Assembly (NCBI GenBank): GCA_005116955.1
Contig: SWDI01000001.1
Span: forward strand, 479,508 to 543,507
Direction of reading: 5' to 3'
From: Nitrospira sp.
GTDB taxonomy: Bacteria > Nitrospirota > Nitrospiria > Nitrospirales > Nitrospiraceae
DNA length: 64,000 bases
Below are positions 1 through 64,000 of the stretch, piece after piece. Each line of letters starts with the position of its first letter. Position 1 is the stretch's first letter. The notes beneath the pieces were generated by a model. The model had not been told where the DNA came from, made no database searches, and saw only the letters and a program-made list of their open reading frames with translations. The translations under genes were made by a program, and so were the position numbers.

Positions 1-206
1 CTCTTCATTGCCTCGCTCCTTTGGCTCGCCACCACCCGGTGGCATCGGTGAAGCCAGGCTACCACTTAGCACACTGTCCGAATTTCCGGAGCCCCCTCTA
101 CAAGGAGGAATCGAAGAGACGGATTCCCCGTCTGTCCTCCGGACGTTATCAAGAAACATCGCGTCCCAAAAGGAAAAACATGGTTTGTGCGATCGTCCCC
201 CTGTCG

Positions 207-238
207 TTTCGGCACATGATCGTGATCATGTGCCGAAA
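207..238. repeat. Perfect 15-bp-arm palindrome
   Basis: The left arm tttcggcacatgatc (207-221) and the right arm gatcatgtgccgaaa (224-238) are exact reverse complements separated by gt. The half-site atgtgccgaaa occurs again at 289-299. No T-run follows, so it is not a classical terminator. It could be a transposase or regulator binding site. Confidence 0.75.
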
Positions 239-336
239 CAGGTATTGAGTCGGAGGCATGATCATAATGGACTCTTCTGGATGAAGGGATGTGCCGAAAG
301 CGAAAAAGTGAAAAAGTGATGACAATCCTTGAGGGT

Positions 337-366
337 AAAGTACTCTACTAAAAAGTACTCTACTAA
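337..366. repeat. Two perfect tandem copies of a 15-bp unit
   Basis: The unit aaagtactctactaa occurs at 337-351 and again at 352-366 without mismatch. A related string in inverse orientation (aaagtagagtact) is present at about 53227-53239, next to another scarred region. Confidence 0.75.
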
Positions 367-403
367 TAAGAAGGGTACGTAATGCCGTGTCCGGCCTCTG
401 TAG

Positions 404-1338
404 CTAAGAGCAACGGCAAAGCTCGACTTGGACAACGCGACGGGCCAGTTGACCTATACCGTGACCGCTGCTCCCCTCAATGGACGACTCGAGCCGACGA
501 CGGCTCCCAGCGCCGCGATCGCGACCTTTACGCAAGCTGATATCGATGCTGGGCGGCTGGTGTTCGTTCACGATGGTGCTATTTCGACAGGCGACAGTTT
601 CACGTTCACGGTCAGTGATGGAGCTGGAGGCGCGATTGGAGCAACGACGGGTACTCTCACCGTGGCACCGTTTATCCCACCGCCAGGTGGCGGTGGAACC
701 GGAGGTTCTGGAGGCACAGGTTCCAGATCTGGTTCGGGCTCTGGGACCGGCGGTGGTATTGTCCCGTCTTCAATACAATCGCCTTTTGTGCCGATAATTA
801 CGGAGGCACCGGTCAAAAATGTGTCGGGAGCGGGAGCAACTGAAGATCCGGTGCCGAGAGCTATGATGGCGAACTGGACGTTTGCCAGAATCGAACAGCC
901 GAGTACCCTGATTCATGAACTGCCGTCATCGACGATAGAACCGCTGTCGACCCCTGTGAAGAAGGTGTTAGCCGTGGGTCAGAAACTTGTCAAGCGTTTG
1001 ACCAAGTTGGCCTACGATCTTGAGTGTGGTGTGCAGGAGCGGGAACATAAAGCTCAGCCCATCGGGCAAGTCGCCTCATTCTCGCGGATGGCCTTATCCG
1101 CTGGATTTGTGGTCTGGATTCTGCGCGGGGCGCTCTGGTTCCGAGCTTCCTCGTTTCGATGCCGGCATGGAGAGATTTCGATCCGCTGCCAGTATTGGGA
1201 GGCGAGCTACTCACCCGCCGGAAGCGTGCCCGCAAGATGCGTGAGGACGATGAGCAGGAGAAGCGGCAGTTCTGTGGTTTAGATCGAGTCTTGAAATCTT
1301 CGGATCACGGAACTAACAGCCCAAAGCGATACCCATGA
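404..1338 (+). pseudogene. C-terminal remnant of a cadherin-like repeat adhesin, truncated and frameshifted
   Basis: The readable frame from about 404 (in-frame stop at 401-403; TTG at 428 is the first start-like codon) encodes one repeat of the kind that makes up giant bacterial surface proteins: a 'TGQLTYTVTAAPLNGRLE' start and a 'DSFTFTVSDGAGG' end. A Gly/Ser/Pro-rich linker follows, then a charged segment and a hydrophobic stretch near the C-terminus. There is no signal peptide or N-terminal half. At 1127-1131 the frame breaks. Reading on in the +1 frame gives a sensible charged tail with many Arg, Lys and Asp/Glu, and a stop at 1336-1338, 13 bases before the next gene. The other frame gives an Arg/Cys-rich tail that looks wrong. 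One G missing from the GGGG run would explain this. The gene is either a true relic or a fragment with a sequencing error; the missing 5' end favours a relic. Confidence 0.65.
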
Positions 1339-1351
1339 ACGGAACTCAGTC

Positions 1352-3262
1352 ATGAAAGTGACCCCCTTAGTCTGGATCAGTTTCGGCTTGGTTAGCTTGA
1401 CGATCAGCGTGATGTTGGCCGGCTCTTCACTCGTCGATCTCGTGCCCAACCATGATCGTCAAGTCTTCGAATATCGTCGCGATTTGGCCGAAGCCCTGGC
1501 CGTTCAATACTCCGCATTAGCGGAGCGGAATCAGATTCAAACGATTCAATTTGCCATGGAGACGCTGGCCAAGCGGAATCACGAGATCTCGTCACTGGCG
1601 CTCCTTCAAAAAGACGGCAGCATCGTTGCACAAGTCGGCGCGCATGCACAGTTTTGGGTTCAGCCGCTGGGTGCCCAATCGACGCTTCAATCCCTTCAAG
1701 TCCCGATCTTTTCGGGAGATCAGCCCTGGGGTGTGCTCCAATTGGCGTTTCGTGAATCTGAAGGCTCAGGCATAGAGGGCTTTCTTTCCGATCCATGGAT
1801 ACGCTTCCTTGCGTTTGTGGGCGTGATGGGGTTCATCGGCTACCTCTTTTTCATGAAGCGCACGCTCCGTCAGCTCGATCCATCCGGCATTGTTCCGACA
1901 CGTGTGAAAGCGGCGCTCGATGCCCTGACGCAAGGTGTGGTGATGATCGATACGCGAGACCTGATCGTCCTCACAAACGATTCGTTCAGCCGCGCTGTGA
2001 ATAAGCCCGTGACAGCGTTGATTGGCTCCGATCTAGGGACGCTTGGCTGGAAGTCGGTGACTCCAACGGATTCGCTCATGGTGTATCCGTGGACCAGGGC
2101 AATTATGGACCGGCAGTCTCTCGACAATATCCCGCTCATTATGAATCTCTCTGATGGGGAACAGCGAAAATTCATCGTCAATACGGTCCCAATTATGGAC
2201 GACGGGTCCACGGTCAGAGGGGCGCTCGTCTCGTTTCACGACGTCACCGAACTTGATCGAGCCAATTCTCAACTCAAGGATGCGAACAGTGAATTAGAGG
2301 CATCACGTGTCCAAATTTTACAGAAGAACCAGGAACTCGAGGCCACGAATACGACTTTGCACGTCGAAATGGATCAGCGGAAAAAAGCTGAGGCAGAAAA
2401 GGAAAAGCTGTACCAGCAACTCATGAATGCCTCGCGCCAAGCGGGTATGGCGGATGTGGCGTCCAGTGTACTGCATAATGTCGGGAATGTTCTCAATAGC
2501 ATTAATGTGTCGACGGATACGCTACTCAAAACGCTTAAGAAGCCGTTGGTGGGCGATGTCTGTCGGATCGCATCGATGTTCAACGAGCATCAGGACAATC
2601 TACAGGAATTCTTGACGGTCGACCCGAAGGGCAAGCAGATCCCTTCCTATCTTGGCTTGGTGGCTGAATCCCTGAGCGGGAGCCATCAGGCGATCCAAGG
2701 TGAACTCGACTCGCTTGTGAAGAAAGTCGATCACATCAAGCAAGTGATCATGTCACAGCAAGATATTGCCCGCGCAGGGAATATCCGTGAGCCTGCGTCC
2801 GCTGAAGATTTAATGGAACAGGCGGTCGTGATGGCGCTCCCCGAGCCGGAGAAATACCACATCCAAATCGTACGGGAATACAGTCCAGTCCCTATGATGA
2901 TGACGGATCGACACCAAGTCTTGCAGGTATTGGTCAACCTGATCACCAACGCGAAGAACGCCATGGTGGAACACTCGGGGGGCACCCGCCGTCTCACGCT
3001 GCGCATCGGAGTGCTTTCCGCTAAGGCCTTTACTCAATTTGAGGTGATCGATACCGGCGTCGGGGTCAAACCGGAGCATCTCCCTCGGCTGTTTGCACAA
3101 GGCTTTACAACGAGAAAGGCCGGTCATGGACTCGGGCTCCATAGCGCGGCCATTGTTGCCAAAAATCTTGGTGGAACGTTGCACGGGCAGAGTGGGGGCG
3201 AGGGATGTGGTGCTACGTTCACTCTGGAACTCCCATTGGTCGTGGTGGAAGCCGCAGCATGA
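1352..3262 (+). CDS. Membrane PAS sensor histidine kinase
   Basis: A 636-residue sensor kinase. Two hydrophobic segments (about 6-28 and 152-168) enclose a periplasmic sensor region of about 120 residues. They are followed by a PAS-like domain (about 182-300), a coiled coil (about 300-365), a phosphoacceptor helix with His375 in a 'SVLHNVGNVLNSI' H-box, and a HATPase domain with N-box 'LVNLITNAKNAM', G1 'DTGVGV' and G2 'GHGLGLHSAA'. The H-box is the HNVGN type, not the common SHEIRTP type. The stop overlaps the next start as ATGA (3259-3262), so it is probably co-transcribed and translationally coupled with the downstream receiver genes, its likely phosphotransfer partners. The signal sensed is not evident. 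Confidence 0.9.
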   Translation: MKVTPLVWISFGLVSLTISVMLAGSSLVDLVPNHDRQVFEYRRDLAEALAVQYSALAERNQIQTIQFAMETLAKRNHEISSLALLQKDGSIVAQVGAHAQFWVQPLGAQSTLQSLQVPIFSGDQPWGVLQLAFRESEGSGIEGFLSDPWIRFLAFVGVMGFIGYLFFMKRTLRQLDPSGIVPTRVKAALDALTQGVVMIDTRDLIVLTNDSFSRAVNKPVTALIGSDLGTLGWKSVTPTDSLMVYPWTRAIMDRQSLDNIPLIMNLSDGEQRKFIVNTVPIMDDGSTVRGALVSFHDVTELDRANSQLKDANSELEASRVQILQKNQELEATNTTLHVEMDQRKKAEAEKEKLYQQLMNASRQAGMADVASSVLHNVGNVLNSINVSTDTLLKTLKKPLVGDVCRIASMFNEHQDNLQEFLTVDPKGKQIPSYLGLVAESLSGSHQAIQGELDSLVKKVDHIKQVIMSQQDIARAGNIREPASAEDLMEQAVVMALPEPEKYHIQIVREYSPVPMMMTDRHQVLQVLVNLITNAKNAMVEHSGGTRRLTLRIGVLSAKAFTQFEVIDTGVGVKPEHLPRLFAQGFTTRKAGHGLGLHSAAIVAKNLGGTLHGQSGGEGCGATFTLELPLVVVEAAA

Positions 3263-4122
3263 ACAGCAATCAGGCTACCGACAATCGGCGGGTTCTCGTC
3301 ATTGATGATAACGGTAACATCCATGACGATTTCCGTAAGATCCTGATGCCGCCGGTCGATTCCGATTCATTGGCTCAAGCTCGGGCAGCCTTGTTTGGAG
3401 AGGTTCCAACGCTTCCATCACAAATACGCTATGAGCTGGATTTCGCGAGCCAGGGGCGTGAGGGCTTCGGTCTGGCCCAGAATGCGTATCAGAGAGGGAA
3501 TCCGTATGCGGTGGCATTTGTGGACATGCGGATGCCGCCGGGATGGGATGGACTCGAGACCATCGAACATCTGTGGTATGCCGATCCTGAGATCCAAATC
3601 GTGATTTGTTCCGCGTATTCTGATCATCCATGGGAAGATGTGAGTCGTCGTATCGGAGACACCGACAAGCTGCTGGTCCTGATGAAACCCTTCAACAGTA
3701 TTGAGGTTGTTCAACTCGCGAACGCGCTGACGAAGAAATGGAATCTGGCACGCTCCGTCAAGCTGCAGATTGATAGTCTCGCGTTCAGCGTGAGCCAGCG
3801 AACAGCCGAGTTGCGGGATGCGAATGAGCGTCTGCAAACAAATATTGTCAGTCGGACTGCGGACATACTGCCCACTCCTTCTCGGAACGATCTTGAGGAG
3901 ACCTTCCGTCAAAAGGAAGAATTTCTAGCGATTATGAGCCATGAAATTCTGACCCCAATGAATGAACTCGTCAGGAAAGTGCAGCTCCTGCTTGATAGTC
4001 CGTTGAGTCCAGGTCAGCGTGAGCATGCGACGACACTCCAACGGTGTGCGCAGGATCTCCTTTCCCTCATCAATGATATGCATGTGTTCATGGCGGATGG
4101 AAGACAAGAAACTCAGACCTAA
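3259..4122 (+). CDS. Extended receiver domain plus HisKA stub without ATPase domain
   Basis: A 287-residue protein starting at the ATG that overlaps the upstream kinase stop; the frame is open to 3205, but that part lies inside the kinase gene. Residues 10-155 form a receiver with acidic pair D16/D17 and phosphoacceptor D89 in '[14 protein letters not shown]'. The Asp lies about 35 residues later than in a standard receiver because of an extra segment containing 'ARAALFGE'. A coiled coil and a HisKA-like helix follow, with the box '[11 protein letters not shown]' (Leu where Arg is usual). The protein ends 40 residues later with no HATPase domain, so it cannot autophosphorylate by itself. It may be a response regulator, a dimerising phosphate sink, or a decayed copy of the next gene. 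Confidence 0.85.
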
Positions 4123-4165
4123 GGCCGTGCGTCATGATGCTCCTCCTCTCGGCAGACAGAAGGAT

Positions 4166-6061
4166 ATGACGGATATGGGCGCCAACAATAAAAACCTTCG
4201 AATCCTGGTTGTTGACGACAATCGGGCCATCCATGAGGATTTTCGCAGAATCCTTGAAGCGCCACCCGAGGAAGAGGGGCTCCATCGCGCACGCGCGACG
4301 CTGTTCGGAGAGACGCCACTTGTCGAGGCCCTGGACCGGTTCGAACTGGATTACGCGGATCAAGGACAAGCCGCGTTGGCCCTGGTAGACATGGCGCGAA
4401 GGGAAGGACGTCCATATGCGGTGGCGTTTGTCGATATGAGGATGCCGTCGGGGTGGGATGGCTTGGAAACCATCGAACGGCTCTGGGAGGCGGACGGACG
4501 GCTTCAAGTGGTTATCTGTACGGCCTATTCAGACCATTCGTGGGCGGAGATTGCCGGACGACTAGGAATGAGCGACCGGTTGCTCATCCTTCGGAAGCCG
4601 TTTGATTCCATTGAGGTCCAACAGATTGCCGCATCGCTGACCAGGAAGTGGGAGTTGGGACGGGACATCCGGCTGCAGATCGAAGGTCTCGTTGCACAGG
4701 TCAATGCCCGCAATCGAGAACTCCAGGCAACGAACCAGCATCTCGAGCAGCAAGTGGCTGCGCGGACGGCTGAGCTTCAACAGCGCAACGATGAATTACA
4801 GAAAATGGTTGAGGCCCTTAAGGAGGCCAAGGTGGCTGCGGATAAGGCCAATCAGGCCAAGTCACAGTTCTTAGCCCGTATGAGCCATGAGATCCGGACG
4901 CCCATGAACGCGATGCTCGGCATGAATGAGCTGCTTCTCTCAACCTTGTTGAACGACCGGCAGCGTCATTTCGTCCAAACCATCCATCATTCCGGCGAGC
5001 AGTTGCTTCAGATCATCAACGATATACTCGACTTGTCCAAGATCGATGAGGACAAGATGGACCTCCGCATCACGGGATTTGACCTGGTTGCAACCGTGCA
5101 GGATGTTGCCGGTCTATTCCATGAACCCTCGCGACAAAAGGGGCTTACGTTAGAATGTCAGATCGACCCCGGGTTACCTGCTGTGTGGCGGGGGGATGGC
5201 GTGCGTCTTCGGCAGATTCTGATGAACCTCGTGAGCAATGCCATGAAATTTACGGAACGAGGGGGCATCCTGATTCATGTTGAGCGTCTCGAGGATCGCC
5301 AGGAGAAGGTCTTATTCAAAATAACGGTGTGTGATACCGGAATCGGTGTTCCGCTGGAGGCGCAGCAGAAAATTTTCGATCCGTTCGCTCAAGTTGATGG
5401 ATCGATGACGAGGCGGTATGGAGGGACGGGTTTAGGACTGGCAATTGTTCAACGACTCGCCTCCTTGATGGGAGGAGACGTCGGTCTCACCAGTACCCCA
5501 GGAATTGGTTCCACATTTTGGTTTACGGTCTGTCTTGAGAAGGTGAGTGCGAGCGACGGAGCCGGGCTGGAGCGCAAGCAGGTGGATGACCACTCGATGC
5601 CTGACGTATTGCTCACTAGGAACCAAGACAGGAGCCCGGGCGTCTATTCCTCCAAGCCACGGTCACGTGCGCGTATCCTCCTGGCTGAAGATAATCTGAC
5701 AAACCAAGAGGTATTTCTTCGCATGCTGGAGCTCTGTGGGGAATCAGCCGATACGGCGGGTACGGGTCGAGAGGCGATCCAGGCGCTTGAGAGGCGCCCA
5801 TACGACCTGGTCCTCATGGACTGCGAAATGCCGGAGATGGATGGATTGACGGCGACAGCAGAAATTCGTCGACGAGGATTTACGAGAGGGGACGGCAGGC
5901 CTGTCACGATTCTCGCATTGTCTGGTTACGCCGTGAGCACTGTCGAAACTGCCTGCATCGCGGGTGGGATGGACGGTTTCCTGCCAAAGCCGGTGGGGCT
6001 CAAAGAGATACAGAAGGCGGTCCACCAGTGGTTACCTGCCATTGGTTCGCGCGCCGCCTAA
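4166..6061 (+). CDS. Hybrid histidine kinase REC-HisKA-HATPase-REC
   Basis: A cytoplasmic hybrid kinase of 631 residues. The N-terminal extended receiver has D90 in '[14 protein letters not shown]'. A coiled coil (about 165-225) leads to HisKA with H241 in '[14 protein letters not shown]', then a HATPase domain ('[13 protein letters not shown]', '[20 protein letters not shown]', '[10 protein letters not shown]'), then a standard C-terminal receiver with D552 in '[13 protein letters not shown]'. The start is set either at 4166 or at 4175; the Shine-Dalgarno-like gaagga at 4159-4164 is better spaced for 4175 (10 bases). The open frame extends upstream to 4019 inside the previous gene, but those residues have no family resemblance. 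It is a paralogue of the genes on both sides. No transmembrane segment is present, so input probably comes through the N-terminal receiver. Confidence 0.9.
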
Positions 6062-6097
6062 GCAGCATTGCCTGTTGGCGAAGTCAGAGAGAGCTGT

Positions 6098-7363
6098 ATG
6101 AATACGGACATCGACAAGCATAGTCATCACCTTCGAGTCTTGGTCATTGATGACAATCTCTCGATCCACGAGGACTTTCGAAAAATCCTTCAACCGGGAG
6201 CGGAGACACAGGGGTTGGATGAAGCACGCGCGTCGCTATTCGGGGGCGAATCTTTTCAGAAGGCGCTTGTGCGGTTTGAACTGGATTATGCAGATCAAGG
6301 GCAAGCCGCGCTGGCCCTCGTCCAAATGGCGTGTCGGGAAGAGCGGCCTTATGCGGTGGCGTTTGTGGACATGCGGATGCCTCCGGGATGGGATGGGCTG
6401 GAGACCATTGAGCGTATGTGGGAGGTTGATCCCGAGATTCAGACGGTCATCTGCACGGCCTACACCGACCATTCCTGGGACGACATCATTCGCCGATTGG
6501 GCTGCGACGACCGTCTCCTGATTCTGCAAAAGCCATTTTCCACCGTGGAGGTCTCGCAATTGGCCGCCTCCCTAACCACCAAGTGGAAGCTGGCGCGTCA
6601 GGTGCGTCAACGGTTAGCAGCGGCCGAGGCCGCCAACGTCGCGAAATCGCAATTCCTTGCCAACGTGAGCCACGAAATCCGCACGCCTATGAATGGTATT
6701 CTCGGGATGAGCGAACTCTTGCTGCGGACGCCTTTGAACGACAAGCAACGCCGGTACATCGAGACGCTCCACAAATCCGGAATGGCTCTGCTGCAGGTCA
6801 TCAATGATATCCTCGATATCTCGAGGATTGAATCAGGCAAACTCACGCTCGAACGCATCTCGTTCGATCTGCGTCAGCTCGTGAAAGATATCCTGGAACT
6901 ACTTTCCGGCCCTATTGAGAGCAAGGGGCTGAGGTTGACGGTCGAGCTCGCTGACAATCTCCTTCCGGAATACGACGGTGATCCGGTACGCATTCGGCAG
7001 ATCTTGACCAACTTGATCGGCAACGCCATCAAATTTACGACCCAGGGAGAAATCGCCCTCCACGTGGCGGTCACTGAGGATACTGTCGATACGACAACGC
7101 TTTGTCTGAAAGTGCGGGACACAGGCATCGGCATCGAGCCCGCCGCCCAAGCCAAGCTCTTTATACCGTTTACACAGGCTGACGGCAGTACTACGCGCAA
7201 GTATGGCGGGACAGGACTTGGGCTCGCCATTGTAAAACAACTGGCCCAGATGATGGATGGAACGGTGGGTGTCGAGAGCATCCTCGGCCAAGGATCGACG
7301 TTTTGGTGCACGATTCAACTCCATAAGTCTTCCCCCCAGACGGTGTTGGCGAAGGTGGTCTAA
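6098..7363 (+). CDS. Receiver-histidine kinase (REC-HisKA-HATPase)
   Basis: A soluble 421-residue kinase. The extended receiver has phosphoacceptor D91 in '[14 protein letters not shown]'. After a short linker comes HisKA with H192 in '[16 protein letters not shown]', then a HATPase domain with 'LTNLIGNAIKFTT', 'DTGIGIEPAAQAKLF' and '[14 protein letters not shown]'. There is no C-terminal receiver, unlike the upstream paralogue. ATG 6098 is chosen because family similarity begins there; upstream in-frame codons to 6068 look non-coding. The gap to the previous gene is 36 bases, consistent with an operon. Phosphorylation of the N-terminal receiver would be expected to gate the attached kinase core. 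Confidence 0.9.
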   Translation: MNTDIDKHSHHLRVLVIDDNLSIHEDFRKILQPGAETQGLDEARASLFGGESFQKALVRFELDYADQGQAALALVQMACREERPYAVAFVDMRMPPGWDGLETIERMWEVDPEIQTVICTAYTDHSWDDIIRRLGCDDRLLILQKPFSTVEVSQLAASLTTKWKLARQVRQRLAAAEAANVAKSQFLANVSHEIRTPMNGILGMSELLLRTPLNDKQRRYIETLHKSGMALLQVINDILDISRIESGKLTLERISFDLRQLVKDILELLSGPIESKGLRLTVELADNLLPEYDGDPVRIRQILTNLIGNAIKFTTQGEIALHVAVTEDTVDTTTLCLKVRDTGIGIEPAAQAKLFIPFTQADGSTTRKYGGTGLGLAIVKQLAQMMDGTVGVESILGQGSTFWCTIQLHKSSPQTVLAKVV

Positions 7364-7398
7364 TCCCTGGCCTCGTGCGGATAGAGGAGCTGTGACGA

Positions 7399-8646
7399 GT
7401 GTCGACGGATAGTCTCAATCAACGCATTCTCGTTGTGGACGACAACCCATCGATTCATGACGACTTCCGGAGAATTCTTCAACTCGACACAGAGTCGGAG
7501 GATCTTGAAAGGGCACGTTCGGCCTTATTTGGGGACGCCAGGCTTATTCAGGCTCATGAGCCCTTCCAGGTTGATTGTGCGGATCAAGGACAGGTGGCAT
7601 TGGACTTGGTGCAGGCTGCGAACAATGCGGGTAGACCCTATGCCGTTGCCTTTGTCGATATGAGGATGCCGCCGGGCTGGGATGGGCTCGAAACCATCGA
7701 GCAGCTCTGGAAAGCTGATTCCAGGATGCAGGTGGTCATCTGCACGGCTTATTCCGATCAGCCTTGGGGGGAAATCAGAGAACGGATAGGGAGAACCGAC
7801 AAGTTACTGATTCTGCAGAAGCCATTTAACGGCATTGAAGCCTTGCAGCTCGCCACCGCGCTCTGCTGGAAATGGGACTTGGCGGATAAGGCTGTTGGAC
7901 AGCTGCATGAGTTGAGTCGTTTGGTCGAGGAACGCACAGCGGAGCTCCAGCGTGCGAACCAGCAACTCACGGACATCAACGGCGCCCTGATGCGAACCGT
8001 GGTAAATCTTGAGTCGGCACAGACAGAAATTTTACGGCAAAATGGCGAGTTAGAGCGTTTGGCCTCGCGCGATCCGCTCACCGGATGTCTGAACCGCCGT
8101 GCGTTCTACGCGCTGTTTGAGAAAGCGTTTGCGGAGAGCCGCGAGCACGGAAGCGAGCTCTGTTGTGTGATGGTCGACATTGATAACTTCAAGCGTGTGA
8201 ATGATCAATATGGACATGCCGTCGGCGATCAAGCCATCCAAGCAGTCGCCAACTGTCTCTCCGCAGGGTTGCGGTTGACGGACACGGTCGGGCGCTATGG
8301 AGGAGAAGAGTTCTGCCTGATGTTCCCTCGCACGGCGCTGGCCGAAGCGACGGCTCTGGCGGAACGTTTGCGAATGCGTGTTGGGACTGAGGCTGGCAGC
8401 CGGCTTCGAATGGTGTCTGGCTTGACCCTGACGGTGAGCCTCGGGGTGTCGGCCCTCGCGTTTGGAGCACGGACGCCGTTGGAGCTGATCGATCAAGCGG
8501 ACAAGGCGCTCTATGCTGCCAAGGAAGGTGGGAGGAATTGTGTCATGGCGCTCGCCGTGCTGGTCCCAGGAATGCATCCGTCCGAACAACTGGAGCTCCA
8601 AGTGAAGCGTGTGACGCCACGGTCTGGACCGTCAGGCGCTCGATAA
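7399..8646 (+). CDS. Receiver-diguanylate cyclase response regulator
   Basis: A 415-residue response regulator starting at GTG 7399. The N-terminal extended receiver (about 8-150, phosphoacceptor D87) is the same paralogous version as in the three preceding genes. A coiled coil (about 165-220) joins it to a complete GGDEF domain: 'DPLTGCLNRRAF' at its start, 'KRVNDQYGHAVGD', and active-site GGEEF at 301-305. The product inhibition site RxxD is present as RLTD at 292-295, at the expected five-residue spacing. It should make cyclic di-GMP from two GTP when its receiver is phosphorylated. It is the only obvious output of the cluster, so the upstream kinases probably feed into second-messenger synthesis. 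A PilZ-domain protein lies at 12402. Confidence 0.93.
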   Translation: MSTDSLNQRILVVDDNPSIHDDFRRILQLDTESEDLERARSALFGDARLIQAHEPFQVDCADQGQVALDLVQAANNAGRPYAVAFVDMRMPPGWDGLETIEQLWKADSRMQVVICTAYSDQPWGEIRERIGRTDKLLILQKPFNGIEALQLATALCWKWDLADKAVGQLHELSRLVEERTAELQRANQQLTDINGALMRTVVNLESAQTEILRQNGELERLASRDPLTGCLNRRAFYALFEKAFAESREHGSELCCVMVDIDNFKRVNDQYGHAVGDQAIQAVANCLSAGLRLTDTVGRYGGEEFCLMFPRTALAEATALAERLRMRVGTEAGSRLRMVSGLTLTVSLGVSALAFGARTPLELIDQADKALYAAKEGGRNCVMALAVLVPGMHPSEQLELQVKRVTPRSGPSGAR

Positions 8647-8757
8647 CATCCTTGGTACCTGTGACCCTCAGGGAGCGCGAACCACCACGCCGCTGTATTT
8701 TCGTGCATCAGGACACTTCTCCAACGTTCCCATGAGCCTTCGTAAATCCAAGCGGTG

Positions 8758-8763
8758 TATAAT
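8758..8763 (+). promoter_or_regulatory. Candidate -10 box of sdhC
   Basis: A perfect TATAAT lies 8 bases upstream of the sdhC start, which would give a leaderless or nearly leaderless transcript. No good -35 box is seen at 16-18 bases, so the call rests on the hexamer and its position alone. Confidence 0.4.
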
Positions 8764-8771
8764 GATGGCGG

Positions 8772-9452
8772 ATGGCACGCCCGTCTCACCATTTCCAGTC
8801 CGCAGTCGGCCGTAAAGTCGTCATGGCTCTAAGCGGGCTGGGGCTCGTTCTCTATGTTATTTTTCACATGTTGGGGAACCTGCAAGTATTCGAAGGATCC
8901 CATGCGCTCAATGGCTATGCGGCGATGCTCCGCGACATGCCGATCCTCCTCTGGACCGCCCGGATCGGGTTGCTGAGCCTTGCGGCACTCCACATCGTCC
9001 TGGCGATCCAGTTGACCTTGCGAAATCGTCGTGCTCGCCCGGTCGCCTATGCGGTCCGCGAGTATCGCCAAGCATCGTTTGCGTCCCGCACCATGGTCGT
9101 CTCCGGCCTTATACTCTTACTCTTTATCCTATTCCACTTGTTGCATCTGACGGCCGGCGTCATCGATCCCTCTTCTGCTGATCGCCTCGACACCGAAGGA
9201 CATCGTGATGTGTATGGGAAGATCGTCCACGCTTTTCAGAATCCATTTATCGTGGCGTGTTACTTGACGGGTCAGCTGGGGCTGGGCTTGCATCTGAACC
9301 ATGCCGTCACCAGCAGTTTACAGACATTGGGGCTTGAACGCGCGGCATTCAACCGACTCATCAAGGCCGCTGGTCCCACGGTCGCGCTGTTGGTCGTTCT
9401 TGGCAATGTCGCCATCATCCTAGCCATCTTCTTGGGGATCGTACGCGGATAA
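8772..9452 (+). CDS. sdhC: Succinate dehydrogenase cytochrome b subunit
   Basis: A 226-residue membrane protein with about five hydrophobic segments, of the single-subunit cytochrome b558 type of succinate dehydrogenase/fumarate reductase. It anchors the flavoprotein and iron-sulfur subunits and passes electrons to quinone. Candidate heme-ligand histidines lie within membrane segments ('[12 protein letters not shown]', '[10 protein letters not shown]' and others). The N-terminus '[24 protein letters not shown]' is characteristic of the family. The stop overlaps the sdhA start by one base, and there is no separate sdhD, as usual for this type. Confidence 0.92.
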
Positions 9453-11362
9453 TGAAACTTGATCCTAAGATTCCTGCGGGCCCGCTGGAAACCAAATGGG
9501 ACCGACATCGATTCAGCGAAAAATTAGTGAGTCCGAATAACAAGCGGAGAATCACGGTCATCGTCGTTGGCACCGGTCTTGCCGGAGCCAGTGCGGCCTC
9601 GACCTTGGGGCAGCTCGGCTATCAGGTGGAGTGCTTTTGTTTTCAGGATAGTCCACGCCGTGCGCATAGTATTGCGGCACAAGGTGGGATCAATGCCGCA
9701 AAAAATTATCAGGATGATGGAGACAGTGTGGCCCGGCTTTTTTACGACACGATCAAGGGTGGAGACTTTCGTTCACGAGAGGCGAATGTCTATCGGCTTG
9801 CCCAGGTCAGTGCGCAAATTATCGATCAATGTGTGGCTCTCGGTGTTCCGTTTGCCCGTGAATATGGCGGGCAGTTGGCCAACCGATCGTTTGGAGGTGT
9901 CCAAGTCTCGCGGACGTTCTACTGTCGCGGACAGACCGGCCAGCAACTGCTCTTGGGCGCCTATTCGGCGCTCTGCTGGCAGATTGAACGTGGACAGGTC
10001 ACGATGCACCCTCGGACCGAGATGCTCGATCTGATAGTGATTGACGGTCAGGCCCGAGGAATCGTGGTGCGTGATCTCGTCACGGGGCGGGTGAGTATCC
10101 AGACGGCCCATGCCGTGGTTCTTGCGACCGGCGGCTACAGCAACGTGTACTACCTGTCGACCAATGCGAGTGGCAGCAATGTGACGGCCACGTATCGGAC
10201 GTGGAAACAGGGTGCCGTATTCGCGAATCCGTGCTTTATGCAGATTCATCCCACGGCGATCCCGCCAGGGGACGAACACCAGGCCAAGTTGACCCTGATG
10301 TCCGAATCGCTCCGCAACGACGGACGGTTGTGGGTGCCGAAGATGGCTGTGGATCACCGGCCTCCGGGCGACATACCAGCCGAAGAACGCGACTATTTTC
10401 TGGAACGCCGGTACCCACGGTTCGGCAATCTTGCGCCACGAGACATTGCGTCCCGTGCCGTGAAGACTGTGTGCGACGAAGGCCATGGCGTTGGCCCGGG
10501 AGGTCAGGGCGTGTACCTGGATTTTGCCGATGTGATTGAACGGCAGGGGCAGGATGTCGTCCACGAGCGCTATGGCAACCTCTTCGACATGTATAACCGG
10601 ATCACAGGAGAAGATGCCTACCGCGTCCCCATGCGGATTTATCCGGCACCACACTATACGATGGGGGGGCTTTGGGTTGATTACAATCTTATGAGTACCA
10701 TCCCGGGACTTTTCGTGATTGGAGAAGCAAATTTTGCGGATCATGGCGCCAACCGGCTCGGTGCCAGCTCCTTGATGCAAGGGCTCGCCGATGGTTATTT
10801 TATCCTGCCCTATACGATCGGTCATTATTTGGCGACGGCGAAGCTCTTACCGGTTGGAGAAGATCACAAGGAATCACGCGCGGCGCTTCAGCGCGTGACG
10901 GGCAGGATCAGCCGCCTGCTGAACGCGAAAGGCCGTCGAACCGCGGCCTCATTTCATCGCGAAGTCGGCAAATTCTTATGGGATCACTGCGGCATGTCTC
11001 GCAACAAGGCAGGGCTTGAACTGGCACTGCGGTCGATCCCGGCCCTACGGGAAGAATTTTGGCGGAATGTCGTGGTTCCTGGATCAGGAGAAGCCTTCAA
11101 CCAAGAGCTGGAATATGCGGGGAGAGTGGCTGACTATCTCGAGTTTGCTGAACTCCTCTGTCACGATGCCTTACATCGGGAAGAGTCGTGTGGGGCACAT
11201 TTCCGCGAAGAGCATCAGACGACCGACGGTGAACCAATGCGCGACGATACCTGTTTTGCGCATGTTGCCGCATGGGAGTACCGAGAGCATGCAGTACCTA
11301 TCTTGCACAAGGAGCCCCTTGCCTTCGAATTCGTGCAGCCGACCACGAGAAGTTATCAGTAA
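9452..11362 (+). CDS. sdhA: Succinate dehydrogenase/fumarate reductase flavoprotein subunit
   Basis: A 636-residue FAD subunit. The dinucleotide-binding loop '[13 protein letters not shown]' lies near residues 32-44. The segment '[18 protein letters not shown]' carries the His that covalently binds FAD in this family. Substrate and active-site motifs 'HPTAIPPG', '[15 protein letters not shown]' and '[10 protein letters not shown]' follow, then the C-terminal FAD signature '[21 protein letters not shown]' and a helical capping domain. It oxidises succinate to fumarate, or the reverse, and hands electrons to SdhB. It is translationally coupled to sdhC and 52 bases upstream of sdhB. Confidence 0.95.
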
Positions 11363-11414
11363 TCGGTAACGAGTAAAGGGCAGGGGTGAGGGGAGCCAGC
11401 GACAGACGCAGATC

Positions 11415-12203
11415 ATGAACTTCACGTTGAAAATTTGGCGCCAGAAGAGTCCAGACGAGAAAGGCCGGTTTGTGACGTATGAAGCTCACGACGTCGGCTC
11501 CGGCATGTCGTTCTTAGAAATGCTCGATGGCGTGAATCAGGGATTGATCGCCAAGGATGAAGAGCCGGTGGCGTTTGAGCAGGATTGCCGTGAAGGCATC
11601 TGCGGAAGTTGCTCCCTGGTAATCAATGGAATCCCGCATGGCCCGGACCGTGGCATGTCCACCTGTCAGTTGTACATGCGGCGGTTTCCAGACGGAGCCG
11701 TCATCACGATCGAGCCGTGGCGTGCGCGGGCTTTTCCCATCATCAAGGATCTGGTGGTTGATCGCCGAGCCCTGGATCGAGTCATGCAAGCAGGAGGTTA
11801 TGTCTCCGTCAACACCGGTGGAGCGGTGGATGGGAACGTCTTGTTAATCGAAAAAGATCAGGCCGAAACCGCGATGGATGCCGCATCCTGCATCGGTTGT
11901 GGGGCCTGCGTGGCTGCGTGTAAGAATGCCTCGGCCATGCTGTTTGTGGCGGCCAAGGTGTCCCACTTGGCGCTCTTGCCGCAAGGGAAACCCGAGCGCA
12001 CGCGTCGGGTGAAGGCGATGTTAGACGCCATGGATCGAGAAGGATTCGGTTCGTGCGGCAATCAATATGAGTGTGAAGCTGTCTGTCCGAAACGCATCAG
12101 CGTCCGTTTCATCGCCACGCTCAATCGCGAATATCTACGGGCCGGTGTCGTCGAATCCGGTCTTCCTGCTGAGCCGGAATCTCCCCACGCAGAGTCTGCC
12201 TAG
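11415..12203 (+). CDS. sdhB: Succinate dehydrogenase/fumarate reductase iron-sulfur subunit
   Basis: A 262-residue electron-transfer subunit. An N-terminal ferredoxin fold has the [2Fe-2S] cysteine pattern '[15 protein letters not shown]' plus a later Cys. The C-terminal half has a cluster motif '[17 protein letters not shown]' and a second motif around '[16 protein letters not shown]'. It links the FAD of SdhA to the heme/quinone site of SdhC. The bases between sdhA and sdhB carry a G-rich string (aggggtgagggg, 11383-11394) that recurs inside the coding start of the gene at 49597. Confidence 0.95.
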
Positions 12204-12401
12204 CCGGTACGCTGACGGTAGGGCTCTCCTCGTTGTGATTCGTCACCAAGCGCGATGCCGATCGCTAATCTCTCAAATGGTGTAAAAGCATGCTGGAAGC
12301 CATTTTGCTCCAGATAGTAATCAGCTTGACTGTAGGGGGAAGGCCTTTATAGTGCGGTTATAGGCTGGTGGTGGGGTGGAGATGAGAAAGAGGCACATCG
12401 A

Positions 12402-12926
12402 ATGAGTCGCCAGGTGACCTGCCCACGGTGTCACAAGGACGGTGTAGTGCAGGGACGACCGCAGACCCCACGTGAACTGGTTGCGGCGCTCATGTGGATT
12501 GTTCCATTCCAGTGCCAAGACTGTCGCCATCGTTTCCTCGCTCGTCGGGTGAGTACGGCGAGATCCTCTCACCCACTTGAGCGCCGGGAACACCTCCGTA
12601 TCCCTGTTCGTTTGTGCCTGTCGTTTTCCGGAGGGAAGGTCAGGGGCGAGGGTATGGTACTAGACCTCTCCCTGGGTGGTTGTATTATCGAGAGCAAAAC
12701 TCACGTTCGGATTGACGATATTTTCTATCTAGAGATTGCCCTCGCCGAGGATGAAGCTCCCATCGAAGTCGCTGCCATGGTACGGTCCGTGAGCGCGCGT
12801 GGCATCGCCTTCAAGTTTCTCCGCAAAGCTCAAGAGAACAAACGTCTACAGGCTTTCATCCACTCACATTCGGGTTCCACGTCCAATGTCCTCTCCAAGG
12901 CTGTCGAGCCGATCGTCACCGGCTAG
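12402..12926 (+). CDS. Zinc-ribbon plus PilZ-domain protein
   Basis: A 174-residue soluble protein. The N-terminus carries two Cys pairs (CPRC at 7-10 and CQDC at about 38-41), suggesting a zinc ribbon. From about residue 60 follows a PilZ domain with both cyclic di-GMP-binding signatures: an RRxxxR-type start 'RREHLRIPVR' and 'DLSLGGC' (the D/NxSxxG motif). It should bind cyclic di-GMP and could be an effector for the diguanylate cyclase encoded at 7399, although nothing proves they work together. It stands alone, with about 200 bases of upstream non-coding DNA. Confidence 0.85.
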   Translation: MSRQVTCPRCHKDGVVQGRPQTPRELVAALMWIVPFQCQDCRHRFLARRVSTARSSHPLERREHLRIPVRLCLSFSGGKVRGEGMVLDLSLGGCIIESKTHVRIDDIFYLEIALAEDEAPIEVAAMVRSVSARGIAFKFLRKAQENKRLQAFIHSHSGSTSNVLSKAVEPIVTG

Positions 12927-13090
12927 TCTCGATCTTCCGCACTAGCCCGGATAATTCACGGCTGGTGAGATTAAAAAGCCATCAGGCCTCCCATCTGTGC
13001 TATAGGAGCGGTGTTCAGGCGAATTCCTTTGTATACTGCTGTCGCGGGACCTGTTCCATCTCACACCTCCAGACCTCTCATTGTAGGTTG

Positions 13091-13444
13091 AAGGCGTCCA
13101 CTTTTTCGAGCTTACCTCAGAATGTGCTCGCCCGCTATCCGGGCCAGACGCTCCAGCCCTATGTGGGCGCCGGGATCGGCTTCTCGGTCTCGCGCTTCGG
13201 CAGCGCCACGCTCTCGACCGGCAAGGGCGCCACCACCGTCACGGGGGATGCGGCGGATGCGGCCTTTGCCTATCAGGCCTTCGTCGGGACCCGCGCCTAT
13301 GTCACTGCGCGCGTCTATCTGTTCGGGGAATACAAGTTCTTCGGGTCCAATTACCACTATCGGAGCAACGCCACCACCCAGCCGCTCACGACGCTGGAGT
13401 TCCAGACCCACCTCTTCGCCGGCGGAGTCGGGATGGCGTTTTAG
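13091..13444 (+). pseudogene. C-terminal fragment of an outer-membrane beta-barrel protein
   Basis: The frame encodes the last strands of an OmpA-like or porin-family barrel: 'QTLQPYVGAGIGFSVSRF', 'YVTARVYLFGEYKFFGSNY', and a final strand 'LFAGGVGMAF' ending in Phe, the usual outer-membrane sorting residue. Upstream codons of the same frame (from 12965) look random and contain no signal peptide, so the N-terminal half is missing. The fragment is visibly richer in G and C than its surroundings, which suggests a different origin. Its stop overlaps, tail to tail, with another broken gene on the minus strand. Confidence 0.6.
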
Positions 13445-13551
13445 GCGGTCTTGAGCCGTTTGCCTCGTGCAACCGGTACAAAACGTAGTTCCACGCGTTG
13501 ATCCAGGGACGCAGCGACGCGGTTCAGCATCGCCAGCGAATGCCCCTCGTA
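13441..13551 (-). pseudogene. C-terminal tail of an XRE/HigA-type antitoxin
   Basis: Reading the minus strand up to the stop at 13441-13443 gives about 36 residues resembling the end of XRE-family antitoxins or regulators: 'GHSLAMLNRVAASLDQRVEL', then 'RFVPVARGKRLKTA'. The helix-turn-helix part is missing because the frame runs into the RAYT-linked repeat at about 13555. This is a short relic, and the assignment rests on resemblance to the typical tail of such proteins. Confidence 0.4.
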
Positions 13552-13560
13552 TAAAGAAAA

Positions 13561-13583
13561 ATAGGGACAGGCTACTTTTCTGG
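13561..13583. repeat. RAYT-tail repeat, copy A
   Basis: A 23-bp sequence beginning atagggacaggctac and ending ttttctgg. Copies or part-copies occur at 53318-53339 (inverted), 53811-53820 (partial), 56181-56203 and 56814-56835. On the minus strand it contains the last codons (Pro-Glu-Lys) and stop of a RAYT-type transposase gene. Confidence 0.8.
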
Positions 13584-13769
13584 GGATGTGCGTGGCCGCC
13601 CGCGCGGGCGTAGCGTGGAGTCCAAGCCCAAGGTGGCCGCGATAGTGGCTTGCCAGTCTGATGTCCCGAAGGGCTGTTGGCGATTCACGCAGGTGCGCAG
13701 GGCGGTGAGGTCATGATCGACGAGCGGCTGGGGGCAGGAAAAAGTAGCCTTGTATCTCTTTCCCTCCAC
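13572..13769 (-). pseudogene. C-terminal remnant of REP-associated tyrosine transposase (RAYT)
   Basis: The 65-residue frame ends with 'LTALRTCVNRQQPFGTSDWQ' and, after 'GLDST', 'LRPRGRPRTSPEK'. This is the standard C-terminus of RAYT/IS200-like Y1 transposases ('NRGxPFG...W', then 'LRPRGRP'). The catalytic HUH and Tyr motifs are absent, so it cannot be active. Its stop codon lies inside the conserved repeat copy A. Two similar tails occur at 56192 and 56824. Confidence 0.65.
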
Positions 13770-13851
13770 GCACCAGGCATTTCCGAAGCCGTCTCGGCCA
13801 TGATGCTTTTGCTGTAGCGTCCATCAAACAGGGCAAGTTCTGCTTGCCTCT

Positions 13852-13879
13852 TTGCAATCCAACTGCCTGCCGCTATAAT
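13852..13879 (+). promoter_or_regulatory. Promoter of hicBA
   Basis: A -35 box TTGCAA (13852-13857) and a -10 box TATAAT (13874-13879) are separated by 16 bases. The expected transcription start falls at about 13886-13887, at the ATG of hicB, so the transcript may be leaderless. Confidence 0.6.
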
Positions 13880-13886
13880 GAACACC

Positions 13887-14078
13887 ATGGAGTCGACCAA
13901 ATATATCTATTGGCAAGATCAAGACCACTGGCTTGGTTACCTGCAGGACTATCCCGATTACTGGACGCAAGGGGAATCGTTTGAGGATCTGCAGGCGCAT
14001 CTTCGAGATCTATACAGTGATCTCACCAGCGGAGAAATCCCTGGAGTTCGGAAGCTCGCTGAGCTGACGGTCCGGTGA
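13887..14078 (+). CDS. hicB: HicB-like antitoxin
   Basis: A 63-residue HicB-type protein with the partial RNase H-like fold: 'YIYWQDQDHWLGYLQDYPDY', then 'WTQGESFEDLQAHLRDLYSD'. HicB neutralises the HicA mRNA interferase and often represses its own operon. An upstream in-frame ATG at 13878 overlaps the -10 box, so ATG 13887 is chosen. It lacks an obvious C-terminal DNA-binding domain. Its stop overlaps the hicA start, which supports the pairing. Confidence 0.8.
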   Translation: MESTKYIYWQDQDHWLGYLQDYPDYWTQGESFEDLQAHLRDLYSDLTSGEIPGVRKLAELTVR

Positions 14079-14254
14079 AGCGCAAAGATCTCATCCGACA
14101 ACTTGAAGCCATCGGGTGTGTGCTCGTTCGTCACGGCGGAAAGCACGATTGGTATCACAACTCTGCCACGAAGATTTCCCAGCCCGTCCCTCGCCACACC
14201 GAGATCAAGGAACATCTCGCAAAACGTATTCTGCGGATGTTGAGCAACTCCTGA
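14075..14254 (+). CDS. hicA: HicA-like mRNA interferase toxin
   Basis: A 59-residue protein starting at GTG 14075 within the hicB stop (GTGA overlap). It has the double-stranded RNA-binding-like HicA pattern: 'KRKDLIRQLEAIGCVLVRHG' followed by 'GKHDWYHN', with the catalytic His expected in 'VRHGGKHD', then 'SQPVPRHTEIKEHLAKRIL'. It should cleave mRNA when free of HicB. The order antitoxin-toxin is the reverse of the most common hicA-hicB order but is known. No disruption is visible, so the pair appears intact. Confidence 0.85.
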   Translation: MKRKDLIRQLEAIGCVLVRHGGKHDWYHNSATKISQPVPRHTEIKEHLAKRILRMLSNS

Positions 14255-14727
14255 GATCATGAAGACCGAGTTTATTGGTATCGTTCTGCCCATGAATCTC
14301 CTTCCCCATACCGGACACAGTTCATCGTCGAGCCTAACCCAATAGTTGTCTTGTCACTTTTCCCAGTGTGAGGGAAAGGCCGAGCCTGCATGAGTCATGA
14401 GCAGTTTCTACTGCAACCGCCGATACACCGCTGCGATAAGCGTGGCCGCACGCTTCGCGCGGCCAGCGGGTGGGCTCGCCTCTTGGAACTTCAACATATT
14501 GTTTCAAGTATGCCTCGGCTTCTCGGCGCTCCGCACGCCCGTCTCACCTGGCGTCTTAGCGGTTTCGTTGTTCACCTCACAGCCACGACGGCGGGCACGG
14601 CCACGAGCTCTATGTGAGAAAAATTGGCATCGCACGTGAAATGCTTTTGGTGTGTCTCGCAGGTGAGCGGCAATAAAGTCTCCCCTTCGCATAGACGGCC
14701 CGCGAGCATTCCGCTAGAATCCGGTCC
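14255..14727. other. Intergenic stretch without recognisable genes
   Basis: The 473 bases between hicA and murJ contain only short frames without family resemblance. A TAGAAT hexamer at 14715-14720, 7 bases before the murJ ATG, is a candidate -10 box. Nothing else stands out. Confidence 0.5.
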
Positions 14728-16341
14728 ATGCCAGAGTCTCCCGTTTTGACCGATGTTCCCACCAAACCCCAGGACGAGAATCAGTCGGTCATCAAAGCGG
14801 CTGGGATGATTGGGGTCGCGACGTTCTCCAGTCGCGTGCTCGGCTTTGTCCGTGACATGGTTCTCGCTAAGCTCTTCGGCGCTACGCCGGCAGCCGATGC
14901 CTTCTTCGTCGCCTATCGTATCCCGAACCTTCTTCGTGAGCTTTTTGCCGAAGGCTCGATGTCCGCCGCGTTCATTCCCGTCTTCACCGAATATCACACC
15001 CTCAAGTCCAAACAGGATGCGTGGGAGCTGGCCAGCGCCGTATTCACGACGCTGCTGACCATTGTGACCGGCATTACCATACTCGGGATTTTGGGGGCGG
15101 CGGGTATTGTCTGGCTCTTGGCTCCGGGGTTCCATGATGATCCGACCCGGCTTGAAATGACGACGTTGCTCACGCGCATGATGTTTCCCTATCTCATTTT
15201 TATCAGCCTCGCCGCGCTAGCCATGGGGATCCTCAATTCTCTGCGGGCCTTCGCGGCCCCGGCGTTTTCTCCGGTCTTTTTCAACCTGTTCATTATCGGG
15301 TGCTCGCTCTTTCTCGCGCCAACCATGCGGGAACCCATCCTTGGTGTCGCCATTGGTGTCGTCGCCGGTGGCGCGGCGCAGTTTGCAATGCAATTACCAG
15401 GGCTCAGGCTGCGCGGCATGTTGTTCGGATTCATCTTCAATCCCGGGCATCCCGGTGTGCGAAAGATCGGTCGGCTGATGATTCCGTCGCTGCTCGGGCT
15501 GTCGGTGACACAGATCAATATCACCGTGAGCACGATTCTGGGGTCGTTTTTTGCCGGCGGTCCTACCTATCTCTTTTACGGCATGCGGCTCATTCAATTT
15601 CCTCTTGGCATTTTTGGCGTCGCCTTGGCCACGGCCATCCTCCCCACCTTATCGGTGCAGGCGGCACGAGGCGCGCTGGATGAACTACGCACGACGCTCG
15701 GGTTCGGTCTTCGCATGATCCTCTTTATCATCGTGCCGGCGATGGTGGGCTTGATCTTGCTGCGGACGCCGCTTGTGCATCTCTTTTTTGAGCACGGCAC
15801 GTTTACAGCGCACGATACCGCTGAGACCGCCTTTGCGGTGCTGTGCTATGCCCTTGGTTTGTGGGCATTCGGGGGGGTGCGCATTATTGTCTCGGCGTTC
15901 TATTCGTTGAAGGACACGACCACGCCGGCCATTTCTGCTGCGATTGCGGTGGTGGCGAATATCCTGTTTTCGCTGGTGCTGATGTCGCACCTGGGGGCGG
16001 CAGGGCTGGCGCTTGCGACCGCGCTGGCTGCGATGGTCAATGGCGGAATTCTCGTGGTGGTGTTGAATCGTCGGCTGGGCGGTGTCGAGTGGAAATCAGT
16101 CATCCGCTCGGCTGGACGAGTGCTGGTGGCCTGTGCGCCCATCGTCATGGCCTGCTGGTGGGTGGCTGGTGCTCAGGTCTGGACTCAGCCCGACGACTGG
16201 GCCGAGAAATCCGCCATGCTTGTCGCTGCCATTGGGTTGAGTATCAGCGGATATTTGGGCGTCCATGCCTTGTTGAGGTCGGATGAATTGGGTGTCGTAT
16301 GGGGGATGGTGCGGAGAAAGTTGGGACGGTTCATCGGCTAG
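14728..16341 (+). CDS. murJ: Lipid II flippase MurJ
   Basis: A 537-residue polytopic membrane protein of the MurJ/MviN family, which moves lipid II across the inner membrane for peptidoglycan synthesis. The N-terminus 'AAGMIGVATFSSRVLGFVRDMVLAKLFGATPAADAFFVAYRIPNLLRELFAEGSMSAAFIPVF' region (about 27-85, only part quoted) is the family hallmark, and about 14 hydrophobic segments follow. Length is normal. It lies in a plus-strand run with ogt and dtd. A peptidoglycan glycosyltransferase (mtgA) is encoded at 20183-20992. Confidence 0.95.
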   Translation: MPESPVLTDVPTKPQDENQSVIKAAGMIGVATFSSRVLGFVRDMVLAKLFGATPAADAFFVAYRIPNLLRELFAEGSMSAAFIPVFTEYHTLKSKQDAWELASAVFTTLLTIVTGITILGILGAAGIVWLLAPGFHDDPTRLEMTTLLTRMMFPYLIFISLAALAMGILNSLRAFAAPAFSPVFFNLFIIGCSLFLAPTMREPILGVAIGVVAGGAAQFAMQLPGLRLRGMLFGFIFNPGHPGVRKIGRLMIPSLLGLSVTQINITVSTILGSFFAGGPTYLFYGMRLIQFPLGIFGVALATAILPTLSVQAARGALDELRTTLGFGLRMILFIIVPAMVGLILLRTPLVHLFFEHGTFTAHDTAETAFAVLCYALGLWAFGGVRIIVSAFYSLKDTTTPAISAAIAVVANILFSLVLMSHLGAAGLALATALAAMVNGGILVVVLNRRLGGVEWKSVIRSAGRVLVACAPIVMACWWVAGAQVWTQPDDWAEKSAMLVAAIGLSISGYLGVHALLRSDELGVVWGMVRRKLGRFIG

Positions 16342-16355
16342 TCAGGAGTCGTGTG

Positions 16356-16874
16356 ATGAGGCGTGCGATAATATTTAAGTCACCCTGGGGCTGGATGGGG
16401 ATTTCTGAGTCCGACAAAGGGATTCGATCGATTGTATTACCAAAGGGATCGAAGCGAGCAGTCGAGTCTGAGCTCAGAGCAGAGTCGAATGAGCCAGTGC
16501 AACAAGGAGAGTCCACCAGACTGGAAGTAGCCCATCGTCAGTTGCTCGACTATCTAGCAGGAAAACGAAGCACCTTCGAGGTGCCGCTCGATTTCTCGCA
16601 GGGAACCTCGTTCCAACGACAGGTCTGGCGGACGTTGCAGCGAGTGCCGTACGGTAAGCTCCGTTCGTACCAATGGATTGCGTTACGTGTGGGGGGACCA
16701 CAATATGCCCGTGCGGTCGGCAACGCGGTCGGTGCGAATCCGTTACCGATCGTGATTCCTTGTCACCGGATTGTCGCCCACGATGCCTCGCTTGGCGGGT
16801 TCTCCGGTGGGTTGTTGATGAAACGGAAGTTGCTGTCGCTCGAAGGGACGCTCACTCAATTGCAGGGAGGATGA
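16356..16874 (+). CDS. ogt: Methylated-DNA-protein-cysteine S-methyltransferase
   Basis: A 172-residue suicide repair enzyme that removes O6-alkyl groups from guanine. The C-terminal domain has the DNA-binding helix region 'GTSFQRQVWRTLQRVPYGKL' and the active-site motif 'PIVIPCHRIV' with acceptor C136, followed by 'GGFSGGLLMKRKLLSLEG'. The N-terminal half is the variable ribonuclease-like domain. ATG 16356 is chosen because caggag lies 7 bases upstream; the frame is open to 16299, inside murJ. It is followed 9 bases later by dtd. Confidence 0.93.
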   Translation: MRRAIIFKSPWGWMGISESDKGIRSIVLPKGSKRAVESELRAESNEPVQQGESTRLEVAHRQLLDYLAGKRSTFEVPLDFSQGTSFQRQVWRTLQRVPYGKLRSYQWIALRVGGPQYARAVGNAVGANPLPIVIPCHRIVAHDASLGGFSGGLLMKRKLLSLEGTLTQLQGG

Positions 16875-16883
16875 TGTCAGCCG

Positions 16884-17333
16884 ATGAGAGCTGTCCTTCA
16901 GCGCGTCACCAGTGCTTCAGTGGAAGTCGATGGGAAGATTGTGGGCCGGATCCAACAGGGTATGATGGTGTTGTTGGGTGTCGCGAAAGGCGATGACGCG
17001 TCTGATGCAAAATATCTGGTCGACAAAATCCGGACCCTTCGCATCTTCGCCGATGAGCAGGGAAAGATGAATCGATCGCTCACGGAGGTCGGTGGAGGGG
17101 TGCTGTTGGTCTCCCAATTCACGCTGTTGGGCCGGACGACCAACGGACGCCGTCCCAGTTTTGACGGGGCTGGTTTTCCTGATGACGCCAAGCGCCTCTA
17201 TGAACAGGTCGCGGCTGATTTGCGGGCATGCGGGACGCCGGTTGAAACGGGTGTGTTTGCCGCACAGATGCAGGTGGCCCTGGTAAACGACGGACCAGTG
17301 ACATTCGTGGTGGATAGCGGGGAGAGGCGCTAG
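16884..17333 (+). CDS. dtd: D-aminoacyl-tRNA deacylase
   Basis: A 149-residue homodimeric enzyme that hydrolyses D-amino acids from mischarged tRNA. It has the family start 'MRAVLQRVTSASVEVDG', the motif 'SQFTLLGRTTNGRRPSFDGA' and the C-terminal cross-subunit motif 'VNDGPVTFVVDS'. The usual SQFTL and (N/G)xGPVT signatures of the chiral proofreading site are both present. Length and start are normal. Confidence 0.95.
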   Translation: MRAVLQRVTSASVEVDGKIVGRIQQGMMVLLGVAKGDDASDAKYLVDKIRTLRIFADEQGKMNRSLTEVGGGVLLVSQFTLLGRTTNGRRPSFDGAGFPDDAKRLYEQVAADLRACGTPVETGVFAAQMQVALVNDGPVTFVVDSGERR

Positions 17334-17430
17334 TTCGGATTCAAGGTCTGCCGATCGAGTTCCGATAGAACTGGTGACGGTGAGGTCGTACGCGACTCTG
17401 ATATACTGAAGACAACTATTGGAGGTGCTG

Positions 17431-17997
17431 ATGGGAACTCAAGTTCCGCCACGACACCCGCTCCGGCAACTCTTTGGCGCCTTAACCGAGAAGAGCTTTA
17501 CGGAACATCTCGGCTGGCCTGACGCTAAGGTCACATCGTACGTCTCCAACCTCCTGGTCGACTTTACCTCTACGGATCAGCTCTATAAGATCAGAAACCG
17601 AGAGAACCAGCAGGTCGATTCGGTTGTCGAGTTGCTCTTTGAATCCGAGGTCATGCTCGAAGCTCAATCGCTGGACCGTGAACGAGATGTGCATCGCCAT
17701 ATTGGTGATTTCACCCTATTCATGGCCGGGTTATTTCCTGAGTACCTGCGACGGCTCAAATCGGCTGGGCGCATCTATCACAAGGACTTCCTCGTGGACT
17801 ATGTGAAGACCGGCAAACGGTCGTACGGCATCGTCGCGCAGATCGGCCGTGAAGATGCGGATACCAGCTTGCCCTTGTTTCAAAAACTATCCGAGAACTT
17901 TGAGCTCTGTGTGACGGGCCTGGGTTTTGTGCGGTCCGATCTCGACCGCATGCAGGATCCCGCCTATCGGAAGACACGGGACTTGCTCTTGAATTGA
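17431..17997 (+). CDS. Conserved protein of unknown function
   Basis: A 188-residue soluble protein with no membrane segment or signal peptide. ATG 17431 is preceded by a strong ribosome site ggaggt (17421-17426). I do not recognise a domain. The sequence looks globular and mostly helical, with an acidic stretch 'VDSVVELLFESEVMLEAQSL' and a C-terminal 'LSENFELCVTGLGFVRSDLD'. A -10-like TATACT lies about 30 bases upstream. Its stop overlaps the TTG start of the isoaspartyl peptidase gene (17994-17997), so the two are probably co-translated. Confidence 0.7.
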   Translation: MGTQVPPRHPLRQLFGALTEKSFTEHLGWPDAKVTSYVSNLLVDFTSTDQLYKIRNRENQQVDSVVELLFESEVMLEAQSLDRERDVHRHIGDFTLFMAGLFPEYLRRLKSAGRIYHKDFLVDYVKTGKRSYGIVAQIGREDADTSLPLFQKLSENFELCVTGLGFVRSDLDRMQDPAYRKTRDLLLN

Positions 17998-18878
17998 AAT
18001 CGGTCCGCCCCATCATCCTCGTGCACGGGGGCGCCGGCCCCCGAGCCATGACCTCACCGCAAGGCGCCTATCTGCGTGCCGCGCTGCAAGTCGGGTATCA
18101 CTTGTTGGATCAGGGCAGTTCCGCACTCGTTGCCGTCGAACAGACCATTCGCGTGCTTGAGCGCAGCGGACTCTTTAATGCGGGAACAGGAGCGCATCTG
18201 CAACTCGACGGAGTGCGGCGGATGGATGCGTCCATCATGGAAGGGGAGAGCTTGCGCGCCGGTGCAGTGGCCTCGATCAAAGGGATCGTTCATCCGATCA
18301 CTGCCGCCAGCCTCGTGATGGAAGAAACGGATCATGTGTTGCTGGTCGGGCCCATGGCGACGAAGTTCGCCAGGCATTTCAAGATGGAGCGCCAACCGTT
18401 CACGGGCAAGCCGCGCCGGTTTTCCTATGAAACGGCTCTCCTGAAAACCGCACAGAATCGGGATCGGCATGGAACGGTCGGAGCCGTCGCACTCGATCGA
18501 GCTGGAATAATTGCCGCTGGGGCATCGACCGGAGGGATTGATCGCATGCTTCCAGGTCGAGTCGGGGATACGCCGATCATCGGCTGCGGGGTCTATGCGG
18601 ACAATGAAACCGGTGCGGTATCGATGACAGGATTGGGCGAGGGCATCATGCGTTTGGCGATCGCCAAAGAGATTTGTGACCGATTACGACAAGGAAAGAG
18701 TCCAGCGCAGGTGGCGCGAGTTGTCCTCCAGAGGTTGGTGACTAGAATTCAGGGGACTGCCGGCGCGTTGGTCCTTACCCCCCAAAGACGATTCACCATT
18801 GCCCATGTGACGCCCCATATGGCGGCTGGTTGGTGGGATGGGAAGGGAGAGCCGACGGTGAAAGACAGGTTTCGATGA
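17994..18878 (+). CDS. Isoaspartyl peptidase/L-asparaginase (Ntn hydrolase)
   Basis: A 294-residue type-2 asparaginase/isoaspartyl aminopeptidase. The N-terminal 'VHGGAGPRA' is the family signature, and the autocleavage site lies at 'RHGTVGAVALD', with T161 as the likely nucleophile released by self-processing. 'GASTGGIDRMLPGRVGDTPIIG' (only part conserved) and 'SMTGLGEGIMR' match substrate-binding loops. It would degrade isoaspartyl dipeptides or asparagine. TTG 17994 is the start, overlapping the previous stop. The 3' end overlaps the next gene as ATGA. Confidence 0.9.
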   Translation: MKSVRPIILVHGGAGPRAMTSPQGAYLRAALQVGYHLLDQGSSALVAVEQTIRVLERSGLFNAGTGAHLQLDGVRRMDASIMEGESLRAGAVASIKGIVHPITAASLVMEETDHVLLVGPMATKFARHFKMERQPFTGKPRRFSYETALLKTAQNRDRHGTVGAVALDRAGIIAAGASTGGIDRMLPGRVGDTPIIGCGVYADNETGAVSMTGLGEGIMRLAIAKEICDRLRQGKSPAQVARVVLQRLVTRIQGTAGALVLTPQRRFTIAHVTPHMAAGWWDGKGEPTVKDRFR

Positions 18879-19321
18879 GCAAGAGTTTGTTTCACCTTGC
18901 CTTTCCAATTCATGATTTCGAAACGACTCTGAGATTCTATGTGGATGGTCTCGGATGTGCCGTGGGGCGGCGGTCTAAACACGCCATTACGCTTGGTCTG
19001 GCTGGCCATCAGCTCGTCGCACACCTCGCAGCGGAACAACCCTCAAAGCAGCAAGGCATCTACCCGCGCCACTTCGGGCTAGTGTTTCTATCGCAACAGG
19101 ATTGGCAGGCATTGGCGGATCGGGCTAAGGCGAAGGATCTCTCCTTCTACCAACAGCCGCGGGTGCGCTTTTCTGGGACCCGCATTGAGCATCGTACATT
19201 CTTTCTGGAAGACCCGTCACGCAATCTGATTGAATTCAAACATTACACCCATGAATCAGCGATCTTCGGCGAGCAGGAGTACAGTCAAATAGGTGATACC
19301 GGCGGTGATTCAACGGACTGA
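18875..19321 (+). CDS. VOC-family (glyoxalase-like) protein
   Basis: A 148-residue single-copy glyoxalase/bleomycin-resistance-fold protein: 'LFHLAFPIHDFETTLRFYVD' at the start and 'FFLEDPSRNLIEFKHY' near the end, which contains the metal-ligand Glu typical of the fold. His7 and Glu in 'LIEFK' are candidate metal ligands. The substrate cannot be told from sequence. ATG 18875 overlaps the stop of the peptidase gene, so it is part of the same operon. Confidence 0.85.
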   Translation: MSKSLFHLAFPIHDFETTLRFYVDGLGCAVGRRSKHAITLGLAGHQLVAHLAAEQPSKQQGIYPRHFGLVFLSQQDWQALADRAKAKDLSFYQQPRVRFSGTRIEHRTFFLEDPSRNLIEFKHYTHESAIFGEQEYSQIGDTGGDSTD

Positions 19322-19417
19322 TGTGGGTTAAGGGGCGTCCAGGCTGTCCTCTGCTGGAACATTCTTGCGATTTACACTGGTTCTTGTTACTCTTTTTCTA
19401 CTGTTCATGGCAGAGAG

Positions 19418-19648
19418 ATGAATATGTCACAGGTACCAACACCGGCCGTTTCAATCAAGCCAAGCGCCCGTAAGGCGGCGGTGCGCGGTCAGTTGGAGCA
19501 GCTTGGTCTCAAAGTGTCTGATGGACATGATTATCAGCTTGAGGATGCGCTGATGCCCGGCATCACGTCAGTTCAGGCCCGCGAAGCCCTGAAGGCCGTG
19601 TCTGGGTCAATGGCGCAAACAATCGTTGACGAACGTCGGCAAGGCTAG
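19418..19648 (+). CDS. Probable antitoxin partner of the PIN-domain toxin
   Basis: A 76-residue hydrophilic protein starting at ATG 19418. No known DNA-binding domain is obvious. Its position directly before a PIN-domain gene, with stop and start sharing one base (TAGTG at 19646-19650), is the usual arrangement of VapBC-type modules. The C-terminal half ('SVQAREALKAVSGSMAQTIV') would be the toxin-wrapping part by analogy. Function is inferred from context only. Confidence 0.6.
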   Translation: MNMSQVPTPAVSIKPSARKAAVRGQLEQLGLKVSDGHDYQLEDALMPGITSVQAREALKAVSGSMAQTIVDERRQG

Positions 19649-20082
19649 TGCCTGTCTACTACGTCGATACCAGCGCGCTGGTAAAGCGATATCATGTTGA
19701 GCCGGGCTCGCAGCGGGTAGACCAACTGTTCGGGGATCCTACCGCCACATTTCTTGCCGCGAATATCGCACTCACAGAAATCACCTCCGCCCTGGATAGA
19801 AAAGTTCAGGAAAGCCTGCTCACACGCGATGCCCTGAATACGGTACTGGCGGCGATTGCGCGGGATCTGCTCGAAGACTTCTGGCTTATCGAGATAGAAC
19901 GGGCTCACATTTTGCGGAGCCAGGAGTTGATCTTGCGTCATCACCTGAGGGCGCTGGATGCGTTACACCTCTCCGTTCTCTTAAGTTTGCAGGATCTGGC
20001 ACCGGTTTTGGTGTCTGCCGATCAGAAGTTGTTAGAAGCGGCCAAACAGGAGCGGTATGCAGTTCTTGATCCGACGTCATGA
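19648..20082 (+). CDS. PIN-domain ribonuclease, VapC-like toxin
   Basis: A 144-residue PIN-domain protein starting at GTG 19648. The acidic active site is visible: first Asp in 'YYVDTSALVKRY', Glu in 'ALTEITSALDRK', Asp in 'LRALDALHLSVLL' and a further Asp in 'LVSADQKLLEAAK'. VapC toxins cleave tRNA or rRNA in a Mg-dependent way. It overlaps by one base with the proposed antitoxin. No truncation is seen, so the module looks functional. Confidence 0.85.
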   Translation: MPVYYVDTSALVKRYHVEPGSQRVDQLFGDPTATFLAANIALTEITSALDRKVQESLLTRDALNTVLAAIARDLLEDFWLIEIERAHILRSQELILRHHLRALDALHLSVLLSLQDLAPVLVSADQKLLEAAKQERYAVLDPTS

Positions 20083-20182
20083 CGACAAACGATACCTTAT
20101 AAGTCAGCTATCTTCGGCCAGTAGGATCACGGTCAGGCCGGCAACTCTTCTGAGGGTTCTGAGTAAAGACAGTTCGGTGGTG

Positions 20183-20992
20183 CTACTCATTGGTGACTGT
20201 TGCGAGAGGTGCGGATTGCCGATCGATCCATTTGAGAATACGTTCGTGACGGCGAGTGAGGAACGTGGTTTTTCGCAGGGGATCATATCGACGCGGCGAC
20301 GGCAACATGGCCGCCAGCCAGGCAGCTTCGTCGACGGTCAGGTCATCGGCTGACTTCCCGAAGTGATGACGGGCTGCGGCTTCAGCACCATAGACGCCGT
20401 GCCCCCATTCTGCGACGTTGAGGTACAATTCGAGAATACGCATTTTCGTCAGATGCTGCTCAAGTGAACGCGTAATCAGTGCTTCCCGTGCTTTCCGAAA
20501 CAGGGACCGTTCGGATGACAAATAGAGGTTTTTGGCCAGCTGCTGCGTAATCGTGCTTCCCCCACGCTTGAGCTCGCCTGCTTCGAGATTGTATTTCGCG
20601 GCCTCTTTAATTCCCTCCCAGTCGAATCCTTCGTGAGTGAAAAACGACGCATCTTCAGCTGCCACAACTGCATGGCGAAGATGAGGAGAGATACGTGAGA
20701 GCGGCATCCACATCCACTGTCGTGGGGTAGCACGGCCTTGTTGCTTCGCCTGAGTCTGCCGATGGTCCATAAGCGCCGTCGAGGTCGGGTTGGTCCTTGC
20801 CAGGAGGTCTGTGTCGGGAAGCGTGATCAGCCAGCTCATGGCCAGGAGGCCCAACGGAAGTCCGATGAGTGCAGTGCTCCAGAGGAGGACCCGAGTCACT
20901 CTGCGTCGGCCGGTTGACTTGGGAGGAGGAGGATCGTATGTGTAGTGACGCAGAAAGGTCGGACTGTGATCGGTCTTCTGTCTTGAATCCAT
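20183..20992 (-). CDS. mtgA: Monofunctional peptidoglycan glycosyltransferase
   Basis: A 269-residue GT51 protein. After a proline-rich cytoplasmic start comes one transmembrane segment (about 31-52), then the glycosyltransferase domain with catalytic Glu in 'VVAAEDASFFTHEGFDW', 'RGGSTITQQLAKNLYLS', 'KARE' and 'ILELYLNVAEWGHGVYG'. It polymerises lipid II into glycan strands and lacks a transpeptidase domain. It is transcribed divergently from engB, with only 16 bases between the two starts. Confidence 0.93.
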   Translation of the reverse strand: MDSRQKTDHSPTFLRHYTYDPPPPKSTGRRRVTRVLLWSTALIGLPLGLLAMSWLITLPDTDLLARTNPTSTALMDHRQTQAKQQGRATPRQWMWMPLSRISPHLRHAVVAAEDASFFTHEGFDWEGIKEAAKYNLEAGELKRGGSTITQQLAKNLYLSSERSLFRKAREALITRSLEQHLTKMRILELYLNVAEWGHGVYGAEAAARHHFGKSADDLTVDEAAWLAAMLPSPRRYDPLRKTTFLTRRHERILKWIDRQSAPLATVTNE

Positions 20993-21008
20993 TGATCAGC
21001 CTAACGCC

Positions 21009-21629
21009 ATGAAAATCTTCGCCGCTGAGTTTATCAAAAGTTGTATGTCTCCAGAACAGTTTCCTTCCGGCACTCTCCACGAGGTAGCCTTTGTGGGGCG
21101 CTCCAATGTGGGCAAATCGTCGTTGATCAATTCGTTGCTCAATCGTCGAGATCTGGCAAAAATCAGCCGAACGCCAGGCAAGACGAGAGCCGTGAATGTG
21201 TTTCTCGTCTCGACCTCCGATCCGGATCTTTCGCAATTCCATCTCGTGGACCTGCCCGGCTATGGATTCGCCAAAGTGTCGAAATCGGTCCGCACCCAGT
21301 GGGGACCGCTGATGGAAGACTATCTTGTCGACCGAGCCTCGCTGCTCACCGTCGTGATGTTGGTGGACAGCCGAGTTGCAACCGACCAGGATTCTCAGAC
21401 TCTCGCGTGGCTGCGTTCGATCCACCGGAACCCCCTCATCGTTGCGACCAAGGTCGACAAGTTGAAGCCTGGCGAACGGGTTCGTACGCTCAAGCAGACC
21501 CATCGGGTCTTAGGACTCGCTGAGGGGGAGATGTTGATTCCGTATTCATCGATAACCGGGGATGGCCGGAATCAGGTGTGGAGAGCCATTCGCGACGTGG
21601 CCGGCAGCCTTCGTACGGACCCCGCCTGA
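21009..21629 (+). CDS. engB: Ribosome-biogenesis GTP-binding protein EngB/YsxC
   Basis: A 206-residue GTPase. G1/P-loop 'GRSNVGKSS' (30-38), G2 Thr in 'SRTPGKTRAVN', G3 'DLPGYG' and G4 'TKVDK' are all present, in the order and spacing of the EngB family, which acts in 50S ribosome assembly. The N-terminus 'MKIFAAEFIKSCMSPEQFP' is typical. No defect is seen. Confidence 0.95.
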   Translation: MKIFAAEFIKSCMSPEQFPSGTLHEVAFVGRSNVGKSSLINSLLNRRDLAKISRTPGKTRAVNVFLVSTSDPDLSQFHLVDLPGYGFAKVSKSVRTQWGPLMEDYLVDRASLLTVVMLVDSRVATDQDSQTLAWLRSIHRNPLIVATKVDKLKPGERVRTLKQTHRVLGLAEGEMLIPYSSITGDGRNQVWRAIRDVAGSLRTDPA

Positions 21630-21656
21630 CCTCGGTTTAGGTACAGAGGGTCAGAG

Positions 21657-22640
21657 CTATCGGTGCGCTGTGCTCGTCTCGTGCTGGAATTTGATCTCGA
21701 TGTAGGCTTTGTTTTTGAGTTCCACCAGCCAAGACTGATACATGTCTTCGCTCTTCCGCTGATAGACCAGCTCCTGAACTTCTCGCCGGACTTCCTCGAA
21801 TGGGCGAAACTGTTTCGGCTTTCTGTCATCCATACGGATAATCTGGATTCCCTCAGGGCTCTCGATGATATCGGAGATCCCTCCAGGCACTAAGTGAGCG
21901 ACGGCTTGCTCGATTGTCGGGATGAGTTCCCCCTGACGGACTAATCCTAATCGTCCACCCTGCAAGGCGTTGGCACCGTCGGAGTCGCGCATGGCGACAT
22001 CTTCAAATTTTTCACCTCGTTTCAAGTCGTCCATGACTCGGCGGGCCTTGGTCAAGGCCTCGGCCAATCCATCGGAGGAGCGCGGTTGAATGAGGATCTG
22101 GCTCAGCTGGTACTCTTCGGGAAGAGCGAACCGATCGCGATGCTCCTGGTAGAACCGCTTCAGCTCGGAGTCTCCGACGGTAATGTTGCCGCGAATATGC
22201 TGGTCGATGACTCGCATGAGGAGGAGCTGGTCACGAACGGTCTGTACGTCATTTGGATTGGTGATGCTGAGGGGACTGCCTTGTCGCTTCATCTGTTCAA
22301 GGGCTTGCTTCACTTCCAGATCAGAAACTTGAACTTTTTGAGCCTTGGCTTCCTGCAGTTGCAAGCGCCGCTCAATGAGCTTCGTCAAGGCCATGTACTC
22401 CGCTGTTTTCAGCCGCTGGGCCAGATCGCTTCCCTGGTGTTCGCGAGAAAGCCGTTGTTGCTCCGTTTCAAATTCACGCGTCATATCTGACAACATGATC
22501 AATTCAGAATTGACGATCGCGACAATGCGATCTTGTAGCCGGGCTTCGGAAAAGGCCGGGGGCCATATCGAGATCATCAACAGGGCGAGTGGGAACACAC
22601 GTGAAGCCAGCCACTCTGAATCGATCGGTATCTGTCTCAT
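21657..22640 (-). CDS. SurA-like periplasmic peptidyl-prolyl isomerase/chaperone
   Basis: A 327-residue secreted chaperone. The chosen start (ATG 22640) gives a good signal peptide (hydrophobic 'VFPLALLMISIWPPAFSEA'); the frame continues to 22676 without better features. A SurA N-terminal-like region ('IVAIVNSELIMLSDM') is followed by one parvulin domain (about 175-275: 'LSQILIQPRS', 'FEDVAMRDSDGANALQGGRLG', 'IIRMDDRK'). SurA proteins escort outer-membrane proteins across the periplasm; this one has a single parvulin repeat rather than two. It is the last gene of the rfaE2-mfd-ppiC-surA run. Confidence 0.88.
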   Translation of the reverse strand: MRQIPIDSEWLASRVFPLALLMISIWPPAFSEARLQDRIVAIVNSELIMLSDMTREFETEQQRLSREHQGSDLAQRLKTAEYMALTKLIERRLQLQEAKAQKVQVSDLEVKQALEQMKRQGSPLSITNPNDVQTVRDQLLLMRVIDQHIRGNITVGDSELKRFYQEHRDRFALPEEYQLSQILIQPRSSDGLAEALTKARRVMDDLKRGEKFEDVAMRDSDGANALQGGRLGLVRQGELIPTIEQAVAHLVPGGISDIIESPEGIQIIRMDDRKPKQFRPFEEVRREVQELVYQRKSEDMYQSWLVELKNKAYIEIKFQHETSTAHR

Positions 22641-22718
22641 GATGCGTTCATCTCGGGGTAGAGAGCTCTGATGCACGATTCTACACGAAGCAGCGGGTTC
22701 GTGGAAACCGAGTGGAGG

Positions 22719-23651
22719 TTAACGTTTTCCGGTGTCCTCAGTGATATAGCGGGAGGCTTCGGCGAAGCGAACTGCGGCATTGGCCCGAATGTCGGCGATG
22801 ACTTCTTCGAATTGTTTGCGGCGCTTATCGGACAATAATTCTTGTCGGAGTCGTTCCTGCTTCGCTAAATCGGCTTGAATAACGGCCTCGTCAAGCGGGG
22901 TCAACATGACGAGGTAGTAGCCCTGGTCTGTCTTAATCGGCGCACTGACGATCCCGAGTTTGAGGGTGTGGAGGACCACGTCGACTTCGGGGAGGACTAG
23001 ACCTTTTCGATAGGGTCCGAGCTCGCCGCCCTTGGATCTCGTCTTTTCGTCGATCGAGTAGCGCTGCGCAAACTTGGCAAAATTACCGCCTCGATTCATC
23101 TGTGCTTCAAGGTCTTTGGCGGCATATACATTGGGGAGAAGCATCACCGAGACATTGGCCTTCAAGGGATCCAACAGTTGGCTGGCGTGTTTTTCGTAGT
23201 AGGCGTCGAGTTCGGCCTGGGTGAGCTCGACCTTCGATTGGAGCTTGTCTTTCAATAGCTCGTCGAGAACCAACTGCTCTTTATACCGTTGTGTCTTGTC
23301 TCGAATCGTATCGTCTTGATCAAGCCCCCGGCGGCGAGCTTCCTGCATCAACAGCTCTCGGGTGATAAGTTCATCCAGGAACCGTTGCTTACCCCCCTCC
23401 TTCTCGTAGCGGGAGCGTGTGGCCTTGGAGAGCTCGCCCCAGCGTAGATCGAATTCAGCTTGGGTGATGGCGCGCCCATTCACCAGGGCAACAACCGGTT
23501 CTTCCTGTCGCTCGGCACACCCCACCATCACCGGCCCCAAACCGGCTAAGAGGCTGGCAAACAGCCCAGGGAGACAATACGTCCTACAGAAGATTAGCAA
23601 CCGGAAGGGCATCATAGGTCGAGGTACATGTGGATCTCGATTACGAGACAT
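22719..23651 (-). CDS. PpiC/SurA-type peptidyl-prolyl isomerase, probable lipoprotein
   Basis: A 310-residue protein with a hydrophobic N-terminal segment ending in 'GPVMVGCAE', an acceptable lipobox that suggests membrane anchoring. The SurA-N-like part 'PVVALVNGRAITQAEFDLRW' is followed by a helical chaperone region and a parvulin domain ('NVSVMLLPNVYAAKDLEAQM', 'KGGELGPYRKG', 'YLVMLTPLDE'). ATG 23651 is chosen because agaggga lies 5 bases before it; this makes an 11-base overlap with the end of mfd. The frame is open to 23759, but that part lies inside mfd. It probably works with the next gene in outer-membrane protein folding. Confidence 0.85.
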   Translation of the reverse strand: MSRNRDPHVPRPMMPFRLLIFCRTYCLPGLFASLLAGLGPVMVGCAERQEEPVVALVNGRAITQAEFDLRWGELSKATRSRYEKEGGKQRFLDELITRELLMQEARRRGLDQDDTIRDKTQRYKEQLVLDELLKDKLQSKVELTQAELDAYYEKHASQLLDPLKANVSVMLLPNVYAAKDLEAQMNRGGNFAKFAQRYSIDEKTRSKGGELGPYRKGLVLPEVDVVLHTLKLGIVSAPIKTDQGYYLVMLTPLDEAVIQADLAKQERLRQELLSDKRRKQFEEVIADIRANAAVRFAEASRYITEDTGKR

Positions 23652-26600
23652 TCGTATCCCTCTGGATGGTCTTGGTATCACAGAGATTGAGGCTTTGCAA
23701 GATTGCGTTGAGTTCCGAAAAAAGCGAGGGCCAGTCGCTCTGACGCATCTGGATCTCAAAAGCGAGGGGGCTCAGGAACCGCAGCCGCTTCTTCAGCTGG
23801 TCCATCAAACGGTGGACGGAGTGCTCAGGGATGACGGCCTTCGGGTGAAACACAACTTTGGTCGTCTGGTCGTGTACCTCGATCGAGGCCAGGCGAAGGC
23901 GTTTGGCGTGGGTCCGGAGTTGCATGACTTCAAGCAGTCGTTCGACTGGTTCCGGAGGGGGACCATAACGGTCCTGAATTTCCCCATGCAGCAGGGCCAG
24001 CTCACCAATTTGACCACAAGCGGTCAGCCGTTTATAGAGGGACAAGCGGTGGTGCGGGTCGGTGACATAGTGCTCCGGAATAAACGCTGAAACCGGGAAC
24101 TGCAGCGTCGGGTCAGGGTCCTCCTCGATCATATGTCCCTTCAACCGCTGAACAGCCTGCTCTACCATTTGCATGTAGAGATCCAACCCGATCGCGGCGA
24201 TATGACCAGACTGCTGCTTGCCCAGAAGGTTGCCGGCTCCTCGGATCTCCATGTCTGCCGCAGCGATACGGAACCCGGATCCAAGCTCCGTGAACTGTTG
24301 AATCGCGATCAATCGCTTCTGGGCATCGCCGGTCAGTGTCCCTTCATCGGGAATGAGGAAGTAGGCGTAGGCTTGCTCTCCACCCCGCCCGACTCGTCCG
24401 CGTAACTGGTACAACTGTGCGAGGCCGAACAGATCAGCTCGATTGACGATAATGGTGTTGGCGCTGGGGACATCGAGTCCGGACTGAATGATGGCCGACG
24501 CGATTAGGACATCCGCCTCGCGCTTCACAAATTTCAGCATCACCGCTTCCAGCGGCCTCGCATCCATCTGGCCGTGGGCCATGACCATCCGGGCCTCGGG
24601 AACCAATTGGTGCAGCCACGCTCCGATCCGTTCCATGGTTTCGACCCGATTGTGGACGAAATAGATCTGTCCTCCACGCCCGAGTTCCCGCAAGATAGCG
24701 TCTCGTACGGCCTTCTCGCTGAACCGGACCACCTCCGTCTTAATCGCCAATCGTCCGGCCGGTGGGGTATCGATGATCGAGAGATCTCGCACGCTCGACA
24801 TCGCCATTTGGAGGGTGCGCGGAATGGGGGTGGCGGTTAACGTCAGCACGTCGATCTGGGTGCGAAGTTGCTTCAGCCGCTCCTTATGTTTGACGCCGAA
24901 CCATTGCTCTTCGTCGATGATCACGAGGCCGAGTTGCCGGAACACCACGTCTTTCTGCAGCAGACGGTGAGTGCCGATCACGACATCGACGGTTCCCGCG
25001 CCGACATCCTTCAGGGTCGCCTTCGTCTCCTTGGACGACTGAAACCGTGAGAGCAGCGCGACGCGCATTGGAAAGGGCGCGAATCGTTCTGAAAAGTTCT
25101 CATAGTGTTGATGGGCCAGGAGCGTCGTGGGAACCAGCACTGCCACTTGGCGGTCATGTTCCACAGCCTTGAAGGCTGCGCGCATGGCGACTTCGGTCTT
25201 TCCGTAACCGACGTCCCCGCAGACCAGTCGATCCATGGGCTTGGTCGACTCCATGTCGCGGCCGATGTCCCCGATGGCCCTGAGCTGATCCGCTGTTTCT
25301 TCGTACTCAAAGGCGGCTTCGAATTCGTGGTACAGGGTCGTGGTCGTGCCATACGCATTTCGTTTCACCAGTTCGCGGCTTGCGTAGAGATCGATCAATT
25401 CTTGGGCCATTTCCTCGATATTTTTCTTCACCCGCGCTGTGGTCTTGGCCCAACTGGTCCCGCCCAGGCGATCCAGTCGAGGGACATGGCCTTCGGCCCC
25501 GCCGTACCGTTGCACCTGATTCAATCGGTCGAGCGGAACATAGAGGGTGTCTCCACCGGAGAACTCAAGAATCAGGAAGTCACTCTCAAAATCCTGGACC
25601 GATAGGCGCTTGAGTCCTCGATATTTGGCGATGCCGTGCTGAACGTGTACGACGTAGTCGCCCACGTTCAGATCCTCCAGCGAAGAGAGGAAGGTTGCGG
25701 TTCTGCTTTTCGGCTGTGGCTTATGGCGGGCGCCCTTCGCGAAGAGCTCTTCTTCCGTCAAGAGCGCGAGCCGAAGGTCTCCCGAGAGAAACCCCGCAGA
25801 CAGATCGCCGTGCAGCACATAAAACGGTTGCTTTCCGGTTCTCTGGCTGGACCAGGCCGTCGGGTTCCACGGGTCGGCAGGTAAATCGTGCTCTCGGAGT
25901 AAGGCGAGCAAGCGGTCGACTTGCCCGCGGCTTCGCGCGACCAAGACGACACGATGTTCGTTCCGAAGCCCTTCTAACAGGCTCAGGGTCTGGCTGAAGG
26001 CGGTACCCCTGATCCCGAGTCCAATGGTGCCTGGCGCTTGGGCGGAAAACGAAAACGTTTGATCCCAGGTCGAGTCCGGCGCTGCTAGAGGCTCAAGAGC
26101 CAACATGGGCCAGGGCGCGATCCGCTGCTGGATGCCCTCCCAGGTGAGAAAGAGTCGTTCGGGCGAGGGATACGGCTGGGTGGCATCCCGGTCGACATGA
26201 CGGAGATATCCGTCGTCGATCTTCTCCCAGGCAGTCTCGCAGGCTTTTCTCAGTGCATCCGGTTGATCGAGCGCGAGGAAAGGAACCGCTGTGAGATAGT
26301 CGAACAGTGTGTCCATGGAATCGTACAAGTCAGGGCTTCGCCACTCAGCATCCGCTTGGATCGGTACGATCGCCTCCGGCGCATGTGGAGGCCGAACGAA
26401 TTCTCGTGCAGGCAACACCCAGCCCTCGTTCAATTTTGCGATGGAGGTCTGGGTCGAGGAGTCGAACAAACGAATGGATTCGACATGATCTCCGAGAAAC
26501 TCCACGCGGACCGGATTAACGTATGCGGTCGAGAAGACATCAATGATGCCGCCACGGACGCTGAATTCTCCAGGAATTTCCACGACGGACACTCGTCGGT

Positions 26601-27087
26601 ATCCCAGGCGAAGGAGGTTGGTGATCAGCGATTCCCGTTCGAAGGCGGCACCCGTTTGGAAGTGAAAGATTGCCTGCTCGAATGTCGAGCGTGGAATCAC
26701 ACGATGCATGGCAGCGGCGACGGAGGTGACGAGAATGGTGGGTGGATTGATAAGCAGGCGATGGAGTGTCGTCATCCGGTGTGCAATCAACCCGACATGC
26801 GGCGCCGTCGCTTCATAGGGAAGCGTTTCCCATTCCGGGAACCAGGCGAGGTCCTCGACCGGACGACCCATGAGTCCATAGAAGAAGCACAAGTCATTGA
26901 ACATTCGTTCGGCGGACTCGTCGCTCGCGGTCACAACGACCCATGGGCTGCCACGATGGAGTAGCGTCAGGGCGCAGGCTGATGTCGGTCCGTGCGCTCC
27001 GAGAAGGCAGACACGTGCCTTCTCGTGGTCGAGTGCCAAACGAAGCGGAGCAAGCCAGGCTGTAGGTTGGACGGTGGCTTCAGACAC
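23641..27087 (-). CDS. mfd: Transcription-repair coupling factor Mfd
   Basis: A 1148-residue ATP-dependent translocase that removes stalled RNA polymerase and recruits UvrA. The N-terminal UvrB-homology region ('GAHGPTSACAL', 'FPEWETLPYEA') is followed by the RNA polymerase-interaction domain ('EDLNVGDYVVHVQHGIAKYRGL'), the RecG-like helicase core with Walker A 'CGDVGYGKTEVAMRAAFKA' and DExx-type box 'IIDEEQWFGVKHKE', the TRG motif region and the C-terminal TRCF domain. Length matches the family. It lies 3 bases after rfaE2 and overlaps the downstream isomerase gene. Confidence 0.97.
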   Translation of the reverse strand: MSEATVQPTAWLAPLRLALDHEKARVCLLGAHGPTSACALTLLHRGSPWVVVTASDESAERMFNDLCFFYGLMGRPVEDLAWFPEWETLPYEATAPHVGLIAHRMTTLHRLLINPPTILVTSVAAAMHRVIPRSTFEQAIFHFQTGAAFERESLITNLLRLGYRRVSVVEIPGEFSVRGGIIDVFSTAYVNPVRVEFLGDHVESIRLFDSSTQTSIAKLNEGWVLPAREFVRPPHAPEAIVPIQADAEWRSPDLYDSMDTLFDYLTAVPFLALDQPDALRKACETAWEKIDDGYLRHVDRDATQPYPSPERLFLTWEGIQQRIAPWPMLALEPLAAPDSTWDQTFSFSAQAPGTIGLGIRGTAFSQTLSLLEGLRNEHRVVLVARSRGQVDRLLALLREHDLPADPWNPTAWSSQRTGKQPFYVLHGDLSAGFLSGDLRLALLTEEELFAKGARHKPQPKSRTATFLSSLEDLNVGDYVVHVQHGIAKYRGLKRLSVQDFESDFLILEFSGGDTLYVPLDRLNQVQRYGGAEGHVPRLDRLGGTSWAKTTARVKKNIEEMAQELIDLYASRELVKRNAYGTTTTLYHEFEAAFEYEETADQLRAIGDIGRDMESTKPMDRLVCGDVGYGKTEVAMRAAFKAVEHDRQVAVLVPTTLLAHQHYENFSERFAPFPMRVALLSRFQSSKETKATLKDVGAGTVDVVIGTHRLLQKDVVFRQLGLVIIDEEQWFGVKHKERLKQLRTQIDVLTLTATPIPRTLQMAMSSVRDLSIIDTPPAGRLAIKTEVVRFSEKAVRDAILRELGRGGQIYFVHNRVETMERIGAWLHQLVPEARMVMAHGQMDARPLEAVMLKFVKREADVLIASAIIQSGLDVPSANTIIVNRADLFGLAQLYQLRGRVGRGGEQAYAYFLIPDEGTLTGDAQKRLIAIQQFTELGSGFRIAAADMEIRGAGNLLGKQQSGHIAAIGLDLYMQMVEQAVQRLKGHMIEEDPDPTLQFPVSAFIPEHYVTDPHHRLSLYKRLTACGQIGELALLHGEIQDRYGPPPEPVERLLEVMQLRTHAKRLRLASIEVHDQTTKVVFHPKAVIPEHSVHRLMDQLKKRLRFLSPLAFEIQMRQSDWPSLFSELNAILQSLNLCDTKTIQRDTNVS

Positions 27088-27090
27088 GTA

Positions 27091-27573
27091 TCACGTCGCG
27101 GTTGACCGTATGCGTTGAAGAAGACCGGTGGTGGAGAGACCGGGAACCAGCGGGATCGTCTTGACGACACCTCCACGAGCTTCAACCAATTCGCGGCCGA
27201 TGATCTGGTCAATCATCCAATCCCCTCCCTTGACCAGGACATCCGGTTGGACGGCCGCGATAAGCTGGCGAGGGTCAGATTCGTCAAAAATGACTACGAA
27301 ATCCACACAGCCTAAGGCTGCCAGCACCTCAGCCCGTTGTGCCTCCGGCACGATCGGTCGGTCGGGTGCCTTGTCCAGCGTACGAACCGAGACATCACTA
27401 TTAACCCCGACGACCAGGATATCGCCCAGTGCCTTGGTCGCCTGTAGATACCGGGTATGCCCGATGTGCATCAGGTCGAAACAGCCGTTTGTGAACACGA
27501 TCCGTTTTCCCTTTGTCCGTTCACCGGAAAGCACGGAGAGGAGTTGATTGCGAGACACTACTTTGGTGACCAT
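27091..27573 (-). CDS. rfaE2: D-glycero-beta-D-manno-heptose 1-phosphate adenylyltransferase
   Basis: A 160-residue cytidylyltransferase-fold enzyme, the stand-alone counterpart of the HldE C-terminal domain. It has 'FTNGCFDLMHIGHTRYL' with the HxGH nucleotide-binding motif and the family motif 'VLVKGGDW'. It makes ADP-heptose for the lipopolysaccharide inner core. gmhA, an earlier step of the same pathway, lies at 32680-33258; the kinase (HldE-N) and phosphatase (GmhB) are not in this window. It is the first gene of a four-gene minus-strand run. Confidence 0.93.
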   Translation of the reverse strand: MVTKVVSRNQLLSVLSGERTKGKRIVFTNGCFDLMHIGHTRYLQATKALGDILVVGVNSDVSVRTLDKAPDRPIVPEAQRAEVLAALGCVDFVVIFDESDPRQLIAAVQPDVLVKGGDWMIDQIIGRELVEARGGVVKTIPLVPGLSTTGLLQRIRSTAT

Positions 27574-27774
27574 GGCCCCATCATACCGTGCAGATCGTGC
27601 TGTCGGCTACATGGAAAGAGGATTGGGCTGGACGGTGTCTGCCGTCTAGGTTTTCTGACGTGACGCACACGATGTTTCAGCAGAATCCTGGTGTTACCGG
27701 ACAAGTTGCCACATAATGGATCGGTACAGCACATAACGGACTGGAAGGCCTGGTAAGGGACCTGGCCTAGCGTC

Positions 27775-30700
27775 ATGGGTGTGCCTGGAGCGTGGGTGAT
27801 GATGGTGGATGGCGTGAGCATGGTCTGGATCATTGCAGCGGCCAATGTTTTGTTGATCGCTTCCTTGATCGTTTCTCTCATACGGACATCCCAGCGAGCA
27901 CGCCGCGCGAGGATCTGTGCGGAGGCCCAAAGAATCCGATTCCAGGAAAATGAGCAGCGACTCCGGAGTATGTTGGAAGCTGAACCCCATGGGATATTGG
28001 TCATCGGGCTCGACTACCGGGTGCTTCAACTCAATCCTGCGGGCTGTCTCCTCTTCGATGCGGGATTTCCAGAAGAGATCGTGGGGACAGATGTTCGAAC
28101 GTATATCCAGACGAACGATTGTCTACAGGTCGAAGAAATGCATAAGGCGGCCGGGGAAGGCCGGGAAACCTGTGGAAAGGGGCGGCTCGTCGGACTAGCA
28201 GGGCAGGTCCGGTGGGTCGAGATCACCTTCGTCCCACTTCCAGCCAGTGACGGCATCGTGCAAGCGGTTCTTAGCGTCGTCCGAGATGTTACCGAGCAAC
28301 GCCGTGCCGATCGTCGGCAAGCGCTCCAGCACGCTGTGGCCAAAGTGCTCGCAGGTGCCTCCACCGTCGAACAAGCGATCCCTGACCTTCTCCAGGCTCT
28401 TGTCGTGAGTCTCGATTGGCATGTCGGTCTGTTCTGGCGGGTGCAAGAGGACCGACGAGCCATTGTCTGCACGCAGGACTGGGCGGTTGATACAACGGTG
28501 GTGCAGGAGTTCATGAGAAGACGTCGGCAGGAGGTCTACACGGCCGGGGCTGATCTGCCGGGGCACTGTTGGGCTCGTGGGGAGTCGCTGTGGGTGGAAG
28601 ATATCGCAAGAGCCACGATGGTGACATGTGGGTCTGTCGAAGCGACGGGAATGCTGCACGCAGCCTGTGCGTTTCCGATTTGGCTGCGGGCGAACGTGTA
28701 CGGCGTCATCGAGCTCTTCAGCAGCGAGCCTCAGGCTGAGGATTGGGATTTACTGAGAACCTTGAGCACGGTCGGTAGACAGATCGGCCTGTTCGTCGAA
28801 CGAACTGAAGTGGAAGCGGCACTGCATGAGAACGAAGCCCGGACCAGCCTCATTATCGACACCGCTCTCGACGCTGTGATGACGGTGGATCATATGGGCC
28901 GGATTACCGAGTGGAATGCCCAGGCTGAGCAGGTGTTTGGCTGGTCGGCACATGAGGTGATCGGGCGTGATGTTGCCGATACCATCTTTCCGTTGTCCCA
29001 GCGACTCAGCTATCGCGAGTATGTTCAGCGGCTCCTTGAACCCAGGGATGGGCCCCTCTCAAACCGGCTGGTCGAAATGATCGGGCTCCGGCGCGACAGC
29101 CGGGAGTTTCCAGTGGAAATCGCCATGACGCCGTTAGCCTTCGAGGGGGCCGCCATCTTCAGTGCATTTATCCGAGATATCACGAGCCGGAAAGAAGCGG
29201 AGCACGCGCAGAAGAATTATGCCCGACAGTTGGAGCATGTCAATCAGCAGCTGGATGCTGCCTTGCGGGAGGCCAAAGCCGCCACCGAGGCCAAGTCGGC
29301 GTTCCTGGCGACCATGAGCCACGAAATCCGGACACCGATGAACGGTGTGATCGGCATGACAGATCTATTGCTTGATACGAACCTGACTGACGAGCAGAGG
29401 GAATCCGCTGAAATCGTTCGGACCTGTGGCCATCACTTGTTAACGATCATCAACGACATTCTCGATTTCTCCAAGATTGAAGCAGGGAAACTGGACTTAG
29501 AGACGATTGAATTTGATCTTCGTCTTGCCATCGACGAGTCGTTGGATCTTGTGGCTGAACGTGCGTCATCCAAAGGGCTCAATCTGGCCTGTCTCTTCCA
29601 CGCCGATGTGCCGCGCAATCTGTGTGGTGATCCGGGTCGCCTCCGGCAGGTGGTGATGAACTTAACGGCGAACGCCATCAAGTTTACCGAACACGGCGAT
29701 GTGGTGGTGGAAGTGACGGTTGAGGCTCAATCGACGGAGGATGCGAGGATTCGCGTTGCCGTTACAGACACCGGCATCGGGATTCCCGAGCAAGCCCGAG
29801 AACGGCTGTTTCGGTCGTTCAGCCAGGCCGATGGGTCGACGACGAGGAAATATGGTGGGACCGGTCTCGGTCTTGCGATTTCCAAACGTCTTGTCGAGAT
29901 GATGGGCGGAACAATTGGGGTGATGAGCCGAGTTGGGGAGGGGAGCTGTTTCTGGTTTATGGTGAATTTGGGTAAGCAGCCTGATGGCTCCCGCAGTGCC
30001 GATCCCGCTGCCGCTGTGTTGGCAGGTCTCCGCATCTTGATTGTGGATGATAAGGCCATCAATCGAAGGATCTTGGAGCTGATGACGAAGAAATGGGGCA
30101 TGCAACCGACACTCATCCACAGCGGCTCCGAGGCGTTGGATGTTTTGAGCGGTCGGCACGGGCAACCACGGTTCAATCTGGCGCTCTTGGATGTGGATAT
30201 GAGTCCGACGGATGGGATTGAATTGGCACGTGCGATACAGGCACAGGCTGAAGGAGGCGAGACCAAACTTGTGCTGCTCACGTCGTTCGGTCGGCGGGGA
30301 GATGCGAAGACAGCCAAAGAAGCGGGACTCGCAGCCTACCTGACCAAGCCGATTCGTGAACGGCAGTTGCATGATTGTCTCGTCGCGGTCCTCGCACAGC
30401 GCCCCGGCAGTTCAGGTCAGTCGACCACGAGAGATTCGCCGACACTCATTACTCGGCACACCCTTGCTGAGACCCAGGCCAAGGTGGATCTCCGTATTCT
30501 CCTGGCCGAGGATAACATCATCAATCAAAAAGTAGCCGTTCGCCTCTTCCAGCGGTTGGGGTATCGAATCGATGTCGTGGCCAACGGGCGTGAGGCCGTC
30601 GAGGCGGTATCGCGCATACGCTATGATGTGGTGTTCATGGATTGCCAGATGCCAGACATGGATGGCTTCGAAGCGACAAGCCTCATTCGCGAACATGAGG

Positions 30701-30987
30701 CGGCCGGAACTGTTTCGAGTTGCGATTTTCAGGTCTCAGGCTCAAGCTCGGAACCTGCCGGCCTCCAATCAGAAACTCGTTGCCCGGAACGTGAAACTCC
30801 TCGGCGGGTGCTGATTATTGCCATGACGGCAAACGCCATGCAGGGAGACCGTGAACAGTGTCTGGCTGCGGGGATGGACGACTATCTCTCCAAACCTATT
30901 TCGGTAGACGCGCTGGCTGGCGTCCTGCGCCGAGTGAATCAGGAACAGGGACGGTTCGGACCCGACAAAAGCCAAGAAGCCGCATAG
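27775..30987 (+). CDS. Large hybrid histidine kinase (PAS-GAF-PAS-HisKA-HATPase-REC-REC)
   Basis: A 1070-residue hybrid kinase. One hydrophobic helix near 15-37 is followed by PAS (about 60-178), GAF (about 195-345), a second PAS (about 350-475, 'TALDAVMTVDHMGRITEWN'), a coiled coil, HisKA with H516 in '[16 protein letters not shown]', HATPase ('VVMNLTANAIKFTE', 'DTGIGIPEQARERLF', '[13 protein letters not shown]'), a receiver with D806 and a second receiver with D956 in 'VVFMDCQMPDMDG'. The second receiver carries an extra segment of about 35 Ser/Glu/Pro-rich residues between its fourth strand and the conserved 'IAMTANAMQGDRE', apparently an insertion. The output partner is unknown. Confidence 0.92.
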   Translation: MGVPGAWVMMVDGVSMVWIIAAANVLLIASLIVSLIRTSQRARRARICAEAQRIRFQENEQRLRSMLEAEPHGILVIGLDYRVLQLNPAGCLLFDAGFPEEIVGTDVRTYIQTNDCLQVEEMHKAAGEGRETCGKGRLVGLAGQVRWVEITFVPLPASDGIVQAVLSVVRDVTEQRRADRRQALQHAVAKVLAGASTVEQAIPDLLQALVVSLDWHVGLFWRVQEDRRAIVCTQDWAVDTTVVQEFMRRRRQEVYTAGADLPGHCWARGESLWVEDIARATMVTCGSVEATGMLHAACAFPIWLRANVYGVIELFSSEPQAEDWDLLRTLSTVGRQIGLFVERTEVEAALHENEARTSLIIDTALDAVMTVDHMGRITEWNAQAEQVFGWSAHEVIGRDVADTIFPLSQRLSYREYVQRLLEPRDGPLSNRLVEMIGLRRDSREFPVEIAMTPLAFEGAAIFSAFIRDITSRKEAEHAQKNYARQLEHVNQQLDAALREAKAATEAKSAFLATMSHEIRTPMNGVIGMTDLLLDTNLTDEQRESAEIVRTCGHHLLTIINDILDFSKIEAGKLDLETIEFDLRLAIDESLDLVAERASSKGLNLACLFHADVPRNLCGDPGRLRQVVMNLTANAIKFTEHGDVVVEVTVEAQSTEDARIRVAVTDTGIGIPEQARERLFRSFSQADGSTTRKYGGTGLGLAISKRLVEMMGGTIGVMSRVGEGSCFWFMVNLGKQPDGSRSADPAAAVLAGLRILIVDDKAINRRILELMTKKWGMQPTLIHSGSEALDVLSGRHGQPRFNLALLDVDMSPTDGIELARAIQAQAEGGETKLVLLTSFGRRGDAKTAKEAGLAAYLTKPIRERQLHDCLVAVLAQRPGSSGQSTTRDSPTLITRHTLAETQAKVDLRILLAEDNIINQKVAVRLFQRLGYRIDVVANGREAVEAVSRIRYDVVFMDCQMPDMDGFEATSLIREHEAAGTVSSCDFQVSGSSSEPAGLQSETRCPERETPRRVLIIAMTANAMQGDREQCLAAGMDDYLSKPISVDALAGVLRRVNQEQGRFGPDKSQEAA

Positions 30988-31014
30988 CTCACATTTTCCT
31001 ATCAGCGCCCCCTC

Positions 31015-31710
31015 TCACGTCAACTCAAGCGTCAATTGCTCTGGCGCTTTGGTTCGCTTAGTCGGTCCGGCTGACCGGGGTGATGGGGTTAAGGCATGAG
31101 TCGGGTAGGGCGTGGGACGATCCTCGATCAGCTGAGTCGGTGACAGGAGTTCCTGCAAGGCGCCGTGACAGAATCCGCAGTGATGGCGTTTTGGCTGGAT
31201 CGTTCTTCGGTGCCGTCGATAGAGTCGCCCGCAGTCTTGGCATCGCCAGGCGAATTTCGCTAAGGCCAGTACTTCCTTCTCTAGCGTGTGGTACGTCGTT
31301 ACGGCGACTGTTCCTGTTCGATTCATCTGCGCCATCTTCCGCAAAAACTCCAGGCCATGATCAGGTCGACGTTTCAATACATCGAATTGCCATTGATGAA
31401 TCATTTCATGAGCCAAGGTGTTGAGCAGTTCCTGTTCCGCGTAGGGTGTCCGTGCGGTGAGCTGTTCAAAGAGCGGGAGAGATAGGCGAATTTCTCGACG
31501 GCTGTGAGTCAGGGTGAGGGGGGAGAAGGTCTTTGGCCCTTCGCGACAGGCAAACATCCCAACCGAGGAGGTCAGGCGCTGACTCCAGACGATCTCGATC
31601 GGCTTCAGTGAACCGGCAAAGTACTGTGTGTTCAAGTGCTGCCAACGAGCCTGTAGCCATTCTGAAGAAAGGAGTACCGACAGGCTCGGGGTGGACGAGG
31701 ATGGACTCAT
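31015..31710 (-). CDS. SprT-family zinc metalloprotease-like protein
   Basis: A 231-residue protein with the SprT/Spartan-like domain: 'LNTLAHEMIHQWQF' gives HExxH at 101-105. A zinc ribbon follows, with Cys pairs in 'CQDCGRLYRRHRR' and 'HHCGFC'. Eukaryotic Spartan removes DNA-protein crosslinks; the role of bacterial SprT is uncertain. The C-terminal 35 residues are Thr/Pro-rich and probably disordered. Its start overlaps the stop of the upstream deoxyhypusine-synthase-like gene by 4 bases, indicating an operon with gmhA. Confidence 0.85.
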   Translation of the reverse strand: MSPSSSTPSLSVLLSSEWLQARWQHLNTQYFAGSLKPIEIVWSQRLTSSVGMFACREGPKTFSPLTLTHSRREIRLSLPLFEQLTARTPYAEQELLNTLAHEMIHQWQFDVLKRRPDHGLEFLRKMAQMNRTGTVAVTTYHTLEKEVLALAKFAWRCQDCGRLYRRHRRTIQPKRHHCGFCHGALQELLSPTQLIEDRPTPYPTHALTPSPRSAGPTKRTKAPEQLTLELT

Positions 31711-32696
31711 CCCAATTCCTCCAGCACGGCCGCCGCGAGCAACGGCAGCATGATCTCGTGGTGGCCAGTCAAGGAATAGCCCTGGCCGCCCTTTTGCGTG
31801 GGGCGCCGCACGACGTTGGTCTGTGGTCGGTAATGGGAGAGAAAGTCCATATTCACGGTCGTAATGTTGGCGATCGGATGGCCGAGGTTTCTCCCTAATG
31901 ACAGTGTTTTGAGAAAGACCTCTGGCAGAATCACCGCCGAGCCGACGTTCAGGTAGACGCCCCCTTCCATCCCAGCGACGACAGCGGTCAAACGCCTGAA
32001 GTCCAGGAGAGACGTGGCTCCGATGGCTGCGCCGTCCGCCGAAGGGTGCATGTGGATAATGTCGGTTCCGACCGCGACATGCACGGTCACCGGAATACCG
32101 AGTGTTGCTCCTGTGGCGAGAATACTGACGGCTCGATTCGGGAATTGATCGGCTGTGTGGTTCATGTAGCGCCCGATGGCTTCACCCAGCCCCTGACCGT
32201 CTTTCGCGCCACGCGTGATGGCGTCATTCAGAATCCGTCCCGTTTCTTCCGCCATGCCAAACCGGCCATTATCGATCTCGGCATCGACTTCTTCGGAGGT
32301 ATGGCCCATGAGGGCCAATTCGAAGTCGTGAATAATTCCTGCCCCGTTCATGGCCACTGCTGTGATGATCCCTCGTTCCATCAAGTCCGTGATGATCGGG
32401 GACAGCCCCACCTTGATGACATGGGCGCCGATCCCGAGGATGACGGGGCGGCGCTTTCGATGCGCCTTCACGATGGCCTGGGTAACGGCCCGCAATGTTG
32501 TGACCGCGAGGATGTTTGGAAGGCGGGACGAGAAGGTCGAGAAAGTCCCTCCGCGTTTCCATGGCGCGGCCAAGTCTGAAAGCCGAACCTTGCTGTGTCG
32601 TTTTTTTAGCGGATAGGTCTTGAGGTCAGACGCATTGATCGGAGGGATCAAAGCGGGAGGCCGAGTCGAGGAAGTCCGATCAGGACGCTTTCCCAA
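31707..32696 (-). CDS. Deoxyhypusine-synthase-like protein
   Basis: A 329-residue soluble protein with Rossmann-like features ('VILGIGAHVIKVGLSPIITD', 'GIITAVAMNGAGIIHDFELA') that I associate with the bacterial deoxyhypusine-synthase-like NAD-binding family. 'FGMAEETGRILNDAI' and 'VGTDIIHMHPSADGAAIG' look like active-site loops. Bacteria lack hypusine, so true deoxyhypusine synthase activity is unlikely; related enzymes act on polyamines such as homospermidine. It overlaps gmhA by 17 bases and sprT by 4, so it is expressed with heptose biosynthesis. The family call is from memory and moderately sure; the substrate is unknown. Confidence 0.55.
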   Translation of the reverse strand: MGKRPDRTSSTRPPALIPPINASDLKTYPLKKRHSKVRLSDLAAPWKRGGTFSTFSSRLPNILAVTTLRAVTQAIVKAHRKRRPVILGIGAHVIKVGLSPIITDLMERGIITAVAMNGAGIIHDFELALMGHTSEEVDAEIDNGRFGMAEETGRILNDAITRGAKDGQGLGEAIGRYMNHTADQFPNRAVSILATGATLGIPVTVHVAVGTDIIHMHPSADGAAIGATSLLDFRRLTAVVAGMEGGVYLNVGSAVILPEVFLKTLSLGRNLGHPIANITTVNMDFLSHYRPQTNVVRRPTQKGGQGYSLTGHHEIMLPLLAAAVLEELG

Positions 32697-33258
32697 GGAA
32701 ATGATCCTCTACCAGTTCGCACAGGACGTGGCCGAGCGTGATGTGACTTTCTTGAATCCGAGACGTGACCGTAGACGGAACGATGAAAGGGTAATCGACC
32801 AACGCGGCCAGCTTTCCGCCGTTGGCGCCCGTCCAGGCAATCGTGGTCAAGCCACCGTCGCGAGCCGCCGCGACGCCTTTCAGCACGTTTGGAGAATTCC
32901 CGCTGGTGCTGATGCCAATCGCAATGTCCCCTTTTCGGCCATGCGCGCGCACCTGGCGGGCGAAGAGTTCTTCGTACCCATAGTCATTCGCGATGCAGGT
33001 AATGGCGGCGATGTCTGTCGCCAAGGCAATTGCGGGCAACGGCATGCGGTCGGCCTTGTACCGTCCGACGAACTCCGCCGCAATATGGGCCGCATCGGTG
33101 GCGCTGCCACCGTTGCCGAACAGCAAGACTTTATAGCCGTCGCGAAAGGCCGCTACGAGCAGCCGTGCGACCTGCACGATGCGGTCGGCATGTTCACACG
33201 CGAACTTCTGTTTCACGCTCGCGCTATCGGTAAACGCCGCCAAGACTGAATCCTTCAT
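32680..33258 (-). CDS. gmhA: Phosphoheptose isomerase GmhA
   Basis: A 192-residue SIS-domain isomerase converting sedoheptulose 7-phosphate to D-glycero-D-manno-heptose 7-phosphate, the first ADP-heptose step. It has 'LLFGNGGSATDAAHIAAEFVGRY' (only part quoted), 'GISTSGNSPNVLKG' and the C-terminal zinc/active-site 'QESHITLGHVLCELVE'. ATG 33258 gives the usual length; upstream in-frame codons to 33294 look non-coding. It is the first gene of gmhA, DHS-like, sprT. Confidence 0.93.
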   Translation of the reverse strand: MKDSVLAAFTDSASVKQKFACEHADRIVQVARLLVAAFRDGYKVLLFGNGGSATDAAHIAAEFVGRYKADRMPLPAIALATDIAAITCIANDYGYEELFARQVRAHGRKGDIAIGISTSGNSPNVLKGVAAARDGGLTTIAWTGANGGKLAALVDYPFIVPSTVTSRIQESHITLGHVLCELVEDHFLGKAS

Positions 33259-33312
33259 GGGCGCGATTCTAGGCGAGGTCATTGATCCTGTCAAACGGAA
33301 CGGGTGTGCCTA

Positions 33313-34251
33313 TTACGACTTCGCGGGGGGTGAGATCCCAGGTTGTCTCATGGCATTCATTGCCAGTGCGATCATTGAGCCGACATCAGACACGCTTGCC
33401 GGCAGGATAAGGGTATTGGTCGTTTTCGCTAACTCACCGAACTTGGTGATGTACTGCTCCGCGACGCGGAGCTGAACGGCCTCTTGCCCTCCGGGAACCT
33501 GAATCGTTTCAGCGACTCTTCGGAGGCCCTCTGCCGTGGCCTGTGCAATGGCGAGAATGGCGGATGCCGCGCCCTCCGCTTCGTTGATCTGTTGCTGCTT
33601 CTTGGCTTCCGATGCCTTAATCACTTGTTGCTTTTCACCTTCCGCCTGGTTGATCGCGGCATCACGTTCGCCTTCTGAGGTCAAAATCAATGCGCGCTTC
33701 TCCCGTTCCGCACGCATCTGCTTCTCCATCGCGTTCAGAACATCCTTCGGCGGGGTGATGTTTTTGATTTCGTAACGGAGAACTTTGACGCCCCAAGGCT
33801 CCGATGCTTTATCCAATTCGTTGACCACCTGAGCATTGATCGTGGTTCGGGCTTCGAATGTCTTGTCCAGTTCGATTTTCCCGATCTCACTTCTCAGCGC
33901 CGTCTGGGCCAATTGCGTGAGCGCAAACTGATAGTCGCTGATTCCGTAGGATGCGCGTTCCGGATTCAGGACCCGCATATACAGGATTCCATCGACATGT
34001 ACCTGAACATTGTCGCGGGTGATGCAGACTTGCTCCGGAATATCGACGGCGTTTTCCTTCAGCACGTGCCTGTATCGGATCACGTCGATGAACGGCACCA
34101 AGATGTGGAATCCCGCATCCAGCGTCGAACCGTATTTGCCTAAGCGTTCCACGACATAGGCGCTCTGTTGAGGGACGACGACCGCCGTCTTCGCGATGAC
34201 GATTAAGACGATCACCGCCAGGGCGATGACCACGAATGTTCCACCTTCCAT
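33313..34251 (-). CDS. SPFH/stomatin-like membrane protein (QmcA/paraslipin type)
   Basis: A 312-residue protein with one N-terminal membrane helix ('FVVIALAVIVLIVIAKTAVV'), then the SPFH domain ('VPQQSAYVVERLGKYGSTLD', 'ARTTINAQVVNELDKASEPW') and a long charged coiled coil rich in Glu, Lys and Ala ('EGERDAAINQAEGEKQQVIK'). Such proteins form ring-like membrane scaffolds that organise proteases and lipid domains. ATG 34251 has gaggt 7 bases upstream; the open frame to 34377 runs into the nfeD gene. It pairs with the NfeD gene 26 bases upstream. Confidence 0.92.
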   Translation of the reverse strand: MEGGTFVVIALAVIVLIVIAKTAVVVPQQSAYVVERLGKYGSTLDAGFHILVPFIDVIRYRHVLKENAVDIPEQVCITRDNVQVHVDGILYMRVLNPERASYGISDYQFALTQLAQTALRSEIGKIELDKTFEARTTINAQVVNELDKASEPWGVKVLRYEIKNITPPKDVLNAMEKQMRAEREKRALILTSEGERDAAINQAEGEKQQVIKASEAKKQQQINEAEGAASAILAIAQATAEGLRRVAETIQVPGGQEAVQLRVAEQYITKFGELAKTTNTLILPASVSDVGSMIALAMNAMRQPGISPPAKS

Positions 34252-34277
34252 GTCGTTACCTCGTTCGAGAGAGATTG

Positions 34278-34706
34278 CTATTCCTGTCTCACCCAGAGCA
34301 TCAGACCGTCTACCTTGATGACCGTCGCACGTTGTCCTGCAGAAAGAGACGTCGTTCCGACGTTCCGCGCACCCCACGTGGAACCGCGCAATTCAACTTT
34401 CCCCGTATGCTCCGGCTGCAGGTGGTCGATCAGGATCGCCGTCTCTCCGATCATGGTGTCCATCGCCTGCGGGGGATGCCGTTGTGTCAGGTGAATCAAT
34501 GGCCCGCGTAACAGCAGCAACGAGAGGATCGCCACAATGGAGAACAACAGCCACTGGAGCCAGTCGGCTGTGATGACATCCAGACCGGTCAGGGCACCGA
34601 CCATCACGGCGGCGATGCCGAAGAACAAGAGGTAAAACCCTCCGGGAGACGCCATCTCTGCGCCGACCAAGGCCAGGCCCAGAAACATCCAATACCACCA
34701 GATCAT
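34278..34706 (-). CDS. NfeD-like membrane protein
   Basis: A 142-residue short-form NfeD: hydrophobic N-terminal half with about three helices ('WMFLGLALVGAEMASPGGFY', 'LLFSIVAILSLLLLRG'), then a C-terminal OB-fold domain ('GETAILIDHLQPEHTGKVEL', ending 'ATVIKVDGLMLWVRQE'). NfeD proteins are standard genetic and physical partners of SPFH proteins; the SPFH gene follows directly. No serine protease domain is present. Confidence 0.9.
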   Translation of the reverse strand: MIWWYWMFLGLALVGAEMASPGGFYLLFFGIAAVMVGALTGLDVITADWLQWLLFSIVAILSLLLLRGPLIHLTQRHPPQAMDTMIGETAILIDHLQPEHTGKVELRGSTWGARNVGTTSLSAGQRATVIKVDGLMLWVRQE

Positions 34707-34817
34707 CGAACAGCCCTCGTTGTGTGCGGTAAGATGGTTTGAGGAAATGGTGATGCTGGAAAAGTCTAAGCCCGATTCCTCAGCCCGTCAAGCGGCGTGC
34801 CGTGTGGTATCCGTGAA

Positions 34818-34847
34818 TTGATCACGTACTCACGGCGATGATATAGT
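34818..34847 (+). promoter_or_regulatory. Promoter of the CARF-HEPN gene
   Basis: TTGATC (34818-34823) and TATAGT (34842-34847) are separated by 18 bases. The -10 box ends 9 bases before the ATG at 34857, again suggesting a very short or absent leader. Confidence 0.45.
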
Positions 34848-34856
34848 TCGCGCGCG

Positions 34857-36113
34857 ATGGCACAAGACCAACCCATCAAGACGCTCGTGGTCGCATTGGT
34901 TGATGATGCGGCGGCGGCAGTCTATTCGATCAACAGGCTCAATCCGGAGGCCCTGTGTTTCGTGTTGCCTGAAGGAAGTAAGGCCTTGGTGGAATCGGAC
35001 ATACAACCGAAGATCCAGCAGATGCCGAGGCGGTGGGATTGGATTGTGCTGGCAGACGTGATGGAGTTCCCATCTCTCTATCAGACGATGGCCCGGTCGT
35101 TACCAGATCTCTTGCGGACTTGGGAAGTACAGCCGGGGGAGCTGGTTGTGGATCTGAGTGGAGCCACCCCGGCGATGGCGGGTGCGCTTACCTTGGTGGC
35201 GTTCCCATGGACTTCTCGGGTGGTCGAGCTGGCTCAGGCGCGCGACGGTCAGGAGGGCGATCGGGTCGAGTTGGGCACCAAGACGCTCGTCTGGACCCAA
35301 AGTAATCCCTGGGATGAGCAAGCAACTGTGTCACGTCGGGAAGGGTGCGAGTTATTTAACCGGGGTCTCTTTCGCGCCGCCGCCAAACTCTTCCATGGCG
35401 TAGAACTGCGAGTGAGTGGCGGGCACAAGCCGCTCCATCGTGCCTTCACCGATTTGGCCGAGGGCTACGAGTTATGGGAACGGTTTCAGTACCGGCAAGC
35501 GTGGGACAAGTTGAGAACGGCGACAAAGGCTCTGGAGATGGCGTCGCTGTGGGGCGGACCGGCTGGATTGAACGCGATCCTGCCTCATCTGAAGGCCAAC
35601 GCGAGTTTCCTTGAGAAGCTGGTGCTGGACCCTGCGGAGGTCAAAGAATACCTTGCGCTGGACCTGTTGGCATATGTGGGCAGGCATCTCCATGTTGGCC
35701 ATGACCCCGAAGGGGCGATGACAGCGCTCGTTCGTGCGCTGGAGGCGTTCGCGCAAGTCCGGCTCTATAAGTCGCACAAGATCAAGAGTTGGGATGTCTC
35801 GCCAGAACAGCTCCCGCAAGCGCTTCAAGAGACCTGCCGAACCTGTTATCTCGAAGACATTGATGGCAAGTACAAGCTGCCGCTCCAAGCGCAGTTTCGT
35901 GTGTTGGCCGGACTGGGCGATCAACTGGGCCAAGCCTTTCTCAAGGAATGGCCGAAGATGAAGCCGTTGCTGGATGCCGCGAACCATGCCGTGTTGGGAC
36001 ACGGCTTCGAGCCGATCAAAGTGGAGCGAGTGCAACAGCTGTACGATGTCGTTGTCCGACTCACCGGCGTTGCGGAGTCTTCGCTGCCGAAGTTTCCTGT
36101 CTTGAACCTCTGA
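34857..36113 (+). CDS. TIGR02710-like CARF-HEPN protein (Csm6-related), solitary
   Basis: A 418-residue protein that resembles the CRISPR-associated TIGR02710/Cas02710 family. Residues about 7-150 form a Rossmann-like CARF region: 'IKTLVVALVDD' strand, 'WDWIVLADVMEFPSLYQTM' and ligand-loop 'VVDLSGATPAMAGALTLVAF' (98-117), where such proteins usually read D-x-[TS]-GG-T-K-x-M. Residues 155-300 are helical, including 'HDPEGAMTALVRALEAFAQV' (282-301), a family-like repeat helix. The C-terminal 'LLDAANHAVLGHGFEPIK' (371-388) matches the HEPN RNase motif region, but Ala375 stands where the catalytic Arg is expected, while Asn376 and His382 remain. No cas1, cas2, cas10 or CRISPR array is in the window. 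It may be a stand-alone nucleotide-sensing protein with altered ligand or lost RNase activity. Family assignment is from memory of these motifs. Confidence 0.65.
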   Translation: MAQDQPIKTLVVALVDDAAAAVYSINRLNPEALCFVLPEGSKALVESDIQPKIQQMPRRWDWIVLADVMEFPSLYQTMARSLPDLLRTWEVQPGELVVDLSGATPAMAGALTLVAFPWTSRVVELAQARDGQEGDRVELGTKTLVWTQSNPWDEQATVSRREGCELFNRGLFRAAAKLFHGVELRVSGGHKPLHRAFTDLAEGYELWERFQYRQAWDKLRTATKALEMASLWGGPAGLNAILPHLKANASFLEKLVLDPAEVKEYLALDLLAYVGRHLHVGHDPEGAMTALVRALEAFAQVRLYKSHKIKSWDVSPEQLPQALQETCRTCYLEDIDGKYKLPLQAQFRVLAGLGDQLGQAFLKEWPKMKPLLDAANHAVLGHGFEPIKVERVQQLYDVVVRLTGVAESSLPKFPVLNL

Positions 36114-36174
36114 GCGTTCAGCGGCTCACTGTTAGGTATTGGAACTGAGGCCGACTGCTGAGAGCTGGTCACAC

Positions 36175-36588
36175 ATGGACATTCGCGTCTACTACGAAGA
36201 TACCGACTGCGGCGGGGTCGTCTACTACGCCAATTACCTGAAATATTTTGAACGGGCTCGGACCCACTACCTCGAAGATCGAGGGCTGTCGGTGGCAGGG
36301 CTCATGGCCGAAGGAACGGTGTTTGTCGTCGTGCATGCGGAGGTGCATTATCGGTCGCCTGCCCGCTATGGCGAGACGTTGGTGATCGAGACGGTCGTCC
36401 CCGAGATGACGGCTGCGTCGATCACTTTTACCCACGTGGTCAAGGACAAAGTCAGTGGGCGTGTCGTGGTCGAAGGGTCGGCCAGACTGGCGGCGACGGA
36501 CGGCAATGGCAAGGTGAAGCGCCTGGACAAGGCAACCGTCGCTGCGATACAGTCGGAGGGGTATTCTGCTGAGAGACGTCATGCGTAA
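36175..36588 (+). CDS. ybgC: YbgC/FadM-type acyl-CoA thioesterase
   Basis: A 137-residue hotdog-fold thioesterase with the catalytic Asp motif 'YYEDTDCGGVVYYANYLKYF', specific to the YbgC/4-hydroxybenzoyl-CoA thioesterase group, and 'HAEVHYRSPARYGETLVIE'. Members hydrolyse acyl-CoA, often linked to the Tol-Pal system in Gram-negatives; no tol genes are seen here. ATG 36175 is chosen by family length; the frame opens at 36139. It lies 61 bases after the CARF-HEPN gene. Confidence 0.9.
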   Translation: MDIRVYYEDTDCGGVVYYANYLKYFERARTHYLEDRGLSVAGLMAEGTVFVVVHAEVHYRSPARYGETLVIETVVPEMTAASITFTHVVKDKVSGRVVVEGSARLAATDGNGKVKRLDKATVAAIQSEGYSAERRHA

Positions 36589-36778
36589 TGTGTAGTGTGT
36601 GGAGCTGGCGGCCGTTCGTTGTTTTACGCGAGGGACGAACGACGGTTCATAAACTGCACCCTGTCAGGCAATCGTCCAATAACCAGCGCGGCGCCTGGAT
36701 CTAGCGGCTGTTCTCAGCCAGCGCGTTGTCGCCCATGCCCTGAGTTGTGAGAGCGGCCATCGCAACAAGACGAAAGGA

Positions 36779-37379
36779 GTGTCCCTTATAAGCCTGCAGA
36801 TTTCAGGATATACCTACGGCACCTCGGCGGTCGCGAAGTCGCCGGTGAGCCTTGCGGGTTTCGAGTTGATGCAGCAGAGCGCGTTGTTCGGCGAGGAGGA
36901 CGTGAAGTACTCACGTCTCTCGCACGATGTGGTGAAGGACCAGGTGGAAGTCATTTTGGACGCGTGGTACGGCTTCGTCGGATCCCAGCCGCATCTACTC
37001 CAATCATTTCTCGGTAAAAGTGACGGCAAGCCGCTCGGCGACTACTTGGGTGGGGTGCGCAAGCGATTCGGCCAGTGGATTCTCGACACGGCTCGTGCGG
37101 AACGACCAGAAGTGGCTCGATTATCAACATGAGATCGGCTTGCGTCATCATCGCACGAAGAAGAACCAGACGGACGGCGCGGCGGCGTCAGCGGCAATCG
37201 TGCCGTTTCGCGATCTCTTCGCGCTCATTTTCCCAGTGACCGTTACATTGAAGCCCTTTCTTGCGAAGAAGGGCCACTCGGCCGAGGACGTTGAGAAGAT
37301 GTACGCGGCATGGCTCAAGTCCTGCCTGCTCCAGATCACGCTCTGGAGCCACCCCTACGTCAAAGCCGGCGATTTCTAA
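36779..37379 (+). pseudogene. Protoglobin-domain protein interrupted by a frameshift
   Basis: Two overlapping frames together encode one protoglobin (globin-coupled-sensor-like heme domain). The first, from GTG 36779, reads 'SGYTYGTSAVAKSPVSLAGF' and 'DAWYGFVGSQPHLLQSFLG', then 'GGVRKRFGQWILDT'. After about 37091-37102 the sense continues one base later: 'NDQKWLDYQHEIGLRHHRTK', 'PFRDLFALIFPVTVTLKPFL', ending 'LWSHPYVKAGDF' at 37379. The proximal heme His should lie in 'YQHEIGLRHH'. The junction needs one extra base or two missing ones. It is either a recent pseudogene or a sequencing error; all residues on both sides look conserved. The frameshift-free protein would be about 199 residues with no output domain. 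Confidence 0.8.
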
Positions 37380-37597
37380 TCGGACATTGAGTCGAATTCG
37401 GGGACCTTCTCATCGAGACCGAGTTTGCACTCGGTGCGATCTGGGATGTCCCCGTTTTCTTTCCACGACCATGCGCAGCACGATATTCTCCTGCTGTCGA
37501 TCGCAGGTCTAGCTTGCTACAGGGACCTTCATTGGAAGGAGTCTTCAGGAATTCCTCCTGTCATCGAACAGGAGGAGACGGGGCCAGATTCATCATG

Positions 37598-39325
37598 TCA
37601 GCGATGGGTCACTGTTTGAGTAGAGAAGCCCTGGAGTTTCTTACCGACCTGCGCCTTCGTGTTACCCACAGGGCCACCTGACTCTGACCACTGCGTAATC
37701 ACGATTTCTATTCGCCGGTTCTTACTCCGGCCTTTTTCTGTGTCATTGGCCGCAATCGGTTTGCTGTCGGCGTACCCCATGGCTTTGACTCGATCGGCCT
37801 CAAGCCCTCCGTTGATCAATATTTGAATGGCATGTTCGGCCCGTGTCCGGGAGAGTTCGATGTTATCCCGAAAGCCCTTCCGAGGGTCGCTCCGGAGCGG
37901 CGCGTTGTCGGTATGGCCGGCAACCTCGATGTTCTGGTAGCGAAATCCGTGCAGGACGGCTCCGATCCGTTCGAGCAACGAAGTGCCTCCGAGGGTCACT
38001 GCGGCATCACCGGTGGGGAACAATTCAGCGGTTGCAAACGCAAGGGTCAATTTATTGCCTTGTTGCCTCAACGTCGCACTGCCCTTCTTGAGTTCGGGCT
38101 GTAAGAGGCTGGCGAGACTCTCGCTCATCTTCCCGAGGTCGCTACTTGATATGGCGTCTGCATCATCTGCAAGCGCGGGTGTGGGCGATATCAGATTAGT
38201 CACGGCTAGGTTCTGATCGAGCGATTGTAGAGGAATCACGCTCTTATCTACAACGCTGTCCTCTTGGGCAGGAGCTGGTTCGGCTTGCTTGGACGTAGTG
38301 CGTTCGAGGTCTGCCAGCAATTGCTTCGTGCGTGCGAGTTCCGTGTCTCTTGCCATGAGTTGAGGATTGAGATCTGCCAGCTTTTGCGTGACTTGCTTGA
38401 GGTCGTCCTTGAGCTGCCCTAGTTCTTGCTCTTTCCGCGCTGTCTGCTGTTCAAATTCGGTTGCACGGCGTTTGGTTTGGGCCAGTTCCTGTTCTTTCCC
38501 CGCCATCTGTAGTTCGACTTCAGTGAGGCGACGCTTGGCCTGCGCCAGATCTTGGTCTTTCCCCGATGCCGTCAGTTGCTCTGCTTCGGCTGGGCGGCGT
38601 CTGGCCTGTGCCAGTTCTTGCTCTTTCCGCGCCGTCTGCTGTTCGGCGTCGGCAAAGCGACGTTTAGCCTGCGCCAGCTCTTGCTCCTTCCCTGCCATCT
38701 GTAGTTCGACTTCGGCAATTCGGCGTTTAGTCTGTGTCAGTTCCTGTTCTTTTCCTGCTATCTGTTGTTCGGTGTCGGCTGCACGGCGTTTGGCCTGGGC
38801 CAGCTCCTGTTCTTTCCCTGCCATCTGTAGTTCAACTTCAGTGAGGCGACGCTTGGCCTGCGCCAGGTCCTGCTCTTTCTTTGCTGTCTGTTGTTCGGCG
38901 TCGGCTGCGCGGCGTTTGGCCTGCGTCAATTCTTGCCCTTTCCCTGTCGTCAGCTGTAGTTCGACTTCGGAGACTCGACGTTTGGCCTGGTTGAGCTCCT
39001 CAGTTTGTGACGCAAGATCCTCTCGAAGCTTCTTAGAGTTCTCGTAGGCATTGGATTGCAGGGCGGTGATCTCATTATCTTTGGCATGGAGTTGGATAAC
39101 TAACTCACCGATCCGTCGCTTGGCATTCTCCAGATTGCCGGCAGCGAGTTGTCGCTCGAGCTCATCGATTCTTTGCCTGGCCTGCTGAAGATTGGTTCTC
39201 GTCACGCTCAATTCATCTTGCGGCGACTGGCCAGCTGCATCTCCAACGGCCAGAGAAAACGGCACAACTCCGCAGAACATGGCGAGGGATAGAAGCGTGA
39301 AGGCCGATAATGTTTTGATGATCAT
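37598..39325 (-). CDS. OmpA-family protein with long repetitive coiled coil
   Basis: A 575-residue exported protein. The signal peptide (about 1-26, 'LLSLAMFCGVVPFSLA') is followed by a coiled coil (about 37-345) whose middle part (about 108-301) is built of nine or so 21-residue repeats such as 'GKEQELAQAKRRAADTEQQIA' minus one residue, i.e. three heptads each. A linker (about 350-430) leads to a C-terminal OmpA/MotB peptidoglycan-binding domain (about 433-545: 'IEVAGHTDNAPLRSDPRKGF', 'NIELSRTRAEHAIQILI', 'GYADSKPIAANDTEKGRSKN'). It probably spans the periplasm and holds peptidoglycan at one end. It is monocistronic. Confidence 0.88.
   Translation of the reverse strand: MIIKTLSAFTLLSLAMFCGVVPFSLAVGDAAGQSPQDELSVTRTNLQQARQRIDELERQLAAGNLENAKRRIGELVIQLHAKDNEITALQSNAYENSKKLREDLASQTEELNQAKRRVSEVELQLTTGKGQELTQAKRRAADAEQQTAKKEQDLAQAKRRLTEVELQMAGKEQELAQAKRRAADTEQQIAGKEQELTQTKRRIAEVELQMAGKEQELAQAKRRFADAEQQTARKEQELAQARRRPAEAEQLTASGKDQDLAQAKRRLTEVELQMAGKEQELAQTKRRATEFEQQTARKEQELGQLKDDLKQVTQKLADLNPQLMARDTELARTKQLLADLERTTSKQAEPAPAQEDSVVDKSVIPLQSLDQNLAVTNLISPTPALADDADAISSSDLGKMSESLASLLQPELKKGSATLRQQGNKLTLAFATAELFPTGDAAVTLGGTSLLERIGAVLHGFRYQNIEVAGHTDNAPLRSDPRKGFRDNIELSRTRAEHAIQILINGGLEADRVKAMGYADSKPIAANDTEKGRSKNRRIEIVITQWSESGGPVGNTKAQVGKKLQGFSTQTVTHR
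38423..39004 (-). repeat. Coding tandem repeats of 63 bp (21 residues)
   Basis: About nine degenerate 63-bp units inside the OmpA-family gene. Units alternate between a form with 'TEVELQMAGKEQELAQ' and a form with 'AADAEQQ', giving a 126-bp higher-order period. The plus strand therefore shows a long Ser/Cys-rich open frame that is only a shadow. The identity between units makes slippage or copy-number change likely. Confidence 0.85.
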
Positions 39326-39657
39326 GTCTCACCCACAAGCTGCTAAGGTGCAGTGACCATAAATGAAGTCGCGCTCCATCAACGAATTTCACTAGACTGA
39401 TGTGTTCATGAAATCCGTTCACGAGGCACAGGCGGAAGCGCCTGTGTTGAACTCTCAATCGATGTTGGCGCTTCCCCTCTCCGTAAATGAGGAAACGAAG
39501 AAAGAATCCTATCGTCTTCGTGATTCACTTTGCAACGGGGCTGTGAAGTCCTTCACCTAATGTGATGCATGCTCGTCCATCATCTGTGGGCTGTTGCTAT
39601 ATCAGGAGGCAAGCTCGGACACAGCGGCGAACTGAGTGAGACGAGTCGCTGCCGGCA
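39326..39657. other. Intergenic region with one hairpin
   Basis: A perfect 8-bp inverted repeat CACAGGCG/CGCCTGTG with loop GAAG lies at 39427-39446, without a T-run. It sits inside a 49-codon plus-strand frame starting at ATG 39408 that has no recognisable features. Nothing else is seen. Confidence 0.4.
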
Positions 39658-39984
39658 TTACTCCATTGGGTAAAGCGGATCTTTGCTCGTAGGCCGTTTC
39701 ACTCGTTCGATGAAACTTCCCGAGCACCGATAAGCTTCCTGATTCAAGAATGGGAAAATAAGCATGAGCCAGCTCGATTCCACTTGCACGTCGTCGGGTA
39801 TCAATCGTACGCTTCTCTCGCGCGCGGTCAGCTTCAGATTGAGCAGACAGCCTTCTTGCGTGTACCCACCCGCAGTTACCCGTGCGGATCGATCCAACCC
39901 TCCTGCGGACTTATCCGCGTGGGAAGCGCACCCCGCTAAAAACATTGAAACGACGACAGCAAGCGTTGCGTAAACGCGTTTCAT
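39658..39984 (-). CDS. Small lipoprotein of unknown function
   Basis: A 108-residue protein with a clear lipoprotein signal: charged 'MKR', hydrophobic 'VYATLAVVVSMFLAGC' and lipobox LAGC with C19 as the lipidated residue. The mature part is 89 residues with two further Cys ('EGCLLNLKL', 'YRCSGSFIERVK') that could form a disulfide. No domain is recognised. It is probably at the inner face of the outer membrane. Confidence 0.75.
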   Translation of the reverse strand: MKRVYATLAVVVSMFLAGCASHADKSAGGLDRSARVTAGGYTQEGCLLNLKLTARERSVRLIPDDVQVESSWLMLIFPFLNQEAYRCSGSFIERVKRPTSKDPLYPME

Positions 39985-40622
39985 GACTACCTCAAGAAAT
40001 CTATAAATACCGACGGGATTTGGTGATTGCAGTGAACCTCAAGTCATGAGCTGCGGATTACTTGGTGAGAGCGCATACTCATTGCCACAAAGGTTTGCGC
40101 GTACAGATCACAGGATCGGCTAGATTGTCGGAGAAATACACGAAGGGTGTCAAGAATCGAGCAGAGAGGTCCGAATTTGAAGGCGATTTATCAGGCATCC
40201 CGATGGACCATGAAAGGTCAGGCAAGCCTTCACGCCGTGGTCCCCACCTTTTGTGGATAACCTTGTGAACAAGTCTGTTTCTTTGTCGGACTATGCTTCA
40301 ATGACATGTCCATTTATCAAACTGCTCATTTTTTATGCGTATGTACTCTCTTAGAGTAGCCACTACTAATAGTGGCTCATGCTTATTCTTTGCGATGTTT
40401 TCGCGCATTCCTAGCAATGTGTACTTCGCGGCCAGAAACAAGCCATTCGGGAGTCACTGATCAAATCAATTAGCCTATCGCTATCCACAGCTATGAGAAT
40501 TTCCTGTGGATCGTAGTTGAATTGCTGCGTCTAGAGCGATCTTTCTGATCTGTCAAGAGACAGTCTGAGCAGAATGCCGTCTCGTCGGGGAAGAAGGTAG
40601 CGCAAAATGGCGGGGAGCCGCC
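39985..40622. other. AT-rich intergenic region with DnaA-box-like sites
   Basis: No gene is recognisable in these 638 bases. One site, TTGTGGATAA (40251-40260), is the exact reverse complement of the consensus DnaA box TTATCCACAA. CTATCCACA (40481-40489) differs in one position and CTGTGGATC (40504-40512) in two. Between them lie a TACTCT/AGAGTA inverted repeat (40343-40357) and an AGCCACTA/TAGTGGCT inverted repeat (40358-40377). The sites may be chance, a DnaA-titration locus, or part of an origin. Confidence 0.4.
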
Positions 40623-40799
40623 CTACTTTTTTCGATACACATTGAGCCCGATTTTCTCTTGTCGATCCGGAATGGTCACGTTTCCTTCCGTCGAAGCAAT
40701 GATAATGGTCTTGCCTGTTGAAGAGGGACCGAATTCCTTTGAAAGGTCCACTCTGATCGTCAATACAGACCCTTCGACGCTCATCTCAACATTTTTCAT
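40623..40799 (-). CDS. Conserved 58-residue protein of unknown function
   Basis: A complete short gene, ATG 40799 to TAG 40623. The product begins 'MKNVEMSVEGSVLTIRVDLS', continues 'KEFGPSSTGKTIIIASTEGN' and ends 'GLNVYRKK'. I recall near-identical small proteins in deltaproteobacteria and related groups, so it is probably real and conserved although its role is unknown. The pattern of alternating hydrophobic residues suggests a small beta-sheet fold. An open frame on the opposite strand over the same bases is a shadow. Confidence 0.75.
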   Translation of the reverse strand: MKNVEMSVEGSVLTIRVDLSKEFGPSSTGKTIIIASTEGNVTIPDRQEKIGLNVYRKK

Positions 40800-40966
40800 G
40801 ATCGTACCCTTTCAGTTGCACAAATGGTAGTTCCTTGGTTTTGAACGTCGATCCCTGATGACTCGTTCACGGGATTGACCGCTGGCTGTGTCAGGGCCGA
40901 GCCCGCGATCAGGTTTTGCATGTGGCTCGATTTGAGAATGGACCGTTTCCTCACAAGATCAGGGGG

Positions 40967-41428
40967 CTAGCGAGCCAAGGTCGTGCCAGAGAGTTGCTTG
41001 GCGATGATAGGTAAGTGTTTTTGGGCATCGGCACCTTGAAAGCTAAATGTCAGCACAAAACCCGAACACTGAGTGTACCCGGTGCCGCCAGGGCCTTTGC
41101 CGTTTCGAAAGTCACCGATGACCATATCCCCTCCCGTACACACCGGGAATGCCGTTTTCTTGAACGCCGGGTTCTGCAAGGACATGTCGATGATCTGTTT
41201 GGTCTCCGTCACGGTTTCGCTTTGTAGGTCGATGTGCACGTACATTGACAGCACCTGACCGTTTGGCCATTGCCATGCACATCCTTCACCCGTTCCCATT
41301 CGAGACTGGACCGCAGCCAACTTTGGGGATGAGAGCAGGTTGCAGACTTGAGCGGCCATGGGGCTTCCTGCCTGGACGGGTGATGCCCAGAGTATTCCGC
41401 CGATGGCGATGAAGTGTCTCAGCTTCAG
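40967..41428 (-). CDS. Secreted protein of unknown function with unusual start
   Basis: The readable product is 'LKLRHFIAIGGILWASPVQA' (a signal peptide with an AxA-like cleavage site) followed by about 130 residues with four Cys in the mature part ('VCNLLSS', 'GEGCAWQWP', 'FPVCTGGD', 'YTQCSGF'), suggesting two disulfides and a periplasmic location. No ATG, GTG or TTG begins it cleanly. CTG 41428, preceded by aaagga, is the best site; the frame stays open to an ATG at 41620, but those 64 residues look non-coding. The fold is not recognised. Confidence 0.55.
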   Translation of the reverse strand: MKLRHFIAIGGILWASPVQAGSPMAAQVCNLLSSPKLAAVQSRMGTGEGCAWQWPNGQVLSMYVHIDLQSETVTETKQIIDMSLQNPAFKKTAFPVCTGGDMVIGDFRNGKGPGGTGYTQCSGFVLTFSFQGADAQKHLPIIAKQLSGTTLAR

Positions 41429-41741
41429 TTGTTTTTCCTTTGAAGAGCAACGCCAGCGACAAAGAACAAACGGAGGAATTGTAGCCCCGGCGCTTCGATG
41501 ATTCAATGGTTCGTTCCACGGCCCATCCGGTTGACTAAGGGATTGAGGGGGACTCAGAAACAGTTCAAGGACGCACGAGTTTTGGGGCGTGTCGGATGCT
41601 GAGAGAGCTCGCATCCGCAAGCTCGCCTTCGTCGGCTGCTAAGGGGGACAGATACCGGCTCAATGAGACTTGGATTGCACGACGATACGCCAATTCATTC
41701 CAACCTTTCTTCAACCCCGATCATTTGAACTCTGGACAGAC

Positions 41742-42148
41742 TCATTCGGGGATGCTGGTGCCTGAGCCTCCCACCTCTTTTGGCAGGTCTTTCATCTTCG
41801 CCAGCCCCTCCTGTATGTGCAGCTTCGTCTCCTCATAGTCCACATAGACGCCGGCCCGGTAGAGGAAGTTTGGAATGATTGCCTCATACACGTCGGTGAG
41901 TCCCCACGTAGGATGTTCAGGAGAGATATGGCCTCCATAAGTTGTGCACTATTTGCGAAAACTCAGTGGGTTTTGCTGTACGTGCGGATATTTTCGGCTC
42001 CCTGCGTGATCTGCACCGCGTCGCAAAAGCAGCAGCTGTGGTAAACCTTTCTGGTACTTATAGTGGATCTCTTTGAAGGTGTGCGGGCGTCTGACATATT
42101 AGGGCATCTCATTGCCAGAAGTCTTCGTTCGGGTTGCAGGTGTTGCAC
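41742..42148 (-). pseudogene. Relic of a glutathione-dependent formaldehyde-activating (GFA) family protein
   Basis: Two pieces of minus-strand sense resemble the CENP-V/GFA family. The upstream piece reads 'VYHSCCFCDAVQITQGAENI' (Cys-rich start, ligand-like) and stops near 41963. The downstream piece, in another frame and after a gap, reads 'HISPEHPTWGLTDVYEAIIP' and ends 'LPKEVGGSGTSIPE' at the stop 41742-41744, the characteristic GFA C-terminus. The central Cys-rich region with the remaining zinc ligands is missing. The gene is dead. Confidence 0.6.
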
Positions 42149-42161
42149 TGTAGCCTTGAAT

Positions 42162-42518
42162 TCACACTTTGGGTGACGTTCTGAGGGGATCTGAACGCTG
42201 ATCGCTTTTCAGTTGGGTGATAGGTTCCGTCTTCGCTTGTCGACTAGAACGTGTTGTTGGGCGCGATGTTTGTGACAAGAGCGGAAAACATCTGACGGAT
42301 TCGATGGCAAGATCAATCGCGAGATCGGGCCAATGCAGGCAGGTGGGTGTGCGCTGCTCCACATTCATGAGTTTTCGCACGGAGGCGTCTTGAAACCAGG
42401 GGAATTTTTCAAAAGAAATAAAGAGCTCGTGGTCTCTGGTCGCTAACCAGATTCCGTGCTTGGAGATGTTTAGGACTTCAATTTCTGAAACGTCTTTGCC
42501 TTGGGTACTGAATTTCAT
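42162..42518 (-). CDS. DUF2442-family protein
   Basis: A 118-residue protein. The first 80 residues match the DUF2442 pattern: 'VLNISKHGIWLATRDHELFI', 'FPWFQDASVRKLMNVE' and 'LHWPDLAIDLAIESV'. The last 35 residues are Ser/Thr/Arg-rich and unlike the family, so the original stop may have been lost. DUF2442 genes often lie next to DUF4160 genes in toxin-antitoxin-like pairs (one such pair is at 56876-57437), but no DUF4160 gene is adjacent here. Confidence 0.75.
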   Translation of the reverse strand: MKFSTQGKDVSEIEVLNISKHGIWLATRDHELFISFEKFPWFQDASVRKLMNVEQRTPTCLHWPDLAIDLAIESVRCFPLLSQTSRPTTRSSRQAKTEPITQLKSDQRSDPLRTSPKV

Positions 42519-42590
42519 TTGACTGCTCCCGTATGAACGGGCTCGTTCTTTCCGTGCATGATTAGAGAGATGAGCAACGCAGCTATCGGT

Positions 42591-43184
42591 CTATCCTACT
42601 TTTGAAAAGCCTTCATTCAGAAGAATCTCCGCCACATTCTGTTCATTCACAAACACGTCAGCCAGGAGACGGTTGTAGACATCTCGGCCGCGCGGCTCGA
42701 TCCGTATCGAGCCACTGCGCAAGAGCTCTTCTAACCGCTGTTTGGCGGCTGGCCCCGCCTGCTCATTCATTTCTGGGGTGTCGATGCCGCGAATTCTGAT
42801 GCGCTCGCTTCCGACGCGAATGGTATCTCCATCGATGACACGTACTAATAGCGTGCTCATCAGTCTCACCTCCTGCCTTGATCGAGTGCGAAGCGTAGAG
42901 AGTCGAGACTGTTTGTGCGTAGAGCCGAGTTTGTAGCGTCCTTTTGGGTAGCGCTGTGGTCGGCTGTCCGGCGGACGTCGAGGCCGACGCTGCTTGTAGG
43001 TGGGCAGGCGATCTGAGTCTTGTTCCTGATTCGGTGACGGATACCAGCAGAGATCACATTGTGGTTGTAGAGTCGAACCAAGATCGGAGTTCGATAAACG
43101 ATCAGCATGGGCATTGGGTTCGAAGGGTATGAGAACCCACCAGCCGATGAGTAACCAAGTCGTAATGGGTACAGGCAGTTTCAT
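42591..43184 (-). CDS. Secreted thermonuclease-like (SNase) protein
   Basis: A 197-residue protein: signal peptide ('ITTWLLIGWWVLIPFEPNAH'), a basic low-complexity linker (about 50-105), then a staphylococcal-nuclease domain (about 109-197) with 'LVRVIDGDTIRVGSERIRIR', 'GIDTPEMNEQAGPAAKQRLE' and 'RDVYNRLLADVFVNEQNVAE'. The Asp, Arg and Glu residues of the active site are in place ('RIRGIDTPE', 'GRDVYNR'). It should hydrolyse DNA and RNA in the periplasm or outside the cell. The domain ends soon after the 'LLNEGFSKVG' motif and may lack the last helix. Confidence 0.82.
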   Translation of the reverse strand: MKLPVPITTWLLIGWWVLIPFEPNAHADRLSNSDLGSTLQPQCDLCWYPSPNQEQDSDRLPTYKQRRPRRPPDSRPQRYPKGRYKLGSTHKQSRLSTLRTRSRQEVRLMSTLLVRVIDGDTIRVGSERIRIRGIDTPEMNEQAGPAAKQRLEELLRSGSIRIEPRGRDVYNRLLADVFVNEQNVAEILLNEGFSKVG

Positions 43185-43314
43185 GGAATGTGTGCATATG
43201 CAGGTGTCGCGCCAGACTTGGGTTGATTGACAATGTTCAAAACCGCATGCTGGAATGGGTTTGCATTTTTACGAGATACGAACGACGTTTCACGATTCAC
43301 GGAGGTTGAATGTC

Positions 43315-43545
43315 ATGGATATGATGGGACGGGTGGGGCTGGTTGAAATTCCTATATTGATCGCCCCGGATCAAAAGGCTTGGATGGATCGCATGATTAA
43401 GGAAGGGAAAATCGCCATCCCGCCTGGCGGCACGTTGGAAAAAGGGTCGCTCTATTCGATGTTTATTCGCATGCTGCTCCATAACGCGATGGAGGAACAG
43501 AAGCGGCAAGAGGCATTAGAGGCCGAAGACGAGGATGATGAGTAG
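43315..43545 (+). CDS. Small acidic conserved protein of unknown function
   Basis: A 76-residue protein from ATG 43315 with ggagg 9-13 bases upstream. A central 'IAPDQKAWMDRMIKEGKIAI' and 'SLYSMFIRMLLHNAMEEQKR' look helical; the tail is very acidic (ends in Glu-Asp-Asp-Glu). The frame is open to 43255, but upstream codons look non-coding. No family is recognised. Confidence 0.65.
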   Translation: MDMMGRVGLVEIPILIAPDQKAWMDRMIKEGKIAIPPGGTLEKGSLYSMFIRMLLHNAMEEQKRQEALEAEDEDDE

Positions 43546-43673
43546 AGGGTACTCAGATAGGCCTCAAAGGGAAGAGCTCTTAGGTGTCAGTGCCCTGTAT
43601 CTAAAAAGATAACGATTGTATCCTGGAAGATACGAATGACCGATCTAACTGGACGTCTTTGGCAGGCGTTCAG

Positions 43674-44957
43674 TTAGAGTTTCTTGAAGGCAGTGTGCAC
43701 GGCGCGGAGGGTCTTCTCGATGTCCTGTGTACTGTGGGCAGTGGAGAGAAAGGCAGCCTCGAATTGAGAAGGCGCGAGATAGACACCCTGCTCCAGCATG
43801 TGGTGAAAAAACTGGCCATAGCGCTTCGTGTCTGACTGTTTCGCCGTATTCCAGTCTATAACAGGGCCTGGGGTAAAGAAGGTCGTCAACATCGACCCGA
43901 CTCGGGTCTGCGTCACGGGAATTCCGGCCTTTTTCGCGGCCTCACCGATGCCTTTGGCTAGGGAGGCTGATCGCTCCTCTAGTTTCTTGTAAACCCCTTT
44001 TGTGCGCAACTGCTTGAGTGTCGCCAATCCGGCAGAGACTGCCAGCGGATTGCCGGAGAGCGTACCTGCCTGATAAACCGGTCCAACCGGTGCAATGAGA
44101 TCCATGATCTCTCTTCGTCCGCCATAGGCACCGACGGGCAAGCCTCCTCCGATAATCTTGCCCAGCACTGTCAGATCAGGCGTGATGCCATAGAGTGCCT
44201 GTGCGCCTCCATAACGTACTCGGAATCCTGAGATGACTTCGTCAAAAATCAGCAAGATATTGTGGTCAGCGGTCAGCTGACGCAGCGCCGCGAGGAAGTC
44301 CGGAGCAGGAGGAACGACTCCCATATTCCCTGCGATCGGCTCAACGATGATACAGGCCAGCTGATCACGGTTGGCCTTGATCAGTTGCTGGACCGTACGA
44401 ATATCATTATAGGGAGCGGTGAGCGTGTGTTTGGCAAAGTCATCCGGCACGCCCGGTGAATCCGGAATCCCCAATGTCGCCAGCCCTGACCCAGCTTTGG
44501 CCAATAGATAGTCCCCGTGACCGTGGTAGCATCCCTCGAATTTCATGACCTTGGTTCGCTTAGTGAACCCTCGTGCCACTCGGATCGCGCTCATGACGGC
44601 TTCGGTGCCTGAGCTGACCAGCCGGATCTTTTCCATGGAGGGGAAGGCGCTGCGGATTTCTCTGGCCAGCGACACTTCCGACTCGGTCGGGGCTCCGTAG
44701 CTGGTGCCTCGCCCGGCTGCGCTCTTGATCGCGGTGATTACCGACGAATGGGCATGCCCTAAAATCATCGGTCCCCACGAAAGCACGTAGTCGATATAGA
44801 CGTTGCGGTCTACATCGTAGAGCCGTGATCCCTTGGCGCGTGCGATGAAGCGCGGTTGCCCGCCGACCGAGCGGAAGGCTCGAACGGGGCTATTGACGCC
44901 ACCGGGAATGAGTTGCTGGGCTTCGGTGAAGAGCTTGGTAGAGCGGGATGTTTTCAT
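43674..44957 (-). CDS. hemL: Glutamate-1-semialdehyde 2,1-aminomutase
   Basis: A 427-residue PLP enzyme that converts glutamate 1-semialdehyde to 5-aminolevulinate, the C5 route to heme. Signatures: '[18 protein letters not shown]', '[18 protein letters not shown]', '[19 protein letters not shown]', the PLP-Asp region '[20 protein letters not shown]' and the Schiff-base Lys in '[19 protein letters not shown]'. ATG 44957 gives the usual length; the frame is open to 45047. GATAC/GTATC clusters flank the gene on both sides. Confidence 0.95.
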
Positions 44958-45061
44958 AATGGCGGCGCACCCTATCATGCAGGGCGAGAGCCGGTCAAGA
45001 AACCCATCATTGTGCGATCTGTTCGGAGGGGCGCTGTGAGCGGTCAAAAAATGTCGTAAGA

Positions 45062-45087
45062 GATACCGTATCTATCGATACAGATAC
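45062..45087. promoter_or_regulatory. Cluster of GATAC/GTATC boxes upstream of hemL
   Basis: Within 26 bases lie GATAC (45062-45066), GTATC (45068-45072), GATAC (45077-45081) and GATAC (45083-45087). A second group is just downstream of hemL: GTATC 43598-43602, GTATC 43618-43622 and GATAC 43629-43633. Such direct and inverted pentamers could be an operator; no regulator is known. Confidence 0.3.
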
Positions 45088-45211
45088 AGCAATAGGCTCT
45101 GAGAATCGAATGGAAGCTCAAGTTCTCGCTTGTTTTCGTTCTGGTTTCCGTTTTGGTGTGACGGCGCGATTCTTGCTGGAATATGCGGTTAGTCAGAAAA
45201 GCGAGACGAAT

Positions 45212-45487
45212 ATGCAAGTCATCTGCTCATGGTGCCGCGAGGAAGGTCGGGTGGGATTCATCGGAGAAAAGGCTCCCCTTGGAGACTGCCGAGAGACGCA
45301 TAGTATCTGCCTTGAGCATCTGCAGGTGGTGCGAGCCCGATGGACCACCTGTCAACGGAGCACAGGTCTCCCTGGCGCATCCATCGACATGCCGAAGGAG
45401 CATCCTTCCCATATTCGGTGGGCGGTGCGATCGGTCGTGCGGCTATGTGTTGGCTTAAGGGGCTTGGCTCAAAAGACTCGCGGATAG
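45212..45487 (+). CDS. Small Cys-containing protein of unknown function
   Basis: A 91-residue frame from ATG 45212. The start 'MQVICSWCREEGRVGFIGEK' holds a CxxC pair, with 'THSICLEHL' supplying another Cys/His group, consistent with a small zinc-binding domain. The C-terminal half is less convincing and may be read-through. The frame is open to 45110. Confidence 0.45.
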   Translation: MQVICSWCREEGRVGFIGEKAPLGDCRETHSICLEHLQVVRARWTTCQRSTGLPGASIDMPKEHPSHIRWAVRSVVRLCVGLRGLAQKTRG

Positions 45488-45532
45488 TTTCTTCTCACCA
45501 GTGTGGTCTACCCCAGCTCGTCGTCGAACGTG

Positions 45533-46081
45533 TTACTTTTTAGACCGCTTCGGCGCACGTTTGAGGCTGGGTTTCCTCTTGGGTGTTGTTGACTCGGTAG
45601 GGGAGAACTCTTTCAAGTGCCAGTGTGTCCGTTTCGATTTGTTCTGTTCCGTCACTGCCAAACACACATGGAATGGGGCGCGCCGACCTTCGGCCGTTTG
45701 TCCCTTGCTCCAGGCTTCGCCAGCGTCGCTGAGGATTTCCAGTAGCGTTTCGTACTCTTCTTCATCCTCGGGAAGCACCGCGTCGGCATCGTGAATGAGC
45801 AAGATATACCCTTTAGCGGGAAGCCATTCGAAATCGGCCAGACACTCCTCCAATGCGTCCCAGTTGTGTCCAAAGTAATCCGGGAAATCCAGTGCTCGTG
45901 CAAACTCACCGAAGAGAGTCGATGGAGTTCGGCATTTCTTTCCCTGGATGGTACGCACGGCAAAGCCTGGCGGTGTTTTCACCAGGGCCGAGGCTGAGGT
46001 CCCTTGAGGGACGACGAGAAGAGCCGACCAGGGAGGTGTGGCATTGCAAAGATGAGTGTGTAAAGTAGGGGTTCCCGCCAT
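45533..46081 (-). CDS. Barstar-family ribonuclease inhibitor
   Basis: A 182-residue protein with a barstar domain at about 55-120: 'TPSTLFGEFARALDFPDYFG' and 'NWDALEECLADFEWLP', the helix that plugs the barnase active site, then 'YILLIHDADAVLPEDEEEYE'. The N-terminal part and a Lys/Arg-rich tail are extra to the family. It lies 27 bases downstream of the barnase-type gene on the same strand and should protect the cytoplasm from that enzyme before export. Confidence 0.88.
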   Translation of the reverse strand: MAGTPTLHTHLCNATPPWSALLVVPQGTSASALVKTPPGFAVRTIQGKKCRTPSTLFGEFARALDFPDYFGHNWDALEECLADFEWLPAKGYILLIHDADAVLPEDEEEYETLLEILSDAGEAWSKGQTAEGRRAPFHVCLAVTEQNKSKRTHWHLKEFSPTESTTPKRKPSLKRAPKRSKK

Positions 46082-46108
46082 GGATCTCTCTGTCGGTTTG
46101 GACGTTCG

Positions 46109-46540
46109 TCAGTTCAGCGGAACAAAGGTTCGGTAGTGATCTCCGGTGTAATAGGCTTTCCCGGTTCGCCGCTCGATGACGATGCGCTCGGCATCGCGAC
46201 CGCGGCCTCGTCTCTTGGGATTCACATCATACTCCCGATAGGAGCCTCGTGGAAGACGTCGTTCTCGATTTTGGAAGTCACGCCCTCCGACGTAGCCTGG
46301 TAGCGGCATCCCGTCTCGCTTCTTGAGCTGTGTGAGCAGATCATAGACCTTCTGGGGAGGTGTGGTGAGCGAGGACGGGTGCTCGATGTGACTCGGCACG
46401 CTGAGGATGGGGTTAGTAGTCAGAAGTTCGTCGGTGAGGTCGGCAGCGGCGATTGAGACCGAGGACACCAGATTGATCGTGCACAGCAGGCTGAGAAGAA
46501 GACCGATGAGCCGAACTTGTCTCCATCGAGGGGTGCACAC
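46109..46540 (-). CDS. Secreted barnase-type ribonuclease (N1/T1 family)
   Basis: A 143-residue protein with a signal peptide (about 1-32, 'LIGLLLSLLCTINLVSSVSI') and a microbial ribonuclease domain (about 62-143). The catalytic residues of barnase have clear counterparts: general base E103 in 'GSYREYDV', R119 in 'DAERIVIE' and general acid H135 in 'GDHYRTFVPL', which closely follows barnase's 'DHYQTF'. It would cleave RNA after guanine outside the cytoplasm. The downstream barstar-family gene is its probable immunity partner. Confidence 0.88.
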   Translation of the reverse strand: MCTPRWRQVRLIGLLLSLLCTINLVSSVSIAAADLTDELLTTNPILSVPSHIEHPSSLTTPPQKVYDLLTQLKKRDGMPLPGYVGGRDFQNRERRLPRGSYREYDVNPKRRGRGRDAERIVIERRTGKAYYTGDHYRTFVPLN

Positions 46541-46743
46541 AGGCTCTTCTTCCTAGGCAAGATGGTGAACGGAAGCTCGACCGTAGCATTCTCTTTTCAA
46601 GAAGGTCAAACAGGGCAAGAGCCATCATCTCGTTACCTGGATGTCTCTCGTCCCGTTTGCTAGAATGAGGCGGTGGAAGTGTACCTCTCAAGAAAGAGGG
46701 ATGTGATATATGTTCTTGGGTCATCGTGTGAAACCTGTCCGCT

Positions 46744-47334
46744 GTGTGTGAGATCCATCCGGTTAGACGCGTGTATTCTTTACCCAAGCGCCTCATCCAC
46801 TCCCTGGTTGCTCTGGCCATCCTCGCTCTGGCCGTCCCTTCGAACGCACAACTGAGTCCGAGCGGTTCGATGCGGCGGTCTCCCGTGGAAGTCGTGAAGC
46901 GGTATGTGCACTTGGACCAAAAGGGGGCTCGTTTAGACGCGCCGTCCTTCGACACCGTGATCCCCTATATTGATTGGAAAGAAGAGCCGGCATGGGGCCG
47001 TGTCGTCATCATCCAGGAAACAACCATCCCGGAGGACTATCGAAAATGGGAGATTCTCAACAATCTGGAAGTGATCATTCCGGTCACCTTTCACGTGCGC
47101 GGGGCGGTCTACCTAGAAACCGCCATCTTCGTTCCTGAGGACACGACGGAAGAGGTTCGTTTTCACGTGAAGGTGGTGGGGAACTACTGGCGCATCATTG
47201 CGCCGGTCATCCCTCCTCACGTTGGACTAAAACGGATGGTGAGCTTCGCACGAGAGGCGGAAGCCCATGAACAGGATAAAACACAGCGGATCGTGCTCGC
47301 TGCCCTCATTGACTCATTGCGAAAGGCGAAGTAA
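46744..47334 (+). CDS. Secreted protein of unknown function
   Basis: The product has a signal peptide ('LIHSLVALAILALAVPSNAQ') and about 155 mature residues without recognised domain, predicted mostly beta ('VIIPVTFHVRGAVYLETAIF', 'VRFHVKVVGNYWRIIAPV'). GTG 46744 is the first start; GTG 46771 would give a cleaner signal sequence. It overlaps the next gene by one base, and the whole run to 51069 is tightly packed, so it is probably part of that operon. Confidence 0.7.
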   Translation: MCEIHPVRRVYSLPKRLIHSLVALAILALAVPSNAQLSPSGSMRRSPVEVVKRYVHLDQKGARLDAPSFDTVIPYIDWKEEPAWGRVVIIQETTIPEDYRKWEILNNLEVIIPVTFHVRGAVYLETAIFVPEDTTEEVRFHVKVVGNYWRIIAPVIPPHVGLKRMVSFAREAEAHEQDKTQRIVLAALIDSLRKAK

Positions 47335-47981
47335 TGGCTAAGACCCCGGTGGATTTGATGATTTTTGATTTGGACGGTACACTGATTGAGTCGAAGTGGG
47401 ATATTGCGCAATCCGTCAACTTGACCCTTGCTGAGCTGGAATTACCCGAACGCCCCATTGAAGAAATTTTCGGTTTTGTCGGCGATGGCGTCAAGCGGTT
47501 GCTGCGTCTAGCAGTCGGGGAGGGAAATCAAACCAGATTCGAAGAAGCACTCAAAATTTTTCGAGGCCATTATCTTGAACATTGTCTTGACCGGACCAGC
47601 TTCTATCCAGGTATTGAACCGATGCTGCAACATTTTTCCCACAAAGACAAAGTGATTGCGACCAACAAGTCGATCGAATACACCCGTGTGATCCTGAATG
47701 GGTTAGGTCCGCAGCATTTCCTGTACATGGTCGGTGGGGACAACGGGTTTGGGCTCAAACCGGAACCAGGGATGTTATTGCACATCATGGAAAAAATCGG
47801 TGCGCCGAAAGAGCGGACGATCCTTGTTGGGGACAGCACGAATGATATCAACGGAGGACATAACGCCGGCATTCGTGTGTGTGCCGTTGGGTATGGCATG
47901 GGGAATCGAGAGAAGATGGCAGCCTGTCAGCCCGATTGGTTCATCGAAAAGCCAGAACAACTCATGGAGATTTTCATATGA
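47334..47981 (+). CDS. HAD-family hydrolase, phosphoglycolate phosphatase-like
   Basis: A 215-residue HAD phosphatase. Motif I is 'MIFDLDGTLIESKWD' (nucleophile D12, acid D14), motif II/III includes 'VIATNKSIEYT' and Lys in 'GFGLKPEPGML', and motif IV is 'ILVGDSTNDINGG'. The helical cap after motif I is the Gph type. Substrate may be 2-phosphoglycolate or another small phosphate ester. It is coupled to genes on both sides (1-base and 4-base overlaps). Confidence 0.9.
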   Translation: MAKTPVDLMIFDLDGTLIESKWDIAQSVNLTLAELELPERPIEEIFGFVGDGVKRLLRLAVGEGNQTRFEEALKIFRGHYLEHCLDRTSFYPGIEPMLQHFSHKDKVIATNKSIEYTRVILNGLGPQHFLYMVGGDNGFGLKPEPGMLLHIMEKIGAPKERTILVGDSTNDINGGHNAGIRVCAVGYGMGNREKMAACQPDWFIEKPEQLMEIFI

Positions 47982-49600
47982 CCTATCGTGAGCAGGAACG
48001 ATTGAACCTGGGCTGCAGGAGGTTCTCGGGGGCGAGTGGTCGTTCAATTATTGGAGCCTGTGTCTTCATCATCTTCGGTCTTCCCTCGATCTTTAACCCG
48101 GCGTACGCTGCCACGCCGAGTCTCGCCGAACGGGTGATCGAGCATCGGCTGGGCAATGGGCTGACCGTGCTCATGGTCGAACGACATCAGACGCCTGTCG
48201 TCTCCATCAACATCACCTTCGCGGTGGGTGGGATGGATGAGCAGGTCGGCCAAACTGGACTCGCGCATCTCTATGAGCATATGGCCTTTAAAGGCACGCG
48301 TGTGGTCGGCACGACAAGCTATGAGCACGAACAACCGATTTTGGACGAACTCGCGCGAGTCGGAACCGAGCTCGACCAACGTCAGCGTGATCTGGCCACG
48401 AAAGGGAGTGGTGCAACGGCTGAAGAGCGTGCCGCGATTGAATCGCTCCAGAATCGCCTCGTTGAGCTACAGACGCAGGCCTCGCGCTACGTGGTCGGGA
48501 ATGAAATGGCGTTGTTGTATCAGCGGCATGGTGGTGTTGGACTGAATGCATCGACGGGCAAGGATGTGACGCGGTATATGATTAGTCTGCCGTCTAATCG
48601 GTTGCCCTTATGGGCGGCGATTGAATCAGACCGAATGGCCAACCCTGTGTTGCGCGAGTTCTATAAAGAACGCGGTGTCGTGATGGAAGAACGGCGTCTG
48701 CGGAACGAAGACAGTCCGAACGGGCTTTTGTTTGAGACCTTCACGTCGGCCGCGTTTCGCGCTCATGGCTATGGGGTTCCAACCATCGGATGGGGATCGG
48801 ATATCCTATCGTTGACACCCGCCGCCACGGAAGCTTTCTTCAAAACCCACTATGGCCCCAATCGTGCCACGATCGCGTTGGTCGGTGATATCAATCCACA
48901 AGACACCATCGCGTTGATCGAGCAGACGTTCGGGAAAATTCCTGCCGCACCGCCGGCGCCGCCTTTGGTGACGATCGAACCGGAGCAGCGAGGCGAGCGG
49001 CGAGTTGAGGTGGAGTTTGATGCCGAGCCGGCTATCGTGATTGGGTACCACAAGCCAACCTTGGGGGATTCAGATGACGATGTGTTTGACGTGATCGACG
49101 CGGTACTGAGCGATGGACTGACGTCTCGCTTGCATCACAAGCTGGTACGGGAGAAGCGATTGGCCGTCTCAGTCGGGTCGGATGCCAGTCATCCGGGAGT
49201 GCGAGCGCCGAATCTCTTCGTCGTCACAGCGACTCCCTTAGCCCCTCATACGACAGCGGAAGTCGAAGCCGCCATCTATGAGGAGTTGGAACGGTTGAAG
49301 CGGGAGCCGGTTTCCTCTCAAGAACTGGAAAAGGTGCTCAACAATCTGGATGCCGATCTCGTCCGAGGCCTACGATCGAATGGTGGCCTGGCTGCTCAAC
49401 TATCCTTATATCAGGCGGTGGCAGGCGGCTGGCGCTACATCCTGACCTCACGTGACAAGGTTGCCAAGGTCACGGCGACTGATGTGCAGCGAGTGGCGAC
49501 GCAGTACTTTACAAAATCAAACCGTACCGTGGCGGTCTTGGTGAAGAAACATACCGAGAAGACCGTTGCCGCAGTACCAGCCGGTGAGGTGAGGCCATGA
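47978..49600 (+). CDS. M16-family zinc peptidase, catalytic
   Basis: A 540-residue secreted peptidase starting at ATG 47978 (ATGA overlap with the phosphatase gene); codons upstream to 47879 lie inside that gene. A signal peptide/anchor (about 22-44) is followed by the M16 domain with the inverted zinc motif HLYEH (97-101), the downstream Glu ligand region, and the second M16 domain. An unusual insertion (about 110-160, 'ELDQRQRDLATKGSGATAEE') is coiled-coil-like. It should work with the inactive M16 protein encoded next. Confidence 0.92.
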   Translation: MTYREQERLNLGCRRFSGASGRSIIGACVFIIFGLPSIFNPAYAATPSLAERVIEHRLGNGLTVLMVERHQTPVVSINITFAVGGMDEQVGQTGLAHLYEHMAFKGTRVVGTTSYEHEQPILDELARVGTELDQRQRDLATKGSGATAEERAAIESLQNRLVELQTQASRYVVGNEMALLYQRHGGVGLNASTGKDVTRYMISLPSNRLPLWAAIESDRMANPVLREFYKERGVVMEERRLRNEDSPNGLLFETFTSAAFRAHGYGVPTIGWGSDILSLTPAATEAFFKTHYGPNRATIALVGDINPQDTIALIEQTFGKIPAAPPAPPLVTIEPEQRGERRVEVEFDAEPAIVIGYHKPTLGDSDDDVFDVIDAVLSDGLTSRLHHKLVREKRLAVSVGSDASHPGVRAPNLFVVTATPLAPHTTAEVEAAIYEELERLKREPVSSQELEKVLNNLDADLVRGLRSNGGLAAQLSLYQAVAGGWRYILTSRDKVAKVTATDVQRVATQYFTKSNRTVAVLVKKHTEKTVAAVPAGEVRP

Positions 49601-51069
49601 AGCAGGTGAGGGGTAAGGGGTTAGGGGTGAGGGAAAGTGGAATCGCTGGCTTGGTTGGCATGGCCATGCTGCTGACGTCAGTCACCACGGTGTATGCGGG
49701 GGACCTCTCACTCGGTGATCCCAGGACCATGGCGTTTAAGCCGGTAGAATTTTCACCACCGGAGCCTGAGCGGGTTGTGCTGGACAACGGTATGGTTCTC
49801 TATCTGTTGGAAGACCATGAATTACCCTTGGTGTCGATCACGGCGACGATGCGTACAGGGAGTTGGCTAGACCCAACCGATAAGATCGGACTCGCTGGTA
49901 TGACTGGGGCGGTGATGCGGACCGGTGGCGGTGGCGGTCTTTCCGCAGAGCAGGTTGATGCTGAGCTGGAGCAATTCGCGGCTGATGTGAGTATCGGGAT
50001 CGGACGGCAATCAGGGTCGGCGTCTCTCGATGTTCTCAGCAAAGATGTGAATCGAGGGTTGGAGATCTTCGCCGGGCTCATTCGGACCCCGGCCTTCGAT
50101 CCTGCCCGTGTCGAATTAGTCAAGCTGCAGGCTATTGAGGGGATCCGCCGCCGTCAGGATAATCCCGGTTCCATCGTCGGCCGTGAATTCGCCAAGATGC
50201 TCTATGGAGCTGCTCATCCGAGTGCCCGAGAGAGCTCGCTGGATTCGGTCACACGCATCACGAGGGACGATCTCGTCACCTTCCATCACAACACGATTCA
50301 CCCGAACGGGATGATCCTCGGTGTGACCGGTGATTTTAAGAGAGATGAGATGGTGGCCTCTCTACGCACAGTATTCGGAAATTGGGAAAAAGGAACGGTG
50401 CCGGAGCTGAGGATCGTCGATGTCCCTGAGGCGGAGCTGTCCAGGCCGGTTGTCCGGTTCGTCGGTAAAGAGACCTCGCAGACCCATCTCCGGGTGGGAC
50501 ATCTTTCGATCAAGGAGAATGATCCCGAATACGTGGCGTTGGCCATCGCGAACGATATTTTGGGCGGGAGTTCGTTTCGCAGCCGCCTCTTCAACGATGT
50601 GCGGACGAAACGGGGGCTGGCCTATTCCGTCGGGAGCCGTCTCAATACGGGGATGCATGACCAAGGTGTCTGGCTGATGCGGGCGGAAACCAAGTTGACC
50701 TCCACACAGGAAGTGATCGAGCGGTTCGTGGCGAATATCCAACGAATACGCGCCGAGCCGGTGACCGACGCGGAGCTTGCGGAGGCAAAAGAAGCGTATG
50801 TGAATTCGTTCGTGTTTTCCTTTGCCAGCCCTTCGGCGATCGTTAGCCGGTTGGTCGAGTTGGAGTATGATGGATTGCCGAAGGACTTTCTGCAACAACT
50901 GCGCACCAAGGTCGTGCGACTGACCAAGGAAGACGTCTTGGCGGCGGCCAAGAAACATTTGCGCCCGGATCGATTGAAGATCGTGGCCGTTGGATCAGGC
51001 GAGGCCTTACCGAAGGCCCTTTCGATGTTTGGAGAGGTGAAAGAAATCAAACTCAGTCCGGAAGGGTGA
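49597..51069 (+). CDS. M16-family peptidase-like protein without zinc site
   Basis: A 490-residue M16 homologue that lacks HxxEH: the corresponding place reads 'LAGMTGAVMRTGG'. It keeps the R/Y substrate-binding motif of the second domain ('RSRLFNDVRTKRGLAYSVGS'). It is the expected non-catalytic partner of the preceding gene, as in other bacterial M16A/B pairs. The N-terminus is odd: the first 12 codons come from a G-rich repeat-like sequence (gaggggtaaggggttagggg, from about 49606), so the original start may have been replaced. A signal peptide follows ('AGLVGMAMLLTSVTTVYAG'). Confidence 0.9.
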   Translation: MKQVRGKGLGVRESGIAGLVGMAMLLTSVTTVYAGDLSLGDPRTMAFKPVEFSPPEPERVVLDNGMVLYLLEDHELPLVSITATMRTGSWLDPTDKIGLAGMTGAVMRTGGGGGLSAEQVDAELEQFAADVSIGIGRQSGSASLDVLSKDVNRGLEIFAGLIRTPAFDPARVELVKLQAIEGIRRRQDNPGSIVGREFAKMLYGAAHPSARESSLDSVTRITRDDLVTFHHNTIHPNGMILGVTGDFKRDEMVASLRTVFGNWEKGTVPELRIVDVPEAELSRPVVRFVGKETSQTHLRVGHLSIKENDPEYVALAIANDILGGSSFRSRLFNDVRTKRGLAYSVGSRLNTGMHDQGVWLMRAETKLTSTQEVIERFVANIQRIRAEPVTDAELAEAKEAYVNSFVFSFASPSAIVSRLVELEYDGLPKDFLQQLRTKVVRLTKEDVLAAAKKHLRPDRLKIVAVGSGEALPKALSMFGEVKEIKLSPEG

Positions 51070-51080
51070 TGAGGGGGATC

Positions 51081-51278
51081 GCGTGGCGGACGAAGCGCGC
51101 ATTTCGGTGCCATCATCATGCGTCAAATATGGATGGCAGTCGAGATCGTCGCCGGCACGGCCGCACGCTCCTCTGGGGCTGCGGCCTGGGGCCGCAATGC
51201 CGTCGCGTGCTGGGCGTTTTGCTCTCGAGAGCGAGTTGCGCGATGACGGTATCTCAACGCGCGCTTCGTCCGCCACGC
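51081..51278. repeat. 198-bp element bounded by perfect 20-bp inverted repeats
   Basis: The sequence 51081-51100 (gcgtggcggacgaagcgcgc) is the exact reverse complement of 51259-51278. Similarity of the arms extends inward imperfectly. The centre is very G+C-rich with its own palindromic core (gcggcctggggccgc, about 51181-51195). It contains no gene. It fits a MITE-like element or a large RNA hairpin between the M16 gene and the next start. Confidence 0.75.
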
Positions 51279-51319
51279 ATAGGGTAAGGGAGAAAGAATT
51301 CACCGCTAAGAGTTAATTC

Positions 51320-52162
51320 ATGCCCCTTGAAGACGACTTTTGCGACATCCTGAAAAAAGCACGCACCGGACAAGGGTTGTCGGTCGGCGATGTCGCGCGA
51401 ATGACGGGGCTACCTGGTGGTGATATCACTGCGCTGGAACGTGGCGATCAGCCGCGAGACCGTGCGGAGGTGCGCGCACTGGCTACGGCCTTGGGCCTAC
51501 GGGCTGAGCCGTTAGAGCAAATCGCCATTGATAAGTGGGAGCCGGTTGCTCAACGGACACCGCCCTGGGTAGAGATGGTTCAGGGCTCCATCAGTGGGTA
51601 TGGCGTGCAAGGGTATATCGTGCATGATGAAGGTCAAGCGTTGTTGGTGGATACGGCTTATAACGCCCATGCGATGCTCGATGTACTTCGACGACTGGGT
51701 TTGCGCCTCGTCGGCATTTGTCTCACGCATGGCCATGCGGACCATGCGGATGGGATCGAACAGATTCTCGGCCATCGCGAAGTTCCCGTGTACCTTGGCC
51801 CAGAAGATCGAGACCTATTGAGTTGGCGACCACGGACGGATGTGCTCGTTGTACCGATCGATGGATTGTCGATCAGCGTCGGACGCCGCACGGTGTATTG
51901 TGTGACGACACCGGGCCATACACCTGGCGGCATCTGTTATCGGCTGGATGACGAACAACTCCCGGTCTGTTTCGTTGGGGATACCCTCTTTGCCGGATCA
52001 ATTGGTCGGTCCAATCCCAAGGAGCTGTATCCGGCTCATATCGATTCGGTTCGCAACCGTCTGCTGACGCTCTCTCCTGACTATCGCCTCCTGCCAGGCC
52101 ATGGACCTGCCACCACCGTTGAGGAAGAACTCGATCACAATCCGTTTGCGACGATTCAGTAG
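51320..52162 (+). CDS. HTH-XRE/metallo-beta-lactamase-fold fusion protein
   Basis: A 280-residue fusion. Residues 5-62 form an XRE helix-turn-helix ('ILKKARTGQGLSVGDVARMT', 'LPGGDITALERGD'). Residues 85-280 form a glyoxalase II-like metallo-beta-lactamase domain with 'LTHGHADHADG' (THGHADH 136-142), 'VTTPGHTPGG', 'FVGDTLFAGSIGR' and 'LLPGHGPATTVEEE'; all metal ligands are present. Likely activity is thioester or lactone hydrolysis. The DNA-binding domain on the front is unusual and suggests a protein that regulates genes in response to its substrate, or a helix-turn-helix used for packing only. Confidence 0.87.
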   Translation: MPLEDDFCDILKKARTGQGLSVGDVARMTGLPGGDITALERGDQPRDRAEVRALATALGLRAEPLEQIAIDKWEPVAQRTPPWVEMVQGSISGYGVQGYIVHDEGQALLVDTAYNAHAMLDVLRRLGLRLVGICLTHGHADHADGIEQILGHREVPVYLGPEDRDLLSWRPRTDVLVVPIDGLSISVGRRTVYCVTTPGHTPGGICYRLDDEQLPVCFVGDTLFAGSIGRSNPKELYPAHIDSVRNRLLTLSPDYRLLPGHGPATTVEEELDHNPFATIQ

Positions 52163-52173
52163 ACAGGGATGAC

Positions 52174-53154
52174 ATGGATGGATCGGGACGGCATGAACAT
52201 CGAGATCTGGAGAACACGCCTGTTCTTGATGCTAGGGAAGAGCTGGTTCCAGAGATCATCGACGCGACGGAGACAGATGATGAGGGAGAGCCGTCGTTTT
52301 TTTCGAAGTGGACATTACCGATCGTTCTCTTTCTCCTGACGGTCTTTACAACGTTGTGGGCTGGAGCGTACCAAGCCTACCACGGTCCGGCGCGTGGGCC
52401 CCTCAATTTTCTCTTGAGCGCTCCCGAGACGCTCTGGCGGGGAATCCCGTTTGCCGGTGCGCTGCTGTTTATTCTCACCACACACGAGTTGGGGCATTAT
52501 CTGTTATCCAAGATCCACCGAGTTCCCGCCTCCCTGCCGCTGTTCATTCCTGGACCGCCGCATTTCATTGGGACGTTCGGTGCCATCATTCGCATGCGTG
52601 GTCCGATTCTGAGCCGCCGTGCGCTGTTTGACATCGGCGTCGCCGGTCCCTTAGCGGGCTTCGTGGTTGCCGTGGTGGCATTGATCGTGGGACTGAATCT
52701 GTCCACAGTCGTGGATCGAACCGGCACGTTTGGATTGCAACTCGGCGAGCCGTTGCTGCTACAGTTCATGGCCTGGGTGATCATCGGGCCGCTCCCGCCG
52801 GAGGCAGACGTGGTGCTCCACCCGATCGGCTTCGCCGCTTGGTTCGGACTCTTTGTGACCTCGTTGAATCTCCTTCCGATCGGCCAGCTCGACGGTGGGC
52901 ATGTGGCTTATGCTCTGTGGGGTCGGCGCCAACGGACGCTGGCGATGGTCTTTCTCCCCATCTTATTGGTGTTGGGATTTATCGGTTGGCCTGGCTGGTT
53001 TCTCTGGGCCTTCATGGCAGGACTTTGGGGACTCGGCCATCCACCCGTCATGGATCCTCATGTACCATTGGGTCGCAACCGGACGATCGTTGGCTGGGTT
53101 GCGTTTGCGGTGTTCGTCGTCACCTTCGCCCCGGTTCCGTTTTCCTTTCATTAA
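52174..53154 (+). CDS. Site-2-protease-type membrane metalloprotease (M50)
   Basis: A 326-residue polytopic protein. An acidic cytoplasmic N-terminus of 45 residues precedes about seven membrane segments. Zinc motif HELGH (104-108) lies in the second helix, and the third ligand is the Asp in 'NLLPIGQLDGGHVAYAL'. 'IGVAGPLAGFVVA' is the conserved glycine-rich loop. No PDZ domain is visible, so it belongs to the compact group. It begins 11 bases after the HTH-MBL gene. Confidence 0.9.
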   Translation: MDGSGRHEHRDLENTPVLDAREELVPEIIDATETDDEGEPSFFSKWTLPIVLFLLTVFTTLWAGAYQAYHGPARGPLNFLLSAPETLWRGIPFAGALLFILTTHELGHYLLSKIHRVPASLPLFIPGPPHFIGTFGAIIRMRGPILSRRALFDIGVAGPLAGFVVAVVALIVGLNLSTVVDRTGTFGLQLGEPLLLQFMAWVIIGPLPPEADVVLHPIGFAAWFGLFVTSLNLLPIGQLDGGHVAYALWGRRQRTLAMVFLPILLVLGFIGWPGWFLWAFMAGLWGLGHPPVMDPHVPLGRNRTIVGWVAFAVFVVTFAPVPFSFH

Positions 53155-53317
53155 CTGGCACCTCGCCTTGCCATTCTTGCCCGCACTATTCTTCTGATTT
53201 CCTTGTTCGAATTCGTGCCTGATCCTAAAGTAGAGTACTGCGTACGGCCGATGTGCCTACATGGAATCCGTGGCATAGGAGGCAGTGTGTATGGGGCGGG
53301 CAGATAAGAACGAAAGT

Positions 53318-53339
53318 GAAAAGTAGCCTGTCCCTATTT
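53318..53339. repeat. RAYT-tail repeat, copy D (inverted)
   Basis: The sequence gaaaagtagcctgtcccta and its next bases are the reverse complement of copies A-C. No transposase residues remain next to it. It marks the left edge of the scarred region 53.2-57 kb. Confidence 0.7.
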
Positions 53340-53442
53340 CTCACGCTCTGAACAACATAGCCGAGGAGCTCCACACTCACGTGCGCCTCATGGTCATGTC
53401 GGGCCCGTAGATCATATTCCAATTAGGGGTAACTAATACGCC

Positions 53443-53781
53443 ATGACACAACTCCAGACTCGACTTCGCGATGTATGTCGGCAGCTTGGGATACGCATAA
53501 TTGTTCCTTTCAAGCTTGAGTTGATTGGTGGCCATACAATTTTGGCCCAGGCACTCCTACCCCAACTTGGCTCAGCGCAGGGAATGATCATAGTAACTAG
53601 CATTTCAGATCTCTCCGGGAAAGAAAATGAGTTGGTTGAAATGGGGTTTGGTTATAGTGTTTTGGATGAGCCTTCTTCCGATATTGATTATCGGGTAGAC
53701 GGCTGCATAAGGATGTTTTCTGACTGGGGATGGGCTTCCGATGAAGCAAAACCTGATTGGTTGTTGGACCAAGAAGAGTAG
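53443..53781 (+). CDS. Small protein of unknown function, possible orphan immunity protein
   Basis: A 112-residue soluble, acidic protein (ends in Asp-Gln-Glu-Glu) starting at ATG 53443. No domain is recognised; strands such as 'IRIIVPFKLELIGGHTILAQ' and 'MIIVTSISDLSG' suggest a mixed alpha/beta fold. It lies between an inverted and a direct copy of the RAYT-tail repeat, just before an Rhs C-terminal toxin gene. Size, acidity and context resemble polymorphic-toxin immunity proteins, but that is inference. Confidence 0.6.
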   Translation: MTQLQTRLRDVCRQLGIRIIVPFKLELIGGHTILAQALLPQLGSAQGMIIVTSISDLSGKENELVEMGFGYSVLDEPSSDIDYRVDGCIRMFSDWGWASDEAKPDWLLDQEE

Positions 53782-53805
53782 AAAAACCAATAAGTGGAGA
53801 GAGAA

Positions 53806-53819
53806 AGAAAATAGGGACA
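53806..53819. repeat. 14-bp direct repeat, left copy (partial RAYT-tail repeat E)
   Basis: agaaaatagggaca, identical to 56176-56189. The two copies enclose precisely the Rhs C-terminal gene and its immunity candidate. Confidence 0.75.
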
Positions 53820-53832
53820 AGCTGAATTTCCG

Positions 53833-55713
53833 ATGAGAGCCGTAGCTGAACAAGAACCGATAGGTGCTGAGCAAATTGCAGATAGGTCTGCTTACATGCC
53901 TCACATTACCGATGCCCTCAGCGGCGTGACCGGCTTTACCTACGATCCCAATGGCAATCTGCTCACGCTGACCGATGCCAAGAATCAGATCACGACCTAC
54001 ACCTATGACAGCATGGATCGGCTGGCGACGCGGAAGGACGCGCTCAATCGAACGGAACATTACGGCTATGACCTCGCGGGCAATCTGAGCACCTTCACCG
54101 ATCGGAAGAATCAGATCACCACGTTCCAGTACGACCCGCTCGATCGGCGGACGAACACCAGCTATGCCGACAGTACCAATGTGACCGCCGTCTATGATGC
54201 GGTGGGGAACGTTATCAAACTGACCGACAGCGCTACCGGGGCCATCGATTGGACCTATGATGTGCTGGACCGCGTCATGCAGGAAGTCACCCCGCAGGGC
54301 ATCGTCCGCTATACCTATGACGCGATCAGTCAACGGCTCACCATGCGGGTCAATGCTCAGTCGCCGGTGACCTATCACTACGACGCGAACTCACAGCTTT
54401 CCCAAGTGGAGCAAGGGACCCTATCGGCCATCTTGACGCATGACGCGTTAGGCCAGCGCACCCAGTTGCAACGGTCCAACGGGGTCACGACGACGTACAA
54501 CTATGATCCCGCCTCACGTTTGTCAGGCATCACACACACCAAAGGCACCACTACTCTTGAACAGCTCACGCAGGGCTTCGATCCTGCGGACAACAAGACT
54601 CAGGCGACCCAGCTCATCCAGACTGCCACCGCCCTTCCACCCGCCGTCACGGCGGCCTACAACGCGGTGAATGCGCAGATCCAATTCAACAGTGGGACTC
54701 TGGGGTATGACCCGAACGGCAATCTGACGAACGACGGCACGACGACCTATGTGTGGGATGCGCGGGATCGGTTGATCGGCATCAGCGGAGGGACCAGCGC
54801 CACCTTTAGCTATGATGCGTTGGACCGCAGAATTGCGAAGACCATCAATGGGGCCACGACCAGCTATGTCTATGACGGAGCGGATATCGCCATAGAAGCG
54901 GGGGCCAGCAATGCCAGCTACCTGAGCACGCTGAACATCGACGAACCGATTGTTCGGCAGACCTCAACCGGCAACGAGTATTACCATACGAACGACCTGG
55001 GCTCGACCATTGCGCTCAGTAATGATGCGGGGACGGTCACCACGCAGTACACGCACAGTCCGTTTGGGTCCACCACCGTCACAGGGCCTTCGAGCAATCC
55101 TTTCCAATTCACCGGACGAGAGAACGATGGGAACGGTCTCTACTATTACCGGGCTCGATACTACAGTCCCTCACACAGCCGGTTCTTAAGCGAAGATCCG
55201 CTAGAGTTTGACGCGGGCGATCCGAATCTCTATGCCTACGTCTTTAACAACCCGACGAACTTCGTGGATCCGACCGGGGAGAAGATCAAAATCCCAGGGC
55301 CGATCAAGAACTGTCTCCTTGGGATGCTGAAGGCGGCAGGGGTCGATCTCGCCAAGCGGAAATCCGCGAGTGATCCAGCCACTCTGGCGCAGGGATGTGG
55401 GGGAGGAGGAGATGCTGGGAAGCAAGCAGCGAAAACTCTCCGAGGAGCCAACAACCCCAAAGTGAAAAAGGCCCTACAGCGAGGCCAGGCGGCGCATCAG
55501 AATCAGCAATACCCCCCTGGCTACAAGAAAGAAGTAGAGCTTCCATCAGGAAAACGTATGAACGCTTACAACCCTGACACGAAACATATTATCGAGTTAA
55601 AGCCAAACAATCCTGATGCCATTCGCAAAGGTCAAAAACAATTAGAGGAATACTGTGCTGAATGCGATAAGGTCTTCGGTCCTGGCCATACTGGGACAGT
55701 ACAAACCTATTGA
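53833..55713 (+). CDS. Orphan Rhs C-terminus with REase-fold toxin domain
   Basis: A 626-residue YD-repeat protein lacking a signal peptide and the N-terminal part of the Rhs shell; the first 30 residues look unrelated. YD repeats run to about residue 430 ('GFTYDPNGNLLTLTDAKNQI' and similar). The Rhs-associated core motif follows ('GLYYYRARYYSPSHSRFLSE', 'DPLEFDAGDPNLYAYVFNNP', then 'NFVDPTG'). The C-terminal variable part (about 480-626) ends with a PD-(D/E)xK nuclease-like motif: Asp582, Glu588 and Lys590 in 'NPDTKHIIELKPNNPDAIRK'. Where related toxins usually have Asp ('R-x-D-A/G'), this one has Asn577. It may be a silent toxin module or an altered enzyme. Confidence 0.8.
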   Translation: MRAVAEQEPIGAEQIADRSAYMPHITDALSGVTGFTYDPNGNLLTLTDAKNQITTYTYDSMDRLATRKDALNRTEHYGYDLAGNLSTFTDRKNQITTFQYDPLDRRTNTSYADSTNVTAVYDAVGNVIKLTDSATGAIDWTYDVLDRVMQEVTPQGIVRYTYDAISQRLTMRVNAQSPVTYHYDANSQLSQVEQGTLSAILTHDALGQRTQLQRSNGVTTTYNYDPASRLSGITHTKGTTTLEQLTQGFDPADNKTQATQLIQTATALPPAVTAAYNAVNAQIQFNSGTLGYDPNGNLTNDGTTTYVWDARDRLIGISGGTSATFSYDALDRRIAKTINGATTSYVYDGADIAIEAGASNASYLSTLNIDEPIVRQTSTGNEYYHTNDLGSTIALSNDAGTVTTQYTHSPFGSTTVTGPSSNPFQFTGRENDGNGLYYYRARYYSPSHSRFLSEDPLEFDAGDPNLYAYVFNNPTNFVDPTGEKIKIPGPIKNCLLGMLKAAGVDLAKRKSASDPATLAQGCGGGGDAGKQAAKTLRGANNPKVKKALQRGQAAHQNQQYPPGYKKEVELPSGKRMNAYNPDTKHIIELKPNNPDAIRKGQKQLEEYCAECDKVFGPGHTGTVQTY

Positions 55714-55731
55714 GAGAATGATGAGAGGGGA

Positions 55732-56172
55732 ATGACTAAGAAACAAAACACAGTTGTCTGGGAAGGGTGGTGCTCTGTTGATATTCCGAAGGACTGGACT
55801 TGGAGCGAAGATGCTGGCGTGATCAGTATTTTCAATGAAACGGAAGGGGTTGGTGTATTGCAGATATCTTTCGCAAGTAGACCTCAGCTCAGTATTCCAA
55901 CCAGTGAAGAGGCGGTAACGTTATCTCAATCCTTTGCGAAAAGCCAGAATTGGATGATAGATGCCAGCACGGTTAAGGTTACTCGATCTGAGAACTCACT
56001 TATCTCCGCTATGGTGTATTGCACATCGGATGAAGAGCCAACTCTGTGGAAAGTATGGCATATGGTCGAACGTTCACGAGTAGCTAGTATTACCTATAAT
56101 AGTGCGCAAGAGGACAAGGATATTGAGTCCGGCGCAGTGATCAGCATTCTCGGCTCATTTAAGTGGGACTGA
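55732..56172 (+). CDS. Probable immunity protein for the Rhs toxin
   Basis: A 146-residue soluble acidic protein starting 18 bases after the toxin gene. It has the layout of small Imm-type proteins: 'CSVDIPKDWTWSEDAGVISI', 'GVGVLQISFASRPQ', 'WHMVERSRVASITYN'. I do not recognise a specific Imm family with certainty. Position directly behind the toxin domain and inside the same repeat-bounded unit is the main evidence. Confidence 0.65.
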   Translation: MTKKQNTVVWEGWCSVDIPKDWTWSEDAGVISIFNETEGVGVLQISFASRPQLSIPTSEEAVTLSQSFAKSQNWMIDASTVKVTRSENSLISAMVYCTSDEEPTLWKVWHMVERSRVASITYNSAQEDKDIESGAVISILGSFKWD

Positions 56173-56175
56173 AAT

Positions 56176-56203
56176 AGAAAATAGGGACAGGTTACTTTTC
56201 TGG
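56176..56203. repeat. RAYT-tail repeat, copy B, with right copy of the 14-bp direct repeat
   Basis: Bases 56176-56189 (agaaaatagggaca) repeat 53806-53819. The sequence continues to 56203 with the rest of the RAYT tail repeat (one base different from copy A). It begins 4 bases after the immunity gene stop. Confidence 0.8.
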
Positions 56204-56310
56204 AGGTTTTTGTGGCCGCCCACGTGGGCGGAGGGTGGAGGTGAGGCCCAGCCGGGTGGCGATGCGCGCTTGCCAGTCCGGCAGTCCCGAACGAAAGAAA
56301 CGATAGGGTC
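56192..56310 (-). pseudogene. RAYT transposase C-terminal tail, second copy
   Basis: The minus-strand frame ending at 56192 reads 'RPYRFFRSGLPDWQARIATR' then 'LRPRGRPQKPPEK', the same C-terminal signature as the fragment at 13572. Only about 39 residues remain. Upstream in the same frame is unrelated sequence. Confidence 0.6.
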
Positions 56311-56369
56311 GGGAGTCTTTTCTGAGCAGACAGAACGAATGAGTTCTCATCCATGACGAAAGACCGGTG

Positions 56370-56812
56370 ATGAAGCCGATGATACTATCCAAACTGCTGA
56401 CGATCGTGACGTGCCTGCTGATACTCTGTGTGTCTGTGCCGACACCAACCATCGCCGATCAAGCCCAATACATCTACGACGACCTCGGCCGGCTCTCGCA
56501 AGTGATCGATGGGCAGGGGAATGTCGCGACGTATACATATGATGCCGTCGGCAATCTGCTGTCCATCACGCGCAACACGGGTGGCGTGGGCGCGCCGACG
56601 ATCACGGCTTTCACCCCGAATACCGGCAATGCGGGCGCCTCGGTCAACGTCTCCCTGACCGGCACGAATCTCACTGGTGCCTCGCTGGCCACCAGCAATC
56701 CCGGCATCCTCGTCCGGAATGTGGTGACCACACCGACTGCGATCACCGCCACGTTCCAAATTGGGTTTAGTGCTGCGACTGTGACCGTGACGACGACGAC
56801 TGAGGAGAAGAA
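56370..56812 (+). pseudogene. N-terminal stub of a secreted YD-repeat (Rhs-like) protein
   Basis: From ATG 56370 (or GTG 56367) the frame encodes a signal peptide ('LLTIVTCLLILCVSVPTPTI'), one or two YD repeats ('YIYDDLGRLSQVIDGQGN', 'ATYTYDAVGNLLSITRN') and an IPT/TIG-like domain ('APTITAFTPNTGNAGASVNV'). At about 56812 coding sense ends in RAYT-tail repeat C; the frame stops at 56879 after meaningless residues. This is the kind of N-terminus missing from the Rhs gene at 53833, but it lies downstream of it, so one rearrangement or two independent breakages are needed. Confidence 0.7.
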
Positions 56813-56813
56813 A

Positions 56814-56862
56814 AGGGGACAGGCTACTTTTCTGGCGATTTGCGGGGTCGCCCGCGCGGGAG
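56814..56862 (-). pseudogene. RAYT tail repeat C with last 12 codons of a transposase
   Basis: The repeat occupies 56814-56835. The minus strand reads 'PLPRGRPRKSPEK' into the stop at 56824-56826. It directly abuts the end of the DUF2442 gene, so the element was inserted or copied at that 3' end. Confidence 0.55.
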
Positions 56863-56875
56863 GGGCGTTGCTTGG

Positions 56876-57220
56876 TTAGTGGCGGCCATTCCTGACACGT
56901 CGAGTAGCGCTTCGTCCTCGGGTAGGCCTGCGAGCGAAGAGCCACTTCTTAAACGACGCTTGGCTTTCACCGGACGGTCTGCCTGCGAGGAGGCCTTCGA
57001 CGCTGATGTCCTCATCGAGTTTGTCCCAGTGAATCCCGTGCCCTCTGCCGATCAATCGCCAGTTTTTGCGTTCTACGGGTGTGGCATGAACCAGGCGAGG
57101 AAACCAAGCAAGTGGTACGGACAGGCTTCGTCCATCGCTCAACTCTACGGTGAGCGTGTCGTCAGTCACCGTCACTGTTTCGGCCACCGGCAATGAGATT
57201 TCAACCGCCGAAGTATTCAT
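56876..57220 (-). CDS. DUF2442-family protein, partner of DUF4160
   Basis: A 114-residue protein: 'LTVELSDGRSLSVPLAWFPR' and 'NWRLIGRGHGIHWDKLDEDI', then 'SVEGLLAGRPSGESQASFKK', all standard DUF2442. The last 15 or so residues (Arg-rich) look non-native and probably come from the adjoining repeat. It overlaps the DUF4160 gene by 20 bases. Such pairs are often annotated as toxin-antitoxin-like modules, but their biochemistry is not settled. Confidence 0.85.
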   Translation of the reverse strand: MNTSAVEISLPVAETVTVTDDTLTVELSDGRSLSVPLAWFPRLVHATPVERKNWRLIGRGHGIHWDKLDEDISVEGLLAGRPSGESQASFKKWLFARRPTRGRSATRRVRNGRH

Positions 57221-57437
57221 TCCATGCCTCCAGAAGGCGATCGTTATGCTCGGTCACGAGTTTATGAATGCGGACGATTTCCGGCCGTGAAAATCCTCCG
57301 CTTTCTTGCAACCGAATCGGATCAAGCCAAAACTTCGCCACCTTGTCTTCCCGTTCAATGTGTATGTGCGGTGGTTCTTCTCGATCACCCGCATAAAAGA
57401 AGAACCGATACGGGCCAGCCCTCAGAACTGTCGGCAT
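57201..57437 (-). CDS. DUF4160-family protein
   Basis: A 78-residue protein with the signature 'MPTVLRAGPYRFFFYAGDRE' and 'EPPHIHIEREDKVAKFWLDP', then 'ELVTEHNDRLLEAWNEYFGG'-like helix (here starting Lys-Leu-Val). ATG 57437 matches the family start; ten codons upstream look non-coding. It is the first gene of the DUF4160-DUF2442 pair. Confidence 0.85.
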   Translation of the reverse strand: MPTVLRAGPYRFFFYAGDREEPPHIHIEREDKVAKFWLDPIRLQESGGFSRPEIVRIHKLVTEHNDRLLEAWNEYFGG

Positions 57438-57591
57438 AAACGTGAACTCACACGCACATATTAGCACGTCTGCGCTCTCGAGCTGAAGCGAACTGCTGCT
57501 TCTCTGCGAACAGACTGGTTAGAGGTTGTGACTTCTGTGGCCTTCTTCAGATTTCCTTGTCCGATTCATCTCCCACTTTTAGAGTGGAGAC

Positions 57592-58341
57592 ATGATCGCA
57601 AGTGGAGCATCGATGGCGCACTGCCCGAAATGTCAGGCAGAACGGCTTGATGGAGCCGAGGAGTGTGCTCGATGCGGCATCATCTTCGCCAAGTACCGAC
57701 CAATGGTGAGAGCCCGTGTCTCCTCATCTTCACCGTCGAGCTTGCATTCTCAGTGGTTCCTGACGGCCAGACAATGGTTGATTGAATCGGACACGACGAC
57801 CGAGTCCATGACCTTCTATGGTCGCGCCGTTCTATTAGTGGTGATGGTCTGGTGGGGGTGGCAATTCATCACCACGCCCTTGGAAACGAATTACACCGGC
57901 GAGTCCTTTCTGCACTTGATCAATCTGCCCTTTCATGAAGCTGGACATGTGATCTTCATGCCGTTCGGTCGCTTCATGACGATTCTAGGAGGAACGCTTG
58001 GTCAAATTCTCATGCCGATGATTTGTCTCGGGACGTTCCTGATCAAAACTCGTGATCCGTTCGGCGCGGCAGTGGCTCTGTGGTGGACTGCGGAGAGCCT
58101 GATGGACATCGCCCCCTACATCAACGATGCGCGAGCACTCGACCTCATGCTTATCGGGGGAGTAACTGGAAAAGAAACCGACGGGCATGACTGGAACAAT
58201 ATTATGACAATGCTGGGCTTGTTGGAATGGGATCATCGGTTGGCGCATCTCACGTACAACGTCGGGATTCTCCTCATGCTTGGCTCCTTCCTCTGGGGAG
58301 GTGTCCTCTTGTTGAACCACTATCGCAGGCTCTCTCGATAA
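57592..58341 (+). CDS. Zinc-ribbon membrane protein with HEAGH metalloprotease-like motif
   Basis: A 249-residue protein. A zinc ribbon (Cys pairs CPKC and CARC at about 11-33) is followed by about five hydrophobic segments. 'LPFHEAGHVIFMPFG' carries HExxH in a membrane-adjacent helix, and 'WWTAESLMDIAPYINDARAL' gives a candidate third ligand Asp. It resembles an uncharacterised M50-like group. ATG 57592 has gtggag just upstream; ATG 57613 is an alternative that would begin just before the zinc ribbon. Substrate unknown. Confidence 0.78.
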   Translation: MIASGASMAHCPKCQAERLDGAEECARCGIIFAKYRPMVRARVSSSSPSSLHSQWFLTARQWLIESDTTTESMTFYGRAVLLVVMVWWGWQFITTPLETNYTGESFLHLINLPFHEAGHVIFMPFGRFMTILGGTLGQILMPMICLGTFLIKTRDPFGAAVALWWTAESLMDIAPYINDARALDLMLIGGVTGKETDGHDWNNIMTMLGLLEWDHRLAHLTYNVGILLMLGSFLWGGVLLLNHYRRLSR

Positions 58342-58455
58342 CAATCCCTCCTTGCGCGACCGTGGCAACTCTCATACGATGTCCGCCAGAATCGAGAGCT
58401 TCACGTGTGTCGACGTACAGCACATGGTCATGAAGTCGCCGGAGGAACCGCCATC

Positions 58456-59646
58456 ATGTCTCGTGTGAGCGTTGTATCGTGGTGCGGTTTCTTCGTGGCG
58501 TCGGTTCTTGTTTCGTCAGCGTTCGGTCAAGGCCGTAGTATTCAGCCATCTGCCGCTCCCACTTCTCAAGAGGCTGTGACATCCACTGGAGACTGGCACT
58601 ATGGCGGGTACGTGGATGTTGGGTATATCGGGAATTTCAACTTTCCCGATAACCAACTCTGGCGCAATCGCGCCACAGCCGCTCATCACAATCAGCTCTC
58701 TCCGAACATGGGGCTGGCCTATGTGCGGAAGGATTCCAGCGCCTTGTCACGTTGGGGCATGGAGCTTGGCTTCCAAGGGGGACGGGATACGGAAGAGTTC
58801 GCATTCTTGGTGGGGGAGAGACGAGTCGATGGGTCGGATGTGCTCCGACACATTCATCGCGCAAACATGTCGTACCTAGCCCCGGTCGGCAACGGGCTGA
58901 CGATCACCGCCGGTCTGTTCAACAGTCTGATGGGGTACGAGTCGCTCTATGCCAAAGACAACGCCAATTATACGAGATCGTGGATCGCGGACAACACGCC
59001 CTACATGATGTTTGGCGTGAATGCGCAGTATCCCCTCAACGACAATCTCACCGTCACCGCCTTCGTCGTGAATAGCTACTATCATCTGGCGCATCCGAAT
59101 GATCTCCCAAGCTATGGGGGGAGATGGGTTTGGAAGGCCATGCCACGGTTCACAGTGATGCAAACCTTCTACGCCGGACCAGATCAAACGGATACGTCTC
59201 TGGAGTTCTGGCGTCTGTATGGCAATCACATTCTGGAATGGAAAGGCGACGATGTGACGGTCGCGGCATCCTTTGATATTGGGACCGAAAGCATGGCCGG
59301 CCAGCCCGGTCGCCCACGAACCTTTGTCATGGGAGGCAACATGGTCGTCAGGTGGCATATCACCGGGCCTTGGTCCGTGACAGTGCGACCCGAGTTCTAC
59401 TGGGATCGGAACGGTCGGTGGACTGGTTCAGAGCAGTTCGTGAAGGCGATCACTTCTACCGTCGAGTACAAGGTCCCATATCAATGGACCAACATGGTGG
59501 TGCGAGCAGAACATCGGTACGATGACTCAACCGGGGTGGGAGGTGGGTTCTTCAAGAACGGCGGGATTCGTCCCGACGTCGTTGGCCTTGCGCGTGAGCA
59601 GCATCTGCTTTTGCTGGGAGTCCTTGTCAGCTTCGACTCACCGTGA
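58456..59646 (+). CDS. Outer-membrane beta-barrel porin (BBP2-like)
   Basis: A 396-residue protein with signal peptide ('VVSWCGFFVASVLVSSAFGQ') and a beta-barrel rich in alternating hydrophobic/aromatic strands ('DWHYGGYVDVGYIGNFNFPD', 'FYWDRNGRWTGSEQFVKAIT'), ending in an external-face strand 'HLLLLGVLVSFDSP'. This matches the putative beta-barrel porin-2/OmpL-like family. ATG 58456 has ggagga about 9 bases upstream. Substrate unknown. The 3' end overlaps by 9 bases with the convergent lipoprotein gene. Confidence 0.82.
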   Translation: MSRVSVVSWCGFFVASVLVSSAFGQGRSIQPSAAPTSQEAVTSTGDWHYGGYVDVGYIGNFNFPDNQLWRNRATAAHHNQLSPNMGLAYVRKDSSALSRWGMELGFQGGRDTEEFAFLVGERRVDGSDVLRHIHRANMSYLAPVGNGLTITAGLFNSLMGYESLYAKDNANYTRSWIADNTPYMMFGVNAQYPLNDNLTVTAFVVNSYYHLAHPNDLPSYGGRWVWKAMPRFTVMQTFYAGPDQTDTSLEFWRLYGNHILEWKGDDVTVAASFDIGTESMAGQPGRPRTFVMGGNMVVRWHITGPWSVTVRPEFYWDRNGRWTGSEQFVKAITSTVEYKVPYQWTNMVVRAEHRYDDSTGVGGGFFKNGGIRPDVVGLAREQHLLLLGVLVSFDSP

Positions 59647-60369
59647 GTGGGGGGCAGGAGGTGGGAGCTCCTGTATCCAGTGTGGGAACCGATCGACGAT
59701 GCGTTGGCCGAGTGCTTGGATGGCGTGTCTCTTCGCCTCTTGTAGCGCGGCGATATCTTCGACTAAGACGGCCGACCCGACCAGCTTCGATGTTCCTTCG
59801 ACTGTCTGCATCGGTGCGTGCCATTCAGAGCGCACAGCCCACAAGCCGCCGGTGATCATGACGAGCGCGTCGCTCTCAGTGCCGGGAGCGAGATAGGCGC
59901 CGAGTAAGGTCGGATACAACCAGGCAAAGCGGTTGTTGTATCGATCGACGGCCGCAACTCCGTCGACGATCAAGACCACATCTACTCCGTATCGAGCACC
60001 AGCCTGGCGAATTCCGTTGATATCTTCACCTCGCAGAGTGGCATCCATCAGCACAAATGCATCCTGGAGGACACGCGTATCTTGTAGTGGAGCCAGCTCG
60101 CGGAGTAGTTGGTCTCTATCCCTAGCTGGCCATTCCACCGCTCGGACGGACTGCCTGTGCGGAAAGTCGTGATGTACAAAAAAGACACCGAGCCGAAAGG
60201 GTGTGGAAAGGTGAACGGCCTGGCTCGCGAGGGGTTGACTCTCAGGGATTGGGGCAGGCTCGACATGAAGGACTTCGTTCATCACCATCCGATCGAACCC
60301 TTGGCTGCTCGCACAGCCGGTCGACAGTGCGAATATGAACGATGCCACAATTGTAAGTAGTTGAACCAT
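59638..60369 (-). CDS. Lipoprotein of unknown function
   Basis: A 243-residue protein. From ATG 60369 (or GTG 60372, with aaggag upstream) it has a lipoprotein signal ('LLTIVASFIFALSTGCASSQ', C19 lipidated). The mature part includes 'RLGVFFVHHDFPHRQSVRAV', 'YGVDVVLIVDGVAAVDRYNN' and 'HAIQALGQRIVDRFPHWI'. A Rossmann-like alternation of strands and helices is visible, but no family is certain. The frame extends to 60498 without support. Confidence 0.72.
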   Translation of the reverse strand: MVQLLTIVASFIFALSTGCASSQGFDRMVMNEVLHVEPAPIPESQPLASQAVHLSTPFRLGVFFVHHDFPHRQSVRAVEWPARDRDQLLRELAPLQDTRVLQDAFVLMDATLRGEDINGIRQAGARYGVDVVLIVDGVAAVDRYNNRFAWLYPTLLGAYLAPGTESDALVMITGGLWAVRSEWHAPMQTVEGTSKLVGSAVLVEDIAALQEAKRHAIQALGQRIVDRFPHWIQELPPPAPHSR

Positions 60370-60451
60370 CACTTCGTTTACTACTCCTTCGGCCGATTGA
60401 TTGAATTGGTTGAGTTGACGTGTATCGGTACCATGGCTGGCTGTAAGATGG

Positions 60452-60919
60452 TTACTCGACGATTGGAAGAATGCGATCGGCGACTGCCTGTACCACACGT
60501 TCTTGCTCGGTCACCGCTTTCAATCCTTTGAAACTGAGATAGTGCCCTCCGTGACTCGGTGCCTGAATCGTGGCGCTGACTTCGACACGATCTCCATCCT
60601 CGACTGCCGGATCGCGGACAACGGGTCTACCGCAAATGCCTAACACGGCCACCGGAATCGTCGCCGCATCGTCCTCAAGACGGAACAAGTATGCCCCATA
60701 ACAATTATCTCCATTGGCAATCGGGTAGGGCTCCAGGGGTTGCACATCCCGTGCGATGCCTCGCAAGGTGACATGCCGAAGGTGATAGTCTCGCGGTTCT
60801 TCGAGTATGGTTTGGATGCTGGTCGGTTCCTCTGCCCATACCGGTATTGGTGTGTCTGCTCCTAGAATTGTGAGCAGCGCAATGAGGAGAGGAGCGATGA
60901 TTCGTGCCGAAGTGGTCAT
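60452..60919 (-). CDS. Secreted OB-fold-like protein of unknown function
   Basis: A 155-residue protein with a signal peptide ('RIIAPLLIALLTILGADTPI') and a mature part of about 125 residues. 'HVTLRGIARDVQPLEPYPIA' and 'DGDRVEVSATIQAPS' resemble periplasmic OB-fold proteins; two Cys ('GDNCYGAYLF', 'VLGICGRPVV') may pair. ATG 60919 gives the clean signal peptide; the frame is open to 61027. It lies 82 bases upstream of the lipoprotein gene on the same strand. Confidence 0.72.
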   Translation of the reverse strand: MTTSARIIAPLLIALLTILGADTPIPVWAEEPTSIQTILEEPRDYHLRHVTLRGIARDVQPLEPYPIANGDNCYGAYLFRLEDDAATIPVAVLGICGRPVVRDPAVEDGDRVEVSATIQAPSHGGHYLSFKGLKAVTEQERVVQAVADRILPIVE

Positions 60920-61032
60920 GTTGGGTGAACGGCATTTTATCATCATTCTGAGTTTGGAATCCGAGGCTGCTTTCTCTTGCGAGACATGATCGCTATAATT
61001 CCCCGTCTTTTTGTCAAGGAGGAGCACTCGCT

Positions 61033-62400
61033 ATGGTGAATGAGCGGCAACTGAGGATGTTTGTGAAGGAATCACGGCTAAGGTTTGAGGATCTCTTGGG
61101 GCAGATGGTGGAGATACCGTCGATCAGTATGGATTCATCCCGCGCGGGCGATATGCGACGTATGGCTGACCTTGCGAAGCAGTATTTGGTCGGGATGAAT
61201 GCCAAGGTTCACGTGGTAGAGACCGGTGGGTACCCCATCGTCTCCGGCGGGTGGATGGCAGGGCCTGAGTATCCGACCGTCACAATCTACAATCATCTGG
61301 ACGTGCAGCCGGCGCAGGAGCCGGAATGGAGGCAGGCGCCGTTTGCCTTTACGAATGAACGGGGGATCTATCGAGGGCGAGGAGCGACCGATGACAAGGG
61401 CCCGGCTCTCACGGCGATGTTTGGCGCTCAATATGCGATCGAGCAAGGTTGGCCAATCAACATCCGATTCTTGTGGGAACTCGAAGAAGAGATCGGAAGT
61501 CCCCACTTTGTGACAGGGCTTAAGGATCGCGCGGCTGTTCCACGGCCCGATTCCGTGGTTGTCTCAGATACGATCTGGATTGCGAAGGGGCGGCCTGCGG
61601 TACCATACGGCTTGCGCGGCCTGCTCGGCGCACGTCTGATTCTGCGCACCGGGGAGAACGATGCACATTCGGGTGTGACTGGAGGAGCAGCTCGTAACCC
61701 GCTGGCCGAGTTGATAGAGGTGGCGAGCAGCTGTGTCGATGCGAGGACCGGCAGGGTGAAAATTCCTGGCTTCTATGACGATGTGGTTCCGCCCACGGCC
61801 ACTGAGATCAAGGATTTCCTGAAGTCCGGTTTTGAAGTAGAACGTTTCAAGAAAGCCTACGGATTTCGATCGCTTCGTGTGCAGGATCCCGCCGATGTCA
61901 TGCGACGGATTTGGGCCTCTCCGACCTTCGAAATCCATGGCCTCAGCGGGGGATACCATGGACAGGGGGTGAAGACCGTTGTGCCCGGCCATGCCGAGCT
62001 CAAGGTCAGTATGCGACTCGTTCCAGATCAGGTACCGGAAAGAGTGTTTACTGTGTTGAAGAAGCATGTGGCGAAGGTGAATCCAGATGTGAAGGTGGAG
62101 AGGGAGGGCATGCTCCATCCATTCAAGGGCAGTTTCGAAGGATCATATGTGGATTGTGTGAAACGTGCCGTAAAGGCAGGGTTTGGTAAAGATCCCGCAT
62201 TTGTGCGAGAAGGAGGATCAATCGGTGCGGTGGTTACCATGCAGAAAACCTGGAAGGTCCCCATCCTTTTTATAGGCTTGAGCCTACCTGAGCATGGATA
62301 TCACGCTCCCAACGAATATTACGACTGGGGTCAGGCTTCAGGGGGGATGAAGACATTCGCTCATTACTTCTCAGAGTTAGCAAAGATAGGGAAGGTATAG
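61033..62400 (+). CDS. M20-family dipeptidase
   Basis: A 455-residue metallopeptidase. Metal ligands: His in 'YNHLDVQPA' with Asp, 'GRGATDDKGPALTAMFGAQY', Glu pair in 'WELEEEIGSPHF', and later 'HGLSGGYHGQGVKTVVPGHA' and 'SLPEHGYHAPNEYYDWGQA'. This is the carnosinase/PepV-like subgroup, with a lid domain in the middle. It probably hydrolyses dipeptides in the cytoplasm. aaggagga at 61017-61024 fixes the start. A TATAAT at 60994-60999 may be its -10 box. Confidence 0.92.
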   Translation: MVNERQLRMFVKESRLRFEDLLGQMVEIPSISMDSSRAGDMRRMADLAKQYLVGMNAKVHVVETGGYPIVSGGWMAGPEYPTVTIYNHLDVQPAQEPEWRQAPFAFTNERGIYRGRGATDDKGPALTAMFGAQYAIEQGWPINIRFLWELEEEIGSPHFVTGLKDRAAVPRPDSVVVSDTIWIAKGRPAVPYGLRGLLGARLILRTGENDAHSGVTGGAARNPLAELIEVASSCVDARTGRVKIPGFYDDVVPPTATEIKDFLKSGFEVERFKKAYGFRSLRVQDPADVMRRIWASPTFEIHGLSGGYHGQGVKTVVPGHAELKVSMRLVPDQVPERVFTVLKKHVAKVNPDVKVEREGMLHPFKGSFEGSYVDCVKRAVKAGFGKDPAFVREGGSIGAVVTMQKTWKVPILFIGLSLPEHGYHAPNEYYDWGQASGGMKTFAHYFSELAKIGKV

Positions 62401-62694
62401 GGTTTGTTTTTGATCACCTTAAAGACAGCCTGTGGAAAACTCGGGGAAAGTCGGTTTTTGAACGTCGGTGTCCCAAAAAATGCCTGACTACCACGTTTGC
62501 CATACAGTCCCTCATCCAAGAGCCATATCCTCAGTCGTGGAGAATTCGTAAGTCATTGTAAATAAACGCAATGTATATTGTGAGTCTTTACTGGAAAGGC
62601 ACAGATGTTGCTCAACGTTAAACCGGGGAGCGGGTCGCGCCGTTGAAATGATCAGGTTGCTTGTCGAGAGGCGCTTGGGTATCCTGGCTATCCT

Positions 62695-63024
62695 ATGGGG
62701 ACTGAATCCACTCAGGTAGTGGTTGTCATGGTCACAACGGCTAGCCAAGATGAAGCGATGAAGATTGCCGACCAGGTGGTACAGTCTCGCCTGGCTGCTT
62801 GCGCTTCTACGATTCCCACCGTGCGTTCAACGTACTGGTGGGAAGGAAAGTTGATGAACGACCAAGAATCACTGCTGTTGATCAAGACAACCTCTGATAA
62901 ATTCAATTCTCTTGAGGAAACAATACGGAAGATCCATTCGTACAAGGTGCCGGAAATAATAGCGATTCCGGTTTGTCAAGGGTTTCCACCATATCTAGAG
63001 TGGGTTCACCGAGAAACCTCCTAG
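62695..63024 (+). CDS. cutA: CutA-type divalent-cation tolerance protein
   Basis: A 109-residue CutA1 protein, a trimeric ferredoxin-like fold. It has 'VVVMVTTASQDEAMKIADQV', 'RLAACASTIPTVRSTYWWEG' and 'PEIIAIPVCQGFPPYLEWV', all typical. Linked in E. coli to copper tolerance, though its true role is unclear. The 294 bases upstream hold nothing recognisable. Confidence 0.93.
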   Translation: MGTESTQVVVVMVTTASQDEAMKIADQVVQSRLAACASTIPTVRSTYWWEGKLMNDQESLLLIKTTSDKFNSLEETIRKIHSYKVPEIIAIPVCQGFPPYLEWVHRETS

Positions 63025-63153
63025 ATTATGCGGTTGAAACCATCATCGTCGAAGCACTATTTTGGGGTTGACCAATGGGGGGCTAGATCGGTAACTTACA
63101 GGGTAGGTTTTGACATGCCTTCCAGGTACAAGTAGGCACGGGAGACGAAGGTT

Positions 63154-64000
63154 ATGAACCAGACAAATATTCAGGACGGCGATGCCTATACCGTTGTGGT
63201 TTTCAGGGGATCTACGGCAAAGCCTATCCGCTTCAGCTTTTCGAAGAAACTACTCCGCCGATTGTTGGTCTGTGTGGGGTTGGTCGTTCTTGCCGATCTT
63301 CTCGTGGTTTCTCACTATGTCATTAGAACGGGAGAGGTATGGGAACTGGCGTCTTTTCGCACGGAAGCTATGAGCGCACGAGAGCAGACCGCAGCCTTCT
63401 CCACGGCTATTGATGACTTGAAGAAGCGCCTTGGGGCAATGAATGAGGTGAATCAAAGGCTTCGGGTCATGCTTGGCATAGAAGTACCCAAGACGGGAGA
63501 TATGGCCAACGGTAGGGGTGGAGAAGAGGTGCCGATTTCTGAAGGAGGAGGCTCGATACCCAGTAGAACCGAACTGGATGTTTCCTCAGGTATCTCTAAG
63601 CAAACATCTGAGAGTAATCAAGAACACTCATCTGCTGTTGGTCTAGAGCCTTCTCGAGATGCCCTCCTGGCAGTTACATCAGTGAAAGAGGGGTTAGAAT
63701 GGCTTTCAAAGCAAGCGACGGTGCAGGAACGTATTCTTGACGAGTTATCACAAGCAGCTGAGCAGCGCTCGTCTCGCTGGGCCTCGACGCCTTCGATTTG
63801 GCCAGTTAAGGGGTGGGTCACGTCTGGGTTTGGCCCGCGAATTTCTCCTTTCACGGAGAAGCCAGCTTGGCATGATGGATTAGATATCGGTGCCGCACCA
63901 AACACCCCAGTCCGTGCTCCGGCCCAAGGTCGGATTACATCCATAGGATACGATCCTAAGCTCGGGAATATGGTCCGGGTCGATCATGGATTCGGAGTTG
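63154..64000 (+). CDS. M23-family peptidoglycan endopeptidase, truncated by window end
   Basis: Runs from ATG 63154 off the right edge; 282 residues are visible. A short cytoplasmic part is followed by one membrane helix (about 41-60, 'LLVCVGLVVLADLLVVSHYV'), a coiled coil (about 70-110), a Ser/Gly-rich linker, another helix and the start of a LytM/M23 domain: 'WPVKGWVTSGFGPRISPFTE', 'WHDGLDIGAAPNTPVRAPAQ', 'GNMVRVDHGFGV'. The zinc ligands His and Asp in 'HDGLDIG' are present; the HxH motif lies beyond the window. It may be a NlpD/EnvC-like hydrolase or an activator. Confidence 0.88.
   Translation, partial: MNQTNIQDGDAYTVVVFRGSTAKPIRFSFSKKLLRRLLVCVGLVVLADLLVVSHYVIRTGEVWELASFRTEAMSAREQTAAFSTAIDDLKKRLGAMNEVNQRLRVMLGIEVPKTGDMANGRGGEEVPISEGGGSIPSRTELDVSSGISKQTSESNQEHSSAVGLEPSRDALLAVTSVKEGLEWLSKQATVQERILDELSQAAEQRSSRWASTPSIWPVKGWVTSGFGPRISPFTEKPAWHDGLDIGAAPNTPVRAPAQGRITSIGYDPKLGNMVRVDHGFGV

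Follow-up and report, generated by a model that had tools for sequence, protein, structure and literature searches.

Proteins of the CARF-HEPN kind are known for their part in immunity, as switchable effectors toxic to their own cell. In Thermus Csm6, the K137A mutant shows neither cA4 binding nor RNase activation, and the R415A, N416A and H422A mutations each abolish RNase activity (PMC10897365). Alanine mutants at both sites are still dimeric, as reported in PMC4748810, where the CARF ligand motif is defined as (D/N)-X-(S/T)-X3-(K/R). In the parts of the HEPN survey by Anantharaman et al. (2013; PMC3710099) covered here, inactive HEPN domains are proposed to be nucleic-acid-binding or regulatory, other residues are suggested to do the work in some families that lack the canonical motif, and the Csm6 (Cas_Cas02710) HEPN family is listed as having a conserved motif.

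The protein described here has 418 residues and is encoded by an intact open reading frame (34857-36113, forward strand) within a 64-kb stretch of Nitrospira sp. DNA, which we call the window, and its ATG start is kept among the orthologs. By sequence family it belongs to TIGR02710/Csm6, of the CARF-6H-HEPN type: the TIGR02710 profile scores 112.9 bits (E = 1.7e-32; cut-off 83.9), and the Csm6 HEPN profile PF09670 (65 bits) and the Csm6_6H profile PF22205 (44 bits) both score above their cut-offs. Because the PADLOC model PDLC01812 (CARF1--CARF_HEPN) spans the whole product at 818 bits, the cluster is already catalogued as CARF-HEPN. The original prediction of a Csm6-like CARF-HEPN protein, made from the DNA letters alone, is confirmed by these profile searches, which it had itself proposed and which returned significant matches. 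Judged as a functional cyclic oligoadenylate (cOA)-activated ribonuclease, the same protein lacks the tested defining features, and we refer to it as pseudo-Csm6. The features of the gene are as follows.

34818-34847, forward strand: weak sigma-70-like promoter match, TTGATC-18-TATAGT, 9 of 12 consensus positions, by consensus match only

34857-36113, forward strand: pseudo-Csm6, with CARF at approximately residues 1-150, 6H at approximately 159-252 and a degenerate HEPN at approximately 265-403 (TIGR02710, PF09670, PF22205, PDLC01812, AlphaFold/Foldseek)

34896-34916, forward strand: first CARF loop, LVDDAAA, residues 14-20, by alignment; intact relatives mostly have (I/V)GG(S/T)xEP

35157-35171, forward strand: CARF ligand loop, SGATP, residues 101-105, by alignment; the Lys105 position corresponds to K137 of Thermus Csm6

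35979-36005, forward strand: degenerate HEPN motif, A375-N376-x5-H382-G383, by alignment; aligned with R415 and H422 of Thermus Csm6

A promoter of the gene's own had also been proposed; the sigma-70-like match does lie 9 nt before the ATG, but it is weak evidence for that claim.

An AlphaFold2 monomer model of the protein, for which 51 orthologs served as input, has a mean pLDDT of 86 and a pTM of 0.69; its N-terminal domain is of Rossmann type, and the domains after it are helical. Full-length Thermus Csm6 accounts for all eight of the best Foldseek matches in the PDB (5fsh, E = 1e-13; range approximately 1e-13 to 1e-12), and Csm6 from Streptococcus and Enterococcus and further CARF proteins come next. 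Global TM-scores to Thermus Csm6 are low (0.4-0.5), probably because the domain angles differ. Thermus Csm6 was also the best match in a profile search of the PDB (E = 1e-4), and a search of the same database with the single sequence of the 418-residue protein gave no useful match. As modelled, the fold is that of Csm6.

We compared the motifs of 77 aligned orthologs with those of 16 relatives from outside the clade, 12 of them other TIGR02710 copies and four from family f21. Both substitutions that had been read from the sequence are where they were described, in register with all 16 relatives: S101-G-A-T-P105 stands in place of the TGGTK loop, and A375-N376-x5-H382 in place of R-N-x5-H. The alignment of homologues, which had been suggested as a check, finds Lys at position 105 in 16 of 16 relatives and in 0 of 77 orthologs, of which 49 have Pro, 17 Ala, five Ser, five Val and one Thr; Arg at the catalytic position 375 is likewise present in 16 of 16 relatives and in 0 of 77 orthologs, of which 72 have Ala, two Ser, two Val and one Thr. 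The CARF ligand motif is thereby broken in all 77, with D99 and the Ser or Thr at position 101 retained and Lys105 missing, and so is the HEPN R-X4-6-H motif, from which the Arg is missing in every ortholog and the His in nine. The first CARF loop has also changed, Gly15 being gone in 73 of the 77 orthologs and retained in 15 of the 16 intact-motif relatives, and the mobile-loop Tyr is missing from most orthologs. Profile alignment to Thermus Csm6 pairs Pro105 with K137, Glu124 with Y161, Glu296 with E332, Ala375 with R415 and His382 with H422. An assembly error or a chance substitution can be ruled out, since the losses are common to 77 of 77 orthologs.

Because the Thermus mutants K137A and R415A lose cA4 binding and RNase activity, respectively, we strongly infer the loss of both from the orthologs, which on this analogy would have neither a cOA response nor canonical HEPN RNA cutting. 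Weak or altered activity may persist, as His382, Asn376 and E296 are mostly retained. Both functional ends have been rebuilt in every ortholog; at the level of sequence, the three-domain fold and the remaining HEPN core are strongly conserved. Thirteen residues are conserved at ≥95% in the order and are rare or absent in the intact-motif relatives (77 against 16 sequences): W60-D61-W62, E183, P192, V256, D258, K263, W312, C327, Q346, G381 and Q394. The W60-D61-W62 triplet belongs to the CARF domain and G381 to the old active-site loop, where Gly in 77 of 77 orthologs replaces Ala in 16 of 16 relatives. These 13 lineage-specific residues are the best places to seek a new function.

The gene is present in 136 of the family's 147 genomes, a count that includes one genome (G138) with an intact-motif paralog only, and in 106 of the 109 high-quality genomes and all 22 genera. 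There is nearly always one copy per genome. Orthologs at approximately 50-100% identity span three families of the order (f1, f2 and f3), and no close match was found among the genomes listed for the remainder of the class. The 61 named loci come from records of Nitrospira, Nitrospiraceae, Nitrospirae or Nitrospirales, with the single exception of one labelled 'Nitrosospira', which is a mislabelled record. Two genomes (G042 and G435) have neither the gene nor its flanking genes, and because the flanks are missing too, the locus is probably missing from these assemblies. Three others have lost the gene and kept the GmhA-like and deoxyhypusine-synthase-like (DHS-like) neighbours described below: G065 (L184) retains a short ybgC remnant, and G329 (L185) and G394 (L186) lack ybgC as well. 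These three genomes are 1.7-2.0 Mb in size. Elsewhere, one genome carries, a short way past the intact copy, a partial second copy that has a stop (G136:C56:139774-140043), and in another the gene is broken into three fragments (G141:C3:55467-56474). An exapted, order-wide core pseudo-Csm6 that no longer has the residues needed to bind cOA or to cleave at a canonical HEPN site is well supported.

Purifying selection on this gene is strong and on par with that on neighbouring housekeeping genes. The median dN/dS over 132 ortholog pairs is 0.095, and the dead HEPN half gives 0.05-0.13 in the comparisons made with the window's ortholog. Similar comparisons yield 0.089 for pseudo-Csm6, 0.118 for ybgC, 0.107 for the GmhA-like gene and 0.060 for the DHS-like gene. 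The suggestion that the intact frame is being kept agrees with these values (approximately 0.09) and with frames that are intact across the order. On a tree built with the motif columns left out, the proteins of the order form one clade (100/100), and a single change of the Arg state is needed. The order's stem is long (0.8), and the protein tree mirrors the families, save for one f1 sequence that clusters with f3. An origin as a mobile element or phage gene is not supported, the locus being syntenic across families and the tree following them.

The closest clade on the tree is f21, a family of another class in the same phylum. Its proteins (L097-L100) resemble the orthologs at 37-39% identity at best and lie in a housekeeping context as in Nitrospirales (the L097 gene adjoins rho, prfA and murA), but they keep TGGTK (TCGTK in L100) and RN-x5-H. 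Strong Cas10 matches occur elsewhere in four of the five f21 genomes that carry the gene. This is compatible with the gene having left a CRISPR locus before the motifs were lost.

The retained residues of the old active site raise the alternative that the protein is still an enzyme, through another HEPN site (Asn376, His377, His382) or a new CARF activity. His382 is present in 68 of the 77 orthologs and Glu296, the Glu that pairs with the catalytic Arg, in 75, and such use of other residues has been proposed for some motif-less HEPN families in the parts of PMC3710099 cited above. Asn376 is found in 48 of 77. However, His377 is variable (51 of 77), and the nine exceptions at position 382, all in f2, are Tyr in five, Gly in two, Gln in one and Asn in one. 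The Tyr lineage (L094, L095, L102, L109 and L110) is under purifying selection, with a dN/dS of 0.07-0.15, and catalysis by His382 therefore cannot be a trait kept throughout the order. The finding that R415A, N416A and H422A each inactivate the Thermus enzyme (PMC10897365) also argues against an alternative HEPN site, and we consider continued enzymatic activity unlikely.

Synteny was counted over 53 mapped ortholog loci, and the neighbours in the window are listed here.

31707-32696, reverse strand: GSU2086-family/DHS-like protein, conserved neighbour (NF052581, 442 bits; 39 of 53 loci)

32680-33294, reverse strand: SIS-domain GmhA-like isomerase, conserved neighbour (PF13580; 30 of 53 loci)

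33313-34377, reverse strand: SPFH/band 7 (slipin-like) protein, divergent upstream neighbour (PF01145, PF16200; 16 of 53 loci)

34278-34706, reverse strand: NfeD-like protein, divergent upstream neighbour (PF01957; synteny)

36175-36588, forward strand: ybgC-like 4HBT thioesterase, downstream on the same strand (PF13279/PF03061; below the TIGR02799 cut-off, above that of TIGR00051)

The listed reading frame of the ybgC-like gene begins at a TTG at 36139, and the ATG at 36175 is the likelier start. The NfeD and slipin-like genes are found at the locus in some lineages only. The ortholog locus is a fixed housekeeping spot and not a defence island. Farther along the window, 37598-39325 on the reverse strand encodes an OmpA-domain protein with a long coiled-coil of repeated 'AGKEQELAQAKRR' units.

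The sole hint of a pathway, and a weak one, is the link to ybgC, which immediately follows the gene in the same orientation at 38 of 53 loci from f1, f2 and f3, often with a gap of 0-25 nt. The two products might share a pathway, for example with the CARF Rossmann domain as a CoA-like nucleotide sensor that controls acyl-CoA/acyl-ACP turnover, and in the three genomes that have lost the gene but retain the locus there is no intact ybgC either. That co-loss may equally reflect single deletions of neighbours. Moreover, a gene for a PF05635 protein (23S rRNA-intervening-sequence, four-helix) splits the pair in 13 loci, among them L034, L036, L037, L038, L040, L043, L049, L061, L062 and L067, at approximately +1270 to +1680 from the gene start; at least two sequence subtypes of PF05635 occur there, which suggests repeated insertion at the same place. 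In several loci, those of genus g23 of f2, the gene is kept with ybgC absent or distant, so the adjacency may be non-functional. A shared pathway with ybgC thus appears quite improbable.

The original prediction noted that no CRISPR array or cas gene lies in the 64 kb. A simple scan that detects the genome's known array as a control found no CRISPR-like array in the 64-kb window, so that the claim stands there as far as tested; it does not extend to the genome (3.65 Mb, 8 contigs, 99.8% complete), which carries a type I-C locus elsewhere, on a different contig. This locus contains the genome's one Cas1, and its Cas1c, Cas7c, Cas8c and Cas5c all exceed their curated cut-offs. It also holds an HD/helicase protein resembling Cas3, whose HD domain scores above its cut-off, and a short array with a repeat of 37 nt. 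Near the locus, on the minus strand (L033:1662-4498), lies a probable calcium-binding RTX-type protein with repeats at 27-nt spacing. Searches that were positive in control genomes found neither a Cas10 palm domain (profile search) nor a SMODS cyclase in the source genome. A hidden type III locus was considered and rejected, there being no Cas10 and the CRISPR system found being of type I-C; a complete type III locus accompanied by close homologues that keep the Arg was not encountered. The relatives, which the prediction had proposed to check for CRISPR, mostly lack Cas10 too: it is present in eight of the 147 family genomes, and approximately 94% are without it. Of the 12 intact-motif csm6 genes examined, eight have a Cas10 on their contig no more than 20 kb away (G138, two in G012, G002, G412, G324, G395 and G289), as against 0 of 77 orthologs, Cas10-bearing genomes included.

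Dead paralogs of dimeric enzymes often act as decoys or inhibitors. Pseudo-Csm6 might similarly be dead and still linked to defence, as a decoy, sponge or inhibitor that damps cOA signalling or as a hetero-dimer partner of active Csm6 during infection, and a few genomes (G012, G002, G108, and the f2 genomes G421 and G346) do hold a dead copy together with an intact-motif Csm6 and Cas10. We think such a role very unlikely, because the gene is kept in the Cas10-free majority of the family, every ortholog has lost the Lys without which Thermus Csm6 fails to bind cA4, and the locus is a housekeeping one. A decaying relic of a type III system lost recently, as the missing motifs and the scarcity of Cas10 might suggest, is scarcely credible given intact frames order-wide, a conserved locus and a single, old and shared loss, and recent orphaning is ruled out by dN/dS and distribution.

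The explanation that we favour, at a probability of roughly 0.6, is a single exaptation of a Csm6-type protein on the Nitrospirales stem. The product would be a core pseudo-RNase, inherited vertically and working outside CRISPR, that is blind to cOA and does not cut. The original prediction's reading of a sensor that was put to use outside CRISPR and has lost its RNase activity draws support from the double loss in 77 of 77 orthologs, core status across the order, strong purifying selection and the lack of Cas10 in the source genome and in approximately 94% of family genomes, with the loss of RNase activity argued from the Thermus mutants. By analogy with those mutants, pseudo-Csm6 would still form a Csm6-like homodimer. 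Its rebuilt CARF face could take another small molecule or a protein partner, or receive no input at all; any input would be passed on by the 6H helices to what was the RNase cleft. From its ancestry, that cleft may bind RNA or a partner without cutting, and the protein would thus act as a regulator or scaffold. We propose only tentatively, and with slightly less confidence than an even bet would imply, that a type III effector was domesticated as an essential or near-essential housekeeping regulator of the order, its rebuilt CARF domain sensing a non-cOA signal or partner and its dead HEPN domain binding RNA or protein.

The gene is a conserved core gene, without a signal-producing enzyme and without a nuclease site, of an ecologically important order that includes nitrite-oxidizing and comammox Nitrospira. 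Exaptation, if true, would provide a clean case in which a signalling effector of CRISPR has been put to work in a cellular role, and the sister clade with intact motifs could serve as a comparison. It would also raise the question of what CARF and HEPN folds sense and bind when they no longer respond to cOA or cut RNA. Because TIGR02710 and PADLOC PDLC01812 label the gene as CRISPR-associated or CARF-HEPN without a type III system, automated defence annotation of Nitrospira is misleading, and these labels are an annotation trap in defence surveys of Nitrospirota.

An open-literature search, which the main CARF classification (Makarova 2020) lay outside, yielded no description of a pseudo-Csm6 or Nitrospira CARF protein, and we did not find the double motif loss or the core, Cas10-independent spread of the TIGR02710/PDLC01812 cluster stated in the literature searched. 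No mention of a dead core Csm6 was found in the covered parts of Anantharaman et al. 2013 (PMC3710099). Pseudo-Csm6 matches the TIGR02710 and PDLC01812 models and differs from what the catalogue name, CRISPR-associated, implies. With T. thermophilus Csm6 (5fsh, 8jbb, 8jbc, 8jh1) the orthologs share the CARF-6H-HEPN order and, mostly, the equivalents of Glu332, Asn416 and His422. They differ from it in that identity is approximately 22%, the Nitrospira gene has no type III locus, K137 is replaced by Pro, Ala, Ser, Val or Thr, Y161 mostly by Glu, Ser, Ala or Thr, and R415 mostly by Ala. The inactive HEPN domains in the covered parts of the Anantharaman survey are alike in another respect, as there too the HEPN fold is retained, the catalytic residues are gone and the domain is proposed to be reused as a binder or regulator.
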